Part shown: piece after piece, positions 1-60,543 of the stretch
Position numbering within the stretch: the first letter of the stretch is position 1
How the letters are laid out: each line of letters begins with the position of its first letter
Source of the DNA: a bacterium
GTDB taxonomy: Bacteria; Ratteibacteria; UBA8468; B48-G9; JAFGKM01
Direction: 5' to 3'
Assembly (NCBI GenBank): GCA_026414725.1
Contig: JAOAIL010000008.1
Span: 1-60,543 of the forward strand
Length of the DNA: 60,543 nucleotides
Notes under the pieces: generated by a model
Told to the model about the DNA's origin: nothing
What the model saw: the letters and a program-made list of their open reading frames with translations, nothing else
Database searches by the model: none
Position numbers and translations under genes: made by a program

Positions 1-243
1 GAGGAAGGTGGTAGGCACAAACCATTCTTCACCGGTTACAGACCACAATTCTATATAAGAACCACTGATGTAACAGGACAGATAAAATTGCCAGAAGGTG
101 TAGAAATGGTTATACCAGGTGATAATATAGAAATGGAGGTAGAACTTATCTATCCTGTCGCTCTTGAAAAAGGCCAGAGATTTGCTATAAGAGAGGGCGG
201 AAAAACTGTAGGAGCAGGCGCTGTAACTGAAATAATTAAATAA
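1..243 (+). CDS. tuf: Elongation factor Tu, C-terminal fragment (5' end outside window)
   Basis: The frame is open from base 1 to the TAA at 241-243 and encodes 80 residues of the EF-Tu C-terminal beta-barrel (domain 3). [26 protein letters not shown]-like VIPGDN and the terminal [14 protein letters not shown] are family hallmarks. EF-Tu delivers aminoacyl-tRNA to the ribosome; this part contacts the tRNA T-stem. The position just before rpsJ is the classical str-S10 junction. Only the truncation by the window edge limits the call. Confidence 0.98.
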
Positions 244-254
244 TTAAAAAAAAT

Positions 255-282
255 TTGCAAGAGCAAAATTTTATGTTATAAT
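255..282 (+). promoter_or_regulatory. Sigma70-like promoter of the S10 operon
   Basis: TTGCAA at 255-260 and a perfect TATAAT at 277-282 are separated by 16 nt, between the tuf stop and rpsJ. Transcription would begin near 289-291, leaving a leader of about 28 nt. The -35 box overlaps an AT-rich imperfect inverted repeat (about 250-272), which could also help end tuf transcripts. Seen by eye; no start-site data. Confidence 0.65.
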
Positions 283-317
283 AAATTTTTATTGCGAGTA
301 GAAAGGACTTTAAAAGT

Positions 318-629
318 ATGGAGAAAAAAAGGATGCGAATAAAACTGAGGTCTTTTGATTGCAGGGTACTTGACAGGTCAGCTAAAGAGATTGTTGAAAT
401 GTTGAAAAAAACAGGAGTAAAAGTATCTGGACCTATTCCCCTGCCAACAAAAAGGGAGATATACACTGTGTTGAGGTCTCCTCATGTAAATAAAAAAAGT
501 AGAGAACAGTTTCAGTTAGAAATTCATAAAAGAATAATAGATGTAATAGAACCAACAGCGAGAACAGTTGACTCACTGAGCAGATTGAGTTTACCTGCAG
601 GTGTAGAGGTTGAAATGAAATTGAGTTGA
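318..629 (+). CDS. rpsJ: 30S ribosomal protein S10
   Basis: The 103-residue product carries S10 signatures: [12 protein letters not shown] at the N-terminus, the loop [19 protein letters not shown], and VEMKLS at the end. S10 belongs to the 30S head and also acts as NusE in antitermination. Two starts are possible: ATG 318 with AAAGGA at 302-307, or ATG 333 (MRIKLRSFD), which matches the usual family start and has GGAG at 320-323. The family is typically 100-105 residues, so either fits. First gene behind the promoter at 255-282. Confidence 0.97.
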
Positions 630-644
630 AAAGAGGATGTTTAT

Positions 645-660
645 GTAGGAGAAGTCCTAC
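645..660 (+). promoter_or_regulatory. Small perfect hairpin in the rpsJ-rplC gap
   Basis: GTAGGA (645-650) and TCCTAC (655-660) form a 6-bp perfect stem around a GAAG tetraloop, followed by CTTTTG. It lies in an 83-nt gap that is long for this operon. It may be a processing site, weak pause or regulatory leader for rplC; the U-run is too poor for a confident terminator. Confidence 0.3.
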
Positions 661-712
661 CTTTTGTAACTCTCCTGAAGTAATAAGGGAGATAATTTAT
701 TAGAGGATTAAA

Positions 713-1348
713 ATGAATATTGGTTTGATAGGTAAAAAGATAGGGATGAGTAGAATATACAAAGACGATGGTTCTGTTGTACCTGTCTCTATAATAAAGG
801 CAGGACCCTGTTATATAACAGATATTAAAAGATCAGGGGATGATGGATATACATCCATTCAACTTGGTTTTGAAGAAGTACCGGAGAAAAAATTAAACAA
901 ACCAATGCTCGGTTGTTTTAAAAAAGCAGGGGTACCTCCTATGAGAATTTTAAAAGAAATACGATTAAAAAGTGATAGTGAAATTGCTAATTTTAATATC
1001 GGACAAAAACTCACAGTTGATATATTCAAAGAAATGGAATATGTTGATATTACAGGAACATCTATTGGTAAGGGATTTCAGGGAGTTGTAAAGCGACATA
1101 AATTTACCGGCGGTCCTGCAACTCATGGTTCTATGTCACATAGAGCTCCTGGCTCTATAGGTGGTACAACTCCACCGAGAGTTCTTAAAGGTAAACGTAT
1201 GGCTGGACATATGGGAAACAGAAGGGTAACTGTACAGAATTTACAGATTGTTAAGGTTATTCCTGATGAAAACATTCTACTTATAAAAGGGGCAGTCCCC
1301 GGTCCATGTAACGGATGTATAGTTATAAAGAAGGCATTGAAAAAATGA
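713..1348 (+). CDS. rplC: 50S ribosomal protein L3
   Basis: The 211-residue protein begins MNIGLIGKKIGMSRIY and contains GKGFQGVVKRHKFTGGPATHG and SIGGTTPPRVLKGKRMAGHMG (positions about 121-165), the conserved loop that reaches toward the peptidyl transferase centre. L3 nucleates 23S rRNA folding. Length matches the family. Its TGA overlaps the rplD start as ATGA (1345-1348), implying coupled translation. Confidence 0.98.
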   Translation: MNIGLIGKKIGMSRIYKDDGSVVPVSIIKAGPCYITDIKRSGDDGYTSIQLGFEEVPEKKLNKPMLGCFKKAGVPPMRILKEIRLKSDSEIANFNIGQKLTVDIFKEMEYVDITGTSIGKGFQGVVKRHKFTGGPATHGSMSHRAPGSIGGTTPPRVLKGKRMAGHMGNRRVTVQNLQIVKVIPDENILLIKGAVPGPCNGCIVIKKALKK

Positions 1349-1998
1349 AGAAAATAAATACTTATAATATGGCGGGAGAGATAATAGGGGAAGAGTTCTT
1401 GTCAGAAGAGCTTGTAGGTGGTACACCAAATCAAAATGTTATTTACTATTACATAACAGCCTATCTAGCAAATCAAAGACAGGGTACATCTTCTACCAAA
1501 ACTAGAGGTGAAGTTTCAGGAAGTGGTAAGAAACCTTGGAGACAAAAAGGAACAGGACGTGCGAGAGTTGGCTCTATAAGAACTCCTTTATGGCGTCATG
1601 GAGGAGTGGTTTTTGGTCCTAAACCGAGAAATTACAGACAATGTATTCCCCAAAAAGTTAGAAAGATAGCTCTGAGAGAAGCACTAAAATGCAAAATACA
1701 AGAAGATGCTCTTGCGCTTTTCATAACGGAAAATATTGAAAAACCCAGAACAAAAATTTTTGCTGACTTCCTTAAAAAACTGGGATATAATGGCAAAAAG
1801 GTTCTTTTTATATTAAATAATGAACAATGGAAAAACAATGTAATTGTAAAGTCATTGAGAAACATAAAATCTGTAAAATATGATCTTCCAGAAAGATTAA
1901 ATGCATATACTATTATTAACGTTGATAAAATAATTGCAGATAAAAATACTTTTGACGCTATAAAAAACTTTTTAGGAGGAGACCATAATGAGAAGTAA
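1345..1998 (+). CDS. rplD: 50S ribosomal protein L4
   Basis: The 217-residue product has the L4 core: TKTRGEVSGSGKKPWRQKG, TGRARVGSIRTPLWRHGG and VFGPKPRNY, which includes the basic extension lining the exit tunnel. I start it at ATG 1345, inside the rplC stop as ATGA with GAAGG upstream. An in-frame ATG 30 nt earlier would add ten residues that are just rplC read out of frame. L4 autoregulates the S10 operon in E. coli; no comparable leader is recognised here. Confidence 0.97.
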   Translation: MKKINTYNMAGEIIGEEFLSEELVGGTPNQNVIYYYITAYLANQRQGTSSTKTRGEVSGSGKKPWRQKGTGRARVGSIRTPLWRHGGVVFGPKPRNYRQCIPQKVRKIALREALKCKIQEDALALFITENIEKPRTKIFADFLKKLGYNGKKVLFILNNEQWKNNVIVKSLRNIKSVKYDLPERLNAYTIINVDKIIADKNTFDAIKNFLGGDHNEK

Positions 1999-2272
1999 AT
2001 ATTTTAACATTATAAAGTTTCCTCTTGTTACAGAAAAAACAACAGGAGCAATGGCAGATAATAAGTATACTTTTAAAGTTGACAAGAAAGCACGAAAAAC
2101 ACAGATAAAAGAAGCAATAGAAGGAATTTATAATGTGAAAGTAGAAAAGATAAATATAGTCAATATACCTCCTAAAAAAAAGAATTATAGATTTAGAATT
2201 GAGGGTTATAAATCAGGATATAAAAAAGTTATAGTAACACTGAAAGAGGGGGATAAAATTGCCATTACGTAA
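1988..2272 (+). CDS. rplW: 50S ribosomal protein L23
   Basis: The 94-residue protein contains [28 protein letters not shown] and [11 protein letters not shown], typical L23 motifs. L23 lies at the polypeptide exit and docks trigger factor and SRP. AGGAGGA precedes the ATG, and the gene overlaps the rplD 3' end by 11 nt. Length is standard. Confidence 0.97.
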
Positions 2273-3077
2273 GTTAAAACCTATAACACCAGGACAGAGA
2301 CATACAATACTTCCTGATTTTTCAGAAATTACAAGAGATAAACCTGAAAAATCGCTCGTTAGAGGTATGAGGAAAAAAGGCGGGAGAAACAACCAGGGTG
2401 TTATTACTGCAAGACATAGAGGTGGCGGTCATAAAAGACGTTACAGGTTGATTGATTTTAAAGGCAGGCAGGGAATTCCCGGAAAAGTTGTAAGTATTGA
2501 ATATGACCCTAACCGTTCAGCAAGAATAGCACTCATTCATTATTATGATGGGATTAAAAGTTATATTATAGCTCCTATTGGATTAAATATAGGTGATATT
2601 ATTAAATGTGGTGAAGATGCAGAAATAAAACCAGGACATAGATTACCTCTTAAAAATATCCCGGAAGGCGTTCAGATTTACAATCTAGAAATTACCCCTG
2701 GAAAAGGAGGGAAGATTGTAAGAGCAGCAGGTACCCTTGCTACACTTATGGTTAAGGGTGAACAATATGCTCAGGTACGTCTTCCATCTGGAGAGGTTCG
2801 ACTTTTTGACATAAACTGTATGGCCACTATAGGACAGGTAAGTAATCCTGAAAATAAATATATATCTATAGGTAAAGCAGGAAGAAAGAGACACATGGGT
2901 ATAAGACCAACTGTAAGAGGTTCTGCAATGAACCCAGTTGACCATCCACACGGTGGTGGTGAAGGTAGAGGAAAAGGAAATATCTCACAAAGCCCCACAG
3001 GTGTACCTGCAAAGGGATATAAGACAAGAAATAAGAAAAAACCATCAAGTAGTAAGATATTGCAGAGACGGAGATAA
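2259..3077 (+). CDS. rplB: 50S ribosomal protein L2
   Basis: The 272-residue product reads [31 protein letters not shown] and, near the C-terminus, the conserved [15 protein letters not shown] loop with the histidine important for peptidyl transfer. It starts at TTG 2259, 14 nt before the rplW stop, behind a strong purine tract (GAAAGAGGGGG). The unusual start is supported because the conserved PLRKLKP N-terminus begins directly after it. Confidence 0.97.
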
Positions 3078-3079
3078 AA

Positions 3080-3361
3080 ATGAGATCTAAGAAAAAAGGA
3101 CCTTATGTAGATGAAAATCTACTAAAAAAGATAAGGAAGAGCAAGGAAAGTGGGAAGAAAGATATTATAAAAACATGGGCAAGGGCTTCAGTAATAATAC
3201 CTGAATTTGTCGGACATACCTTTGCTGTTCACAACGGTAGAACATTTATAAATGTATATATCACAGAAAATATGGTAGGACATCGTCTGGGAGAATTTGC
3301 ATATACAAGGACATTCAGGGGACATGGAGCACATACTGAAAAGACGAAAGAAAAAACATAA
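3080..3361 (+). CDS. rpsS: 30S ribosomal protein S19
   Basis: The 93-residue protein starts [17 protein letters not shown] and has [39 protein letters not shown] and FRGH, all diagnostic for S19, which binds the 30S head near the A-site tRNA. It follows rplB after 2 nt. Length is normal. Confidence 0.97.
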
Positions 3362-3376
3362 CGAAGAGGTGTTTAG

Positions 3377-3718
3377 ATGGAAGTTATGGCAAGAGCCAAA
3401 TATGTAAGACACAGTCCAAGGAAAGTAAGAGAGATAGTGAAACCATTAATAGGTAGAGAAGTTAATGAAGCACTATCTATTATAAGAAGCATTTCCAGAA
3501 GAGCAAGTAAAAGTTTAGAAAAAGTAGTAAAATCTGCAATATCAAATGGAAAACAGAAATCACCCGAAAGTGAATGGAAAATAAAAAATATCAGAGTAGA
3601 AGAGGGACCGGCTTTAAAGAGGTTCCGTGCCGCAACTATGGGACGTGCAGTAATGATAAAAAGAAGAACAAGTCATATTACTGTTGTTCTTGAAGAAATT
3701 CAACGGAGAGATAAATAA
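3377..3718 (+). CDS. rplV: 50S ribosomal protein L22
   Basis: The 113-residue product has ARAKYVRHSPRKVREIV near the N-terminus, a central SIISR-like helix, and the tunnel hairpin EGPALKRFRAATMGRAVMIKRRTSHITVVL. L22 lines the nascent-peptide tunnel together with L4. ATG 3377 has GAGG upstream; ATG 3386 (MARAKY) is a possible alternative start. Confidence 0.97.
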   Translation: MEVMARAKYVRHSPRKVREIVKPLIGREVNEALSIIRSISRRASKSLEKVVKSAISNGKQKSPESEWKIKNIRVEEGPALKRFRAATMGRAVMIKRRTSHITVVLEEIQRRDK

Positions 3719-3719
3719 A

Positions 3720-4382
3720 ATGGGACAGAAAGTAAATCCAGTAGGACTGAGAATAGGTATAGTAGAAAGGTGGAAGGGAAACTGGTTTGCAGGTAAAAAA
3801 GAGTTTAAAGAATCATTGAAGGAAGATGTATCTATAAGAGAATATCTATTCAGAAGGTATCCCCGCGGAACTATAAGTAAGATAGAGATTGAGAAGACAG
3901 ATAAATTGATAATAAAAATCCATACAACAAGACCAGGTGTAGTACTGGGAAGAAAAGGTTCTGAAATTGATATGGTGAGGGATGAAATATATCAAATGTT
4001 TAAGAAACAGGTAAGTATAGATGTATTAGAAATAACCCCAGGACTCAGTGCTCAGTTTTTAGCTGACTCTATAGCAATGCAGTTAGAAAAACGACTACCT
4101 CATCGGCAAGTAATAAAAAAAGCTATGGCTCTTGCTTTACAATCAGGAGCACAGGGTATAAAAATAAGAATAAGTGGAAGGATAGGTGGTACTGAAATTG
4201 CAAGGTCTGAATTATACAAAGAAGGGAAGGTTCCTCTTCATACATTAAGAGCAAAAGTGGATTATGCTGTGTCCGTAGCATTTCTAAGGTCTGGAACCGT
4301 AGGACTTAAAGTATGGGTCTACCTCGGAGATATTTTAGAAAACAACACTGAACAGGAGAAGCAAGATGCCGTTAATGCCTAA
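3720..4382 (+). CDS. rpsC: 30S ribosomal protein S3
   Basis: The 220-residue protein begins [13 protein letters not shown], has the KH-domain core [14 protein letters not shown] and the C-terminal [12 protein letters not shown] and [13 protein letters not shown]3 forms part of the mRNA entry site. ATG 3720 follows the rplV stop by one nucleotide and matches the family start exactly; an upstream ATG at 3684 would only read through rplV. Confidence 0.97.
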
Positions 4383-4803
4383 AAGAGTCAAATACAGGAA
4401 GGCGCAAAGAGGCAGGACGAAAGGAAAAGCAAGTAGAGGTAATACACTATTTTATGGAGATTATGGATTGCAAACAATTGCACCTGGATGGGTTACTAAT
4501 ACCCAGATTGAAGCAGGTAGAATTGCTATTACTCATCATTTGAAAAACCGTGGCAAATTATGGTTAAGAATCTTCCCTGATAAACCAGTTACAAAAAAAC
4601 CAGCGGAAAGTCGTATGGGTAAAGGAAAAGGAGATGTATCCCACTGGGTTGCAGTGGTACAACCTGGCAAGATTCTTTATGAAATTGGAGGCGTTTCAGA
4701 AGATATGGCAGTAGAAGCATTAAGAAGAGCTTCTCATAAAATACCATTGAAAACCAAGATAGTTAAAAGACTAATAGTTAAAAATATAAAAGAAGAGATG
4801 TAA
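4366..4803 (+). CDS. rplP: 50S ribosomal protein L16
   Basis: The 145-residue product has [33 protein letters not shown] and [20 protein letters not shown], the L16 signature that organises the A-site tRNA elbow and 5S region. ATG 4366 is preceded by AGGAGAAG and overlaps rpsC by 17 nt. Slightly longer than the usual 137-144 residues. Confidence 0.97.
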
Positions 4804-4805
4804 AA

Positions 4806-5024
4806 ATGAAAAAAGAAGAACTTAAAAAATGGCGTGAAGCGACTACTGAAGAGATAAACTCAAGAATATTAGAATTGCAAGGACAATTATATAAAATAAA
4901 ACATCAATTACGGATAGGACAAATAAAGGATTTTTCTGTTATAAAAAAACATAAGAAGGAGATAGCTATTTTGAAAACTATTATTGGGGAAAAACATGGA
5001 AGCAGAAAAAAAGAAAAAAGTTGA
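4806..5024 (+). CDS. rpmC: 50S ribosomal protein L29
   Basis: This small helical protein of 72 residues shows the L29 pattern [37 protein letters not shown] and the end [16 protein letters not shown]29 sits near the exit tunnel beside L23. The position between rplP and rpsQ is canonical. It overlaps the start of rpsQ by 29 nt, more than usual here. Confidence 0.93.
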
Positions 5025-5262
5025 AAAGATTGGTGAAGTATTAAGTAGTAAAATGGATAAATCAAGGGTTGTACTTATAGAAAGGAGAGTACAACATCCA
5101 ATTTATAAAAAATATTTCAGAAAAAGAAAAAAAGTATTAGCTCATGATGAAAAAAATCTATCTAAGCAAGGAGATACAGTAAGAATTATTCAAAGCAGAC
5201 CTTTAAGTAAACTAAAACGATGGAAAATAGTTGATATTTTAGAAAGAGGGGAAGAGAGGTAA
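4996..5262 (+). CDS. rpsQ: 30S ribosomal protein S17
   Basis: The 88-residue OB-fold protein contains [47 protein letters not shown] and WKIVDILE, all S17 landmarks. I prefer ATG 4996 with GGGGA at 4986-4990; a TTG at 4984 is in frame but lacks a site. S17 binds 16S rRNA helices 7 and 11 early in assembly. Confidence 0.95.
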
Positions 5263-5263
5263 G

Positions 5264-5632
5264 ATGGTCCAATTAAGATCAATTTTGATGGTAGCAGATA
5301 ACACAGGGGCAAAAAAAATAATGGTAATTGGAATTCCTGGATATTCACGCAAAAGATATGCTAATGTAGGTGATATAGTTGTTGCCAGTGTGAAAGATGC
5401 TATTCCTGATGGAATTGTAAAGAAAAAAGAAAAGGTTAAGGCAGTTATCGTAAGAACAGTAAAACCAATAAGGAGACCTGATGGTTCAATAATTAAATTT
5501 GACCATAACTGTGCTGTTATAATAGACAATGAAAAAAACCCGAGGGGGACAAGGGTCTTCGGACCTGTCCCTAAAGAATTAAGAGATAAACAATTTACAA
5601 AAATTATATCTCTGGCACCGGAGGTACTGTAA
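5264..5632 (+). CDS. rplN: 50S ribosomal protein L14
   Basis: The 122-residue product has the near-universal L14 sequence: [65 protein letters not shown] and EVL at the C-terminus. L14 contributes to an inter-subunit bridge. Length equals the family norm exactly. Confidence 0.98.
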
Positions 5633-5956
5633 ATGGGATATAAAATCAGAAAGGGTGATTTTGTACAGGTAATAAAAGGTAAAGACAGAGGTAAAAAAGG
5701 TAGGGTAATAAAGGTTTTCCCTGAAGAAAGTAAAATACTCGTTGAAGGTATAAATTTTGTCCGTAAACATACACGACCTAAAGATGTTGATAAACAGGGT
5801 GGTATTATCCAGATGGAAAAGCCAATTTCCTGCTCTAATGTAATGTTCTTCTGTATGAAATGTTCTAAACCAACAAGATTGGGGATAAAAATTCTTCAGG
5901 ACGGAACAAAAACAAGATACTGTAAGAAATGTAATGAAATTGTAGAGGTAAAATAA
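5633..5956 (+). CDS. rplX: 50S ribosomal protein L24 with C-terminal zinc ribbon
   Basis: The 107-residue protein opens with a KOW motif (KIRKGDFVQVIKGKDRGKKG, about residues 4-23) and ends with two CxxC pairs, C74/C77 and C97/C100, a zinc-ribbon-like tail present in some bacterial L24 proteins and absent from many others. L24 is an assembly initiator binding the 5' end of 23S rRNA. ATG 5633 directly follows the rplN TAA. Confidence 0.97.
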   Translation: MGYKIRKGDFVQVIKGKDRGKKGRVIKVFPEESKILVEGINFVRKHTRPKDVDKQGGIIQMEKPISCSNVMFFCMKCSKPTRLGIKILQDGTKTRYCKKCNEIVEVK

Positions 5957-5957
5957 T

Positions 5958-6503
5958 ATGGAACCACGGTTAAAAATATATTATAAGGAAAAGGTTGTAC
6001 CTGAGATGATGAAGATTATGGGTTATAAAAACCAGTATCAGGTACCACGTCTTATAAAAGTTGTTGTGAACGCAGGAATAGGAAAAGATAATAAGGATGC
6101 AAAACTTGTTGAATCAATTCAGAAAGAAATATCTTTAATTACTGGACAGAAACCTGTAATCACCAGAGCGCGTAAGTCAATCGCTGGTTTTAACTTAAGG
6201 AAAGGCGATATATGTGGAGTTATGGTAACACTGAGAGGCAACAGAATGTATGAATTTATTGATAGAATGATTACAGTTGCTTTACCCCGTGTAAGAGATT
6301 TTAATGGACTACCTCCAAATTCAACAGATAATAAAGGCGGTTATACTATTGGAATTAAGGAACATATCATTTTCCCTGAAATTGATTATAATACAATATA
6401 CAAAGTAAAAGGACTAAACGTTAGTATCATAACCACTGCTAAAACAGGAAAAGAAACAGTTATATTTTTAAAAAAATTAGGATTTCCTATCAGGGAGGAA
6501 TAA
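5958..6503 (+). CDS. rplE: 50S ribosomal protein L5
   Basis: The 181-residue product has PRLIKVVVNAGIGKDNKDAK, LITGQKPVITRARKSIAGF, LPRVRDFNGLPPNS and GIKEHIIFPEIDYN, diagnostic of L5, which binds 5S rRNA and contacts the P-site tRNA. Length matches the family. It abuts rpsN without a gap. Confidence 0.98.
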   Translation: MEPRLKIYYKEKVVPEMMKIMGYKNQYQVPRLIKVVVNAGIGKDNKDAKLVESIQKEISLITGQKPVITRARKSIAGFNLRKGDICGVMVTLRGNRMYEFIDRMITVALPRVRDFNGLPPNSTDNKGGYTIGIKEHIIFPEIDYNTIYKVKGLNVSIITTAKTGKETVIFLKKLGFPIREE

Positions 6504-6689
6504 TTGGCAAGAAAATGTTTTTTTGAAAAGATGAAGAGGGAACCAAAGTTCTCTGTAAGGAAAAAAAACAGATGCTGGAAATGTGGCAGACCGAGGTCTT
6601 ATTATAGAAAATTTGGAATATGCAGGATATGCTTCAGAGAACTTGCATCTAAAGGTGAAATTCCTGGTATAAAAAAAGCAAGTTGGTAG
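6504..6689 (+). CDS. rpsN: 30S ribosomal protein S14, zinc-binding (type Z)
   Basis: The 61-residue product is the short zinc form of S14 with C24-x2-C27 and C40-x2-C43, and the typical [21 protein letters not shown] and terminal KASW. It starts at TTG 6504 immediately after the rplE TAA, with AGGGAGG just upstream; the conserved ARK N-terminus supports this start. S14 belongs to the 30S head. Confidence 0.96.
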
Positions 6690-6699
6690 GAGGAATAAG

Positions 6700-7095
6700 A
6701 TGGTAATGACAGACCCTATAGCAGATATGATTACCCGAATAAGAAATGGAAATTTAGTGAAAAAGGATTTTATATCTATACCGTACAGTAGTTTTAAAGA
6801 AGAGATTATTAAGGTTTTAAAAGAAGAAGGGTTTATAAAGGACTATGTAATTGCTGAAGAAGAGAAGGTAAAAAATCTTAAAGTTTTTCTGTTATACTCT
6901 GGGAAGAAAAAAGCAATTACTGAAATAAAAAGAATTAGTAAACCTGGTAGAAGGATATATGTGGATAGAGACACAATTCCTGAAATCAAATCCGGGTATG
7001 GAATAGCAGTTCTTTCAACATCAAAAGGAATCTTAAGCAGCAAAAAGGCAAAAGAAACAGGAATAGGTGGAGAGCTCTTATTTTACATATGGTGA
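6700..7095 (+). CDS. rpsH: 30S ribosomal protein S8
   Basis: The 131-residue product has TDPIADMITRIRNGN, ISIPYSSFKEEII, KRISKPGRRIYV and YGIAVLSTSKGILSSKKAKE, the S8 signatures. S8 binds the central domain of 16S rRNA and autoregulates the spc operon in E. coli. ATG 6700 or 6706 (MTDPIADM, the more conserved beginning) could be the start; AGGAGG lies at about 6688-6693. Confidence 0.97.
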   Translation: MVMTDPIADMITRIRNGNLVKKDFISIPYSSFKEEIIKVLKEEGFIKDYVIAEEEKVKNLKVFLLYSGKKKAITEIKRISKPGRRIYVDRDTIPEIKSGYGIAVLSTSKGILSSKKAKETGIGGELLFYIW

Positions 7096-7103
7096 GGTAA
7101 AAC

Positions 7104-7670
7104 ATGGCAAGATTAGGTAAAAAACCAATTTTAATACCTGAAGGGGTAAAGGTGAAAAAAGAAGAGAACAATCTTATTTTTGAAGGAAGAGCAGGGAAAT
7201 TAGAACAGAAAATTCCTTCAGAAATAGAAGTAGTTTTAGAGAATAGCTCTATAACACTTAAAAATCTAATCCCATCCGAAAATAGAAAATTATATAGAAA
7301 AACAGAGGCATTACAGGGACTTTTAAGACGAATAATTCTAAATAAAATAAAAGGAGTAAATGAAAAATTTGAAAAGGTACTGGAATTACATGGCGTTGGA
7401 TATAAAGGGGAAGTCCAAGGTAAGAAATTAGTATTAACGCTGGGGTTCACACTACCTGTAGAAATTGATATCCCTGAAGGTATTGAAGTAGAAGTTGTGA
7501 GAAATACAATGATTTTTATAAGAGGTATGGACAAAGAAAAAGTAGGGAATTTTGCAGCAACTGTAAGGGCAATATTTCCACCAGAACCTTATAAAGGTAA
7601 AGGTATACGATATCGTGGCGAGTACGTAAGACATAAAGCAGGAAAAACCGGTGTAGGAGCAACACAATGA
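7104..7670 (+). CDS. rplF: 50S ribosomal protein L6
   Basis: The 188-residue protein has the duplicated L6 fold, beginning MARLGKKPILIPEGVKV and ending GKGIRYRGEYVRHKAGKTG with the conserved YxGE/KxGKTG region. It binds near the sarcin-ricin loop. Slightly longer than the common 177-184. Its TGA overlaps the rplR ATG (ATGA 7667-7670). Confidence 0.97.
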   Translation: MARLGKKPILIPEGVKVKKEENNLIFEGRAGKLEQKIPSEIEVVLENSSITLKNLIPSENRKLYRKTEALQGLLRRIILNKIKGVNEKFEKVLELHGVGYKGEVQGKKLVLTLGFTLPVEIDIPEGIEVEVVRNTMIFIRGMDKEKVGNFAATVRAIFPPEPYKGKGIRYRGEYVRHKAGKTGVGATQ

Positions 7671-8044
7671 AAATTACAAAAGAGGCACGAAGAAAAAAAA
7701 GGCATTTAAGGGTAAAAAAGAAAATATCTGGCACATCAGAAGTCCCGAGGGTAGTTATATTTAGAAGTAATAAGGGATTTTATGCTTCCCTTGTGAACGA
7801 TGAACACTACCCATGTAAAATTTTATTAACTGTTTCAAGTTTATCTTCAGAATTCAAGGAGAACAAACCAGATAAGACAAAAGGATATAATGTTGAAGGA
7901 GCAAAGAGATTAGGAGAAATTTTTGCAAGAAAGTGTACAGAGAAAGGAATTACTAAAGTTGTTTTTGATAGAAGTGGTTATAAATATGGAGGTAGAGTAA
8001 AAGCTTTTGCTGAAGCTGCAAGAAAAGGAGGGTTAAAATTCTGA
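7667..8044 (+). CDS. rplR: 50S ribosomal protein L18
   Basis: The 125-residue product reads RKKRHLRVKKKISGTSEVPR, VVIFRSNKGFYA, VEGAKRLGEIFARK, VVFDRSGYKYGGRVKAFAEAARKGGLKF, the L18 pattern. L18 delivers 5S rRNA together with L5. Stop and next start overlap as TGATG. Confidence 0.97.
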   Translation: MKITKEARRKKRHLRVKKKISGTSEVPRVVIFRSNKGFYASLVNDEHYPCKILLTVSSLSSEFKENKPDKTKGYNVEGAKRLGEIFARKCTEKGITKVVFDRSGYKYGGRVKAFAEAARKGGLKF

Positions 8045-8520
8045 TGAGGGAACAAGTATTTGATACGAGTGAAGAAAGACAGGTAGTGGTTGAAATAAGA
8101 AGAGTAATGAAAGTTACAAAAGGTGGCAAAAATCTTAATTTCAGAGCACTTGTAGTCGTTGGCGATGGTAAAGGAAAAGCAGGTTTTGGAATAGGGAAAG
8201 CCGCTGAGGTCCCAGAAGCTATAAGGAAAGCAACAGAGAAGGCAAAAAAACATATGATAGCAGTGCCTATTAAAGAAACCACTATACCTCATGAAGTTTC
8301 TGCAAAGTTTGGCGCCTCACGTGTAGTTATAAAACCAGCGGTTCGTGGACATGGGATGGTTGCTGGAAGAGCCATGCGTGCATTTTTTGAAGTTTGCGGT
8401 ATCTCAGATATTACCTGTAAATCATTTGGTTCCACAAACCCTCTAAATGTAATAAATGCCACAATAAAAGCACTTTTGAAACTAAAAAGGAAGGAAGAAG
8501 ATGAAGTTAGAACTGATTAA
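8044..8520 (+). CDS. rpsE: 30S ribosomal protein S5
   Basis: The 158-residue protein has VVEIRRVMKVTKGGKNLNFR, VVVGDGKGKAGFGIGKAAEVP and the C-terminal GSTNPLNVINATIKAL. S5 shapes the mRNA entry and decoding fidelity. The next gene, rplO, starts within the S5 coding sequence at 8501, so there is no room for the usual rpmD (L30). Confidence 0.97.
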   Translation: MREQVFDTSEERQVVVEIRRVMKVTKGGKNLNFRALVVVGDGKGKAGFGIGKAAEVPEAIRKATEKAKKHMIAVPIKETTIPHEVSAKFGASRVVIKPAVRGHGMVAGRAMRAFFEVCGISDITCKSFGSTNPLNVINATIKALLKLKRKEEDEVRTD

Positions 8521-8956
8521 ACCACCAGCAGGGTCAAAACATAAGAGAAAACGTGTTGGTAGAGGAGATAGCTCAGGACATGGAGGAACTTCCACGAGAG
8601 GACATAAAGGACATAAAGCGAGAAAGGGGTTTTCTCTTCCCTATAATTTTGAAGGCGGGCAGATGCCATTGATAAGAAGATTACCAAAGTATGGCTTTAC
8701 TCACCTGAAAAAGATTTATCCAGAAACTGTTAATCTAGATAGGATAGAGAAAACATTTGATGAAAATGCTGTGGTAACTCCTGAGATTCTTAAAGAGAAA
8801 GGGATTATAAAAAAGGGAATCATGGTAAAAATTTTAGGAAAAGGTATTTTAAAGAAAAAAATTGAAATTCATGCACATATGTTTTCAGATAAAGCAAAGC
8901 AGAAGATAGAAAAAGCAGGTGGAAAGTTGATTAAAATTAAGAAAGAGGAGAAGTAA
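8501..8956 (+). CDS. rplO: 50S ribosomal protein L15
   Basis: The 151-residue product opens with the basic glycine-rich stretch (LIKPPAGSKHKRKRVGRGDS and GHGGTSTRGHKGHKARKG) and has FEGGQMPLIRRLPKYGF, both L15 signatures. L15 is a late 50S assembly protein. AGGAAGGAAG precedes the ATG; TAATG links it to secY. Confidence 0.97.
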   Translation: MKLELIKPPAGSKHKRKRVGRGDSSGHGGTSTRGHKGHKARKGFSLPYNFEGGQMPLIRRLPKYGFTHLKKIYPETVNLDRIEKTFDENAVVTPEILKEKGIIKKGIMVKILGKGILKKKIEIHAHMFSDKAKQKIEKAGGKLIKIKKEEK

Positions 8957-10266
8957 TGTTAGAAGGTTTTAGAGATAGTTTTAAAATTCCAGACCTGAGA
9001 AAAAGAATTATTATATCTATTCTGCTTTTAACCGTGTATAGAATAGGTTGTTATGTTCCATCTCCAGGAATAGATGGGAAAGCTCTGGCAAAATTTTTTG
9101 AGCATATCCCGAATACATTACTCGGACTTGCTGACCTTTTCTCAGGCGGAGCACTCAGTAATGCAACTATCTTTGCACTCGGAATAATGCCTTATATAAG
9201 TGTCTCTATTATTCTTGAACTGTTAACATCTATAATACCTTATTTTGACAATCTACGACGGAGTGGAGTAGAAGGGCGCAGAAAACTTACACAGATTACA
9301 AGATTTGGAACCGTAGGGCTATGTATATTTCAAGGACTTGCCATTAGTATATGGCTTGAAAATCCTGCACATTTTGGTGAAATAGTCATTGTTCCAAATC
9401 CTGGCTGGCTTTTTAGATTCATTACTGTTGTAACCCTTACTACAGGAACTATATTTCTTATGTGGTTAGGTGAACAGATAACAGAAAAAGGGATAGGAAA
9501 TGGTATATCTTTAATAATCACAGCAAGTATCCTTTCAAGAATGCCTGTTGCTTTTCACAGAGTCGTACAGTTAGTTGCAGCAGGTGAAATCAGTTTCTTT
9601 GCTGTATTGATTATGATAATTCTAATCTTTCTTGTTGTTGCATTTGCAATTATAATAAATGAAAGCGAAAGAAGAATACCTGTTCAATATGCTAAAAGGG
9701 TAGTGGGCAGAAAGGTTTATGGAGGACAGACAACATATCTTCCGATTAAACTCAATCAGGGAGGGGTTATTCCCCTTATCTTTGCTATATCAATCCTTAC
9801 CTTCCCTGCTACCTTTCTATCTTTTTCTACAAACAGGATTTTACAAAAAATAGCGAGTTTGCTATCTCCTACAGGTGGAGTAGGAATGTTACTTTATGCT
9901 ATACTCACCATATTCTTCTGCTATTTTTATGCAAGTATTATCTTTAATCCTGATAATGTAGCGGATGACCTAAAAAAATATGGTGGCTTTATACAGGGTA
10001 TAAGACCAGGAAAATCAACAGCAGTATACTTGGAAAGAATTCTGAATCGTCTGACTTTACCTGGTTCTCTAATGCTCACAGCAATTGCAATTTTTCCGTA
10101 TGTTATTATGCATGTTTACAAAAGAATCCCTTACATAGTAGCAAGTTTATTTGGTGGTATAGGCGTAATGATTATTGTTTCAGTTTTAATTGAAACATTG
10201 AGACAGGTTGAAGCACATCTCCTTGTAAGGCATTATCAAGGATTTCTTAAGAAAGCAAAAAAATGA
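8956..10266 (+). CDS. secY: Protein translocase subunit SecY
   Basis: The 436-residue polytopic membrane protein shows SecY hallmarks: VYRIGCYVPSPGID at the first segment, DLFSGGALSNATIFALGIMPYI in the plug/TM2 region, GEQITEKGIGNGISLIITASI, RRIPVQYAKR, LKLNQGGVIPLIFA-like KLNQGGVIPLIFAISIL and FIQGIRPGKSTAVYLERIL. It is the channel of the Sec translocon. Start is TAATG-coupled to rplO; stop overlaps adk as ATGA. Length is standard. Confidence 0.98.
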   Translation: MLEGFRDSFKIPDLRKRIIISILLLTVYRIGCYVPSPGIDGKALAKFFEHIPNTLLGLADLFSGGALSNATIFALGIMPYISVSIILELLTSIIPYFDNLRRSGVEGRRKLTQITRFGTVGLCIFQGLAISIWLENPAHFGEIVIVPNPGWLFRFITVVTLTTGTIFLMWLGEQITEKGIGNGISLIITASILSRMPVAFHRVVQLVAAGEISFFAVLIMIILIFLVVAFAIIINESERRIPVQYAKRVVGRKVYGGQTTYLPIKLNQGGVIPLIFAISILTFPATFLSFSTNRILQKIASLLSPTGGVGMLLYAILTIFFCYFYASIIFNPDNVADDLKKYGGFIQGIRPGKSTAVYLERILNRLTLPGSLMLTAIAIFPYVIMHVYKRIPYIVASLFGGIGVMIIVSVLIETLRQVEAHLLVRHYQGFLKKAKK

Positions 10267-10907
10267 AGAAAAGGATACTTATATTGCTTGGCCCTCCTGG
10301 GGCAGGAAAAGGAACAGTTGGAAGTTCTTTAAGTGAAAAATGGGAAATACCTCTTATCTCTTCAGGGGATATTCTAAGAGAAAATTTGAAAAAGGAAACA
10401 GAGATAGGGAAGCAAGCAAAAAAATATGTAGAGTCAGGGGAACTTGTTCCTGATGAGATTGTTATAGAAATGATTGAAAAAGAATTGGATAAACAAAGAT
10501 ATGACAATGGTTTTATACTGGATGGTTTTCCAAGAACTATAAATCAGGCAAAGATGCTTGACAGATTACTTGATAATAATGATGTAAAGGTAATCTATCT
10601 AAAAGCAGATGATGAGTTTTTAGTAAAACGTCTCTCTTTAAGAAGGGTATGTGAAAGTTGTGGAAAGATTTATCATCTTATAAATCTACCACCTATAAAA
10701 GAAAACATATGTGATGTATGCGGTGGTAAACTTATTCAAAGAATAGATGATAGGGAAGATGTGGTAAGGAAAAGGTTAGATATTTATAAAGAACTCACAT
10801 CACCTTTGATAGAATATTACAAAACGAAAAAACTACTTTTTATGGTTAATGGTGAAGGCAATCTTAAAGACACTTTATCAGAGATAAAGAAAGTTACTGA
10901 ATGGTAA
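10263..10907 (+). CDS. adk: Adenylate kinase, zinc-type LID
   Basis: The 214-residue enzyme interconverts ATP + AMP and 2 ADP. The P-loop GPPGAGKGT spans about residues 10-18, the AMP-site LISSGDILRE follows, and FILDGFPRT lies near 84-92. The LID carries four cysteines (C130, C133, C150, C153), the structural zinc form found in many Gram-positive and deep-branching bacteria. It overlaps secY (ATGA) and map. Confidence 0.97.
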   Translation: MKKRILILLGPPGAGKGTVGSSLSEKWEIPLISSGDILRENLKKETEIGKQAKKYVESGELVPDEIVIEMIEKELDKQRYDNGFILDGFPRTINQAKMLDRLLDNNDVKVIYLKADDEFLVKRLSLRRVCESCGKIYHLINLPPIKENICDVCGGKLIQRIDDREDVVRKRLDIYKELTSPLIEYYKTKKLLFMVNGEGNLKDTLSEIKKVTEW

Positions 10908-11641
10908 AAACAAAGGAAGAGATAGAAAAGATAAGGGTTGCATGTAGAATATGTAAACTTATCCTTATAGAATTAGGAGAGATGATTAAAGAAGGAATAA
11001 CTACATACGATATAGAAAAAAAGGCAGAAAAGTTATTTAAAAAACATAAAGTAGTACCTGCTTTTAAAAATTACAGAGGTTATCCTGCTATGCTCTGTGT
11101 ATCAGTAAATGAAGAGGTTGTGCATGGTATCCCTTCAAAAGAGAAAATGTTAAAAGAAGGGGATATTGTTTCTATTGATATAGGTGTGATATATGATGGG
11201 TACTATGGCGATTGTGCAGACACATTTCCTATCGGTAAGGTACAAGATGTACATAAAAAGATGATAGATGTAGCGAGAGAATCATTTAACAGATGTCTTT
11301 ATATGGCGATAGATGGAAAAAGAACGGGTGATATTGGAGCAGTCATAGAAGATTTTGTAACACATAATAGTTTTTCTGTAGTGAAAGACTTTGCTGGACA
11401 TGGAATAGGTAAAGAACTTCATGAATATCCTGAAGTTCCTAACTTCGGACAGTATGGAACAGGAGAATTACTTAGGGAAAACATGGTTATTGCCATAGAA
11501 CCGATGATAACAGAATTTTCCTCCTCTGTAAAAATAATGGAAGATGGATGGACTGTAGTAACTAAAGATGGAGGTTTTGCAGCCCACTACGAAAACTGTA
11601 TATTAATTAAAAAAGAAGGTTATGAAATACTGACCGCATGA
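10901..11641 (+). CDS. map: Methionine aminopeptidase type I
   Basis: The 246-residue enzyme removes the N-terminal methionine from nascent proteins. Metal-ligand motifs are visible: SIDIGVIYDGYYGDCADTF (two Asp), FAGHGIGKELHE (His), AIEPMI (Glu) and the C-terminal HYENCILI (Glu). VSVNEEVVHGIP supplies the substrate-site His. No N-terminal extension, so type Ia-like. Overlaps the adk stop by 7 nt. Confidence 0.97.
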   Translation: MVKTKEEIEKIRVACRICKLILIELGEMIKEGITTYDIEKKAEKLFKKHKVVPAFKNYRGYPAMLCVSVNEEVVHGIPSKEKMLKEGDIVSIDIGVIYDGYYGDCADTFPIGKVQDVHKKMIDVARESFNRCLYMAIDGKRTGDIGAVIEDFVTHNSFSVVKDFAGHGIGKELHEYPEVPNFGQYGTGELLRENMVIAIEPMITEFSSSVKIMEDGWTVVTKDGGFAAHYENCILIKKEGYEILTA

Positions 11642-11866
11642 ATGTTTATGGAACAAAAAGAGGAAAAAATAAGAGTGGAAGGGACTATTACAAAAGCACT
11701 ACCAGGAACTGCTTTCCTGGTAGAATTAGAAAATGGACATACGATAACAGCTTATTTATGCGGAAAAATGAGAATGTATTATATCAAAATAATCCCTGGA
11801 GATAAGGTATTGGTAGAAATATCGCCATATGATTTGACAAGGGGAAGAATAATAAAAAGATTATAA
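11642..11866 (+). CDS. infA: Translation initiation factor IF-1
   Basis: The 74-residue S1/OB-fold protein has [58 protein letters not shown], the IF-1 consensus; it binds the 30S A site. It begins right after the map stop. ATG 11642 or ATG 11648 (MEQKEEKI) may be used. Confidence 0.96.
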
Positions 11867-11890
11867 ATTGAAAGGAAAAGGGTGTAAAAA

Positions 11891-12016
11891 ATGAAGGTGA
11901 GAGCATCTGTAAAAAAAATATGTCCGAAATGTAAAATTGTTAGAAGAAAAGGTAAGATACGGGTTGTTTGTAGCAATCCACAGGATGGACAACGGCATAA
12001 ACAAAGACAGGGGTAA
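11891..12016 (+). CDS. rpmJ: 50S ribosomal protein L36, zinc-type
   Basis: A short 41-codon gene reading [20 protein letters not shown] at its N-terminus and ending RHKQRQG. The zinc ligands are C11, C14, C27 and H36. Bacterial C+ L36 is usually 37 residues; here about four extra residues (around DGQR) separate the third Cys from the His. It lies in its canonical place between infA and rpsM, with AAAGG upstream of the ATG. Confidence 0.95.
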
Positions 12017-12077
12017 AAATATTTAAAATCTTTATCAGATTTAGTTTATTGCTTTTTAATATTAAAGGGAGCATAAA

Positions 12078-12500
12078 ATGGCAAGAATATTAGGAGTAGA
12101 GATACCGGATAATAAAAAAGTAGAGATTTCATTGACCTATATCTATGGTATTGGCAGAACTACAGCCAAAAAGATACTTACATCTACAGGTATTGATGGG
12201 AATAAAAAAGTAAAAGAATTAAAAGAAGAAGAAATAGGAAAGATAGCGGCATTCTTACAGAAGAATTATACCATAGAAGGGGACCTGCGCAAGGAAGTTA
12301 CGGAAAATATAAGAAGATTGATAGACATAAATACTTACAGAGGGATAAGACATCGCCTTTCACTTCCTGTAAGGGGACAAAGAACAAGATCTAATGCACG
12401 AACAAGAAAGGGTCCCAGAAAAACAGTAGGTGTTATAAGAGACAAGGCAGCGAGAAAAGCAATTAAAACACAAAGAGAAGAGACAAAAAAAGAGGGATAA
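12078..12500 (+). CDS. rpsM: 30S ribosomal protein S13
   Basis: The 140-residue product starts [20 protein letters not shown], has [34 protein letters not shown] and [11 protein letters not shown], all S13 signatures; the C-terminal tail is lysine-rich and somewhat long for the family. S13 forms bridges to the 50S and touches P-site tRNA. GGGAGC lies upstream of the ATG. Confidence 0.97.
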
Positions 12501-12503
12501 AAA

Positions 12504-12902
12504 ATGGCTGAAAATAAGAAAAAATATGTAAAGAAGCGAAAGAAAAATGTTGAAATAGGAAGAGGAGTTGCTCATATAAAAGCAACATTCAACAATACTG
12601 TAGTAACAATTACAGACATGGATGGAAGAGTACTTTTGTGGGGCAGTGGAGGAACTGTTGGTTTTAAAGGAACGAGGAAAGGCACTCCCTTTGCCGCCCA
12701 GTTGATAGCAGAAAATATCGCAAGGAAGGCACAGACGATGTTTAATATGAAAGAAGTGGATGTGTTTGTTAAAGGTCCTGGACCTGGGAGAGAAACCGCT
12801 ATCAGGGCATTACAATCAGCAGGACTTGATGTTATATCGATAAAAGATATTACGCCTATTCCTCATAACGGATGCCGACCACCAAAACGGAGAAGGGTAT
12901 AA
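12504..12902 (+). CDS. rpsK: 30S ribosomal protein S11
   Basis: The 132-residue product has [73 protein letters not shown], the highly conserved S11 sequence of the 30S platform. It follows rpsM after 3 nt. Confidence 0.98.
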
Positions 12903-12926
12903 AATAGATTAAAGGAGAGAAAGAAA

Positions 12927-13559
12927 ATGGCAAAGGTAAGTAAACCTGTATGTAAAATATGCAGAAAATATGGAGAAAAGCTGTATCTTAAAGGTAGAAG
13001 ATGTGAAACAGCAAAATGTCCCCTTTCCCCTCATGAAGGGAAAAAGAAGAAGAGTGTTTCTTCTTTAAAAAGAAAAAAACTATCTGAATACGGACTACAA
13101 TTAATGGAAAAAAACAAAGTGAAATTTTATTATGGTGTTCTGGAACAACAATTTCGAAGATATTTTGAGATAGCAAAAAGAAAAAAAGGGGTAACAGGTG
13201 AAAATCTTCTTAAAATTTTAGAGAGTCGTCTGGATAATGCAATATACAGAGCAAATTGGTTCTATTCCAGAAGGATGGCAAAACAAGCAATAGCCCATGG
13301 TGAAATAATGATTAATGGGAAAAGAGTTGATAGACCAAGTTATATTGTAAAACCTGGTAATGTAATAAAACTTCGTCCTAACAGCAAATATACAGCAATA
13401 GTTAAGGAATGTATTGAGGAATATAAAAACCGTATAGTTCCTTCATGGTTGAAAATTGATAATGAAAATATTGTCATAGAGATTGTAAGGGAACCTGAAA
13501 GGGGCGAGGTAACATTACCTATAGATGAACAGCTGATAGTAAACTTTTATTCTAAATAA
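12927..13559 (+). CDS. rpsD: 30S ribosomal protein S4, zinc-type
   Basis: The 210-residue product carries the N-terminal four-cysteine cluster C9, C12, C26, C31 of the C+ S4 form, then YGVLEQQFRRYFEIAKRKKG and an S4 RNA-binding domain (LESRLDNAIYRANW, AIAHGEIMINGKRVDRPSYIV). S4 nucleates 16S rRNA folding and in many bacteria regulates the alpha operon. AAAGGAGAG precedes the ATG. Confidence 0.98.
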   Translation: MAKVSKPVCKICRKYGEKLYLKGRRCETAKCPLSPHEGKKKKSVSSLKRKKLSEYGLQLMEKNKVKFYYGVLEQQFRRYFEIAKRKKGVTGENLLKILESRLDNAIYRANWFYSRRMAKQAIAHGEIMINGKRVDRPSYIVKPGNVIKLRPNSKYTAIVKECIEEYKNRIVPSWLKIDNENIVIEIVREPERGEVTLPIDEQLIVNFYSK

Positions 13560-13585
13560 TCCAAGAACTCCAAAAAGGAGAAGAC

Positions 13586-14578
13586 ATGAAAGAATTTATA
13601 TTTCCGGAAAGGGTGATTTGGGAAAAAGAAACATATAGAGATAATTATGGAAAGGTAGTAATTGAACCACTTGAAAGAGGTTATGGAACAACATTAGGAA
13701 ATACTTTAAGGAGGGTATTACTTTCATCTATTGAGGGAATTGCAATAACAGCTATTAAAATAGATGGGGTCTCACATGAATTCACAACAATCAAAGGGGT
13801 TAAAGAAGATGTAGTAGAGATAGTGATGAACATAAAACAAGTTGTGTTGAAACCATTGATTTCTGAGTTTCCCCATATGACACCGGAGATAGAGATAAAT
13901 GGAAAGGAAGAGATATGTGCAGGTGATTTAATCAATGATAATAGCGCGGAGGTTTTAAATAAGGACCTTCACATTGCTACTTTAATGCCAGGGAAAAACC
14001 TTAAATTTCAAATTGAAATTAGCAAAGGAAGAGGATATCTTCCATATGAAAAGATGAAACTTATCAGACCTGCTCCTCCGGTAGGAACTATCCTTATGGA
14101 TGGTATTTTCTCTCCTGTAAGAAAGGTATCCTTTGATGTTGAAAATACAAGAGTAGGGCAGTTTGTGGACTATGAAAAGTTAATCCTTGAGATATGGACA
14201 ACTGGTGCAATATCACCTCAGGATGCTTTAAAAGCAGCAACGGAACTTATGAGTCATCATTTTTCCATTGTAAGAGACCAGCAGAAATTAGGAGACGTTG
14301 AAGAGATTCAGGATAAGGTATCAGAAACAGAAAAGAAACATGGTGTCGATTTAAATAAATCCATATCTGAACTTAAACTTAATACACGTATACTCAACGG
14401 ATTATCATCAGCAAAAATAGAAACATTAAAAGACTTGCTTTCCACCCCGAGAGAGAAACTGGAAGAGATTAAAAACTTAGGTAAAAAATCTATTTCTGAA
14501 CTGGAAAGTATATTAAAAGATATGGGACTTCAACTTAAAACAGAAAAAGAATTAGAAAAACAAGAGGCAGAAAAATGA
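13586..14578 (+). CDS. rpoA: DNA-directed RNA polymerase alpha subunit
   Basis: The 330-residue protein has the N-terminal assembly domain (EPLERGYGTTLGNTLRRVLL, GVSHEFTTIKGVKEDVVEI, VGTILMDGIFSPVRKV) and an intact C-terminal domain (SELKLNTRILNGLSSAKIET and EEIKNLGKKSISELESIL) that contacts UP elements and regulators. Length is standard. It overlaps rplQ as ATGA. Confidence 0.98.
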   Translation: MKEFIFPERVIWEKETYRDNYGKVVIEPLERGYGTTLGNTLRRVLLSSIEGIAITAIKIDGVSHEFTTIKGVKEDVVEIVMNIKQVVLKPLISEFPHMTPEIEINGKEEICAGDLINDNSAEVLNKDLHIATLMPGKNLKFQIEISKGRGYLPYEKMKLIRPAPPVGTILMDGIFSPVRKVSFDVENTRVGQFVDYEKLILEIWTTGAISPQDALKAATELMSHHFSIVRDQQKLGDVEEIQDKVSETEKKHGVDLNKSISELKLNTRILNGLSSAKIETLKDLLSTPREKLEEIKNLGKKSISELESILKDMGLQLKTEKELEKQEAEK

Positions 14579-14928
14579 GACACAAAAAAGATATAAGAAA
14601 ACTCGGTAGAACAAAATCGCATAGAAAAGCACTTATAAGAAACATGCTTATCTCCTTTTTTCAGCATACGAAAATAGAAACAACTTTAACAAAATCAAAA
14701 GAACTACAGAGAGCCATAGAAAAAATAATAACTATCAGTAAAAAAGGAGACATTGCAAGTTATAGACGAATAAATACTATTATAAATCATCCACCCACAC
14801 TAAAAAAGATAAAAGAGATAGCAGAAAGATATAAAGACAGAAACAGTGGATATACACAGATAATTAAACTTCCAAAAAGGACGGGTGACAGTGCCGATAT
14901 GGCAATAATAAAACTTGTAGAAAAATGA
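14575..14928 (+). CDS. rplQ: 50S ribosomal protein L17
   Basis: The 117-residue product starts MRHKKDIRKLGRTKSHRKAL, contains RNMLISFFQHTKIETTLTKS and ends in a basic helix and RTGDSADMAIIKLVEK. L17 lies by the exit tunnel. Canonical position after rpoA. Its stop overlaps the next small gene as ATGA. Confidence 0.96.
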   Translation: MRHKKDIRKLGRTKSHRKALIRNMLISFFQHTKIETTLTKSKELQRAIEKIITISKKGDIASYRRINTIINHPPTLKKIKEIAERYKDRNSGYTQIIKLPKRTGDSADMAIIKLVEK

Positions 14929-15113
14929 ACAGAAATATTAAATTACTGGATAAATTTGATAAAAAAGCCAATATATACGAATTGATTTGTAAATTAGCAG
15001 AGAGAGCGCATCAAGTACTAAATGGAGCTCCTGTTTCGTCTAATATTAAAGAAAAAGACCCTATTCAGAATGTAATGGAAGAATTTTTGGAATACGGAGA
15101 AGGAAATGGATAA
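14925..15113 (+). CDS. rpoZ: Small protein resembling RNA polymerase omega subunit
   Basis: This 62-residue product has LLDKFDKKANIYELICKLAE followed by RAHQVLNGAP, which resembles the omega segment that reads like YELVxxAAxRARQL followed by GxxP in many bacteria. The C-terminus is acidic (MEEFLEYGEGNG), as often in omega. Translation is coupled to rplQ by ATGA, placing it beside rpoA, and it overlaps pilT. Omega helps fold and assemble beta-prime. I infer the identity from motif and context; it is short and divergent, so a lineage-specific small protein is the alternative. Confidence 0.6.
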   Translation: MNRNIKLLDKFDKKANIYELICKLAERAHQVLNGAPVSSNIKEKDPIQNVMEEFLEYGEGNG

Positions 15114-16206
15114 ATTTCTTTCATTACTGCAAATCATGAAAGAACGGGATGCATCCGACCTTCATATAAAGTTTGGAAGAAAACCTATTCTACGTATTAG
15201 AAAAGAACTAAAAACCGTTGAGGATTGGGAAAAACCGTTTAGCAAGGAAGATATTGACCTAATACTAAAAAGGATAATGCCTCAGCAACACATAGATAGA
15301 TTTGAAGAAGTAAAAGAAGCCGACTTTGCTTTTGATGACCCTGATGTTGGGAGATATAGAGTTAATGCTTTCAAACAGAGGGGATATACAGGACTTGTCT
15401 TAAGAAGGATAAAAGACATCATACCTACCTTCAGCGAATTAAATTTACCTCCTGTATTGGAAAAAATATCTATGTTTCATGATGGTTTAGTCCTTGTTAC
15501 AGGACCCACAGGTTGTGGAAAGTCAACAACACTTGCAACAATGATAGAACATATTAACAACAATGAAGAAAAACATATCATAACTATAGAGGACCCTATA
15601 GAATATCTATACAAAGATAAAAAATGTACCATTGACCAAAGGGAAGTAGGAATAGATACGCTATCTTTTAGCGAAGCACTGAAGCATGTTTTAAGAGAAG
15701 ACCCTGATATAATACTGATAGGTGAATTAAGAGATGTTGATACATTTCAGGCAGCAGTTAATGCCTGTGAAACAGGACATTTAGTATTCACTACACTACA
15801 TACTATTGACACACTTTCAACCATAGCAAGAATTCTGGACTTTTTCCCTGCTTCTCAACAGGAACAGGTAAGAAAAACAATTGGATATCATCTTAGAGCA
15901 TCCATATGTCAAAAACTTGTTCCACGCAAGGATGAAAAAGGGCTTTTACCTGTCTGCGAAGTAATGGTAGTAACTCCTCTAATCTCCAAACTTATCCAGG
16001 AAAACAAAATGAATAAGATATATTCTGCAATGGCTGCTGATAAAGAAGTGGGTATGCAGACATTTAATCAGCATCTCGTAAAACTTATACAGAGCGATTT
16101 AATAAGTCAAGAAACCGGCTTTGCAGTATCCCCTGCACCACATACACTTGAAATGAATCTTAGAGGAATCTTCCTGGATGAAGATACAAAAATTATCGGA
16201 GAGTGA
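15106..16206 (+). CDS. pilT: Type IV pilus retraction ATPase PilT-like
   Basis: The 366-residue product belongs to the PilT/VirB11 secretion ATPases: N-terminal MKERDASDLHIKFGRKPILR, Walker A GPTGCGKSTT, Asp box ITIEDPIEYL, Walker B DPDIILIGELRD and His box HLVFTTLHT. PilT hexamers depolymerise type IV pili for twitching; PilU or a pilus-free motor are alternatives. The Walker B has GELRD where PilT usually has GEMRD. No other pilus genes are in the window; it rides at the end of the ribosomal/RNAP operon, overlapping the omega-like gene. Confidence 0.92.
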   Translation: MDKFLSLLQIMKERDASDLHIKFGRKPILRIRKELKTVEDWEKPFSKEDIDLILKRIMPQQHIDRFEEVKEADFAFDDPDVGRYRVNAFKQRGYTGLVLRRIKDIIPTFSELNLPPVLEKISMFHDGLVLVTGPTGCGKSTTLATMIEHINNNEEKHIITIEDPIEYLYKDKKCTIDQREVGIDTLSFSEALKHVLREDPDIILIGELRDVDTFQAAVNACETGHLVFTTLHTIDTLSTIARILDFFPASQQEQVRKTIGYHLRASICQKLVPRKDEKGLLPVCEVMVVTPLISKLIQENKMNKIYSAMAADKEVGMQTFNQHLVKLIQSDLISQETGFAVSPAPHTLEMNLRGIFLDEDTKIIGE

Positions 16207-16894
16207 TGTTCTACCTGACTTTCCTGTTGCAATAGGTATAACCTCTTTCATTATTATTTTTTCCCTGCTTTTTTCATTTTTTACAAAAGAAATTAAATCT
16301 TTCCTTTCAGATAATCTTTTAATAACAGTATGGGCATTATTTTCATCATCTGTTATGACAGTTCTACTGTTATGGTTTATATTTACACGATATAAGACCT
16401 ATATTGCTTATCTTTTAAACCAGCCGTTTAACTATTTTATTAAAGGATTTTATTATTACTTTCTTTTTTTACCAGTCCTTCTATTTATAATGGGGATTTC
16501 TTTTGCAGTTTTTAAAAAAATTGGATTTTCCCCAGAGCCACAACAGGTTATGCTTATTTATTTTCAGACAGATTCTTTTTATCTGCTTTTCATAATGTTT
16601 ATTTTGAGTTGTATAGTAGCCCCTTTCGCAGAAGAAATAATCTTCCGAGGTATTATCTATACAGGATTAAAAAAGAGATTTTCTGTAAAGGCATCCATAA
16701 TTTTAAGTTCTTTGATTTTTGCTCTTCTACATAATGAGATTTTTGTTCTTACAGGTCTTTTTACTTTTGGAATTTTTCTTTCATATCTTTTTGAAAAATA
16801 TGAAAATTTATGGTTATCTATAAGTGTACATTTTTTTAATAATTTTCTAACTACCATTATTGTTTTAATTGCCAAATATTTTTATAATACATAA
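16178..16894 (+). CDS. CPBP-family intramembrane protease
   Basis: The 238-residue protein has about six hydrophobic segments and the CPBP (Abi/Rce1-like) catalytic motifs: EEIIFRG at 152-158, FALLHN with H185, and SVHFFNN with H218/N222. Members are membrane metallo/glutamate-type proteases linked to prenyl-protein processing, bacteriocin immunity or signalling; the substrate here is unknown. The ATG overlaps pilT by 29 nt with no good ribosome-binding site, so the exact start is uncertain. Confidence 0.85.
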   Translation: MKIQKLSESDVLPDFPVAIGITSFIIIFSLLFSFFTKEIKSFLSDNLLITVWALFSSSVMTVLLLWFIFTRYKTYIAYLLNQPFNYFIKGFYYYFLFLPVLLFIMGISFAVFKKIGFSPEPQQVMLIYFQTDSFYLLFIMFILSCIVAPFAEEIIFRGIIYTGLKKRFSVKASIILSSLIFALLHNEIFVLTGLFTFGIFLSYLFEKYENLWLSISVHFFNNFLTTIIVLIAKYFYNT

Positions 16895-16907
16895 AGGAGG
16901 CAGAAGA

Positions 16908-18176
16908 GTGAAAATAATGGTAATAGGCAGTGGCGGTAGAGAACATGCAATTATATGGAAGATTAAGAAAGACAATGAGAATATACAATTATTTGCTGTT
17001 CCAGGAAACGGAGGTATCTGCGATATTGCAGAATGCATCATTTCAGGCACTGATAAACCAGAATATCTTGTAGATATAGCCCTGAAGTATAATATCAACC
17101 TTACCGTTGTTGGTCCTGAAGGTCCTCTATCAGAAGGTATTTCTGACATTTTCCAGCAAAGAGGACTGAAGATATTCGGACCTGTAAAAAAAGCATCTGA
17201 ACTGGAAGCATCAAAATCATTTGCTAAAGAATTTATGAAGAAATATAAAATCCCTACAGCCGACTTTGAAATAGCAGACAGTTATGAAAAAAGTATTAAT
17301 ATTCTTTCAAAAAGAACCTTCCCCTGTGTTATAAAATACGATGGTCTTGCAGCAGGAAAGGGCGTTCTGGTAGCAAAGGAATTCAATGAAGCAGATGACT
17401 TTCTTAAAAAAATCTATATAGACAGGATATTTGGAAGTAAAAATCAAAAGGTTGTCATAGAAGATTGTCTTGAAGGTAAAGAAATGTCTTATCTTATATT
17501 TACAGATACATTACATTTTATACCTATGGTTCCTGCAAAGGACTACAAAAGGGTTTTTGATGATGACAAAGGACCAAATACAGGAGGAATGGGATGTTAC
17601 TCCCCTCCTTCTATATTTAATAAAGAGATAGAAAACCTGATACAGAAAAATATCGTTCTCCCCACAATAACAGGTTTTCAGAAAGAAAATATTGATTATA
17701 GAGGGGTTCTATATTTTGGATTAATGCTTACAGAAAACGGTCCTTATGTACTGGAATACAATGTACGGTTTGGGGACCCTGAAACACAAGTAATACTGCC
17801 TCGTCTTGAAAGTAATCTTATAGAAATAATGGAAGCGGTGACAGAACAGTCATTGAGAAGATGCTGTATCAGATGGAGTGATAAAAAATCATTATGTGTA
17901 GTCCTTGCATCATCCGGTTATCCAGGTAAATATGCGACAGATAAAGAGATAAAAAATATTGAAAATATAGAAGCCAAAGATGTAATACTTTTTCATGCAG
18001 GAACAAAGAGAGAAAATGGAAAGATACTCACATCAGGAGGTAGAGTTATCGCCATAACTTCAACTGGTAATACTTTTGAAGAGATAAGAAGAAAAGTATA
18101 TGAAGCAGCTAATACTATTGATTTTGAAGGTAAGCATTTCAGAAAAGATATAGGATTTGAGGGAGAATTTAAATAA
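16908..18176 (+). CDS. purD: Phosphoribosylamine-glycine ligase
   Basis: The 422-residue ATP-grasp enzyme joins phosphoribosylamine and glycine in purine synthesis. Motifs: VIGSGGREHAI at the N-terminus, VVGPEGPLSEGI, KYDGLAAGKGVLVA, FDDDKGPNTGGMGCYSP and EYNVRFGDPETQ. I choose GTG 16908, 7 nt after AGGAGG (16895-16900); ATG 16917 would be 16 nt from it. No other early purine genes are nearby, although purA lies about 9 kb downstream. Confidence 0.96.
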   Translation: MKIMVIGSGGREHAIIWKIKKDNENIQLFAVPGNGGICDIAECIISGTDKPEYLVDIALKYNINLTVVGPEGPLSEGISDIFQQRGLKIFGPVKKASELEASKSFAKEFMKKYKIPTADFEIADSYEKSINILSKRTFPCVIKYDGLAAGKGVLVAKEFNEADDFLKKIYIDRIFGSKNQKVVIEDCLEGKEMSYLIFTDTLHFIPMVPAKDYKRVFDDDKGPNTGGMGCYSPPSIFNKEIENLIQKNIVLPTITGFQKENIDYRGVLYFGLMLTENGPYVLEYNVRFGDPETQVILPRLESNLIEIMEAVTEQSLRRCCIRWSDKKSLCVVLASSGYPGKYATDKEIKNIENIEAKDVILFHAGTKRENGKILTSGGRVIAITSTGNTFEEIRRKVYEAANTIDFEGKHFRKDIGFEGEFK

Positions 18177-18189
18177 AAGGGAGGTAATT

Positions 18190-19278
18190 ATGAACGAAAT
18201 AAAAGCAATAGTGGCAGGGGCAGGAGGTATTGCTAACTATCATATTCAGGGATATATCAAAGCAGGTGTAGAAATAACAGGAATTGCTGATTTAGATGTA
18301 AAAAGAGCAGAAGAAAAAGCAAAATTTTATGGAATAAAAAATGTATATTCTTCTCTTGAAGAAATGCTGGAAGAAGAACAAAAAGCATCCTGTATCAGTA
18401 TCTGCCTCCCTAATTATCTACACTGTGAAACTGTTGTTAAATCCCTTATATCAGGTAAAAATGTTTTTTGTGAAAAACCACCTGCCTTAAATTCTTCTGA
18501 AACAGAAAAGATGGTAGATATTGCCAAGAAAGAAAAGAAAACATTAATGTTTGACTTCAACAACAGAGCAAGGCCAGAAGCACAGGCACTTATGAAATAC
18601 ATAAAAAATGGAGATATCGGAAGAATAAATTCAGCCCAAGCACTCTGGATAAGAAGATGTGGTATCCCTGGATTTGGAGGATGGTTTACACAGAAATCTC
18701 TTTCAGGGGGTGGTCCTGTAATAGACCTTTTGCATATGATAGACCTTGCCCTTTATTTTATGCAGTTCCCTGAACCTGATTGGGTTCTTTCTGGTATATT
18801 CAACGATTTTTCAGGTAACCCTGACTTTAAAGGCCCCTGGGGTATTCCTGATGTAGAAGGTGGCAAAATGGATGTTGAAACATCTGCACAAAGTTTTATA
18901 AGGTTTAAAACAGGACAGGTCCTTTTTACCAGGAATAGCTGGGCTGAAATGAACAAAAGAGAAGAAGTTTCCGTAACGTTCCAGGGGACCAAAGCAGGAG
19001 GAATGATAAGGCGATTATTCAACAGGGATGGTATAGATGAAACAGCAATTGATGACTGTGAAATCTATACAATGGAATATGGAAAACCTGTTAACAGGAA
19101 GATAATAACAGAACCTGATGAAAAAATGGGAAGGGAAAGGGCGGTTATTAATTTTGTGAAAAGTATAAAGGGAGAAGAAGAACCTTACTCTAAACCTGAA
19201 GAGGCAGTGATACTTATGAAAATAATAGATGCAATCTACACCTCATCAGAAAAAAAAGAGCCAGTTAGAATATACTAA
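18190..19278 (+). CDS. Gfo/Idh/MocA-family oxidoreductase (A)
   Basis: The 362-residue protein has an N-terminal Rossmann fold (IVAGAGGIANYHIQGY, then SICLPNYLHCE) and the family EKPPALN segment (usually EKP), followed by the C-terminal alpha/beta substrate domain. These enzymes oxidise or reduce sugars, inositols or sugar acids with NAD(P). ATG 18190 has AAAAGGGAGG before it. Substrate is not inferable; GGGPVIDLLHMIDLALYF carries the usual active-site Asp/His region. Confidence 0.9.
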   Translation: MNEIKAIVAGAGGIANYHIQGYIKAGVEITGIADLDVKRAEEKAKFYGIKNVYSSLEEMLEEEQKASCISICLPNYLHCETVVKSLISGKNVFCEKPPALNSSETEKMVDIAKKEKKTLMFDFNNRARPEAQALMKYIKNGDIGRINSAQALWIRRCGIPGFGGWFTQKSLSGGGPVIDLLHMIDLALYFMQFPEPDWVLSGIFNDFSGNPDFKGPWGIPDVEGGKMDVETSAQSFIRFKTGQVLFTRNSWAEMNKREEVSVTFQGTKAGGMIRRLFNRDGIDETAIDDCEIYTMEYGKPVNRKIITEPDEKMGRERAVINFVKSIKGEEEPYSKPEEAVILMKIIDAIYTSSEKKEPVRIY

Positions 19279-19316
19279 ACTATTAATTTGTATTTCTGTC
19301 TAAAGTTTAATGTAAA

Positions 19317-20897
19317 ATGAAAAAAAAAGTACTGATTTTTTTATCTCTTTTTCTATTAGGGGCAGGATGTACTTCTCATTATATAGAAAAGTCGGCAGAC
19401 AGAGAGGTCTCTTTAATCCTTGAAGAAAAACAGAAACAAATTAAAAATGATATCCTGCCTGATAATACTATTACTGATAAAACATCTTCAGAAACACTTA
19501 TAATTGATTTAAAACTTGCTACATCCATTGCTAAAAATAACAACAGAACCTACAAGTCAAAACAAGAAGATGTGTATCTGAATATTCTGGACCTTACCTA
19601 TCAAAGGTATCTATTCAAAACAAGATATGGATTTGGAGGTGGTTTGTATTTCAACGAAGGGAATGATGATAAGAATATCTCTGGACAGGTTAACTTTAAA
19701 TTACTAAGATGGCTTGCTACAGGAGCACAGATTACATTTGATATAACAAAGGATTTCATACGTTATCTTACAGGTGATAAAAAAACTGACTTCCAAACAA
19801 TGGTTTCACTTGATATTCTCCAGCCATTGTTAAAAGGGGCAGGAAGAGAAATTGCACAGGAGGACCTTATTCAAGCAGAAAGAGAAGCAGTTTATACAAT
19901 AAGAGATTTTATAAAATATCAGAAAAATTTTGCTATTGAAACATCTGAAAAATTTTTAAATATTATCCTCCTTCAAAAAAGAATGGAAAATTTCTATAAC
20001 AACTATAAAAGTATTAAAGATACCAGAGAAAGAATAGAAATGCTTGCATCAGCAGGACGTATTCCACCACTTCAAGTAGACCAGGCAAAGCAGAATGAAT
20101 ATACTGCTTACCAGCGATGGGTAAATGCTGAAAACACTTATCTATCAGCCCTTGATAACTTCAAGGTCTTTCTTGGACTTTCAACGAACTCATCTATTTC
20201 CATAAAAGATACCTTAATAGAAAATATGATAGAATCAGGACTGATAGAAACACAGATTGATCTAAAAAGTTATATTGACAATGCAATAAAAAAACGTATG
20301 GATCTTCTTACTTCCTATGATAGAGTAGAAGATTCAAAACGAAAAATCAAAGTTGCACTGAACCGTCTTAAACCAGAAGTAAATTTTATAGTTCGTATCA
20401 CAGGCAATACTGACGCACATTCTTATCCAAATATTGAATTAAATGAAACATCCTATAAAACAGGTATTGAGTTTGACCTTCCCTTAGATAAAATACCCAA
20501 CAGAAATTATTATAAAAAAGCACTTATTGACCTTAATAGAAAACAGAGGGATTTTGAGAATAAAAGGGATACAGTTATATTAGAGGTCTATCAGCAATAT
20601 AGAAATCTGGAAGAGTACTATCAGAGTTATCTTACCCAGCAAAATAGTTTATTGCTTGCAAAAAGAAGAGTAGAAAGCACAGACCTTTTACTTCAGGCAG
20701 GGAGAGCCACCACAAGAGACGTTCTTGAAGCAGAAGAAGCATATCTCGCTGCTAAAAACGACCTTGCTACAGCAGTAGTGAATTATCTCATATCATACCT
20801 AAGATTCCTTAATTCTGCAGAAATGCTTGATTTAAACGAAAACGGCATGTGGGAGGCGATATATGACAAAATGGTTAAAAATACTGTTAAAGAATAA
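19317..20897 (+). CDS. TolC-like outer-membrane efflux lipoprotein
   Basis: The 526-residue protein begins with a lipoprotein signal: MKKKVLIFLSLFLLGAGC, with Cys18 in an L-G-A-G-C lipobox. The body is long amphipathic helices (RVEDSKRKIKVALNRLKPEV, and a C-terminal RRVESTDLLLQAGRATTRDV repeat-like segment followed by LEAEEAYLAAKNDLATAVV) as in TolC/OprM channels. It heads a four-gene exporter operon and would provide the outer-membrane duct. No ribosome-binding site is obvious before the ATG. Confidence 0.88.
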   Translation: MKKKVLIFLSLFLLGAGCTSHYIEKSADREVSLILEEKQKQIKNDILPDNTITDKTSSETLIIDLKLATSIAKNNNRTYKSKQEDVYLNILDLTYQRYLFKTRYGFGGGLYFNEGNDDKNISGQVNFKLLRWLATGAQITFDITKDFIRYLTGDKKTDFQTMVSLDILQPLLKGAGREIAQEDLIQAEREAVYTIRDFIKYQKNFAIETSEKFLNIILLQKRMENFYNNYKSIKDTRERIEMLASAGRIPPLQVDQAKQNEYTAYQRWVNAENTYLSALDNFKVFLGLSTNSSISIKDTLIENMIESGLIETQIDLKSYIDNAIKKRMDLLTSYDRVEDSKRKIKVALNRLKPEVNFIVRITGNTDAHSYPNIELNETSYKTGIEFDLPLDKIPNRNYYKKALIDLNRKQRDFENKRDTVILEVYQQYRNLEEYYQSYLTQQNSLLLAKRRVESTDLLLQAGRATTRDVLEAEEAYLAAKNDLATAVVNYLISYLRFLNSAEMLDLNENGMWEAIYDKMVKNTVKE

Positions 20898-22641
20898 ACT
20901 TTTATATCTGGTAATTTCATTACTCATTATATTTATCATTGGAACAAAAATTCAGATGCAGAAACGGAAAGCGAGTGGGCTTATATTATATACAGTCAAA
21001 CGGCAGAACCTTACAATATCTGTTATTGAAGGAGGAAACCTTGTAGCTCTTGAGTCACAAAAGATTGTAAATGAAGTTCCTGGGACCAGAAACATTCTTG
21101 AGGTAGTGGATGAGGGGACACAAATAACAGAAGAAGATGTTAAAAATGGAAAGGTTCTTATAAAACTTGACTCAAAAGACCTGGTAGATAAGTTAGAACA
21201 ATTGAAAATTACAGTAGAAAACAGTTTAGCCGCCTATACACAGGAACAACAACAGATGGAAATCCTTAAAAAAGATAACGAGAGTAATATCAACCAGGCA
21301 GAACTAAATGTAAGATTTGCTGAAATGGACATAAAAAAATATTTAGGAGATACTCTTGTAAAGGAAATTGTAGATAACAGTGATAAAGTAGATATTCCTT
21401 CCTTAATTAAAAGTAATAAACTTGGCGGTGATGCACTGAATAGAAAAAGAACTCTTGAAAATAACATAGACCTTGCAAAAGAAGAAGTGGCTCGGGCAAA
21501 AGATACCGTTGAATGGAGTGAAAAACTTGCCGAGAAGGGATATGTTACAAAAAGTGAACTTGAAGCAGATAAACTTTCACTTAAACAGAAAGAGGTCAGG
21601 CAGGAACAGGCAGAACTTGAATATGGACTATTTTTGCAGTATGAGTTTCCTAAAGAAGTGGAGAAATTACTATCAAACTACAGAGAAGCGAAACTACAAC
21701 TTGAACGTGTAAAAGAAACAGCAAAGGCAAAGATTATTCAGGGTGAGGCAAATCTTAGAAGTAAAAAAGCGTCTTACATACTTAACAAAAACAATATGGA
21801 AGATATTGAGAAACAGATAGATAAATGTACAATAAAAGCAACCAGACCTGGTTTTGTTACATATGCTACAAGTGATAGACCATGGGCAACCTCATCTCCC
21901 ATACAGCCGGGGACTTCGGTAAGACAGTATCAGGAACTTTTAAACCTACCTGATTTTAACACTATGGGAGTGGAAATCAAAGTACATGAGTCATCTATAA
22001 AAAACATAAAAACAGGTATGCCAGCACAAATTAAAATAGATGCGTTTCCTGATATAATATTAACAGGGAAAGTTGTAAAAATCTCTGTTATGCCTGATAC
22101 CACATTAAAATTTCTTAATCCAGATATAAATGTATATGTTACACGGATAGCACTTGATAAAAGTATAGATTTTCTTAAACCTGGGATGAGTGCTAAAGTA
22201 GAGGTTTTTATAAAGGAGTTAAAGGATGTTATTGCTATCCCTATCAATGCTGTATTTTTTAAGTCAGGTGAACCATACTGTACGGTCTTCAAAAACAACA
22301 ATATAACAGACAGAAAAATAGAGTTAGGTGAAAGCAGTGAGACAATGGTTGAAGTAAAAAAAGGTCTTTCAGAAGGAGAACAGGTTGTTATCAAATCAGG
22401 GACAGGTATAACTGCTACTATGAGAAAAACAGAGATAGAAGAAAAAGGTGTTTTTAAACAGGAGTCATCAGAAATAAAAAAAACTAATCAGCCACAACAG
22501 GTACAATCATCTACAATAGAAAACAAAACACCTTATGAAGCACAATCCACAGGTACATATACAATAGAAGATGAAAAACAGAAAGGAATAAAAAAAGAAG
22601 ATATTAATAGAAGCAGGAGACCATCTGAACGGATGGAATAA
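20863..22641 (+). CDS. Periplasmic adaptor (MacA/HlyD-like membrane fusion protein)
   Basis: The 592-residue protein has one N-terminal membrane anchor (about residues 13-30), a lipoyl half near residue 45, a long coiled-coil hairpin (about 115-320), and a C-terminal barrel region ending VIAIPINAVFF and GLSEGEQVVIKSG. This is long for a MacA (about 370-400), mainly from the extended hairpin and a polar tail after about residue 530. It overlaps the TolC-like gene by 35 nt and precedes the ABC genes, forming a MacAB-TolC-type exporter. Confidence 0.88.
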   Translation: MTKWLKILLKNKLLYLVISLLIIFIIGTKIQMQKRKASGLILYTVKRQNLTISVIEGGNLVALESQKIVNEVPGTRNILEVVDEGTQITEEDVKNGKVLIKLDSKDLVDKLEQLKITVENSLAAYTQEQQQMEILKKDNESNINQAELNVRFAEMDIKKYLGDTLVKEIVDNSDKVDIPSLIKSNKLGGDALNRKRTLENNIDLAKEEVARAKDTVEWSEKLAEKGYVTKSELEADKLSLKQKEVRQEQAELEYGLFLQYEFPKEVEKLLSNYREAKLQLERVKETAKAKIIQGEANLRSKKASYILNKNNMEDIEKQIDKCTIKATRPGFVTYATSDRPWATSSPIQPGTSVRQYQELLNLPDFNTMGVEIKVHESSIKNIKTGMPAQIKIDAFPDIILTGKVVKISVMPDTTLKFLNPDINVYVTRIALDKSIDFLKPGMSAKVEVFIKELKDVIAIPINAVFFKSGEPYCTVFKNNNITDRKIELGESSETMVEVKKGLSEGEQVVIKSGTGITATMRKTEIEEKGVFKQESSEIKKTNQPQQVQSSTIENKTPYEAQSTGTYTIEDEKQKGIKKEDINRSRRPSERME

Positions 22642-22644
22642 TAG

Positions 22645-23328
22645 ATGGAGAAGGAATACATTCTTAAATTAGAAAATATAACAAAGACATATACTCTCGG
22701 TCATCTTCAGATTCCGGTACTTAAGAACATCTTCCTTACTATAGAAAAAGGAGCACATATATCTCTTATGGGACCTTCTGGTAGTGGCAAAACAACTCTT
22801 CTTAATATACTCGGATGTCTTGATAGACCTACTTCTGGAAGATATTACATAGATGGGAAAGAGGTATCTTCTTTAAATGATGATGAACTTTCAGAGATAC
22901 GAAGCAGAAAGATTGGATTTATTTTCCAGTCATATAATCTTATTCCCCATCTTACAGTAATAGAAAATATAGGACTTCCTCTTTTCTACCAGGGAATTGA
23001 TGAGAAAATAATAACAGAAAAATCAATAGAAATGGCAGATATAGTAGGACTTGGAGACAGAATAAAACATAAGCCCGCAGAACTTTCAGGCGGGCAGCAA
23101 CAAAGAGTAGCAATAGCCAGGGCATTGATAAACAATCCTTCTTTCATTCTTGCTGATGAACCAACAGGTAATTTAGATACAAAAACAGGTAAGGAAATTA
23201 TGGAACTTTTAAAAAATCTGAATGAAAAACAGGGAACAACCCTCTTTATCGTTACTCATGATATTAATATATCCGCTTATGGGAAATTAACTATAAGAAT
23301 ACTTGACGGTGAAATTATAAATGACTGA
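22645..23328 (+). CDS. ABC transporter ATPase, MacB/LolD class
   Basis: The 227-residue ATPase has Walker [12 protein letters not shown]-loop [14 protein letters not shown], signature [15 protein letters not shown], Walker [13 protein letters not shown] and H-loop VTHD. The sequence belongs to the MacB/LolD/FtsE branch that drives type VII (mechanotransmission) ABC systems. It follows the adaptor after 3 nt and precedes the permease. Confidence 0.96.
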
Positions 23329-23336
23329 GAGGTATA

Positions 23337-24617
23337 ATGGTAAACATATCACATATAATGAGAACTGTAAAGGCGGGTTGGAAAAATATATACCTTCATA
23401 AATTACGTTCACTACTTACTGCTCTGGGCATTATATTTGGTGTTGCTTCAGTTATTGCTATGCTCGCTATTGGGGAAGGAGCAAGTTATGAAGCACGGGA
23501 AAAGATAAAAGAACTTGGTAGTAATAACATTATAGTTAAGGCAGTAAAACCACCAACTCCACCAGGTCAACAACAGGTAGTAATGCTTCCTGCTTATGGA
23601 ATGACACCTGTGGATTTAAGAAGAATAGAAACAATTCCATCTGTTGAAACTGTTGTACCGACATGGGAAGATAAAAGAGATGTATGGTACCTTGAAAAAA
23701 ACATCTCTGCCCGTATTGTTGGAACATCTCCTGAATATCTTTCTGTAATGAATCTACAGGTGGTTAAAGGACGTTTTTTCAATGAGGTGGATAATGAACT
23801 TATAAAGCCATATGTAGTAATAGGCTCCTCAATAAAAAATCAATTATTCCCTCTTGAAGAAGCAGTCGGTAAAAGCATAAGGATTGGTTCAAATTATTTC
23901 ATTGTTATTGGAGTTGCAGGAGAAAAGTCCATTACTTCAGGTACAGGATTTGAAGCAGAAGATATAAATTTTGACGTTTATATGCCACTTACTACACAAA
24001 GGATATATTATGGCGAATATACTATTGGAGAAAGAACAGGAGTAGGATTGAGAGCAATAGAAAGGACATGGGTAAAATACCATCGCTTCATAATAAAAGT
24101 GCGAGATATGTCTCAGATTATCAATACAGCTGCAATAGTTGAAGATCTTTTGAAAACAAACCATAAACAGCAGGACTACGAAATTCTTGTTCCACTCCAA
24201 TTATTAAAACAGGCAGAACATACAGCAAAAATATTTAATATAGTACTTGGTTCTATTGCTGCCATCTCTCTTATTGTTGGTGGTATAGGAATTATGAATA
24301 TTATGCTGGCAACAGTAACGGAGAGGACAAGAGAAATTGGTATCAGAAGAGCACTGGGAGCAAAAAGAAAGGATATTATAAAACAGTTTTTGACAGAAGC
24401 AGTTATCCTATCTTCTATCGGTGGTTTAATAGGGATATTGTTAGGAATAATTATACCTAAAATCGTTACAAAACTTGCCGGGATGACCACAATTTTGACT
24501 CCATGGGCAATATTGCTTGCCTTTACAATCTCTGTCGCAGTCGGAATTACATTTGGAATATACCCTGCACGAAAAGCAGCATATCTTGACCCCATACAGG
24601 CACTGAGGTATGAATAA
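23337..24617 (+). CDS. ABC transporter permease, MacB/FtsX type
   Basis: The 426-residue protein has the MacB layout: one N-terminal membrane segment after RSLLTALGIIFGVASVIAML, a large periplasmic domain (about 60-290), and three C-terminal membrane segments with ERTREIGIRRALGAKRKDI (coupling helix) and YPARKAAYLDPIQALRYE. Together with the preceding three genes it should export a macrolide, peptide, lipid or lipoprotein-type substrate; the substrate is unknown. Confidence 0.95.
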   Translation: MVNISHIMRTVKAGWKNIYLHKLRSLLTALGIIFGVASVIAMLAIGEGASYEAREKIKELGSNNIIVKAVKPPTPPGQQQVVMLPAYGMTPVDLRRIETIPSVETVVPTWEDKRDVWYLEKNISARIVGTSPEYLSVMNLQVVKGRFFNEVDNELIKPYVVIGSSIKNQLFPLEEAVGKSIRIGSNYFIVIGVAGEKSITSGTGFEAEDINFDVYMPLTTQRIYYGEYTIGERTGVGLRAIERTWVKYHRFIIKVRDMSQIINTAAIVEDLLKTNHKQQDYEILVPLQLLKQAEHTAKIFNIVLGSIAAISLIVGGIGIMNIMLATVTERTREIGIRRALGAKRKDIIKQFLTEAVILSSIGGLIGILLGIIIPKIVTKLAGMTTILTPWAILLAFTISVAVGITFGIYPARKAAYLDPIQALRYE

Positions 24618-24676
24618 TAAAAAGTTATAATATGTATTGATATCAAAAACCTCCTATATATTGAATAAGAACTTGT

Positions 24677-24708
24677 CCATAGAAGAAATCTATGGTATTA
24701 TTTTTTTC
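24677..24708 (+). terminator. Intrinsic-terminator-like hairpin between efflux and leuD operons
   Basis: CCATAGA (24677-24683) and TCTATGG (24689-24695) form a perfect 7-bp stem with loop AGAAA, followed by TATTATTTTTTTC. This fits rho-independent termination after the exporter operon. A TATAAT lies upstream at 24626-24631, so a leader/attenuator for leuD is an alternative. Confidence 0.65.
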
Positions 24709-24745
24709 TATATCTACTCTAACTAACTATCAGGAGAAGAGAAAA

Positions 24746-25243
24746 ATGATATTGAGAGGTAATGCACATAAATTTGGAGATGATATAAATACTGATTATA
24801 TTATCTCAGGGAAGTATAAATTCAAGACACTTGATATGAATGAACTGGCTACGCATCTGATGGAAGATATAGACCCGGACTTTTATAAAAAAGTAAAACA
24901 AGGAGACTTCATTGTTGCTGGTAAAAATTTTGGATGTGGGTCAAGCAGGGAACAGGCACCCCTTGTCATAAAATATGCAGGAATTCCTGCAGTTATTGCA
25001 AAAAGTTTTGCAAGGATATTTTTCAGAAATGGTATAAATGTAGGTTTAGTACTTATAGAAGCAGATACGGATAGTATTGACACAGATGATACAATAGAAG
25101 TAGATGTAGAAAAAGGCGAGATAAGGAATATCACTAAAGGTTCTTTTATAAAGTCATCCGTGTTGCCTGATTTTATGTTAAAAATTATAAAAACAGGCGG
25201 AGTGGTTAATTATATAAAGGAAAACAGGGGATTTAAATTATAA
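24746..25243 (+). CDS. leuD: 3-isopropylmalate dehydratase/aconitase-type small subunit
   Basis: The 165-residue swivel-domain protein has [17 protein letters not shown] and [20 protein letters not shown], typical of the short (archaeal-type) LeuD/HacB small subunit. LeuCD isomerises isopropylmalate; related pairs act on citrate or homocitrate. The large [4Fe-4S] subunit is not in the window. ATG 24746 has AGGAGAAG upstream. The next gene looks like an isocitrate, not isopropylmalate, dehydrogenase, so an aconitase-like or homoaconitase-like role is possible. Confidence 0.85.
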
Positions 25244-25255
25244 AAGAGGTTAGCA

Positions 25256-26341
25256 ATGGGATATAAAATTACTCTTATACCAGGTGATGGAATAGGACCT
25301 GAAATTACTGAAGTGGTGCAGGAATGTATAGAAGCAACAGGTGTGGATATAGAATGGGATATTCAGGAAGCCGGCGAATGTGCCATTGAAAAGTATGGAA
25401 CCCCTATACCTGAAAAAACATTGAGGTCTATAGCAGAAAATAAAGTATGTCTTAAAGCACCACTTACAACACCTGTAGGTAGTGGTTTTAGAAGTGTAAA
25501 TGTGTATATCAGACAGCATTTTAATCTTTATGTCTGTCTCAGACCTTTTAAACTTTATGAGGGAGTGAGGAGTAAATACACTAATGTAGATATCATTGTA
25601 GTAAGAGAAAATATGGAGGACCTATATTCAGGTATAGAATTCCAGCAGGGGAAAGAGGAAACAAAAGAACTTATTAATTTTATAGAAAAACTATCAGGGA
25701 AGGAAGTAAATAAAGATTCAGGGATAAGTATTAAGCCCATATCTATTAAGAATTCTGAAAGAATTGTGCGGTTTGCTTTTGAATATGCCAGAAAAAATAA
25801 AAGGAAAAAAGTGACTGCTGTACATAAAGCAAACATAATGAAGTTTACAGATGGACTATTTCTTGAAACAGCAAGGAAAGTTGCTGATGAATATACTGAT
25901 ATTGAGTTTGAAGATAAAATTGTTGACAATATGGCTATGCAACTGGTTCAAAAACCAGAACTTTATGACGTTATTGTATGTCCCAATCTTTATGGAGATA
26001 TCCTTTCTGACCTCTGTGCAGGACTTGTTGGTGGATTGGGCCTTTCCCCCGGAGCAAATATAGGAGAAGATATAGCAGTTTTTGAAGCAACACATGGTAG
26101 TGCTCCTAAATATAAAGGACAGAATAAGGTAAATCCTTCTGCATTGCTGCTTGCTGGAATTATGATGTTAGATTATATAGGGGAGAGTGAAAAAGCAACA
26201 AAGATTGAACAAGCATTAGCAGAAGTAATAAAAGAAGGTAGATATCTTACGTATGATTTCAGGGACCCCGGAGATACAAATTATGTTGGAACAAAAGAGA
26301 TGGGAAGAGCAATCGTTGAAAAAATTAAGGAGAGGATATAA
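25256..26341 (+). CDS. icd: Isocitrate dehydrogenase-type beta-decarboxylating dehydrogenase
   Basis: The 361-residue enzyme starts with [13 protein letters not shown]. The substrate loop [20 protein letters not shown] closely parallels E. coli Icd and differs from LeuB. Metal site residues fall in [12 protein letters not shown]. In the cofactor region it has [10 protein letters not shown], with the Lys-Tyr pair that is NADP-type in E. coli Icd (Lys344/Tyr345), and TYDFRD near the C-terminus. It lacks the roughly 50 extra residues of E. coli Icd. Isopropylmalate or homoisocitrate dehydrogenase cannot be excluded. It is between leuD and purA, overlapping purA by 1 nt. Confidence 0.82.
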
Positions 26342-27612
26342 TGGTAACAGTTGTGATAGGAACGCAATGGGGAGATGAAGGAAAGGGTAAAATTATTGAT
26401 TATCTTGCTGAAGGGATGGATATCATAGCAAGATATCAGGGTGGTGGAAATGCAGGACATACCGTGGTCCTGAAAGATAAAAAATATGTTTTTCATCTTG
26501 TTCCCTCGGGTATTCTTTATCCTGATAAAGTATGTGTTATAGGCAATGGAGTTGTTCTTGACCCCGTATCACTTTTTGAGGAGATTAACTATCTTGAAAA
26601 AAATGGTATTTCTGTAGAAGGACGGCTTTTTATAGCAGAAAACGCCCATATGACACTACCATATCATAAGATACTGGACCAGATAGAAGATAAATTCCGT
26701 GGTAAGGGTGCACTCGGAACAACAGGCAGAGGAATAGGAACCACATATGCAGATAAATTTAACAGGATAGGTATAAGGGTTATTGACTTCCTTGAAGAGG
26801 ATATATTTACTGAAAAACTGAAGATTGCACTTGAACTGAAAAACTATCTGTTTAAAGAATATTATAAGGAACAGATGCTGGCAGTTGACAGAATATATGA
26901 AGAAACAAAGAACTACAGAGAAAAAATAAAAAGGATGGTGAAGAATGTAACTGCCTATCTGAATGGGGAGATAGAAAAAGGAAAGAGTATTCTTGCAGAA
27001 GGTGCACAGGGCACATTTCTTGATATTGACTTCGGTACATACCCTTATGTCACTGCTTCCAATTGTATTGCAGGTGGTGCCTGTACTGGACTGGGAATTT
27101 CTCCTAAAAAGATAAGCCGTATCATAGGGGTAATGAAAAGTTATACTACGAGAGTAGGGATGGGTCCATTTCCCACAGAACTTAGGACTATGGAAGGCGA
27201 ACTACTCAGAAAAATAGGAAATGAATATGGTGCTACTACAGGAAGGCCAAGAAGATGTGGATGGTTTGATGCTATTCTTGTAAAATTTGCTGCATTAGTT
27301 AATGGATTGGATGAAATTGCTATGACAAAGTTAGATGTTCTTACCGGAATTGAAAAAATCAGGATAGCGGTTGGATATGAATTTGATAATAAAATTTACA
27401 AGGATTATCCTTTTAATACAAAGGTATTTTCAAATTGTAATGTGATATATGAAGAGATGGATGGATGGAAAGAAGATATATCACAGATTAAAAGTTATAA
27501 TAACCTACCTGAAAATGCAAGGAAATATATAGAAAGGATTGAAGAGATAATAGGTGTACCCATTACAAGGATTTCTGTGGGGTCTTCACGCGAACAGACA
27601 GTGGTAAGGTAA
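26341..27612 (+). CDS. purA: Adenylosuccinate synthetase
   Basis: The 423-residue enzyme converts IMP, aspartate and GTP to adenylosuccinate. Signatures: VVIGTQWGDEGKGKIIDYL at the N-terminus, GGGNAGHTVV, the GTTGRGIGTTYADK loop, EGAQGTFLDIDFGTYPYVT and the C-terminal ISVGSSREQTV. Length matches. It is embedded in the leuD-icd-ilv operon. Confidence 0.98.
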   Translation: MVTVVIGTQWGDEGKGKIIDYLAEGMDIIARYQGGGNAGHTVVLKDKKYVFHLVPSGILYPDKVCVIGNGVVLDPVSLFEEINYLEKNGISVEGRLFIAENAHMTLPYHKILDQIEDKFRGKGALGTTGRGIGTTYADKFNRIGIRVIDFLEEDIFTEKLKIALELKNYLFKEYYKEQMLAVDRIYEETKNYREKIKRMVKNVTAYLNGEIEKGKSILAEGAQGTFLDIDFGTYPYVTASNCIAGGACTGLGISPKKISRIIGVMKSYTTRVGMGPFPTELRTMEGELLRKIGNEYGATTGRPRRCGWFDAILVKFAALVNGLDEIAMTKLDVLTGIEKIRIAVGYEFDNKIYKDYPFNTKVFSNCNVIYEEMDGWKEDISQIKSYNNLPENARKYIERIEEIIGVPITRISVGSSREQTVVR

Positions 27613-27630
27613 TGTTTTAAGGAGAGAAAA

Positions 27631-29298
27631 ATGACAGGCGCAGAGATAATGGTGAGAGCTTTAAAAAAGGAAGGTGTGGAGACTATCTTTGGTTATCCGG
27701 GTGGTGTATTACTGCCTCTCTGTGACCATCTTTACGATAGCGGTATTAAAGTCATTCTTGTTAGGCATGAACAGGGAGCAGCACATGCTGCAGATGGATA
27801 TGCAAGGTCTTCAGGAAAGGTCGGTGTGTGTATGGCAACATCCGGACCTGGAGCAACAAATCTCGTTACAGGCATTGCAACTGCTTATATGGATTCTATA
27901 CCTATCGTTGCAATTACAGGACAGGTAGCAACACACCTTATTGGTAGCGATGCATTTCAGGAGGTTGATATTACAGGAATAACAAGGCCCATAACAAAAC
28001 ATAACTATCTTATAAAAGATGTTAAAGATATTGCCAGAACTGTTAAAGAAGCATTTTATATAGCAAGTTCAGGAAGGCCGGGTCCTGTGCTTATCGACTT
28101 GCCAGTGGATGTTCAAAGAGCAGAGGGAGAATTCAAATATCCTAATGATATTGAAATACGGAGTTATAAACCAACCTATGAAGGACATCCGCTACAAATA
28201 GAGAGGGCATGGAAGGCAATACAAGAAGCAAAAAGACCTTTGTTGCTTATCGGAGGTGGAGTGATAAGTTCCGGGGCATCACAGCAACTTAAAACTTTTG
28301 TTGAAAAGACAGGAATCCCTGTTGTTTTTACATTAATGGGGCTCGGAAGTATACCGGGAAATCATCCACTCGCCCTCGGTATGCTCGGTATGCATGGTAC
28401 AAAATACGCTAATTATGCTGTTGTTGAGGCAGATCTTTTAATTGCTATAGGATGCAGATTTGATGACAGGATAACAGGTAAGATTGAGACATTTGCTCCA
28501 AATGCGAAAATTATTCATATTGACATAGACCCATCATCCATAAGCAAGAATATCGTGGTGGATATTCCAATAGTGGGTGATGCGAAAAACATTCTGAATA
28601 AACTTATTGAAAAAGCTGAGAAACTTCAGATAGAAGCATGGGTTAAAAAAATTATGGACTGGAAAAAGAAACATCCACTAACATATGAAAAAAATGGTTT
28701 GAAACCACAGTATATTATAGAAAAAATTTCAGAATTACTTCCAGACGATGCTATTATATGTACAGAAGTAGGGCAGAACCAGATGTGGACTGCTCAGTTT
28801 TATAAATTCAGAAAACCACGGACATTAATCACATCAGGAGGACTGGGTACTATGGGTTTTGGATTCCCTGCAGCCATAGGGGCACAGATAGCCAACCCTG
28901 ATAAAATTATTGTTGATATAGCAGGAGACGGAAGTATCCAGATGAATATCCAGGAACTTGCTACTGCTGTTTATAATAAACTTCCTATAAAAATTATAAT
29001 CCTTAATAACTGCTATCTCGGGATGGTAAGACAGTGGCAACAGTTGTTCTATAAAAAAAGATACGCTTTCACCTGTCTTAAAGATGCTCAGCCGGACTTT
29101 GTAAAACTTGCTGCTGCATATGGTGCTATTGGATACAGGGTTAATACATCTGAAGAATTTGACAAAATTATTCCAGATGTACTGAAAGAGAAAGAAAAAC
29201 CTGTACTTGTGGACTGCAGGATATGCGAAGAAGAAAATGTTTTTCCTATGGTTCCTGCAGGTGCATCATTAGACCAGATGCTTGAGGGACTGGCTTAA
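27631..29298 (+). CDS. ilvB: Acetolactate synthase large subunit
   Basis: The 555-residue TPP enzyme has [14 protein letters not shown], the catalytic Glu in [37 protein letters not shown] and the TPP motif [18 protein letters not shown] ending in NN. It condenses pyruvate to acetolactate for valine and leucine, and uses 2-ketobutyrate for isoleucine. It is followed by its regulatory subunit and KARI. Confidence 0.97.
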
Positions 29299-29322
29299 AA
29301 ATCCAGCAAAAGGAGAAAAAAT

Positions 29323-29841
29323 ATGACAGGGAACAACGAAAAAGAACAGAAAACACACACTATTGTGATAGCAGTTGAAAACAAATCAGGTATACTTGCA
29401 AGAATTGCAGGATTATTCTCTGCAAGAGGATACAACATAGACAGTTTATGTGTATCTGAGACAGAAGACCCTACTATTTCAAAGATGACATTGACAGTAA
29501 AAGGAGATGAAAGGATACTTGAACAGATTTATAAACAACTCAATAAACTTATTGATGTGATAAAGGTTTTTGATCTTACAGAGGGTGATTACATTGACAG
29601 GGAACTTGCTCTTGTGAAGGTAAAAACATTAAATCCTGGAGCAAGACAGGATATAATGCAGATAGCAGAGATATTCAGAGCGAAGGTTGTGGATATAGGT
29701 AAGCAGTCCCTTACCCTTGAAATAGCAGGCAAAACCTCTAAAATAAATGCAATGATAGAGATGCTTAGAAATTATGGAATAAAAGAGATGATAAGAACCG
29801 GAAAGATTGCTATGGCGAGAGAATTCAATCAGAAAAAATAA
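29323..29841 (+). CDS. ilvN: Acetolactate synthase small (regulatory) subunit
   Basis: The 172-residue protein has the N-terminal ACT domain (IVIAVENKSGILARIAGLFS, ARGYNIDSLCVSETEDPTIS) and the C-terminal second ACT-like half (LVKVKT, GIKEMIRTGKIAMAR). It confers valine feedback on IlvB. AAAGGAG precedes the ATG. Confidence 0.97.
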   Translation: MTGNNEKEQKTHTIVIAVENKSGILARIAGLFSARGYNIDSLCVSETEDPTISKMTLTVKGDERILEQIYKQLNKLIDVIKVFDLTEGDYIDRELALVKVKTLNPGARQDIMQIAEIFRAKVVDIGKQSLTLEIAGKTSKINAMIEMLRNYGIKEMIRTGKIAMAREFNQKK

Positions 29842-29861
29842 TCAAATAAAGGAGGAGAACA

Positions 29862-30857
29862 ATGGCTAAGATATATTATGACAGTGATGCAGACCTGAAT
29901 TTCTTTAAAGGGAAAAAGGTTGGAATTATTGGATATGGAAGTCAAGGCAGGGCACATGCATTAAATCTAAGGGATAGTGGTGTTGAAGTACTTGTAAGTG
30001 ATCTGGAAGGAACTTCTAACTACAAAAAAGCAGTGGATGATGGATTTAAACCACTATCTGCCAATGAAGTTACAAAAAAGTGTGATGCAATAATGATGCT
30101 CGTACAGGATAATGCACAGCCCTTTGTCTATAAGGAATTTATTGCTCCTAATTTATCTGAAGGGAAAGCCCTGGGATTTGCACACGGTTTTTCCATTCAT
30201 TTCTATCAGATAGTACCACCTTCCAATATTGATATATATATGGTCGCTCCTAAAGGTCCTGGAGACCTTGTAAGAGACCAGTTTCTTCAGGGTAAAGGAG
30301 TTCCATGTATTATTGCTGTTCAGCAGAACTACACTGGTAATGCTTTAAAACTTGCTCTTGCTTATGCAAAAGGACTTGGTGGAACACGTTGCGGTGTAGT
30401 AGAAACCACTTTCAAAGAAGAGACAGAAACAGACCTTTTTGGAGAACAGGTAGTCCTGTGTGGAGGAGCAACACAACTTATAAAATATGCATTTGAAACA
30501 CTGGTAGAGGCAGGGTACCAACCTGAAGTTGCTTATTATGAAACCTGTCATGAACTTAAACTCATTGTGGACCTTATCATTGAACGAGGCATACAGGGTA
30601 TGAGACAGGTTATAAGTGATACTGCAGAATATGGAGATATGACAAGAGGTCCTATGGTTATAGACGAGAATGTAAAAAAGAATATGAAAAAAGTTCTTAC
30701 AGATATTCAGAGTGGTGCTTTTGCGAGAGAATGGATTCTGGAAAACAGCGTTGGCAGACCTGTATATAATGCATTGAAAAAACAGTCAGAAGGACATCTT
30801 ATAGAGGAAGTAGGTAAAAAAATGCGGGATATGATGCCTTGGCTTAAGAAGAAATAA
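29862..30857 (+). CDS. ilvC: Ketol-acid reductoisomerase, class I
   Basis: The 331-residue class I enzyme converts acetolactate to dihydroxyisovalerate. [17 protein letters not shown] marks the Rossmann loop, and the C-terminal knot carries [14 protein letters not shown] and [11 protein letters not shown] with the metal ligands. The cofactor loop reads [10 protein letters not shown] (residues 45-54), with acidic D47 and E49 where NADPH enzymes commonly have basic or Ser residues; NADH use is therefore possible. AAAGGAGG precedes the ATG. Confidence 0.97.
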
Positions 30858-30858
30858 A

Positions 30859-31404
30859 ATGCGTCTTTTTATAGGTATTAGAATACCTGATGAAATAAAG
30901 GGAAAGATAGAAAATACAGTTATATCTGACATCAGAAAAAAGATAAAAGAAGGAAGAATAGTACCGCTGGAAAATCTTCATCTTACACTTAAATTTATTG
31001 GTGAGACATCAGAAGATAATATTCCGTCTATCAAAAAAATTATTTCTGCTTCAACAGATTTTTTACCTGTAAAAGCAACTGTAAAAGGTACAGGCATCTT
31101 TCCTGACGAAAAAAATGTAAGAGTTTTCTGGATTGGGATGGATTCAAAAGGAATTCTTAAAAAACTCAATGTTTTTATTGAAAATGGTTTAGAAAGACAA
31201 GGGATAAGTAAAAAAGAAGCTAGATTTAAAGAACATATCACGATAGCTAGATTTAAATCCATCCCTAAACTTTCTTCTTTAAAAGAAATTCTTGAAAAAT
31301 ACAGAGATACAATATTTGGTAATATGGAAATAAAAGAATTAGAATTAATAAAAAGTGAACTTTCTCCTGACGGTCCTGTTTATACCACTATTTTCAAAAT
31401 ATAA
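30859..31404 (+). CDS. thpR: RNA 2',3'-cyclic phosphodiesterase (2'-5' RNA ligase family)
   Basis: The 181-residue 2H phosphoesterase begins MRLFIGIRIPDEIKGKI and has both HxTx boxes: LHLTLKFIG and EHITIARFK. ThpR opens 2',3'-cyclic phosphates on RNA and can ligate 2'-5' ends. It follows ilvC after one nucleotide and ends the operon; no functional link to branched-chain synthesis is evident. Confidence 0.93.
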   Translation: MRLFIGIRIPDEIKGKIENTVISDIRKKIKEGRIVPLENLHLTLKFIGETSEDNIPSIKKIISASTDFLPVKATVKGTGIFPDEKNVRVFWIGMDSKGILKKLNVFIENGLERQGISKKEARFKEHITIARFKSIPKLSSLKEILEKYRDTIFGNMEIKELELIKSELSPDGPVYTTIFKI

Positions 31405-31410
31405 CATACT

Positions 31411-31439
31411 TTGACAATAAACAAGATATCCATTACAAT
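31411..31439 (+). promoter_or_regulatory. Near-consensus sigma70 promoter
   Basis: Consensus TTGACA (31411-31416) and TACAAT (31434-31439) lie exactly 17 nt apart, 29 nt before the ATG at 31469. Transcription should start near 31446. It separates the C45-like gene from the upstream operon. Confidence 0.8.
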
Positions 31440-31468
31440 AGTCAACTAAATTTAGAAAGACCAGAAAA

Positions 31469-32695
31469 ATGAAATTTACACAACCTTTAAAATACATCGT
31501 TATATTCTTTCTTCTATTGTTTAATTGTATCTATTTGTATAGCGATGTCTCTATCCGTAAATTTACTCCTATTCCTATAGAAGAAACGTTAGAGGGACGT
31601 TTCGGATTTGCACTTAAACAGAAAGATATAAATGGAATTACAATAATACATATTAAAGGTACTCCTTATCAGATGGGGTATCAAATCGGTTTTCTTTTAA
31701 AAAAAGAACTTACAAAAGTTTATGATGAAGCATTTTCTAATACTTCCATTAACAATGCCATAAAAAAACAAGATGGTATCAATCATTTCATCAAAATATG
31801 GGAAAAAGCAGAACCTTTCATTAATAAAAAAATACTGGATGAAATTCAGGGAATATCGGATGGGAGTGGAATCCCGGTTGATATTATAAAATCTGCGGCT
31901 GTACTTTCTGAAACAAATTTTTATGGTTGTAGTAACTTTGTTGTATGGGGAAAGGCAACCGCAGATAAAGAGCTATTACATGGGAGGAACCTAGATGTTA
32001 CCAGTAGAATAAACTTACATAAATACCCTGTAATAATAATTCGGTATAATAATGATAATGTAAGCGCTGATATAGGATTTTTGGGACAGATAGGAACTCT
32101 TACTGCTATGAATAATAATGGTATGACTGTAGCGATAGATGACCTTTTTGGTTACAACAATAGAACTTTTTCAGGTATACCGAGAATGATTTTAGCACGC
32201 GAGATAATGGAAAGAAAGAGACAGAAAGAAGTAATTACTCTCTTAAAATCAGCACAAAAAACAATAGGCACAATTTATATATTGAGTAACTGGACAGAAA
32301 GAAATGCATGTGTTGTAGACACGGATGCAAAATATTCAGTCGTCAGAGGTCCATCCACTCCTAAAAGAAGTATCTATGCTAATCCTTATGTGCTTATTGC
32401 TACTAATTTTTCTTTTTCTGAATACTTCAAGACAGGGCAGGGATATGACAGATATTATAAACTTGCGGAAGGAATATATAATAGTTATGGAACTATAAAT
32501 ATAGAAAAAGCCATATTATTGCTTCAATCTGTTTCTGAAAAAAATACCATTCAGAGTGTTGTGTTTAAACCATCTTCATTAGATTTCTGGGTTGCATATT
32601 CAGATGGTAAAATTCCTGCTCCATACAGGGAATTTGTACATTATAATCTTAAAAATTTGATTGATACCTACCATGATAAATCTAAATTTAAATAA
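31469..32695 (+). CDS. Exported C45-peptidase/acyl-transferase-like Ntn hydrolase
   Basis: The 408-residue protein starts with a hydrophobic signal (KYIVIFFLLLFNCIYLYSD). A central YGCSNFVVWGKATADKELLHGRNLD-type region (GCSNF with the candidate nucleophile Cys, then LLHGRNLD) resembles the acyl-CoA:6-aminopenicillanate acyltransferase/C45 and phospholipase B-like families, which self-cleave before the Cys. The preceding DGSGIPVDIIKSAAVLSETN fits their conserved helix. Likely substrate is an amide in the envelope; not determined. A strong promoter is directly upstream. Confidence 0.75.
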   Translation: MKFTQPLKYIVIFFLLLFNCIYLYSDVSIRKFTPIPIEETLEGRFGFALKQKDINGITIIHIKGTPYQMGYQIGFLLKKELTKVYDEAFSNTSINNAIKKQDGINHFIKIWEKAEPFINKKILDEIQGISDGSGIPVDIIKSAAVLSETNFYGCSNFVVWGKATADKELLHGRNLDVTSRINLHKYPVIIIRYNNDNVSADIGFLGQIGTLTAMNNNGMTVAIDDLFGYNNRTFSGIPRMILAREIMERKRQKEVITLLKSAQKTIGTIYILSNWTERNACVVDTDAKYSVVRGPSTPKRSIYANPYVLIATNFSFSEYFKTGQGYDRYYKLAEGIYNSYGTINIEKAILLLQSVSEKNTIQSVVFKPSSLDFWVAYSDGKIPAPYREFVHYNLKNLIDTYHDKSKFK

Positions 32696-32718
32696 GAAAT
32701 AATGGAGAGGAGCATTAT

Positions 32719-33933
32719 ATGAAAAGTAAAACTTTCAGATTCGGAGTGATAAGCGCAAGAGAACGTGGCGCTTACCTTGCACAGTTATATTCAGAACACC
32801 CAGAGGCACAACTTGTCGCTATATGTGATATGGACCCATCTGCCTTTGATATAGGACAGAAACAATTTCCTCTAAAAAGTAATAACTGGAACAGATATTT
32901 CAATATAGACGATATGCTTAAAAATGAAAAAATGGATTGGGTTTTTATTGCCAGTGGAGACCCCACCCACTATCAGTTAGGCAAAAAAATCCTTAATGCA
33001 GGTTGTAATGCCTTTATTGAAAAACCAATGTGTATTACTATAGAGGAAGCGGATGACCTATGGACTTTACAACAAAAGAAAGGACTGTCTATAGTAGTTG
33101 GATGTGAGTTAAGATATCACTCTGCTGTGGTAAAATTTCGTGAAATACTTAAGGGAGGGATTATAGGAAAAATTGTTATGGGAATATGTATTGCTACGCA
33201 GAAGAGAGGGCACACATATTTTCGCAGAAAGTACAGGCATAGTTCCTATGGTAGCCCTCCTTTACTCCAGAAAGGTATCCATATGGTAGACCTTGCTATT
33301 CACTTTGCTAACTCAGACCCTGTCCGTGTTTTTGCCAGTGGCGGAAGGGATTTATATGGTGGTAGAGATGAATGTACAGGACGGCTATGTACAAACTGTC
33401 CTGAAGAAAATAACTGTGATTTCCATTTTTACAATGGTTCGTCCATTACTGAGCGAAAAAAGGACATTAACAGAAAAAATCCTCCTTTAGATGCCATTAG
33501 ATGTGTATTTGATGGGACTATAGATGTAAATGATAATAGTATCCTTCTTATTGATTTTGCAAATGGTTGCAGAATGTCTGTTGCAGAGATATTTTTTGCT
33601 CCTGAAAACAAATGGGAGTTTTTTATTTATGGGACAAAGGGAGAAGCACATCTGAAGATAGGTGCTGGTCCATGGACACATAAAAATACAATAGATATTT
33701 TTACATCTAAGGACAGAAAACCTAAACGGATTGATATACCAGCAGCCATAGGTGGTCATGGTGGTGCTGATGAATTAATGAGGGATGCACTTATAGAGGG
33801 ATATCTTCAGGGAAGATGTATACCTCCTACAGCTCGTGACGGTAGGGCAGGGGTTGCTACAATAAGTAAAGCATTAGAGAGTGAAGAAACAGGGCAGGTG
33901 ATGGAGATACCCTGGCCTGATAAAATATATTAA
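32719..33933 (+). CDS. Gfo/Idh/MocA-family oxidoreductase (B), with Cys cluster
   Basis: The 404-residue protein has the N-terminal Rossmann half (AICDMDPSAFDIG, FIASGDPTHY, FIEKPMCITIEEADDLW) and the C-terminal domain of the family. Within the latter, a CTGRLCTNCPEENNC cluster (C-x4-C-x2-C-x5-C, about residues 219-234) is unusual for the superfamily and suggests a bound metal or Fe-S-like site. NAD(P)-dependent sugar or polyol chemistry is likely. GGAGAGG precedes the ATG. Confidence 0.88.
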   Translation: MKSKTFRFGVISARERGAYLAQLYSEHPEAQLVAICDMDPSAFDIGQKQFPLKSNNWNRYFNIDDMLKNEKMDWVFIASGDPTHYQLGKKILNAGCNAFIEKPMCITIEEADDLWTLQQKKGLSIVVGCELRYHSAVVKFREILKGGIIGKIVMGICIATQKRGHTYFRRKYRHSSYGSPPLLQKGIHMVDLAIHFANSDPVRVFASGGRDLYGGRDECTGRLCTNCPEENNCDFHFYNGSSITERKKDINRKNPPLDAIRCVFDGTIDVNDNSILLIDFANGCRMSVAEIFFAPENKWEFFIYGTKGEAHLKIGAGPWTHKNTIDIFTSKDRKPKRIDIPAAIGGHGGADELMRDALIEGYLQGRCIPPTARDGRAGVATISKALESEETGQVMEIPWPDKIY

Positions 33934-33941
33934 TATAACTT

Positions 33942-34928
33942 TTAATATAACTTTACAGTAATACCACTTTTTGCTGATTCTATGGATTTAAATACAATAG
34001 AAAGAGTATCCAGATTATCTTTTCCGCTTGTTTCAGGTTCCCTGTCTTCTTCTAAAGCACAATAAAATTCATATAGAGATAGATACCTATCTTCTTTCTC
34101 CATTTTTATAGGGTCAATCTCTTGGGATATTTCTCTGGATATAAGAAATATCTTGTTGTCTTTCCACAGGATAGTCCCTTTCTCTCCATATATCTCCCAA
34201 TCACCATCCCAGGATGTTTCCCTTCCTGTACTTACCCAGCTACCACAATAGGAAATTTTTACATTTTCTGTAAATTCAAGAAATATATTGACAGAAGCAT
34301 CTCCCTTAAACCAACTCCAGTAAGGGTTCCAGCTTCTTGTATATAAACCTACAGGGTTTTCTCCTGTAATATACCTCATAAGGTCAAAGTGGTGGATTGC
34401 CATATCAATGAGTAGAGGATACTCCATCTCCTCTCTGAAACCACCAAACTTTGATTCTTTCTGAAAGTTAACCAGCATATAACCTATTTTACCGATGATT
34501 CTTTCTTTAATAAGTTTCCTTATAGTTCTTGGCTGACTTCTATATCTGTAGTTCTGACTCACCATAATCTTTCTACCTTTCTTTTCTGCATAAGAAACAA
34601 TCGCATAAGCATCTTCCATATTATCTGATAATGGCTTTTCTACGAGAACATCCACGCCATAGTCAAAGGCCAACAAAGAGGTCTGTTTGTGTATATGTGG
34701 TGGAGTTACATTCAGTAGGGCATCAGGTGAAGTTTGTTTTATGGCTTCTTCAAGTGATGTGAAACATTGCTCTTCTGGTATATTAAATTGCTGTGCTGTT
34801 GATATAAGATTTTCCCTGTTTATATCTACAATCCCTAAAAGCTCCCACTCAGGAGAATCTTTTATTATCTCTACCCAGCTTTTTCCAAAACCGCCTACCC
34901 CTACCTGTAGAACTGTTTTCTTTGCCAT
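33942..34928 (-). CDS. Gfo/Idh/MocA-family oxidoreductase (C)
   Basis: The 328-residue protein on the minus strand has VGVGGFGKSWVEI (nucleotide-binding loop, G-x-G-x-x-G), LNVTPPHIH, VEKPLSDN and the C-terminal half with DMAIHHFDLMRY (active-site Asp/His). It lies convergent to oxidoreductase B and divergent from thrC, so it is a single-gene unit. Substrate unknown. Confidence 0.9.
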   Translation of the reverse strand: MAKKTVLQVGVGGFGKSWVEIIKDSPEWELLGIVDINRENLISTAQQFNIPEEQCFTSLEEAIKQTSPDALLNVTPPHIHKQTSLLAFDYGVDVLVEKPLSDNMEDAYAIVSYAEKKGRKIMVSQNYRYRSQPRTIRKLIKERIIGKIGYMLVNFQKESKFGGFREEMEYPLLIDMAIHHFDLMRYITGENPVGLYTRSWNPYWSWFKGDASVNIFLEFTENVKISYCGSWVSTGRETSWDGDWEIYGEKGTILWKDNKIFLISREISQEIDPIKMEKEDRYLSLYEFYCALEEDREPETSGKDNLDTLSIVFKSIESAKSGITVKLY

Positions 34929-34948
34929 AAGAACTCCTTCTTCAAATT

Positions 34949-34978
34949 TTTAACAAAAACCAGCAAAGATATTATAAT
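34949..34978 (+). promoter_or_regulatory. Promoter of the thrC operon, possibly leaderless
   Basis: TTTAAC (34949-34954), an 18-nt spacer, then TATAAT (34973-34978). Only 8 nt separate the -10 box from ATG 34987, so a transcript beginning about 7 nt downstream would start at or next to the codon. ATG 35002 with GAAAGGA upstream is the leadered alternative. Confidence 0.6.
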
Positions 34979-34986
34979 ATAAAGAA

Positions 34987-36360
34987 ATGAAAGGAACAAA
35001 AATGGGTATACTATTCAGAAGCACAAACAGGGAAGCGTCTGTAGTTGGGCTGAAAGAAGTGGTATTCAAGGGGCAACCAGAGGACTATGGATTATATATG
35101 CCAACTTCAATCCCTACCATAAGCAGGGATGAGATAGATTTATTTAAAGACAAGTCCTATGATGAGATTGCGTTTAATATTATCCACAGATTTACAGGAG
35201 AAGAAATCTCTTCTTTAGAACTTAAACATATGGTATCTACCGCATACAACTTTGAAGTTCCATTACAGGAAATATACAACGGATTTTATATTCTCTGGCT
35301 TACAAAAGGACCTACTGCTTCTTTCAAGGACTTCGCAGCGAGGATGCTTGCAAGAATAATGGAGTATTTTGCAAAGGAAGAAAAAAGAAAAATTACAGTA
35401 CTTGTAGCCACATCAGGTGATACAGGAGGTGCAGTCGCAAACGCCTTTTATAACCTTGAAAATTTGAATGTTGTTGTACTCTTTCCTTACAAAGAAGTCA
35501 CTGAAAGACAGAGAAGACAGATGACGACATTAGGAAGTAATATATTAGCGATTGCATTAGAAGGAAAATTTGATGACTGTCAGGCAATAGTAAAAAGGGC
35601 TTTTAATGATAGCGCATTTAAGCATCTTTCACTTACATCAGCAAATTCTATAAACTTTGGAAGATTACTACCGCAGATTGTTTACTATTTCTATGCATAT
35701 TCAAGATTGAATACCGAATATATTGTATTTTCAGTTCCATCTGGGAATTTTGGTAATCTTATGGGAGGTGTATTTGCAAAAATGATGGGACTTCCTGTAA
35801 GAAAATTTGTTGTTGCAGTAAATGAAAACGATGAGTTCCCTAAATTTCTACAGACAGGTGAGTATCAACCAGTTGTACCATCAAGAGAATGCAGTTCAAA
35901 TGCAATGAATGTTGGACATCCCAGTAATCTCGCACGACTTATTGACCTTTATGGTGGGTGGCTTATGGATGAGAGAGATAATAATGGGAAGGTGATAAGA
36001 AGAGGAGTTTTAAAGGTTTCCCCTGATATGGAAAGTATGAGAAAAGATTTTGTTTCTTTCTCTATAAGGGAAGAAGAGGTTGATGATGTAATAGTGAGGT
36101 TTTATAGGAAATACCATGTTTTAGTAGAGCCACATGGTGCGGTTGGTATAAAAGCAGCAGAGAAATCAGGTGAATCCTATCCTATAATATCTCTTGAAAC
36201 AGCAGACCCTGCCAAATTTCCTGAAAAGATAAAGTCATTACTGGGGATAGACCCACCTGTTCCCGCTTCTCTTAAAGACCTTGACAGTAGAAAAGAAGAG
36301 TTTGTAATAATTGAAAACAGTTATGAAAGATTTAAAGAATATCTTTTAGATTTAAAATGA
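34987..36360 (+). CDS. thrC: Threonine synthase
   Basis: The 457-residue PLP enzyme converts phosphohomoserine to threonine. FRSTNREASVVGLKEVVFKG is the N-terminal domain, the PLP lysine lies in GPTASFKDFAARML, and SGDTGGAVANAFY is the phosphate-binding loop. SVPSGNFGNLMGG and VGHPSNLARL support the class-II-like form. ATG 34987 follows a TATAAT box by 8 nt, while ATG 35002 has a ribosome-binding site. First gene of a thrC-PGM-like-thrB operon; overlaps the next by 4 nt. Confidence 0.95.
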   Translation: MKGTKMGILFRSTNREASVVGLKEVVFKGQPEDYGLYMPTSIPTISRDEIDLFKDKSYDEIAFNIIHRFTGEEISSLELKHMVSTAYNFEVPLQEIYNGFYILWLTKGPTASFKDFAARMLARIMEYFAKEEKRKITVLVATSGDTGGAVANAFYNLENLNVVVLFPYKEVTERQRRQMTTLGSNILAIALEGKFDDCQAIVKRAFNDSAFKHLSLTSANSINFGRLLPQIVYYFYAYSRLNTEYIVFSVPSGNFGNLMGGVFAKMMGLPVRKFVVAVNENDEFPKFLQTGEYQPVVPSRECSSNAMNVGHPSNLARLIDLYGGWLMDERDNNGKVIRRGVLKVSPDMESMRKDFVSFSIREEEVDDVIVRFYRKYHVLVEPHGAVGIKAAEKSGESYPIISLETADPAKFPEKIKSLLGIDPPVPASLKDLDSRKEEFVIIENSYERFKEYLLDLK

Positions 36361-37571
36361 AATATGTGATTTTAATAATGGACGGAGCAGGGGATAGACC
36401 ACTGAAGGAACTGGGTGGGAAAACACCTCTTCAGATTGCTAAAAAGCCCCATATTGATTATCTCACAAAGAAAGGAAGGTGTGGACTTTTCAAAACAATC
36501 CCTGAAAATTTTTCTACCTGTTCCGGGGTTGCAAATCTTTCAATTCTTGGATACGACCCTCTGAAATATTTTCATGGTAGAGGAGTACTTGAAGCAGGTG
36601 CAATGGGTATTAATCTTGATAAGATAGATGTGGTTTTAAGGTGTAATACTATCACCATAACAGAAGACAGAAGAATTAAAAACCACTCAGCAGGACATAT
36701 ATCTTCTGATGAAGCAAAAATTTTAATAGAAGAGGCAAATAAAAGATTAGGTAGTAATGAGATTATTTTTTATCCTGGAGTAAGTTACAGGCATATACTT
36801 GTATTGAAAGGCGGATATTCTTCTGATGTTGAGTGTTTTCCACCACATGACTATACAAGCACTCCATATAAACAACTGCTAGTTAAACCTAAAAGTAAAG
36901 AAGCAGTCAGAACTGCAGAGATTTTAAACAGGATAATAGAGGAGTCCTATGATATACTTGACAAACACCCTGTTAATCTTCAGAGAAAAAGACAGGGGAA
37001 AGACCCAGCAAATATGCTTTGGCCCTGGTCCCCTGGTAGAAAGCCGGTTATGGATAAATTCTATGAAAGGTTTGGAATAAAAGGTGCAGTAATATCTGCT
37101 GTGGACCTTATAAAGGGGATTGGGATATACTGTGGTTTTGATGTTATAAATGTGAAAGGGGCAACAGGGCTCTGGAATACCAACTATGAAGGCAAAGCAG
37201 ATGCCTGTGTGGATGCTATGAGAAGTCATGACCTTGTTTATGTGCATGTAGAAGCAATAGATGAAGCAAGCCATGAAGGTAATATAGAACTTAAAATTAG
37301 ATGTATTGAGGATTTTGACAGACGACTTGTAGGGAATATACTTCCACATATAGATATGGAGAATACTGTGATTGCAATCCTTCCAGACCATTATACTCCT
37401 GTAGAAACAGGGGCACACTCTTCTGAACCGGTACCTTTCCTGATATATAATCCACTATTGCCTCCTGATGAAGTAGAAACATTTGATGAAATATCCTGCT
37501 CTTATGGAATATATGGTTTATGTAAAGGAGATTCTCTCATAAACTACTTTTTAAAAGAGGGGATGAAATGA
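36357..37571 (+). CDS. ApgM-like phosphoglycerate mutase or proposed homoserine kinase
   Basis: The 404-residue alkaline-phosphatase-superfamily protein begins YVILIMDGAGDRPLKELGGK, then PENFSTCSGVANLSILGYD with the catalytic Ser/Thr region and, near the C-terminus, ILPDHYTPVETGAHSSEPVP with the metal-binding Asp/His pair. ApgM is a cofactor-independent phosphoglycerate mutase. A close relative is annotated as a proposed homoserine kinase because it occurs beside thr genes. Here it overlaps thrC and precedes a GHMP kinase, so either role is possible. Confidence 0.85.
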   Translation: MKYVILIMDGAGDRPLKELGGKTPLQIAKKPHIDYLTKKGRCGLFKTIPENFSTCSGVANLSILGYDPLKYFHGRGVLEAGAMGINLDKIDVVLRCNTITITEDRRIKNHSAGHISSDEAKILIEEANKRLGSNEIIFYPGVSYRHILVLKGGYSSDVECFPPHDYTSTPYKQLLVKPKSKEAVRTAEILNRIIEESYDILDKHPVNLQRKRQGKDPANMLWPWSPGRKPVMDKFYERFGIKGAVISAVDLIKGIGIYCGFDVINVKGATGLWNTNYEGKADACVDAMRSHDLVYVHVEAIDEASHEGNIELKIRCIEDFDRRLVGNILPHIDMENTVIAILPDHYTPVETGAHSSEPVPFLIYNPLLPPDEVETFDEISCSYGIYGLCKGDSLINYFLKEGMK

Positions 37572-38470
37572 TAAAAAAGATATATGTAAAAGTCCCTGCA
37601 AGTATAGGTAATATGGGTAGTGGTTTTGACTGCGCTGGTTTAAGTTTGAAACTGTATAATGGGTTCATTGTAGAAAGAGCAAAAAAAACAGAAATGGAAT
37701 TTTCAAAATCATTTGAAGATGTATCCTCTAAAAAGATACTTTTATTATTTCTGAAAGCATTTAATTCTACATTGAAAACTAATGGTAAAGACGTATTCCC
37801 TGTAAAAGTAAACATGGAAAATAATATACCTTTCAAAAGAGGATTTGGAAGTAGTGCAACTTTAATTATTGCAGGCATTATCTCAGCATTTTTATTTATA
37901 GAGCAGAAAATTAAAAAAGAAGATATCCTTAAAATTGCACTTCCCATTGAAGGACATATTGATAATATTGCTGCTTCTCTTTATGGTGGATTTGCCATTG
38001 GTAAAGTTGATACTCTGAAAGTCATCTCCGTTAAACCACCTGACAATCTCAGAGTTATTGCATTTATCCCAGCAAAAGGACTTTCTACAAAGATTGCCAG
38101 AGAAGTTCTTCCTCAAAGTATCTCTGTTTCTGACATAGTTTATAATCTCTCCAGTATGGCATTCCTATGTGCTGCTTTTTTCTTAAAAAAATTGGACCTG
38201 TTGAAACTTGGTCTTGACGATAAATTACACCAACCATACAGAGTAAAAGTTATTCCGCATCTAAAAACATTTTTAGTGGACAAAAAACCTCTATCTGTCC
38301 TCGGAGGTTGCTTGAGTGGTGCTGGACCTTCTATTGTGTTCTTCACTGAAAGTGAAAAGACACAAAAAGTAATTTCAGATGTAAAAACCATCATAAGAAA
38401 GGAAAATCTAAAAGGAGAGGTCTTTTTGCTTTATCCCGGTGGTAAAACATCATGGAAAGTTGTAGAATAA
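37568..38470 (+). CDS. thrB: Homoserine kinase (GHMP family)
   Basis: The 300-residue GHMP kinase has KIYVKVPASIGNMGSGFDCA at the N-terminus, the P-loop-like PFKRGFGSSATLIIAG, and the C-terminal GGCLSGAGPSIVFF. ThrB phosphorylates homoserine for threonine synthase. It overlaps the ApgM-like gene as ATGA and closes the thrC operon. The N-terminal SxGNMGSGFD motif supports homoserine kinase over mevalonate- or shikimate-type relatives. Confidence 0.9.
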   Translation: MIKKIYVKVPASIGNMGSGFDCAGLSLKLYNGFIVERAKKTEMEFSKSFEDVSSKKILLLFLKAFNSTLKTNGKDVFPVKVNMENNIPFKRGFGSSATLIIAGIISAFLFIEQKIKKEDILKIALPIEGHIDNIAASLYGGFAIGKVDTLKVISVKPPDNLRVIAFIPAKGLSTKIAREVLPQSISVSDIVYNLSSMAFLCAAFFLKKLDLLKLGLDDKLHQPYRVKVIPHLKTFLVDKKPLSVLGGCLSGAGPSIVFFTESEKTQKVISDVKTIIRKENLKGEVFLLYPGGKTSWKVVE

Positions 38471-38475
38471 AATAG

Positions 38476-38481
38476 TATAAT
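38476..38481 (+). promoter_or_regulatory. Candidate -10 box upstream of the trk operon
   Basis: TATAAT at 38476-38481 lies 28 nt before the trkA ATG and 6 nt after the thrB stop. No good -35 hexamer is seen at 16-18 nt. Tentative. Confidence 0.35.
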
Positions 38482-38509
38482 ATAAAGGTATGTTTTCACA
38501 TTTAATAAA

Positions 38510-39154
38510 ATGTACATTATAATTATTGGTTGTGGAAAAATAGGTTCTTATCTGGCAAATCTATTACAGGATGAGCATAATGTTGTTATCGTAGATAGAG
38601 AGGATAAGGCATTCTCTAAATTAGGGGATAGTTTTAATGGTCTCTATATTACAGGTGATGGACTTGACCCTGATGTTTTAAGAGAAGCAGGTATAGAAAA
38701 AGCAGACGCCCTTGTAGTAACCACAAGTAACGATAATACCAATATCGTTGTCGCACAGATTGCAAAAAAAATATTCAATGTGCCAAAAGTTGTTGCACGT
38801 GTTTCAGATATAGGTAAATCTGAGATATATAGAAATCTCGGTGTTGACCCTGTCAATAGTACAGCTATATTTGCTTCTTTTCTACGAGAAAAACTTTTAG
38901 GAAAAAATTTTACCAGTTATCTATTTGAGAGTGAGAAAATAAATGTTCTGGAAATCCAAAATACTGGGAGATATACAGGGAAAAATATTAATGATTTGAA
39001 TATTTCAGGGGACTTTAAGGTAATTGCATTAATAAGAGGGGATGAACCAATTATTCCTGACGAAAGAACAATTGTTGAAGATAATGACTTTATACTCGGT
39101 ATTGTCAGATTATCTGCATTAAAGAGAATAAGGAGGTTACTTAAACTTCAATGA
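38510..39154 (+). CDS. trkA: TrkA-family K+ channel regulatory protein (copy 1)
   Basis: The 214-residue protein has an N-terminal RCK NAD-binding domain (IIIIGCGKIGSYLANLLQDE, VVIVDRED, ITGDGLDPDVLREAGIEKAD) and a TrkA-C domain (about 135-214). One RCK/TrkA-C unit is half of an E. coli TrkA. Two such genes in tandem followed by trkH suggest a heteromeric gating ring. Confidence 0.93.
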   Translation: MYIIIIGCGKIGSYLANLLQDEHNVVIVDREDKAFSKLGDSFNGLYITGDGLDPDVLREAGIEKADALVVTTSNDNTNIVVAQIAKKIFNVPKVVARVSDIGKSEIYRNLGVDPVNSTAIFASFLREKLLGKNFTSYLFESEKINVLEIQNTGRYTGKNINDLNISGDFKVIALIRGDEPIIPDERTIVEDNDFILGIVRLSALKRIRRLLKLQ

Positions 39155-39819
39155 ATATCATAATAGTTGGTGGTGGAAATGTCGGATGCAACCTCGCTGA
39201 GAGATTGAGTGGAAGTAATTATGTCACACTCATAGAAAAAGACCCTGAAACAGGAAAGCGACTGGCAGGCAAAATGAATATTCTCGTTATACAGGGTGAT
39301 GGATGTGATATAAACCTTCTTAAACAGGCAGGTATTACAAAAGCAGATGTTGTAGCTGCTGTTACAGGAAGTGATGTAGATAATCTTGTTGTATGTCAGA
39401 TTGCAAAGGATATATTTCATGTAAAAAGGACTGTTGCAAAGGTAAATGACCCTAAGAACGAGAAGATATTCTATCAATTAGGGGTTGATATAGCAATAGG
39501 TAGTACAGCAATAATAGCCAAAGTAATAGAAGACGAGGTAAGCTGGGAGGACTTCATAACCCTTTTTACATTCAAACGTGGAAATCTTTCAATAATAAGG
39601 GTTGACCTTCCTGAAACCTCTCCTGTAATAAATCGGACTTTAAACGAAATTGAATTACCAGAGGATTCTGTTCTTGTAGCAATTATAAGAAATGGTGAGA
39701 TAATGATACCTAAGATGAATTCTATTTTGAGAGAAAAAGATGAAATAATTGCTATTACGAAAGTAGAGCATGAATCACTTTTATTTAAGTCCCTGATTGG
39801 AGAAGTGAGTGAGCAATGA
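39151..39819 (+). CDS. trkA: TrkA-family K+ channel regulatory protein (copy 2)
   Basis: The 222-residue protein repeats the layout: IIIVGGGNVGCNLAERLSGS, LIEKDPETGKRL, VIQGDGCDINLLKQAGITKA, then a TrkA-C half. ATGA overlaps on both sides: with copy 1 at 39151-39154 and with the small peptide gene at 39816-39819. The sequence has clearly diverged from copy 1, so the copies are probably old rather than a recent duplication. Confidence 0.93.
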   Translation: MNIIIVGGGNVGCNLAERLSGSNYVTLIEKDPETGKRLAGKMNILVIQGDGCDINLLKQAGITKADVVAAVTGSDVDNLVVCQIAKDIFHVKRTVAKVNDPKNEKIFYQLGVDIAIGSTAIIAKVIEDEVSWEDFITLFTFKRGNLSIIRVDLPETSPVINRTLNEIELPEDSVLVAIIRNGEIMIPKMNSILREKDEIIAITKVEHESLLFKSLIGEVSEQ

Positions 39820-39962
39820 TTGATAGATTAATAAAGTATATAAAAATTATTGAGCGTTGGATTGTTGGAATTGTATTAGAGTTGATATATCCACTTATTA
39901 CTTTTTCGGCTGCTGCAATCTTGTGTTTTTTACTCTATCTCTCAGTATTTATTAAAAAATGA
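39816..39962 (+). CDS. 48-residue single-pass membrane peptide within the trk operon
   Basis: ATG 39816 overlaps the stop of the second trkA as ATGA. The 48-codon product has a basic N-terminus (MIDRLIKYIKIIERWIVG) and one long hydrophobic segment (about residues 16-46, with ITFSAAAILCFLLYLSVF), ending in KK. No family is recognised. It sits between trkA and trkH (33 nt before the trkH ATG), and most bacteria have no gene there. The ribosome-binding site is weak, so coupling from trkA is assumed. It could be spurious, but tight coupling and the TM profile argue for a gene. Confidence 0.6.
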   Translation: MIDRLIKYIKIIERWIVGIVLELIYPLITFSAAAILCFLLYLSVFIKK

Positions 39963-39995
39963 AGGCCAAAAAGTATATTTAACTTTTAATTTACC

Positions 39996-41492
39996 ATGAT
40001 ACCTTATTTTTCCAGAGAAGACATAGGACTTATTCTGTACTACCTCGGTAAGATTATAAAAGGGATTGGAGTTATTATGTTAATCCCTCTTTTTGTTGGA
40101 GTTATAAACAAAGAATGGTTACCATCTATAAATTTTCTCTTTACTGCACTTATCTCAATTATAATTGGAAGTATTCCTGTTATAATGTTCCATGAAGATA
40201 GAGACCTTAACTGGCGACAGGGTATGAGCGTTGTTGCTCTATCATGGATTATTGCAATGCTTATCGGTGCTATTCCCCTATATCTTTCAGGACATTACAT
40301 AAGTTATCTGGATGCATCCTTTGAAGCAATGAGTGCTTTTGCTACCACAGGTCTTGTTGTTGTAAATGACCTTGACCATATGTCTTACGCCTATAATTTC
40401 TGGAGGCATCTTATGTGTTTCATTGGTGGACAGGGCATTATTCTTGTAGCCCTTACACTTTTTGTTAGAGGGGGAAGTGTATTTAAAGTATATGTAGGAG
40501 AAGCACGGGAAGAAAAGATAATGCCCAATATTATCCAGACAGCAAGATTTATATGGTTTGTGAGTTTAACATATCTTGTTATAGGTACAGGCATTCTTTT
40601 CAGTATAAATCTCTTGAGAAACATCTCTCCGGGAAGAGCACTTTTTCATGCTATCTGTCTTTTTATGGCTGGATGGGACACTGCAGGATTTGCTGTACAG
40701 AGTCAAAATGTCCTTTATTATCATAGTCCTGTTGTTGAACTGGTTACTGCAATGTTCTGTTTACTGGGTGCTGTTAATTTTGGAGTACACTATGCTGCAT
40801 GGACAGGTAAACCAAAGGAACTTTTAAGGAATTATGAGTTAAAACTTTATATGATAAGCATCCTTACAACTTTTTTCCTTGTATGCAGTGGTTTTATTAT
40901 ACATTTCCCGTTTCCTAACTTTATATCATTCTTCCGTGAAGGATTTTATCAACTTATCTCTGCACATACAGGGGTTGGATATTCAAATATAGCCTTACAT
41001 AATTTTTCATACTGGCCTCCACTTGCTATACTTGGACTTATTATAGCAATGGGATTGGGTGGAAGTTCTACATCAACCTCAGGAGGAATAAAAATTTTAA
41101 GGATAGGCATCCTTCTCAAAGGTATAAAAAAAGAAATAAACGTTCTTACTTCACCTGGAGCAACTGTAGTGGTTGAAAGGTTCCATCATATCAAAGATAT
41201 TACAATAGAAGACAACCATATAAAGATGGCAGCAATAATTATAATTTTATATACCGTCCTTTACTTAATAGGTGGGATAATAGGAGTGGTTTACGGATAT
41301 CCGTTTCTTCCGTCTCTTTTTGAATCTGTTTCTGCCTCTGCTAATGTTGGACTTTCTATGGGAATTACATCTCCTTTTATGCCTGCAGGATTAAAAATTA
41401 CATATATCATTCAGATGTGGATAGGCCGTTTAGAATTTCTATCTGTATTTGTGTTATTCAGGTTCCTGTTATCTTTGAAAAGTCCAGAATAA
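39996..41492 (+). CDS. trkH: Trk-type K+ transport protein TrkH
   Basis: The 498-residue membrane protein contains four M1-P-M2-like units with selectivity-filter-like AMSAFATTGL, MAGWDTAGF, ISAHTGVGY and SASANVGLSMG. MGLGGSSTSTSGGIKILRI is the intramembrane loop that gates K+ flux. It works with the two TrkA proteins upstream. The 33-nt gap before ATG 39996 has no clear ribosome-binding site. Confidence 0.95.
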   Translation: MIPYFSREDIGLILYYLGKIIKGIGVIMLIPLFVGVINKEWLPSINFLFTALISIIIGSIPVIMFHEDRDLNWRQGMSVVALSWIIAMLIGAIPLYLSGHYISYLDASFEAMSAFATTGLVVVNDLDHMSYAYNFWRHLMCFIGGQGIILVALTLFVRGGSVFKVYVGEAREEKIMPNIIQTARFIWFVSLTYLVIGTGILFSINLLRNISPGRALFHAICLFMAGWDTAGFAVQSQNVLYYHSPVVELVTAMFCLLGAVNFGVHYAAWTGKPKELLRNYELKLYMISILTTFFLVCSGFIIHFPFPNFISFFREGFYQLISAHTGVGYSNIALHNFSYWPPLAILGLIIAMGLGGSSTSTSGGIKILRIGILLKGIKKEINVLTSPGATVVVERFHHIKDITIEDNHIKMAAIIIILYTVLYLIGGIIGVVYGYPFLPSLFESVSASANVGLSMGITSPFMPAGLKITYIIQMWIGRLEFLSVFVLFRFLLSLKSPE

Positions 41493-41502
41493 AAGGTGGA
41501 TA

Positions 41503-42042
41503 ATGAATATGAAAAGAATAAATTTTTTCTTAATAGTTATATCCGTCATTTTTTTAGAGATTGTCATTGCCTCATCTGATGTAAAAAAGTCAGAAAAGAT
41601 TGTTCCAGTCAGGGCACTTTTTGAAAATCCTTCATTTTATGATGGGAAGGTTGTTACTGTTAAAGGTGAAGTTATAGGGGATATAATGAAAGAAGGTGAG
41701 GCATTCTGGATAAACATAAAAGATGGGGACTTCTTTATAGGGATTATTATAGATGCTTCTAATAAGGAAAAAATAAAATATACAGGTAGGTATAGAATAG
41801 TGGGAGATACTATAGAAATTTCTGGCACATATCATCTTCATTGTCCTGTCCACTATGGAGAACGGGATATACATACTGAACAATTTGAAATAGTTGAAAG
41901 TGGATATGTAATACCAGAGATGATTCAGAATGATAGAATTATCGGATGTATCTTACTCGGGATAGTTACAATATTTATACTTCTCTATTCTCAAAGGGAG
42001 AGTATCCGTAAAGATAACGTCGGTCAGCAGAAACAAAGGTAA
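41503..42042 (+). CDS. Putative membrane-anchored OB-fold-like protein
   Basis: The 179-residue product has an N-terminal hydrophobic segment (INFFLIVISVIFLEIVIA, signal or anchor), a beta-rich middle (FYDGKVVTVKGEVIGDIM, then WINIKDGDFFIGIII) that resembles OB-fold tRNA_anti-like domains, and a C-terminal membrane segment (GCILLGIVTIFILLY) with a short basic tail. No function is assigned. Its last 68 nt overlap the 3' end of miaB on the other strand; GGTGG upstream gives a weak ribosome-binding site. Confidence 0.7.
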   Translation: MNMKRINFFLIVISVIFLEIVIASSDVKKSEKIVPVRALFENPSFYDGKVVTVKGEVIGDIMKEGEAFWINIKDGDFFIGIIIDASNKEKIKYTGRYRIVGDTIEISGTYHLHCPVHYGERDIHTEQFEIVESGYVIPEMIQNDRIIGCILLGIVTIFILLYSQRESIRKDNVGQQKQR

Positions 42043-43282
42043 TACTTTGAAGTGTTCCTGCCTTTATATTAGTTCCTTTGAAAAGTACTGTTTTATTTGA
42101 AGAACTTTTACCAAAGGAATGGCCTCCTTTTTTATCGTTTGCCTTCAGGATGAAAATCTCATCAGTTCTTCCTACAAATCTGTTATTTCTTTTAATAGCA
42201 ATCTCTTCCTGAATATCAAGAATAATTCTATGCCTTCTTTCCTTTTCTTCTTTAGGTACATCATCTTTCATTAGAGATGCTGATGTGAGTGGTCTTGGAG
42301 AATATTTAAAGACAAAAAGGTCATCAAATTCTATCTGTTTTATTGCCTGGACTGTACCATTAAAATCGTCTTCCGTTTCTGAGGGAAACCCAACTATGAT
42401 GTCAGATGTAATAGTAATATCGGGTGTGGACTTACGGACTTTTTCTATAATTTCCATATATTGCATAAGAGTATATTTTCTATTCATCAATTTTAATATC
42501 CTGTCAGAACCGGACTGTAAAGGTAGATGGAGGTATTTATACAGTTTAGGTAAATTTTTAAATGAAAATATAAGAGCATCCTGAATATCTTTTGGATGTG
42601 AAGTAATAAACCCCATACGAACAATTTCTTTTATACTGTGTATTTTATCAAGCAAAGAAGGGAAATTTTCATTAATATCCTTTCCATATTCATTAACATT
42701 CTGTCCCAGTAAAATAACTTCTCTTACTCCTTTCTCAACCAGATATCCAATCTCTTTGATAATATCTTCAGACCGTTTACTTATCAGTTTCCCCCTGGTA
42801 AAAGGTACAACACAATAGGAACAGAAATTTTCACACCCTTTTGTTACCGTTATAAATGATGAAACATTACCATCAGTAAGGATATATTCTGAAATAAAAG
42901 GGCTATTATTCTCTTCTGTAATACATATCTTTTCTTTATCAGAAATTTTTAATATCTCAGGAAGTTGATTATAGTTATCAGGACTACAGATAACATTAAT
43001 AAAAGCATTTTTTTTATAAATATCTTCCTTATATAAACTGGAGATGCATCCTAAAATACAGAATATTTTACCTTTTTTTTTCAAATATTTATATGAAGAT
43101 AGAAAAGAAAGTGCTCTGTTTTCTGCATGCTTCCTTACACAACAGGTATTAACGGCAATAATATCTGCATCTTCAGGTTTATCAACTATCTCATAACCAT
43201 TTTTAATAAGTAACGCTTTTATCTTTTCTGAATCATAGAGATTCATCTGACAACCATATGTTTTTATATAAATACTTTTCAT
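41975..43282 (-). CDS. miaB: tRNA-2-methylthio-N6-dimethylallyladenosine synthase
   Basis: The 435-residue radical-SAM methylthiotransferase has the N-terminal KTYGCQMNLYDSEK, NTCCVRKHAE and the radical-SAM motif CENFCSYCVVPFTRGK (CxxxCxxC), then GQNVNEYG and the TRAM end. It adds the methylthio group to i6A37 of tRNA. KTYGCQMN is typical of MiaB over MtaB and RimO. It is the second gene of a minus-strand pair with the DUF486 gene. Confidence 0.95.
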   Translation of the reverse strand: MKSIYIKTYGCQMNLYDSEKIKALLIKNGYEIVDKPEDADIIAVNTCCVRKHAENRALSFLSSYKYLKKKGKIFCILGCISSLYKEDIYKKNAFINVICSPDNYNQLPEILKISDKEKICITEENNSPFISEYILTDGNVSSFITVTKGCENFCSYCVVPFTRGKLISKRSEDIIKEIGYLVEKGVREVILLGQNVNEYGKDINENFPSLLDKIHSIKEIVRMGFITSHPKDIQDALIFSFKNLPKLYKYLHLPLQSGSDRILKLMNRKYTLMQYMEIIEKVRKSTPDITITSDIIVGFPSETEDDFNGTVQAIKQIEFDDLFVFKYSPRPLTSASLMKDDVPKEEKERRHRIILDIQEEIAIKRNNRFVGRTDEIFILKANDKKGGHSFGKSSSNKTVLFKGTNIKAGTLQSITFVSADRRYLYGYSPFENREV

Positions 43283-43293
43283 TGAGATGCCTT

Positions 43294-43647
43294 TTATTTT
43301 ACCATTGCCCCTTTAAAAACACATATTACCGCTGCAATTATAAATAGAGATGCAAGATAATACTCCTGCTTAAGTCCCTCCTTCATATAAATTATAGAAA
43401 AAGGTATAAAAACAGATAAGGTTATAGCCTCCTGAAGAATTTTTAACTGTCCGAGATTCATTACATTATAGCCAATACGGTTAGCAGGAACCTGTATAAG
43501 ATATTCAAAAAAGGCAATTCCCCAGCTGGTAAGTGCTGCTACTATCCATGGCTTACTATTTAAGTTTTTAAGGTGCGCATACCACGCAAAAGTCATAAAG
43601 ATATTACTGGATGTAAGCATTAAAGCAGTAATAAATATTTTGTACAT
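43294..43647 (-). CDS. DUF486/DMT-like small membrane protein
   Basis: The 117-residue product has four hydrophobic segments and the sequences NIFMTFAWYAHLKN, WGIAFFEYLIQVPANRIGYN and GQLKILQEAITLSVFIPFS, the pattern of the DUF486 (COG3169) family. Function is unknown. AGGAGG precedes the ATG, and it reads into miaB with an 11-nt gap. Confidence 0.9.
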   Translation of the reverse strand: MYKIFITALMLTSSNIFMTFAWYAHLKNLNSKPWIVAALTSWGIAFFEYLIQVPANRIGYNVMNLGQLKILQEAITLSVFIPFSIIYMKEGLKQEYYLASLFIIAAVICVFKGAMVK

Positions 43648-43732
43648 ACAACCTCCTGATTATTTCTAAAATTTATAGATTATATTTTACCTTTACATCC
43701 ATAAAAGTTAAAATATATAGGGAATTTATGAA

Positions 43733-45442
43733 ATGGAGAATGTACCGATTACCCAGTTTAGTATTCTAATACTTATAGTTCTTCTGGTGTCCTTTATTAT
43801 TAGATTACTGAAACAGCCACTTATAATTGGTTATATAATTTCAGGCCTCCTCGCAGGACCTTCATTTCTCAATCTTATTCAGGATACCACACTTATTAAT
43901 ACCTTTTCTGAGTTCGGAATATCATTTTTATTATTTCTCATTGGACTTAATCTCTCTCCGAGTATTATAAAAGAATATAGCAAAATCTCCTTAACTACTG
44001 GGTTTGGACAGATATTCTTAACTTCCTTATTGGGTTTTTTTATATCAAAATGGTTTGGTCTTGACATAATTTCTTCTTTATACATTACAATAGGCCTGAC
44101 ATTTTCTTCCACTATTATTGCTATGAAATTACTTTTTGATAAAGAGGATGTAGAAAAACTGTACGGTAAAATATCTACAGGTATTCTAATTGTACAGGAC
44201 TTTGTTGCTATAATCATCCTCACTGTCCTCTCATCCGTTGAAAATGAAGTGTTATCACAGGCTATTTTGGTTATTACTAAAGGTATTTTAATCGTTGGAA
44301 TTCTAATTCTTTTTACCCGATACATCCTTTTTAAAATAACTCATTTCCTTATTTCTTCACAAGAATTCTTATTCCTTTTTGTTATTGTATGGGGCCTCGG
44401 GATTTCTTTTCTTTTTAGATATGCAGGATTTTCAATGGAGATGGGAGCGTTAATTGCAGGGGTTCTTCTTTCAACAGCACCATATAGTTATGCTATTACT
44501 TCTAAATTAAAAGTTCTAAGAGACTTTTTTGTTATCTTCTTTTTTGTATTTCTTGGAAATCATATAATCTTCCATGATATTGAAAATTTACTTTTATATG
44601 CATTACCTTTATCTATTTTTGTTCTTATAGGAAAGCCCATTATAATTATGCTTTTTACCGGAATTTCCGGATATACCAAAAAGACAGGTTTTATGACAGG
44701 CACTACACTATCACAGATTTCAGAGTTTTCTCTCATTATAGCAGCAATGGGGGTTAAGTTAGGACATATTTCCGCTGATATACTTTCTCTCGTTACACTT
44801 ATAGGGGTTATTACAATAGGTATTTCAACGTACCTCATTATATATGCAGACAAGATCTATTCTGTCTTTTCAAAGTATTTAGGTATCTTTGAAAGAAAAA
44901 ATCTTATAGAAAGGGAGATTATTAATAAACGTTTTGGATGTTTCCTTATTGGTTATAATAGAACTGGTTTTGATATTCTGAAAAGCTTACAGAAGTTATA
45001 TTCTGACGTTCTTGTTATTGACTTTAACCCTGAAATTATTAAGATACTAAAACATAGAAAGATAAACTGTGTATATGGAGACGCTGAAGATATTGAATTA
45101 CTGGAGATATTAAAAATTAACAGAGCATATATGGTTGTATCAACAGCACCTGACTTATCTACAAACCTATTGCTTGTAAAATTTATAAGAGAGAAAAATA
45201 AAAAAGCAGTAGTTATTCTCACTGCCAGACAGATTTCTGATGCTTTGATTCTCTATGAGAATGGTGCTGATTATGTAATACTTCCTCACTTCTTGGGTGG
45301 TCTTTACACATCTCAACTTATTGAGAAATTCAAAACCCATAGAGAAAATTATGTAGATGAGAGTGATAGACAGATACAGGAACTTATGGAACGAATAATA
45401 GAAGGGCAGGAACATCCTGTAGTGGAAAAAGAAAGAGATTGA
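43733..45442 (+). CDS. Kef-type cation/proton antiporter with RCK domain
   Basis: The 569-residue protein has a CPA2 antiporter membrane domain (about residues 1-375; GYIISGLLAGPS, FGISFLLFLIGLNLSPS, GLTFSSTIIAMKLL) and a cytosolic TrkA-N domain (about 390-505; FLIGYNRTGFDIL, VLVIDFNPEIIK). It lacks obvious KefF-type accessory genes. Probably K+ or Na+/H+ exchange. The small protein on the minus strand abuts its stop. Confidence 0.93.
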   Translation: MENVPITQFSILILIVLLVSFIIRLLKQPLIIGYIISGLLAGPSFLNLIQDTTLINTFSEFGISFLLFLIGLNLSPSIIKEYSKISLTTGFGQIFLTSLLGFFISKWFGLDIISSLYITIGLTFSSTIIAMKLLFDKEDVEKLYGKISTGILIVQDFVAIIILTVLSSVENEVLSQAILVITKGILIVGILILFTRYILFKITHFLISSQEFLFLFVIVWGLGISFLFRYAGFSMEMGALIAGVLLSTAPYSYAITSKLKVLRDFFVIFFFVFLGNHIIFHDIENLLLYALPLSIFVLIGKPIIIMLFTGISGYTKKTGFMTGTTLSQISEFSLIIAAMGVKLGHISADILSLVTLIGVITIGISTYLIIYADKIYSVFSKYLGIFERKNLIEREIINKRFGCFLIGYNRTGFDILKSLQKLYSDVLVIDFNPEIIKILKHRKINCVYGDAEDIELLEILKINRAYMVVSTAPDLSTNLLLVKFIREKNKKAVVILTARQISDALILYENGADYVILPHFLGGLYTSQLIEKFKTHRENYVDESDRQIQELMERIIEGQEHPVVEKERD

Positions 45443-45700
45443 TTATACTTTTCTTAGAGAAAATATAGCACCTATCATTATACCGAAAAGGGTGACCACA
45501 TTAAAATTAAAAGATATACTACATTTTAAAGATAGAACTATCAAATCAAGATTTTCAAGACACCAGCATGGTTTTATAGAGGTTGATATGATTTCATATA
45601 TAACTGTCCCATTCGGAACAATCAAGAGGAGGAGTTCCCCCAATGCAGTTCCTATTAAAGCGCTTATAAAAATAATAAGTAGAATATAAAAAACTTTCAT
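45443..45700 (-). CDS. Small two-segment membrane protein (DUF4321-like)
   Basis: The 85-residue product has an N-terminal hydrophobic segment (VFYILLIIFISALIGTALGE) and a C-terminal one (VTLFGIMIGAIFS) around a loop with CWCLENLD. The GTALGELL segment and overall length suggest the DUF4321 family of small bacterial membrane proteins; function unknown. A promoter (TTGACT, 17 nt, TATAAT) lies directly in front, six nt from the ATG. It ends one nucleotide past the Kef gene's stop. Confidence 0.6.
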   Translation of the reverse strand: MKVFYILLIIFISALIGTALGELLLLIVPNGTVIYEIISTSIKPCWCLENLDLIVLSLKCSISFNFNVVTLFGIMIGAIFSLRKV

Positions 45701-45706
45701 AGTAAA

Positions 45707-45735
45707 ATTATATTTCTATAGTAGATACAAGTCAA
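45707..45735 (-). promoter_or_regulatory. Near-consensus minus-strand promoter before the 85-residue gene
   Basis: On the minus strand TTGACT (45730-45735) and TATAAT (45707-45712) are separated by 17 nt, and 6 nt separate the -10 box from the ATG at 45700. The expected start is at or next to the codon, so the transcript is probably leaderless. Confidence 0.7.
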
Positions 45736-45744
45736 TTTTAATTG

Positions 45745-45750
45745 TATAAT
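45745..45750 (+). promoter_or_regulatory. Candidate -10 box before the glycosidase gene
   Basis: TATAAT at 45745-45750, 27 nt before ATG 45778, with a TTGT extension before it. No convincing -35 hexamer is present. It faces away from the minus-strand promoter at 45707-45735. Confidence 0.4.
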
Positions 45751-45777
45751 AACATCCAAAAAGGAGAAAAAGGAAAT

Positions 45778-48700
45778 ATGGATAGGAGAAAATTTCAAAA
45801 ACCACCTGTAATAATGAGACCAGCACCTTTCTGGGCGATAAACGACAAAATTACACCGAAAGAGACAGCGAGGCAAATGGAAGATATTTTAAGTGTTGGA
45901 CTTAGTGGTGTTTTTTTTCATTCCAGACCAGGTCTTATTACGGAATATATGAGTAAAGAATGGTTTGAATCAATAGAATCTGCACTTGAGGTAGCAAGAA
46001 AGAAAAATGGATATCTCTGGTTATATGATGAGGATCTCTGGCCAAGTGGAAATGCAGGTGGTCAGATTGCAGGAATGAAAGATGAATACAGATCAACATA
46101 TCTATGTGCTGTACTATTACAGGAAGGGGAGATATTACCTCCATTAAGGGAAGAAGAAACTATACGATATGCCTACAGAATAGTCAATAGAAACGGTCTT
46201 CTACTTAAAGATTTTGAACCCATATCAATTGAGGATATTGAAAAAATAAGTGGTGAACGACTTGTTATGGTGAAAGGATATGCAAAGAGAACATCTTGGT
46301 GGAGCGGAGAGTCATACGCCAATCTACTTCATCCTGAAGCGATGAAAAAATTTATAGAACTGACCTATGAGAAGTATTATAAAAAATTAGGTAAAGAGTT
46401 TGGTAAAAGGATACCTGGTATATTTACAGATGAACCTCATATAAGAGCAGCGAAATCTCCTGGACTTCCCTGGTATGAAGGGATACCGGAAATATATAGA
46501 AAATGGACAGATAGGGATTTCTGGAATGACCTTCCATATCTATATTTTGATGGAGAAGAATCCTATTATATACGATTACTTATCTACAGAACATTGCACC
46601 GACAGTTTATAGAAGCATACAGCAAGCAAATTTATCAGTGGTGTGATAGACATAATATTGCCTATACAGGACATTATCTAATGGAAGATACTTTTGCCCA
46701 ACAGATGGAAAGTAGTTATGGTAGTGTAATGTTACACTATAAATACCAGCATATTCCAGGTATAGACCACTTATGCAGGCAAATAGATAAAAACATCCCT
46801 ATGCTTTTTACCATCAAACAGGTCTCTTCATCTGCCAGACAGACAGGAAGGAGGTATGTACTTTCAGAGATATTTGGCGTAAGCAGGCATACCAACACAT
46901 TTCAGGATTTTAAGTGGCTGGGCGATTTTGACCTCGTATTAGGAGTTACCTTTTTCTGTCCCCATCTTAGTTGGTATTCAGGTAAAGGTAAGAGAAAACG
47001 TGACTATCCCCCTGTCTGGAACTATCAACAGACCTACTGGAAGGAACTTCCTGTGTTGAATGATTATTTTACCCGTATAGCAGTTGCACTTACTTCAGGC
47101 AGACCAGATGTAAAGATACTACTTCTTCATTCCATAGAGAGTGCAATATCCAGAAGTAGAGTTGGAGTAATATCCAAGAAGGCAGGAGATGATATTCCAG
47201 TAGATGATATAAAAGAAGCGGATGAATTAGATGGTGAAATGAGAAAAGCACTGGAAGCGATTTTAAATACTGGATATGACTGTGACCTCGGTGATGAGAA
47301 CTTCATAGAAGATATGGGAAAAGTTAAAGGTAAGGAGTTTATTATAGGAAAGATATCTTATAAAATAGTAATAATCCCTCCTTCTTATACATGGAGAGAA
47401 AAAACTGTATCTCTTCTGGAGCAATTTGCTAAAAATGGCGGTATATTAATTATTCTCGGTAAGCCACCAGAAGAGATAGAAGGAAAAGATAACAAAGAGA
47501 AGTGGCATAAAATCCTTAAAAACAAAAATGTTTATTGTTTACCCAACTCTATAGAATCAATCCAGAATATTATTACAGCATTACATCCCTCAAACTATAC
47601 ATTAAGACCTCTTGATGGTAGATACTATACAAAAACATACATTCAACACAGAATAGATGGAAAAGAAGAGATATTTTTTATAGTAAATTCTGATAGGGAA
47701 GATGAAAGACACTATATACTTACCATAGAAAATGCAGGTAATAGAAAACTATTGAAACTGGAACCAACGACGGGGAAGATGTATATAGCAGATATAAAGG
47801 AAGATGGCGATAGTATTGTATATAAATTTACACTGGCTCCTGCAGGGTCTATATTGCTTTTACTTTCCCCAGATTATAGAAATACATCTAAAGAGAAAAA
47901 AATGCAGAATTTAGAAAATGCAGATATTATAAAACTACCTTCTCCATTTGAATTCGAACGGCAAGATGAAAATGTACTTGTGCTTGACAGGATGAGTTTT
48001 TCATTTGATGGGAAGCACTTTGAAGAAGAAAAGCCGGACTGGCGAGTAAGGAAAGAAATAGCAAGATATTTTGGAGTAGAAGAGGCGTTATACTGGCAAC
48101 CATGGGTAGCGATAAAAAAAGGGATATTTGAAGGCAAAGGTGGAGAGATTATTTTAAGGTACAGGTTTATAAGTGAAATAGAGAAACCCAAAAGTTCGCT
48201 TGTTATAGAAGATATGCAGAAAGGGAAGGTATATATTAATGGCAAGGAAATTCCAGTAGATGAGAAACATTTGGAATGGCACTGGGACAGAAGTTTCAAA
48301 AAAATAAAGATAACAGAGTATGTCAGTAGAGGAGAGAACATTATTGACTTTAAAGTAAAATATGATTTTCTTACAGAGATAGAACCCGCATATATTGTAG
48401 GCGATTTTGGAGTAAAACTTATAGACCCTTATAGAGGGAAATTAACAGAAGAACCAAAGGTATTGGAGATGGGTTCATGGGTACATCAGGGCTATCCTTT
48501 TTACAGCGGAAGAATGCTCTATAAGGCAACGTTCAATATACGTAGAAGAAAAAAACAGGTTTTTGTAAAACTTTCTAATCCATCAGGTATTCTATTTAAA
48601 GTAAATGTAAATGGGAAAGGAGCAGGAAAGATTTTGTGGCAACCATATATACTTGACATCACAAAATTTGTAAGGGATGGGAATAATACTATTGCTGTTG

Positions 48701-48864
48701 AACTTATATCTTCTCTTCAGAATACATGGGGACCACTACATGAAAAAGATGGAGATGATAATCTCTGGTGTGGAAATAATGCCTTTACAGAAGAGAAAGT
48801 AATAAAAGAAGAATTCTCTCTATTTAATTACGGTATAGAGGGGTTAGAAATACTTCTATGGTAA
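45778..48864 (+). CDS. Large GH106-like glycosidase (alpha-L-rhamnosidase-type)
   Basis: The 1028-residue protein has the N-terminal barrel signature of GH106-like enzymes: PAPFWAINDKITPKE, LYDEDLWPSGNAGGQ and GIFTDEPHI with a candidate catalytic Glu, then YTGHYLMED. A beta-sandwich sugar-binding domain sits near the C-terminus (VNVNGKGAGKI and DITKFVRDGNNTI). No signal peptide is visible, so it is probably cytoplasmic and acts on imported oligosaccharides. AAAAGGAGAAAAAGG precedes ATG 45778. The sugar is uncertain. Confidence 0.8.
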   Translation: MDRRKFQKPPVIMRPAPFWAINDKITPKETARQMEDILSVGLSGVFFHSRPGLITEYMSKEWFESIESALEVARKKNGYLWLYDEDLWPSGNAGGQIAGMKDEYRSTYLCAVLLQEGEILPPLREEETIRYAYRIVNRNGLLLKDFEPISIEDIEKISGERLVMVKGYAKRTSWWSGESYANLLHPEAMKKFIELTYEKYYKKLGKEFGKRIPGIFTDEPHIRAAKSPGLPWYEGIPEIYRKWTDRDFWNDLPYLYFDGEESYYIRLLIYRTLHRQFIEAYSKQIYQWCDRHNIAYTGHYLMEDTFAQQMESSYGSVMLHYKYQHIPGIDHLCRQIDKNIPMLFTIKQVSSSARQTGRRYVLSEIFGVSRHTNTFQDFKWLGDFDLVLGVTFFCPHLSWYSGKGKRKRDYPPVWNYQQTYWKELPVLNDYFTRIAVALTSGRPDVKILLLHSIESAISRSRVGVISKKAGDDIPVDDIKEADELDGEMRKALEAILNTGYDCDLGDENFIEDMGKVKGKEFIIGKISYKIVIIPPSYTWREKTVSLLEQFAKNGGILIILGKPPEEIEGKDNKEKWHKILKNKNVYCLPNSIESIQNIITALHPSNYTLRPLDGRYYTKTYIQHRIDGKEEIFFIVNSDREDERHYILTIENAGNRKLLKLEPTTGKMYIADIKEDGDSIVYKFTLAPAGSILLLLSPDYRNTSKEKKMQNLENADIIKLPSPFEFERQDENVLVLDRMSFSFDGKHFEEEKPDWRVRKEIARYFGVEEALYWQPWVAIKKGIFEGKGGEIILRYRFISEIEKPKSSLVIEDMQKGKVYINGKEIPVDEKHLEWHWDRSFKKIKITEYVSRGENIIDFKVKYDFLTEIEPAYIVGDFGVKLIDPYRGKLTEEPKVLEMGSWVHQGYPFYSGRMLYKATFNIRRRKKQVFVKLSNPSGILFKVNVNGKGAGKILWQPYILDITKFVRDGNNTIAVELISSLQNTWGPLHEKDGDDNLWCGNNAFTEEKVIKEEFSLFNYGIEGLEILLW

Positions 48865-48865
48865 A

Positions 48866-49471
48866 CTATTGCTTTGAACCGAATAGATACCTTTTAAGAT
48901 TGCTTTCAGAGACAATATCCATATTAGTAAATTGAATACCATATATATAAAGATTTCTATATTTCCCTGTATTCTTTATGATAAAGGATGCTTTAAAATC
49001 AAGTTTGGAATGGCGATAAGGGAAACTGGTCTCTACATCATAGGAAATATCCTGTTCAAGTTGCTCAGATGTTTCTATCCTTGCTCCCTTTGTACTTATA
49101 TTCAATATAGTACCTTTTATAATATGCCTTTTCCTAAACATCCCTGCTGTGTAAAAAATAGTTGCGGGTAAAGCAGGTGTTTCAAACCTTAGTTCTCTTC
49201 TTCTCTCTACTTCAATATTTGTCTCTGCTGTCACCATCGCCCTTGAAGGTGGCTGAAAAAATGTCTTCCCTGCTATGAAGTATTTACTACCTTTATATTC
49301 AAAGAATATCTCTCCCCGCTTTCCCATCTCTGCAGTTATTAAAGGAGAGTCCGGATTAAATTCAAAAATAATCTTTCTTTTGGGAAGGTCTATATCTGCA
49401 ATTTTCCCTTCAATGATGGAGTTATCTATATAGAGAAAAGCATTTTTTACTTCCTCTAACCTTATCTCCAC
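48866..49471 (-). CDS. PilZ-domain protein with YcgR-like N-terminal domain
   Basis: The 201-residue product has an N-terminal beta-rich YcgR-like region (about 1-85) and a PilZ domain (about 86-198) with ERRRELRF, corresponding to RxxxR, and ILNISTKGARIE, corresponding to (D/N)xSxxG. These bind cyclic di-GMP. Start is GTG 49471. A TATAAT box on the minus strand lies at 49478-49483, with 6 nt before the GTG. It is divergent from the Ser/Thr kinase. Confidence 0.88.
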   Translation of the reverse strand: MEIRLEEVKNAFLYIDNSIIEGKIADIDLPKRKIIFEFNPDSPLITAEMGKRGEIFFEYKGSKYFIAGKTFFQPPSRAMVTAETNIEVERRRELRFETPALPATIFYTAGMFRKRHIIKGTILNISTKGARIETSEQLEQDISYDVETSFPYRHSKLDFKASFIIKNTGKYRNLYIYGIQFTNMDIVSESNLKRYLFGSKQ

Positions 49472-49477
49472 AAAAAA

Positions 49478-49506
49478 ATTATACCTCTTTAATAAAAAAA
49501 GTGCAA
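49478..49506 (-). promoter_or_regulatory. Promoter of the PilZ gene, possibly leaderless
   Basis: TTGCAC (49501-49506) and TATAAT (49478-49483) on the minus strand with a 17-nt spacer. The -10 is 6 nt before the GTG at 49471; AAAGAGG, ending at the -10, is about 14 nt away. A leaderless start is likely. Confidence 0.55.
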
Positions 49507-49575
49507 GAGAGAGAAGGTATGGATTTAAAAATCAATTAATGGTAAAATAATAATTTATAAAAAAAGGTGCAGGAG

Positions 49576-50337
49576 ATGGAAATCAGGGTAAGACCTGGAT
49601 ATATCATTGATGGTTATATATTAGAAGAGATGGTTGGCTCCGGTGGATTTGCAACTGTCTATAAAGCAAGAAGTATAGAGCCTATTCCACAATTTTACTC
49701 AATAATAGCAATTAAGGTATTACATCCGAGACGACTGGACAGATGGCAAATAAGAAGATTCGTAAAAGAAGTAAAAATGGCTACTATGCTTGAACATCCA
49801 AATATAGTTAAGGTATTTGGGATAAGAAAACAGGAGGGCAACTACTTCAGTTTTATGGAATTTCTAGATACAGACCTTTTAAAAGCAATCAGAACAAAAC
49901 CTGAACTTTTTAATCACGAAAATATAGTAGAAATAATAAAAAAAGCAGGATATGGACTTGAATATATACATAGGAATGGTATTATCCATAAGGATGTTAA
50001 TCCATCAAATATACTTCTTTCCTACTCAATGGATAAAATCAAAATGACTGATTTTGGATTAGCAACAAAAAAATTGTTTTTCCTGCATCATTTAAAACAG
50101 GAGAACAGTCCTGGGGGAGGAACTGAAGGTTATATCGCTCCTGAAAGGATGAAAGGACTACCTGTAGATATAAGGTCTGATATCTACTCTTTTGGTAAAA
50201 CAATTCAGAGGGTATATTCTGAACTTGGATTTGAAATACCGGAGAATATAAAATATGTTATTGATATATCTACAAAATCCGAACCTAAAGAACGATTTAT
50301 TGATATGAGAGAATTACTTTATTTCCTTGATAGATAA
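49576..50337 (+). CDS. Soluble Ser/Thr protein kinase, kinase domain only
   Basis: The 253-residue protein is a single Hanks-type kinase: glycine loop GSGGFATVY (21-29), Lys47 in AIKVL, helix C Glu near residue 65, catalytic HKDVNPSN with D140 and N145, DFG at 159-161 and APE at 188-190. All key residues are intact, and HKD replaces the usual HRD Arg, which can lessen activation-loop control. No transmembrane or sensor domain follows. I prefer ATG 49576 (AAAGG at 49563-49567) to GTG 49567. Divergent from the PilZ gene. Confidence 0.9.
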   Translation: MEIRVRPGYIIDGYILEEMVGSGGFATVYKARSIEPIPQFYSIIAIKVLHPRRLDRWQIRRFVKEVKMATMLEHPNIVKVFGIRKQEGNYFSFMEFLDTDLLKAIRTKPELFNHENIVEIIKKAGYGLEYIHRNGIIHKDVNPSNILLSYSMDKIKMTDFGLATKKLFFLHHLKQENSPGGGTEGYIAPERMKGLPVDIRSDIYSFGKTIQRVYSELGFEIPENIKYVIDISTKSEPKERFIDMRELLYFLDR

Positions 50338-50396
50338 AACTTATGGAAGATAAAAAGAAAATATCTTATTAATATTCTACTTTTAAGTTATTCTAT

Positions 50397-51266
50397 ATGA
50401 AGATTTTATATTCTGAGGAGTTTCTTGGATATCGTGAACCAGGACATCCTGAATCTCCTGAAAGAGTAAAGGTAATAAAGGATTTTTTACAAAAAAAAGA
50501 GATAGGAGATTTTATTTCCCCTAATCCATGTACTGAAGAAGATATATTACTAGCACATACAGAAGAGTTAGTAAAAAAAGTAAAGGAAAACCTCTTTTAT
50601 GACTCTGATACTCCAAATATCCATAATATCTACTACTATGCCACATTATCCTGTGGTTCTGCAATTAATGCTGCTTCTATTGCTATTAATGGAGATATTG
50701 CATTCTCACTTGCCAGACCACCTGGACATCATGCAGGTAGAAATAGGTTAGGGGGTTTCTGCTATTTCAATAATATGGCAGTTGCAGTAAAAAAAACACT
50801 AAAAGAACATAGATTAAAAATTGCTGTAGTAGATATAGATGGGCACCATGGTAACGGGACAGAAGAGATATTGAAAGGAGAAGAAAATATAATATATATC
50901 TCTTTACATCAATACCCTGCATTCCCTGGCACAGGTATATCCTCTTTTAGTAATTGTTATAATTTCCCGATATTTCCAGATAGCACACCAGAAAATTATC
51001 TTCAGAAATTTGAAAAGGCAGTGGATATAATTAAAAAGTTTTCTCCTGACCTGTTAGGTATATCTCTCGGTCTGGATGCTCACCATTCAGACCCATTACT
51101 AAATATGCCTCTTGAAGATAAACACTATTACGAAATGGCAAAAAAAATATCTCTAATAACAGAAAATATTTTTATTTTGCTTGAAGGAGGTTATAATGTA
51201 AATACAGTGGGAAATACCTGTTATTGCTTTATCAATGGACTTGTTTCTGAAAGGAATAAAAAATGA
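50397..51266 (+). CDS. Histone deacetylase/acetoin-utilisation-type deacetylase
   Basis: The 289-residue enzyme has class II HDAC motifs: ARPPGHHAGRNRLGGFCYFN with the His pair, VVDIDGHHGNGTEEI with Asp and His zinc ligands, and GISLGLDAHHSDP with the third Asp. LLEGGYN lies at the end. Bacterial members deacetylate acetyl-lysine, polyamines or small acetylated metabolites. No clear ribosome-binding site precedes the ATG. It overlaps the methyltransferase gene as ATGA. Confidence 0.92.
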   Translation: MKILYSEEFLGYREPGHPESPERVKVIKDFLQKKEIGDFISPNPCTEEDILLAHTEELVKKVKENLFYDSDTPNIHNIYYYATLSCGSAINAASIAINGDIAFSLARPPGHHAGRNRLGGFCYFNNMAVAVKKTLKEHRLKIAVVDIDGHHGNGTEEILKGEENIIYISLHQYPAFPGTGISSFSNCYNFPIFPDSTPENYLQKFEKAVDIIKKFSPDLLGISLGLDAHHSDPLLNMPLEDKHYYEMAKKISLITENIFILLEGGYNVNTVGNTCYCFINGLVSERNKK

Positions 51267-52141
51267 ACATAGAAGAGTTAACAAAGCAAAGAAGAGTTGT
51301 GATAACAGATGGAAGTATGGGAACTTATCTTGAAATCCTCGGATACAAAGGAAAAACCCCAGAACTCGCCGTTATTGAAAACCCTGACCTTATAAGAAAA
51401 ATCCATATAGAGTATATTGAAGCAGGGGCACAGATTATACTTACAAATACTTTTGGTGCTAATGGATTGCGACTTAGCAAAAAGGGTATGTATGGAAAGA
51501 TAACGGATATAAATTCAAGGGCAGTAGAAATTGCTGTTGACGCAAAACAAGGAAAAGATACTATCATCGCTGGAGATATAGGACCAACGGGAGAACTCCT
51601 TGAACCCTACGGAAATCTTATAACTGAAGAAGCGCGTGATGTCTTTGTACAGCAGGCAACGATATTAACTGAAGCAGGTGTGGATTTTATCCTCCTTGAG
51701 ACATTCCAGGACCTTGAAGAATTAAAAGTTGCTTTCAGTTCTATTAGAGAAAATCTTAATTGTTTTGTGCTTCCTTCTATAACCTTAACATCAGGAGATA
51801 ATCCTAAAACACTTATGGGACAGGGACTGGAAGACATAGTGAAATTTGCTGAAAGAGAAAAAATTGGAGTTCTTGGAATAAATTGTGGAATTTCAAGTAA
51901 AGAGATGGTAAAAGTAGTTAAAAAATTAAAAGATATCACAGATATCCCTCTATGGATAAAACCCAACGCAGGACAACCATATCTTGATAAGGAGAAAGTT
52001 ATCTATCCTGAATGTGTTGAAGAGTTTGTCAGCAATTGTCTCCAGATGGTAGAAGACGGGGTAAGATTTATAGGTGGATGTTGCGGAACCACGCCACAGT
52101 ACATAAAACTCTTAAAGGCAGGAATAGATGAAAATAGTTGA
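51263..52141 (+). CDS. Homocysteine S-methyltransferase domain protein (MetH-N type)
   Basis: The 292-residue protein is the homocysteine-binding TIM barrel: VVITDGSMGTYLEILGYKGK at the start, ILTNTFGANGLRL, LLETFQDLEELKVA, GINCGIS and the C-terminal GGCCGTTPQYI carrying the two zinc Cys (with GINCGIS providing the third). It lacks the folate and cobalamin modules of MetH. Probably demethylates a methyl donor onto homocysteine; folate/B12 partners would be encoded elsewhere. Confidence 0.92.
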   Translation: MNIEELTKQRRVVITDGSMGTYLEILGYKGKTPELAVIENPDLIRKIHIEYIEAGAQIILTNTFGANGLRLSKKGMYGKITDINSRAVEIAVDAKQGKDTIIAGDIGPTGELLEPYGNLITEEARDVFVQQATILTEAGVDFILLETFQDLEELKVAFSSIRENLNCFVLPSITLTSGDNPKTLMGQGLEDIVKFAEREKIGVLGINCGISSKEMVKVVKKLKDITDIPLWIKPNAGQPYLDKEKVIYPECVEEFVSNCLQMVEDGVRFIGGCCGTTPQYIKLLKAGIDENS

Positions 52142-53951
52142 AGTGGTTTTTGATATTCCTGTTGATAAACCATTTTCTTATCTTGCAGGCAAATTTTCAG
52201 AAAATATATGCAGAGGTGTACGGGTTTGTGCTCCCTTTGGGAAACAAAAAAAAGTAGGGCTGGTTATTTCTGTCAAAGATATTACAGATGCAGATATAAA
52301 CACCTATAAAAATATTCTTTCTGTGTATGATACTCTTCCTCTTTTGAATGATGCCCTTTTCACTCTATCTGATTTTATCTCAAAGAAATACTTTTCCTCT
52401 TTAGGACAGACACTCTTTGCTATGATAGGAGGCCTTCCACTGAAATATAAACATTCCATCATATCATTAACTAATAAAGAGGACTCTATCTGTCAGAGTT
52501 ATAGCAAGAAATATCTTCTCTTCCCGAAAGATGTAAAGAGGAAAGAAATATATATAAAGATTATCCAATCAGTACAGAATGGTTCAATACTCCTGTTATT
52601 CCCTGAAGTATCTCTCGCTGAAGAATATTACAGGGAAATCTTTAACACATACAGAAACAGAGTAGTTTTATTCCATTCTGAATTGAAAAAGGATGCAAAG
52701 ATAGCCATATGGCTGAAAATGTTAACAGAAAAGAATCTCATTGTTATCGGAACAAGGATTGCTGTATTTTCTCCTGTGGCAGATATAAAAACAATCATAA
52801 TAGACAGGGGAAATGACCATGCTTATAATGAACAACAAACCCCTAAATACAACACTTTTGAAGTTGCGGAGTTCAGATGCAAGTTTTACCGAATACCTTT
52901 TATTATAGGAGAAACAGCCCTCTCTATAAGAGAATATCTTGATATCCATAAACATAACTATTCAAGTGAGGTCCATAATAAAGAGAAATTACCGTCTATA
53001 TATACTGTATTTATAAGCAGAAAAACAGTTGATAAAGACATTTCATTTTTTGCAACAGATACAGTTTCAATCTTAGAGGAGACACTACTTAAAAAAGGAA
53101 AGGTTGCTGTTATACATAACAGTAAAGGTACTTCCAGAATACTGAGATGTGAAAAATGTGAATATAAGTTTCCATGTGATACCTGTAGTTATCCTACGGT
53201 TCTATCAGAAGACGGGAAAAATCTACTGTGCAGATTCTGTAAAACAACCATACCTTTTGAAAAAAAGTGCCCTGCCTGTAAAAGTAAAAGAGTGGAGGAA
53301 AGGGTATATGGTATTGAAAAGATATTCAGGGTATTAAAAACATTTTATCCTGATTTTAAAATTACAAAATTTACAAGTGGAATGAATACCTATGAGGACT
53401 CTGATATTGTTATTGGTACAATTGCCATTAAGAAAATTTTTATGAGATATAGATTTTCTCTTGTAATTATAATAAATGGAGAGAGTTTCCTTAATACCCC
53501 TGACTATAACAGCGAAGAGAAGTTTTTAATTACTATCAATGAGATAAAAGGGCTTATAGATAATCCTGAATGTAAAATTCTTATACAGACAAGAAGCCCA
53601 AACCTTGAAATATACAGAGCTCTGGTTGAGAATAACCCGGAAATATTTTACAGTAAAGAAATATCTGTAAGAAAACAACTTCTTTATCCGCCATTTTCAG
53701 AGATGATAAAAATAGAGATAAAAGGTACCAGAAAAGATGTTTTTGAACGCAAGAAAAGGTTGGTGGAGGAGTATATAAAGGAAAAAGGATATGAACTATT
53801 TTATTCTGGCCCTTCTTTCCCACCCGTAAAAAAAGGAAAGGGTATCTGGAAATATCTTTTAAGATTCAGAGATAACTTTGATAGAGAAGAGATAAAAAAG
53901 TTGGTCTCTGAATTAGATGCAACAGTAGAAGTCAATCCTGAACAGATTTAA
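52128..53951 (+). CDS. priA: PriA-like primosomal protein with degenerate helicase motifs
   Basis: The 607-residue protein keeps the PriA N-terminal 3'BD (VVFDIPVDKPFSY, GVRVCAPFGKQKKVGLVI) and the zinc-binding domain with eight Cys (C341, C344, C350, C353, C368, C371, C381, C384). Walker A should be GVTGSGKT but reads LFPKDVKRKEIY (131-142), and DEEH reads DRGN (226-229). The GRAGR motif is absent after LNTPDYNSEEK (455-465). ATP hydrolysis is therefore unlikely. About 130 residues shorter than typical. Last gene of the deacetylase operon, overlapping it by 14 nt. Confidence 0.88.
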   Translation: MKIVEVVFDIPVDKPFSYLAGKFSENICRGVRVCAPFGKQKKVGLVISVKDITDADINTYKNILSVYDTLPLLNDALFTLSDFISKKYFSSLGQTLFAMIGGLPLKYKHSIISLTNKEDSICQSYSKKYLLFPKDVKRKEIYIKIIQSVQNGSILLLFPEVSLAEEYYREIFNTYRNRVVLFHSELKKDAKIAIWLKMLTEKNLIVIGTRIAVFSPVADIKTIIIDRGNDHAYNEQQTPKYNTFEVAEFRCKFYRIPFIIGETALSIREYLDIHKHNYSSEVHNKEKLPSIYTVFISRKTVDKDISFFATDTVSILEETLLKKGKVAVIHNSKGTSRILRCEKCEYKFPCDTCSYPTVLSEDGKNLLCRFCKTTIPFEKKCPACKSKRVEERVYGIEKIFRVLKTFYPDFKITKFTSGMNTYEDSDIVIGTIAIKKIFMRYRFSLVIIINGESFLNTPDYNSEEKFLITINEIKGLIDNPECKILIQTRSPNLEIYRALVENNPEIFYSKEISVRKQLLYPPFSEMIKIEIKGTRKDVFERKKRLVEEYIKEKGYELFYSGPSFPPVKKGKGIWKYLLRFRDNFDREEIKKLVSELDATVEVNPEQI

Positions 53952-54187
53952 TGGTTATAAGTTGTATTAAATACCCTATATCATATATCACTACCTACGT
54001 CCCCAGTTCCTCAAGAGATAGAAAAAGATTTAATGCTGTCTGGTTTCACTGTGTTTTAATATCCTTCTGATTTCTTGAATTTGCTGGAAGAATCATAGCA
54101 GTACTATCCTTTTACAACTGCATACTTACTTTGTCATAAGGAAACAATCCATTGCCAGAGAGATTACTTTTGAGAAATGCAGGGTTA
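53952..54187. other. Intergenic stretch without recognisable gene
   Basis: About 240 nt between priA and the tRNA promoter show no ORF with family features on either strand. A short stretch near 53990-54040 (CCTACGTCCCCAGTTCCTCA and its complement) resembles the G/C-rich ends left by small mobile elements, but no transposase remnant is readable. Confidence 0.4.
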
Positions 54188-54217
54188 TTTACATCTGTAA
54201 TAAAAAAATGATACAAT
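54188..54217 (+). promoter_or_regulatory. Promoter of tRNA-Val
   Basis: TTTACA (54188-54193), an 18-nt spacer and TACAAT (54212-54217), 9 nt before the tRNA 5' end. The spacing to the mature tRNA fits direct transcription with a short leader. Confidence 0.7.
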
Positions 54218-54226
54218 TTATTTACA

Positions 54227-54300
54227 GGGCGGTTAGCTCAGCTGGATAGAGTGCTACGTTGACATCGTAGAGGTCGCAGGTTCAAGTCCTGCACCGCCCA
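54227..54300 (+). tRNA. tRNA-Val (anticodon GAC)
   Basis: A complete cloverleaf: acceptor 54227-54233/54293-54299, D stem 54236-54239/54249-54252, anticodon stem 54254-54258/54266-54270 with loop TTGACAT (anticodon 54261-54263), T stem 54276-54280/54288-54292 with TTCAAGT, discriminator A at 54300. CCA is not encoded. Its 3' part is repeated at 54439-54473. Confidence 0.97.
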
Positions 54301-54303
54301 CTA
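54269..54303 (+). repeat. 35-bp direct repeat, copy 1 (3' end of tRNA-Val; attL-like)
   Basis: Bases 54269-54303 (end of the anticodon stem, T arm, acceptor 3' strand and CTA) recur identically at 54439-54473, a 170-bp offset. The repeat flanks a 135-bp insert. Integrating elements typically regenerate the tRNA 3' end this way. Confidence 0.85.
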
Positions 54304-54349
54304 TAGTTCTTCGTTGAAAAAGGATTGAACCGAGACCTCCAAAGGGTAA

Positions 54350-54370
54350 GAGGGAAAAGTATTTTCCCTC
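54350..54370. repeat. Perfect 9-bp inverted repeat
   Basis: GAGGGAAAA (54350-54358) and TTTTCCCTC (54362-54370) pair perfectly around the loop GTA. It could end tRNA transcription or be part of the inserted element; no U-run follows, so a standard terminator is not supported. Confidence 0.5.
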
Positions 54371-54400
54371 GTGTATTCCGTATTGGGGGGAGGACTATAT

Positions 54401-54426
54401 CAGGAAGGGGGAAGCACCCCCTCCTG
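54401..54426. repeat. G/C-rich stem-loop in the tRNA-Val insert
   Basis: CAGGA(A)GGGGG (54401-54411) pairs with CCCCCTCCTG (54417-54426), with an AAGCA loop and one bulged A. The run of five G:C pairs contrasts with the AT-rich surroundings. Confidence 0.55.
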
Positions 54427-54438
54427 AAGAGCAAAGCG

Positions 54439-54473
54439 AGAGGTCGCAGGTTCAAGTCCTGCACCGCCCACTA
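54439..54473 (+). repeat. 35-bp direct repeat, copy 2 (partial tRNA-Val; attR-like)
   Basis: Identical to 54269-54303, including the T arm and acceptor end, but the 5' half of a tRNA is absent upstream of it. It is not a functional tRNA gene. Confidence 0.85.
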
Positions 54474-54541
54474 CCTTTCTATATAAGATTCCTTCTCCTT
54501 TGAAGAAAGAAGGGTAGAACAAGTATAAACATTTAGCACAA

Positions 54542-55882
54542 ATGAAAGAACTTTTTGAAACATCCGAAAAGAAAGATACTTTTAAAAACCAGCCACTTGC
54601 AATCAGAATGAGACCACAATCCATTTCTGATTTTGTAGGTCAGACACACATCATGAGAGAAGGTAAACCCCTCAGAAATATGATTGAACAGGATAAAATA
54701 ACCTCTCTTATTTTTTATGGACCACCCGGTTGTGGTAAAACCGCTCTTGCTACTATTATAGCAAGACATACAAAAAATTATTTCCATCATCTTAATGCAG
54801 TAACCTCTACAGTTGCAGATGTAAGAGAGGTTATAGCAGTTGCTGAACAGCGACTAAAAGAAACGGGGAAGAAAACTATACTTTTCCTTGATGAAATAGC
54901 ACACTTCAATAAACTCCAACAGGATGCTCTGATGAAAGATGTTGAAGAAGGGACTATCATCCTTATAGGTGCTACAACACACAACCCTTATTACTACATA
55001 AATACCCCTTTACTATCAAGAAGTACGGTATTCCAGTTTAATCCTCTTTCAGAAGATGAGGTAAAAAAAATATTAAAACGTGCAATTGTAGACAGTGAAA
55101 GAGGACTTGGAAATATAAAAATAGTAATTACTGAAGAGACACTCTCTTATATTGCAAAAGTTAGTGAAGGAGATGCGAGAAGAGCACTGAATATACTTGA
55201 ATTATCCATACTATCTGTACCTTCAGAAAAAGGGATAAACATAACATATGATTCAGTAAAAGAAATTGTTCAGAATAAAATCATTGCCTACGATAGAGAC
55301 GAAGACCAGCATTATGAGACAATCTCTGCCTTTATTAAAAGTATGCGTGGTTCTGACCCTGATGCTTCACTTTACTGGCTCGCAAAGATGATAGTCGGTG
55401 GAGAAGACCCACGTTTTATTGCGAGGAGAATGATTATCTTTGCTTCAGAAGATATAGGTAATGCAGAACCACAGGCACTCTCTATTGCTACAAATTGTTT
55501 CTATGCTGTAGATGTTGTTGGAATGCCTGAAGCAAAGATTATACTGGCTCAGACAGCGATATATCTTTCTACAGCACCAAAAAGTAATTCATCCTATAAG
55601 GCGATTGAAAATGCAATAGATGAGATTAAAAAAGAAAGGATAGTGGATATACCAGAACATCTAACCCAAAAAGGACAGAAAAAATATCTTTACCCTCATA
55701 ATTTCCCAGAACATTATGTTCCGCAGATATATATGCCCTTGAATAAAATATTTTACATTCCTTCAGATTCAGGATATGAAAAGAAAATAAAGTTTTTTCT
55801 AAAGCATATAGAACGACTGAAAAATGACTATGAAAAGCGAAATCAGAAGGGAAATACTGGAGAGAAGAAAATATCTGGATGA
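54542..55882 (+). CDS. rarA: Replication-associated recombination protein A (RarA/MgsA)
   Basis: The 446-residue AAA+ protein has LAIRMRPQSISDFVGQTHI, Walker A GPPGCGKTALA, Walker B LFLDEIAHFNKLQQDAL (usually DEIHRF), GATTHNPYYYINTPLLSRS and the C-terminal MgsA domain with RMIIFASEDIGNAEPQAL. RarA acts at stalled forks. The ATG lacks a clear ribosome-binding site. Overlaps the following cyclo-ligase by 59 nt. Confidence 0.94.
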   Translation: MKELFETSEKKDTFKNQPLAIRMRPQSISDFVGQTHIMREGKPLRNMIEQDKITSLIFYGPPGCGKTALATIIARHTKNYFHHLNAVTSTVADVREVIAVAEQRLKETGKKTILFLDEIAHFNKLQQDALMKDVEEGTIILIGATTHNPYYYINTPLLSRSTVFQFNPLSEDEVKKILKRAIVDSERGLGNIKIVITEETLSYIAKVSEGDARRALNILELSILSVPSEKGINITYDSVKEIVQNKIIAYDRDEDQHYETISAFIKSMRGSDPDASLYWLAKMIVGGEDPRFIARRMIIFASEDIGNAEPQALSIATNCFYAVDVVGMPEAKIILAQTAIYLSTAPKSNSSYKAIENAIDEIKKERIVDIPEHLTQKGQKKYLYPHNFPEHYVPQIYMPLNKIFYIPSDSGYEKKIKFFLKHIERLKNDYEKRNQKGNTGEKKISG

Positions 55883-56393
55883 AAACTTATGGATAGAAAA
55901 AAGTATAAAAGTCCAGAAAACACTGATAGAGAAGGATTTTTATAAAAACACCTCATCTATCCTCGTCTATTGTTATTTTGATAAAGAAGTAATGACAGAT
56001 ATTATCATAAATGACGCCCTTGAAAAAAATAAGGTGGTATGTATTCCCTATAATGAGTGGGAGGCCCAGACATTTATACCATCAAGGATATATTCAGTAG
56101 AGGATATAGATAGGACAAAAAAAATTCCCCAGCCGTTTAAAAAAAATCCATTCCCTCCTGAATCTATACAGGTTGCTATTATTCCTGGTGTTGCTTTTGA
56201 TATATATGGCAGTAGAATAGGAATGGGGAAAGGTTTTTTTGATAAATTTCTTAAAATTGCTAACAGAGATATGCTGAAGGTTTCACTTGCCTTTGATTTT
56301 CAAGTTCTGGATAAAAAACTCCCTGTAGATATATGGGACCAGAAGGTGGATATTATAATAACTGAAACAAGAGTTATAAAAACGAGTATATAA
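55824..56393 (+). CDS. 5-formyltetrahydrofolate cyclo-ligase
   Basis: The 189-residue product has SEIRREILERRKYLDENLWI at the start and, near residue 130-145, FDIYGSRIGMGKGFFDKFL, the MTHFS ATP/substrate loop (GxRxGxGxGxxD). It converts 5-formyl-THF to methenyl-THF. The first ATG lies inside rarA; ATG 55830 (MKSEIRR) is an alternative. It overlaps the flavin reductase-like gene by 1 nt. Confidence 0.92.
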   Translation: MTMKSEIRREILERRKYLDENLWIEKSIKVQKTLIEKDFYKNTSSILVYCYFDKEVMTDIIINDALEKNKVVCIPYNEWEAQTFIPSRIYSVEDIDRTKKIPQPFKKNPFPPESIQVAIIPGVAFDIYGSRIGMGKGFFDKFLKIANRDMLKVSLAFDFQVLDKKLPVDIWDQKVDIIITETRVIKTSI

Positions 56394-56941
56394 TGGCAAA
56401 GAAACTTATATATAAAGAACTTACAAAACTTATAAGAACAAAACCAGTTATTCTTATTGTCACACTTCACCCTGATGGCACTGTTAATGCTGGCACTTTT
56501 GGGGCATATACAAACCTTTCTTCTGACCGTATAGGCATTTCTATATGGAAGACAAGCCATACCTGTAAAAATATAAAAAGGACAGGAGAATTTACTGTAA
56601 ATGTTCTCACAAGAAACATTGCTTCCGCTTCTGAAATATGTGCTGAAGAAATACCTACTTCTAAAAGTGAGATTGAAATTGCAGGACTTACTACCTTACC
56701 ATCAAAGAAAGTAAAAACTCCTATAGTAAAAGAATGCGTGGCAAACCTTGAATGTATATTTGAAAAGAGAATAGAGATAGGATATTATAATTTTATCATT
56801 GCAAAATGTATTATTGGACACATAGAACAGAAATTTATTGATATTGATGGAGGTCTGGATGTTATAAAAGCAAAGGTGATATATAACATAAGATACCCTG
56901 AACCACTTTATGCTGTACTATCCAAACCTTTTAAAATTTAA
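56393..56941 (+). CDS. Flavin reductase-like FMN-binding protein
   Basis: The 182-residue product matches the split-barrel flavin reductase family: GTVNAGTFGAYTNLSSDRIG is the FMN-binding loop, and VNVLTRNIASASEI follows. Members reduce FMN with NAD(P)H or carry FMN in electron transfer. TAATG coupling to the cyclo-ligase. Partner oxygenases are not visible, and anaerobic roles are possible. Confidence 0.85.
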   Translation: MAKKLIYKELTKLIRTKPVILIVTLHPDGTVNAGTFGAYTNLSSDRIGISIWKTSHTCKNIKRTGEFTVNVLTRNIASASEICAEEIPTSKSEIEIAGLTTLPSKKVKTPIVKECVANLECIFEKRIEIGYYNFIIAKCIIGHIEQKFIDIDGGLDVIKAKVIYNIRYPEPLYAVLSKPFKI

Positions 56942-56995
56942 ACTCTCCAATATCTTTCCTTTCAAGAGAGATAGGGTAGAGTGGAAGGAGTAAAA

Positions 56996-57346
56996 ATGGA
57001 AGAAAATAAAGAACTGGTTGAAAATCCTGATTATCCGCTACACCTTACAGATGAAAATTTTGAAGAAGCAATAAAAAAGTATAATGTAATCGTAGTGGAC
57101 TTCTGGGCATCATGGTGTATGCCCTGTAAAATGATAGCCCCTGCAATAGAAAATCTTGCAAAGAAACTTAAGGGGAAAGTTGTTTTTGGTAAACTTAATG
57201 TTGATGAAAGTCCTTCTGTACCATCAAAGTTCAATATAATGTCAATTCCAACACTTATTGTTTTTAAAGATGGTAATGTTGCAGGAACCTTTATAGGTAC
57301 AATGCCTGAACATATTCTTGAAGAGAAAATTCTATCAGTTATATGA
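56996..57346 (+). CDS. trxA: Thioredoxin with WCMPC active site
   Basis: The 116-residue protein has the thioredoxin fold with VVDFWASWCMPCKMIAPAI and cis-Pro in MSIPTLIVFKDG. The active site is WCMPC where the family usually has WCGPC. The first ~15 residues (MEENKELVENPDYPLHL) are an acidic extension. ATG 56996 has GGAAGGAG upstream; a GTG at 56981 is in frame but unlikely. It reduces protein disulfides with thioredoxin reductase (not in the window). Confidence 0.93.
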   Translation: MEENKELVENPDYPLHLTDENFEEAIKKYNVIVVDFWASWCMPCKMIAPAIENLAKKLKGKVVFGKLNVDESPSVPSKFNIMSIPTLIVFKDGNVAGTFIGTMPEHILEEKILSVI

Positions 57347-57417
57347 TATATTCTATTCACTCGCCCTTTGATAAAAGAGGGTCAGGATAAGGTGGATAAC
57401 ATAAAAAGGAGGAATGT

Positions 57418-58296
57418 ATGAAAAACATACTTCAGATTAATTACTGGACACTCGGTGGCTTTGAAGGAAAAACTCCTATAGAAGATGCAATAAAAGAAGT
57501 AAAGGAGATGTGCCTTGATGGTATTGAACTCACATTTGGTTCAGGAGAATTTTCTTCAGGAATAACCAGAGATAGATGTAAAGAAATTAAAAAATTTGCT
57601 GATTCCACAGGAGTGAAGATAGATACCTGTGCTACAGGAGTATACTGGGACCTCTCACTCGCTTCTCCATCAAACTCCATAAGAAAAAAGGCAATTGCCT
57701 TCACAAAAGAATATATTCAGGTTGCATCATGGGTTGGTGCTAAAATATGCCTCGTTGTTCCAGGTGCTGTTTTTGTTCCATGGGATGATAAAAAACCTGT
57801 TATTCCTTATGCAAAGGTATGGGAACTGGCAACCGCTTCAATTAAAGAACTTATTCCTTTTGCAAAAAAAGCAGGGATTATTATAGGAATAGAAAATGTA
57901 TGGAACGGTTTTCTCGCGGACCCTGTTGCTATGAGGATATTTATTGACCAGTTCAAAAGTAAATACGTGGGAGTATATTTTGATATAGCAAACTGCATTA
58001 TAAACGGTTTTCCTGAACACTGGATTGAGATACTGAACAAAAGAATAGTTGCCATACACATAAAAAACTTTAAAAGAAATGACTGTGCGGGTGGACTGCA
58101 TGGATTTGGTGATGACCTGCTTTCTGGTGATGTAAACTTTGATGGAGTGATAAAAGCACTAAAGAAGATTAATTATAAAGGACCTCTTACTGCAGAGATG
58201 ATACCTTTTTCACGGTTACCTGACCTTGTTCTGCCTGATACACCACTTGCGAGAGACACAGCAAAGAAGATGATACAGATATTTAGAAATAGATAA
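57418..58296 (+). CDS. Xylose-isomerase-like TIM barrel protein
   Basis: The 292-residue protein is of the AP endonuclease 2/sugar phosphate isomerase TIM fold: LDGIELTFGSGEF, KIDTCATGVYWDLSLASPS, AKICLVVPG, IGIENVWNGF (metal Glu), VYFDIANCI (Asp), VAIHIKNF (His) and TAEMIPF (Glu). Members are isomerases or epimerases. AAAAGGAGGAATG gives a strong start. Neighbours do not fix the substrate; it may act with the Gfo/Idh oxidoreductases. Confidence 0.88.
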   Translation: MKNILQINYWTLGGFEGKTPIEDAIKEVKEMCLDGIELTFGSGEFSSGITRDRCKEIKKFADSTGVKIDTCATGVYWDLSLASPSNSIRKKAIAFTKEYIQVASWVGAKICLVVPGAVFVPWDDKKPVIPYAKVWELATASIKELIPFAKKAGIIIGIENVWNGFLADPVAMRIFIDQFKSKYVGVYFDIANCIINGFPEHWIEILNKRIVAIHIKNFKRNDCAGGLHGFGDDLLSGDVNFDGVIKALKKINYKGPLTAEMIPFSRLPDLVLPDTPLARDTAKKMIQIFRNR

Positions 58297-58306
58297 TTTT
58301 ATTGTA

Positions 58307-58327
58307 TCTTCCTTATCTGTGGGAAGA
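58307..58327. terminator. Weak convergent hairpin between the TIM barrel gene and uvrB
   Basis: TCTTCC (58307-58312) and GGAAGA (58322-58327) form a 6-bp stem with a 9-nt loop in the 62-nt convergent gap. No clear U-run on either strand, so this is a weak candidate only. Confidence 0.3.
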
Positions 58328-58358
58328 ACGAATAAAACAGGAATATGAAAGGGTAACA

Positions 58359-60362
58359 CTACTTCTCTTCTTTCAATTTTTTCATTTTTTCACGGTAGTA
58401 TATTGCCTCTTCAAAGTCAAGCCGTTTCGCAGCAGCCATCATCTTTTTCTCAAGCCGTTTTATTGTCTGGAACAGGTCCTTTCCATAAAACTCTTCTTCC
58501 TGTTGTTCAAATGTTCTTTCCTCTATTCGTTTCTTACTTCCTATAATTTCAGTAATACTTTTATATATGGGTTTTTCAACTGACTTTGGGGTTATATTAT
58601 GAATTTTGTTATACTCTATCTGTTTCTTTCTTCTTCTCTCTGTCTCCTCTATGGCTTCCTTCATTGCATTAGTGTATTTATCCGCATACATCACCACCTC
58701 ACCATCAATACTTCTTGCTGCTCTCCCTGATATCTGAATAAGTGAAGTTGATGACCTTAAGAATCCCTCCTTATCTGCATCAAGTATTGCCACTAAACTT
58801 ACCTCAGGAAGGTCAAGTCCTTCCCTTAAAAGGTTTATACCCACAAGTACATCAAACTTTGCTTCCCTTAAACTTTTCAAAATCTCAACCCTTTCCAGTG
58901 TGTCTATCTCATAGTGGAGGTAATGTACTTTTATATCAAACTCCTTAAGATAATCAGCAATCTCTTCTGCGAGATGTTTACTTACTGTAATTACAAGTAC
59001 CCTCTGTTTCTTTGCTATCCTGCCTTTTATTCTTTCTATCAGGTCCTTTATCTGGTTCTCTGTGGGAACTACAGTTATGGGTGGGTCTACCAATCCAGTA
59101 GGTCTTATAATTTGTTCTGCAATAAGAGGAGATGGCTCACCTATCCTCTTCACACCACAATGTTTCAATTCATATTCTCCTGGTGTTGCAGATACATATA
59201 TCACCTGGTTTACAAGATTTTCAAACTCGTGGAACATAAGAGGTCTATTGTCAAGTGCTGATGGAAGACGGAACCCATACTCTACAAGTGTCTCTTTCCT
59301 TGACCTGTCCCCATGGAACATTCCTCTAATTTGTGGAATTGTAACATGGGATTCATCAATAAATATCAGGTAGTCGTCAGGATAATAATCCAGTAAAACT
59401 TCAGGTCTTTCTCCGGGTAGCCGTCCTGCGAGATGCCTGCTGTAGTTCTCAATCCCATGGCAGTATCCTAATTCTTCCAGCATTTCAATATCATTGAGTG
59501 TCCTTCGTTCTATCCTTTCTGCTTCCAGTGGTTTATTTACCTTTTTGAAAAATTCTACTCTCTCTTTAAGTTCCTCCTTGATTGTCTCAATCGCCCGCTT
59601 TAATTTATCCTCTGGTGTTACAAAATGTTTTGCAGGGTATATAAACACCTCATCCTCTTCAGAAACCTCCTTCCCTGTCAACGGGTCAAACCTGATAATT
59701 TTTACAATAGTATTTCCTATTATACCTATCCTTATACCAATTTCTTCATAAGAAGGTATAATTTCAATATTATTTCCTCTTACTCTGAATTTCCCTCTGG
59801 TAAGGTCAAATTCATTCCTTTCATACTGGGTTTCTACAAGCCGTTTTAATATGGACTTCCTATCTATAATCTGTCCCTTTGTAAGATGCAACATCATCGC
59901 TTTGTGGTCTTCAGGACTTCCTATGGGATATATACAGGAGACACTCGCTACAATAATTACATCTCTCGCTGAAAGAAGAGCACTTGTTGCAGCAAGTCGC
60001 AATCGGTCAATATCCTCATTTATTGCCGCATCCTTTTCAATATATGTATCCGTCGCAGGAATATATGCCTCTGGCTGGTAGTAGTCATAATAACTCACAA
60101 AATACCTGACCTTGTTTTCAGGGAAGAACTCCCTGAACTCACTGTATAACTGTGCTGCGAGTGTTTTATTGTGTGATATTACGAGGGTAGGGCGATTTAC
60201 TGCAGAAATAACATTCGCCATTGTAAATGTCTTCCCACTGCCAGTGACACCGAGAAGAACCTGTTTTTTCTCCCCTTTTTCAAGGTTTTTTACAAGTGTC
60301 TCTATCGCCTTTGGCTGGTCTCCTGCTGGCTTATAAGGTGCTACAAGTTTAAACCTCTCCAT
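58359..60362 (-). CDS. uvrB: Excinuclease ABC subunit B
   Basis: The 667-residue protein starts MERFKLVAPYKPAGDQPKAI, has Walker A LGVTGSGKTFTMAN, beta-hairpin region YYDYYQPEAYIPATDTYIEK, DEAD-like FIDESHVTIPQI, and the C-terminal UVR domain (RLEKKMMAAAKRLDFEEAIY). It loads onto damaged DNA in nucleotide excision repair. ATG 60362 lies 8 nt past a TATAAT box (60371-60376, minus strand). Length is standard. Confidence 0.98.
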   Translation of the reverse strand: MERFKLVAPYKPAGDQPKAIETLVKNLEKGEKKQVLLGVTGSGKTFTMANVISAVNRPTLVISHNKTLAAQLYSEFREFFPENKVRYFVSYYDYYQPEAYIPATDTYIEKDAAINEDIDRLRLAATSALLSARDVIIVASVSCIYPIGSPEDHKAMMLHLTKGQIIDRKSILKRLVETQYERNEFDLTRGKFRVRGNNIEIIPSYEEIGIRIGIIGNTIVKIIRFDPLTGKEVSEEDEVFIYPAKHFVTPEDKLKRAIETIKEELKERVEFFKKVNKPLEAERIERRTLNDIEMLEELGYCHGIENYSRHLAGRLPGERPEVLLDYYPDDYLIFIDESHVTIPQIRGMFHGDRSRKETLVEYGFRLPSALDNRPLMFHEFENLVNQVIYVSATPGEYELKHCGVKRIGEPSPLIAEQIIRPTGLVDPPITVVPTENQIKDLIERIKGRIAKKQRVLVITVSKHLAEEIADYLKEFDIKVHYLHYEIDTLERVEILKSLREAKFDVLVGINLLREGLDLPEVSLVAILDADKEGFLRSSTSLIQISGRAARSIDGEVVMYADKYTNAMKEAIEETERRRKKQIEYNKIHNITPKSVEKPIYKSITEIIGSKKRIEERTFEQQEEEFYGKDLFQTIKRLEKKMMAAAKRLDFEEAIYYREKMKKLKEEK

Positions 60363-60370
60363 AATTTATA

Positions 60371-60376
60371 ATTATA
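60371..60376 (-). promoter_or_regulatory. -10 box directly before uvrB
   Basis: TATAAT on the minus strand at 60371-60376, with 8 nt before the ATG. No good -35 is seen at 16-18 nt. AGGGG, about 15 nt from the ATG and overlapping the promoter, would be lost from the transcript, so uvrB may be leaderless. Confidence 0.5.
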
Positions 60377-60462
60377 CCCCTATTCCCCTCTTTCTGTAAT
60401 TTGCCCTACTACTTTCTTTTCTTCAGAACGAGAATACAAAATGGAAATAATGGGAAGATAAT

Positions 60463-60543
60463 TTATAACTTAAATAGACCTTTGAAGCCGAGGAATGCCA
60501 AACTCATAAGTCCTGTAAGGATGAATGCAATGGGAACCCCTCT
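60463..60543 (-). CDS. rnfA: Electron transport complex subunit RnfA, C-terminal fragment (5' end outside window)
   Basis: The last 26 codons plus TAA on the minus strand read RGVPIAFILTGLMSLAFLGF followed by KGLFKL, the RnfA C-terminus (E. coli ends with a very similar [20 protein letters not shown]). Rnf couples ferredoxin:NAD+ electron transfer to ion pumping in anaerobes; NqrE has a related but less similar end. The gene runs off the window and the rest of the rnf operon is presumably beyond. Confidence 0.85.
   Translation of the reverse strand, partial: RGVPIAFILTGLMSLAFLGFKGLFKL

Follow-up and report, generated by a model that had tools for sequence, protein, structure and literature searches.

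PriA is treated as a helicase that normally marks a broken fork and unwinds DNA, with Deinococcus as the exception usually cited. A study from 2015 (PMC4504706) proved biochemically that the PriA of Deinococcus-Thermus is a pseudohelicase: the Deinococcus radiodurans protein is devoid of both ATPase and helicase activity, has a Kd of about 108 nM for forks, and interacts directly with DnaB (PMC4504706). In 2005, actinobacterial PriA had already been called 'smaller and very divergent' (PMC1193525). Here, we analyzed a priA gene located in a bacterial DNA stretch of 60,543 nucleotides (contig JAOAIL010000008.1), hereafter the window. According to our analysis, its product is a genuine, vertically inherited PriA of its order which, judging from the sequence, has turned into a pseudohelicase. 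The preliminary description of this DNA had proposed a second, independent instance of a PriA without helicase function. Independence stands, with the loss placed within the phylum, but the ordinal does not: motor-less PriA proteins are already known as a kind from Deinococcus and the actinobacteria, further cases turned up in families outside the phylum, and the window PriA is one of many.

The assignment of the open reading frame to PriA relies on its score of 254 bits to TIGR00595, against a curated cutoff of 230 that some other members of the order miss. Against a canonical PriA model, the protein reaches 280 bits; it also contains the PriA 3'-DNA-binding domain (Pfam PF17764, PriA_3primeBD; E value, 2e-20), and matches PriA structures in the PDB over residues 2 to 100 and about 136 to 594 (Table 1). 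The gene and a homocysteine S-methyltransferase gene overlap by 14 bases. Upstream of priA lie genes for a protein kinase and a histone-deacetylase-like protein, and downstream a tRNA followed by a rarA/mgsA gene. The same neighborhood of protein genes surrounds the homolog L006, whose PriA is 71% identical. The tRNA spans positions 54227 to 54300, and its 3' end is exactly repeated at 54440 to 54473 (GAGGTCGCAGGTTCAAGTCCTGCACCGCCCACTA), about 170 bases later; this resembles the trace left by an integrated element or by a partial tRNA duplication. A second intact priA, which according to the preliminary description would have made the window gene a paralog, was not found in the genome, which is 96.4% complete; the remaining matches are RecG, Mfd-like, and UvrB-like SF2 helicases.

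Table 1. Position of the priA gene in the window and of the regions of its product
Feature	Coordinates	Strand	Basis or remark
priA ORF (predicted pseudohelicase), 607 aa, ATG start	52128..53951	+	Sole priA in the genome
3'-DNA-binding domain, residues 1-106	52128..52445	+	PF17764, alignment
Short linker replacing the E. coli winged-helix domain and Q-motif region	52446..52517	+	Alignment
Former motif I / Walker A, LFPKDVKRKEIY, residues 131-142	52518..52553	+	Alignment
Former motif II, DEEH to DRGN, residues 226-229	52803..52814	+	Alignment
Zinc (cysteine-rich) domain, C341-C384	53148..53279	+	Alignment
Former motif VI / arginine finger; QVAGRAGR site reads ITINEIKGLI	53529..53558	+	Alignment
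C-terminal domain, residues 521-607, starts with PP	53688..53948	+	PP invariant across all PriA compared

Alignment to E. coli PriA and to other intact PriA proteins bears out the losses initially reported for the Walker A, DEEH, and GRAGR sites. The Walker A stretch GVTGSGKTEIY is aligned to FPKDVKRKEIY, where GxTGSGKT has no match; motif III, GSATPS, is replaced by GETALS (the site reads IGETALS), and of motif V, GTQMxxKG, the GT alone remains. In motif VI, QVAGRAGR corresponds to INEIKGLI, which contains no match to GRAGR, and the two deleted residues are the last two of that signature (E. coli G586 and R587). The features reported as retained are likewise present, namely, the GTR at residues 208 to 210 and all eight zinc-binding cysteines (residues 341, 344, 350, 353, 368, 371, 381, and 384) of the domain that interrupts the two lobes of PriA. 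Seven catalytic residues were scored; since all of them are present in 56 of 56 intact PriA proteins of the comparison set and the pseudo-PriA proteins outside the phylum retain zero to two, with the outlier L074 at four, the loss of the motifs is far from a chance outcome.

The 3'-end pocket is kept in the alignment, with F16, Y18, G38 (corresponding to E. coli G37), and K61, while E. coli D17 is replaced by Ser, as in five of the six intact PriA proteins of the same class. We take F16, Y18, G37, K61, and D17 (E. coli numbering) to form this pocket from their role in E. coli. The missing winged helix had escaped the preliminary description: the linker has about 20 residues, compared with 113 in E. 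coli and about 43 in intact PriA proteins of the same class. Since the latter also lack this domain or have it reduced, its absence is not, as far as the alignments indicate, diagnostic of activity. An AlphaFold model built from a two-row alignment had a pLDDT of 36 and was discarded, and, from the alignment, the fold of the window PriA is predicted to be retained.

When we inspected the phylum, represented by 35 genomes of one class, motifs I, II, III, and VI were found to be lost in all 23 readable PriA proteins of the order and intact in all six readable PriA proteins from the two other families of the class. The frames of the relatives were read from stop to stop, and a few residues preceding the true start codon may enter the alignments. 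The relatives in the order thus share the losses of the window PriA, and an assembly error garbling its motifs, considered in the preliminary description, fails as an explanation because the 23 proteins, from three families, come from separately assembled genomes. None of the 23 harbors the Walker A signature GxTGSGKT, and the P-loop glycines are all gone. The position of the P-loop Lys (R138 in the window PriA) is occupied by K or R in every member, the neighboring positions vary freely, and the Walker B Asp is kept in 21 and the catalytic Glu in 11 of the 23; among the residues of the ATP site, only the Lys position and the Walker B Asp are under evident constraint. G152, S153, E317, K325, E463, and K575 are conserved in the order but not generally found in intact PriA proteins, and R625, P631, and P632 (E. 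coli numbering) are kept as in all PriA proteins.

Retention of the zinc domain, proposed for this PriA, applies to the window protein but not to the whole order: in genus g9 (L039 in G027 and L040 in G020, which were assembled separately) the complete zinc domain is missing, in frame, along with the helicase motifs, and L035 and L037 have each lost one zinc cysteine. PriA is single in every near-complete genome of the order where it was read. It seemed to be missing from G002, G003, G005, G013, and G025, for which we do not claim a real loss; G003 contains a contig-edge PriA fragment (residues 1 to 130), and the other four are 54 to 86% complete. In G033, a genome of the same class, contigs C245 and C61 yielded a candidate second PriA-like match (862-aa frame) beside an intact priA, attributable to a paralog or to contamination.

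That these genes are decaying pseudogenes or assembly artifacts, for which only the missing motifs speak, has next to no probability. The frames extend for about 510 to 630 amino acids in 23 genomes without internal stops, the synteny with L006 is conserved, and the dN/dS ratios are well under 1. For the whole gene, they amount to 0.14 to 0.22 in seven pairs within the order, on the basis of which we deem the gene functional, versus 0.10 to 0.18 in two intact pairs, and they stay below 0.35 in every domain in all pairs that could be scored. In the lobes, the values are 0.13 to 0.33 for the dead proteins (scorable pairs) versus 0.04 to 0.16 for the intact ones; constraint is thus weaker in the dead lobes, which are nevertheless clearly under purifying selection. 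Regarding its origin, a careful tree recovered the pseudo-PriA proteins of the order as one clade (100/100) with a long stem of 1.38, adjoining the intact PriA of the same class, and both were grouped with a support of 99.7 among 51 intact PriA proteins from across bacteria when the motif columns were removed and other pseudo-PriA proteins were left out. The order could instead have taken over an already dead PriA horizontally from a different pseudo-PriA lineage, and a quick tree containing all other pseudo-PriA proteins indeed drew the clade to long-branched ones; yet this placement is a search artifact, since the larger tree with the clade held next to the intact PriA of its own class is better by 28 log-likelihood units. 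Moreover, intact PriA of the same class is the best match outside the order for 17 of the 23 members, and no pseudo-PriA from beyond the phylum was found to be closer than these intact proteins. Given this likelihood gain, the best matches, and the 99.7 group, the loss of the motor most likely arose inside this phylum, and we regard the transfer as most improbable.

As for function, the lobes might still bind or hydrolyze nucleotide at a noncanonical site; its remains would be the Walker B Asp and the K or R found where the P-loop Lys normally sits. The constancy of position 138 among freely variable neighbors and the 21 retained Asp residues favor this explanation, but none of the P-loop glycines remains, Thr231 and the arginine finger have likewise been lost, and in E. 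coli the K230R substitution alone abolishes the ATPase activity of PriA (cited in PMC4504706). A structural or DNA-phosphate role for the basic residue would be simpler, and we hold a residual nucleotide site to be very doubtful. Alternatively, the gene could have been repurposed outside replication restart, for instance as a DNA-end or SSB-associated regulator, with another protein restarting replication. The fast stem branch of the clade (1.38 to 1.46 changes per site), the loss of the zinc domain in g9, and the order-specific residues are in its favor; against it, the protein is still the sole PriA wherever a near-complete genome was read, it keeps the 3'-end pocket and R625, P631, and P632, and no other restart initiator was identified in a search covering PriA, DnaB, DciA, and RecG. 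Such a change of role is, in our opinion, rather unlikely.

The reading of the window PriA as a fork-recognition scaffold, as initially suggested, is the best one since the protein is the sole PriA, appears dead by its motifs, is under purifying selection, and retains its DNA-binding and zinc parts. We accordingly judge it probable that this PriA is an ATP-independent scaffold for replisome reloading which has lost its motor. For the window PriA, we infer the absence of ATPase activity, the binding of forks, and the recruitment of DnaB. In the E. coli protein, the zinc domain is needed for contacts with primosome proteins. An ATP-independent platform is in line with the presence of DnaB, DciA, and RecG in the window genome and the lack of a second PriA there. 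It also agrees with the assays on Deinococcus PriA and with the ability of E. coli PriA mutants deficient in ATPase to assemble primosomes (cited in PMC4504706). DnaB was detected in 32 and DciA in 31 of the 35 genomes; most of the order also encodes a full RecG. Using its 3'-DNA-binding, zinc, and C-terminal domains, the scaffold would bind a repaired or stalled fork at the junction and the free 3' end, with the two dead RecA-like lobes possibly serving as a rigid platform for DNA and proteins. DnaB could then be recruited, together with DciA, without ATP being spent, and unwinding of the lagging arm might be left to RecG or another helicase or be dispensable. The contacts of such a scaffold must differ to some extent between members of the order, because the sister genus g9 has deleted the zinc domain.

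To place this loss among other bacteria, we surveyed 292 genomes, about 276 of them outside the phylum and almost all with a completeness of 90% or more, and re-read the low scorers. At least 24 genomes outside the phylum, from at least 17 families, encode a motif-less PriA, as counted among the re-read low-scoring genomes, and 22 of these 24 proteins retain all eight zinc cysteines. L086 matches PriA over the zinc region only. L080, from the very small genome G216 (about 0.6 Mb), is motif-less with four of the eight zinc cysteines replaced. L074 (G095) is a partial case: it keeps a P-loop-like GGGK and the DEE but has lost motif VI, with the arginine finger, and the zinc domain; possibly, it represents an early stage of motor loss. 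In the tree, L074 adjoins the intact L091 (99), and L061 and L066 are placed apart from it, near other intact PriA proteins (93). Independent losses of the motor are therefore likely, and their number, as read from the trees, is a lower bound. Most unrelated dead PriA proteins (L065, L067, L068, L071, L075, L078, L080, L081, and others) feature Arg or Lys at the P-loop Lys position, often after Glu; a basic residue at this old site may hint at a shared structural role. DciA was considered as a predictor of motor loss and rejected, being found in 19 of the 24 pseudo-PriA genomes outside the phylum and in 239 of the 292 overall, with no link.

The recurrence of motor loss is the interesting part of these observations. 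With several likely independent origins and about 9% of a diversity-spread sample affected, we lean toward PriA having ATP-independent fork recognition and helicase loading as its core selected function, with the PriA of g9 as a minimal restart platform. If true, these would be the most conserved functions for which PriA is selected. Judging from the survey, the loss is frequent enough to raise the question of why PriA has a motor and what takes its place. An order whose PriA motor is wholly erased, with intact PriA proteins of the same class as its sister group, offers a clean natural experiment on PriA with and without ATPase in one phylum.

Compared with canonical PriA (E. coli and Klebsiella pneumoniae; PDB 6dcr, 8fak, and 4nl4), the window PriA shares the domain order, consisting of the 3'-DNA-binding domain, the RecA-like lobes, and the zinc and C-terminal domains, but lacks the catalytic motifs and the winged-helix domain. 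D. radiodurans PriA resembles it in having defective motifs I and II while keeping the DNA-binding parts; there, however, the Walker A Lys is changed to Arg and motifs I and II are described as poor matches (PMC4504706), whereas in the window PriA, which belongs to another phylum, erasure extends to the entire P-loop as well as to motifs II, III, and VI, and the winged helix is missing. Actinobacterial PriA (NCBIfam NF011451 to NF011455, PRK14873) is similar in lacking the P-loop, DEEH, and GRAGR and retaining eight cysteines, as seen in L084, which is clearly of the actinobacterial type (NF011452, 1,152 bits). The window PriA scores at most 91.5 bits to these models, whose cutoffs are at least 812, and, unlike actinobacterial PriA, it groups with the intact PriA proteins of its own class.
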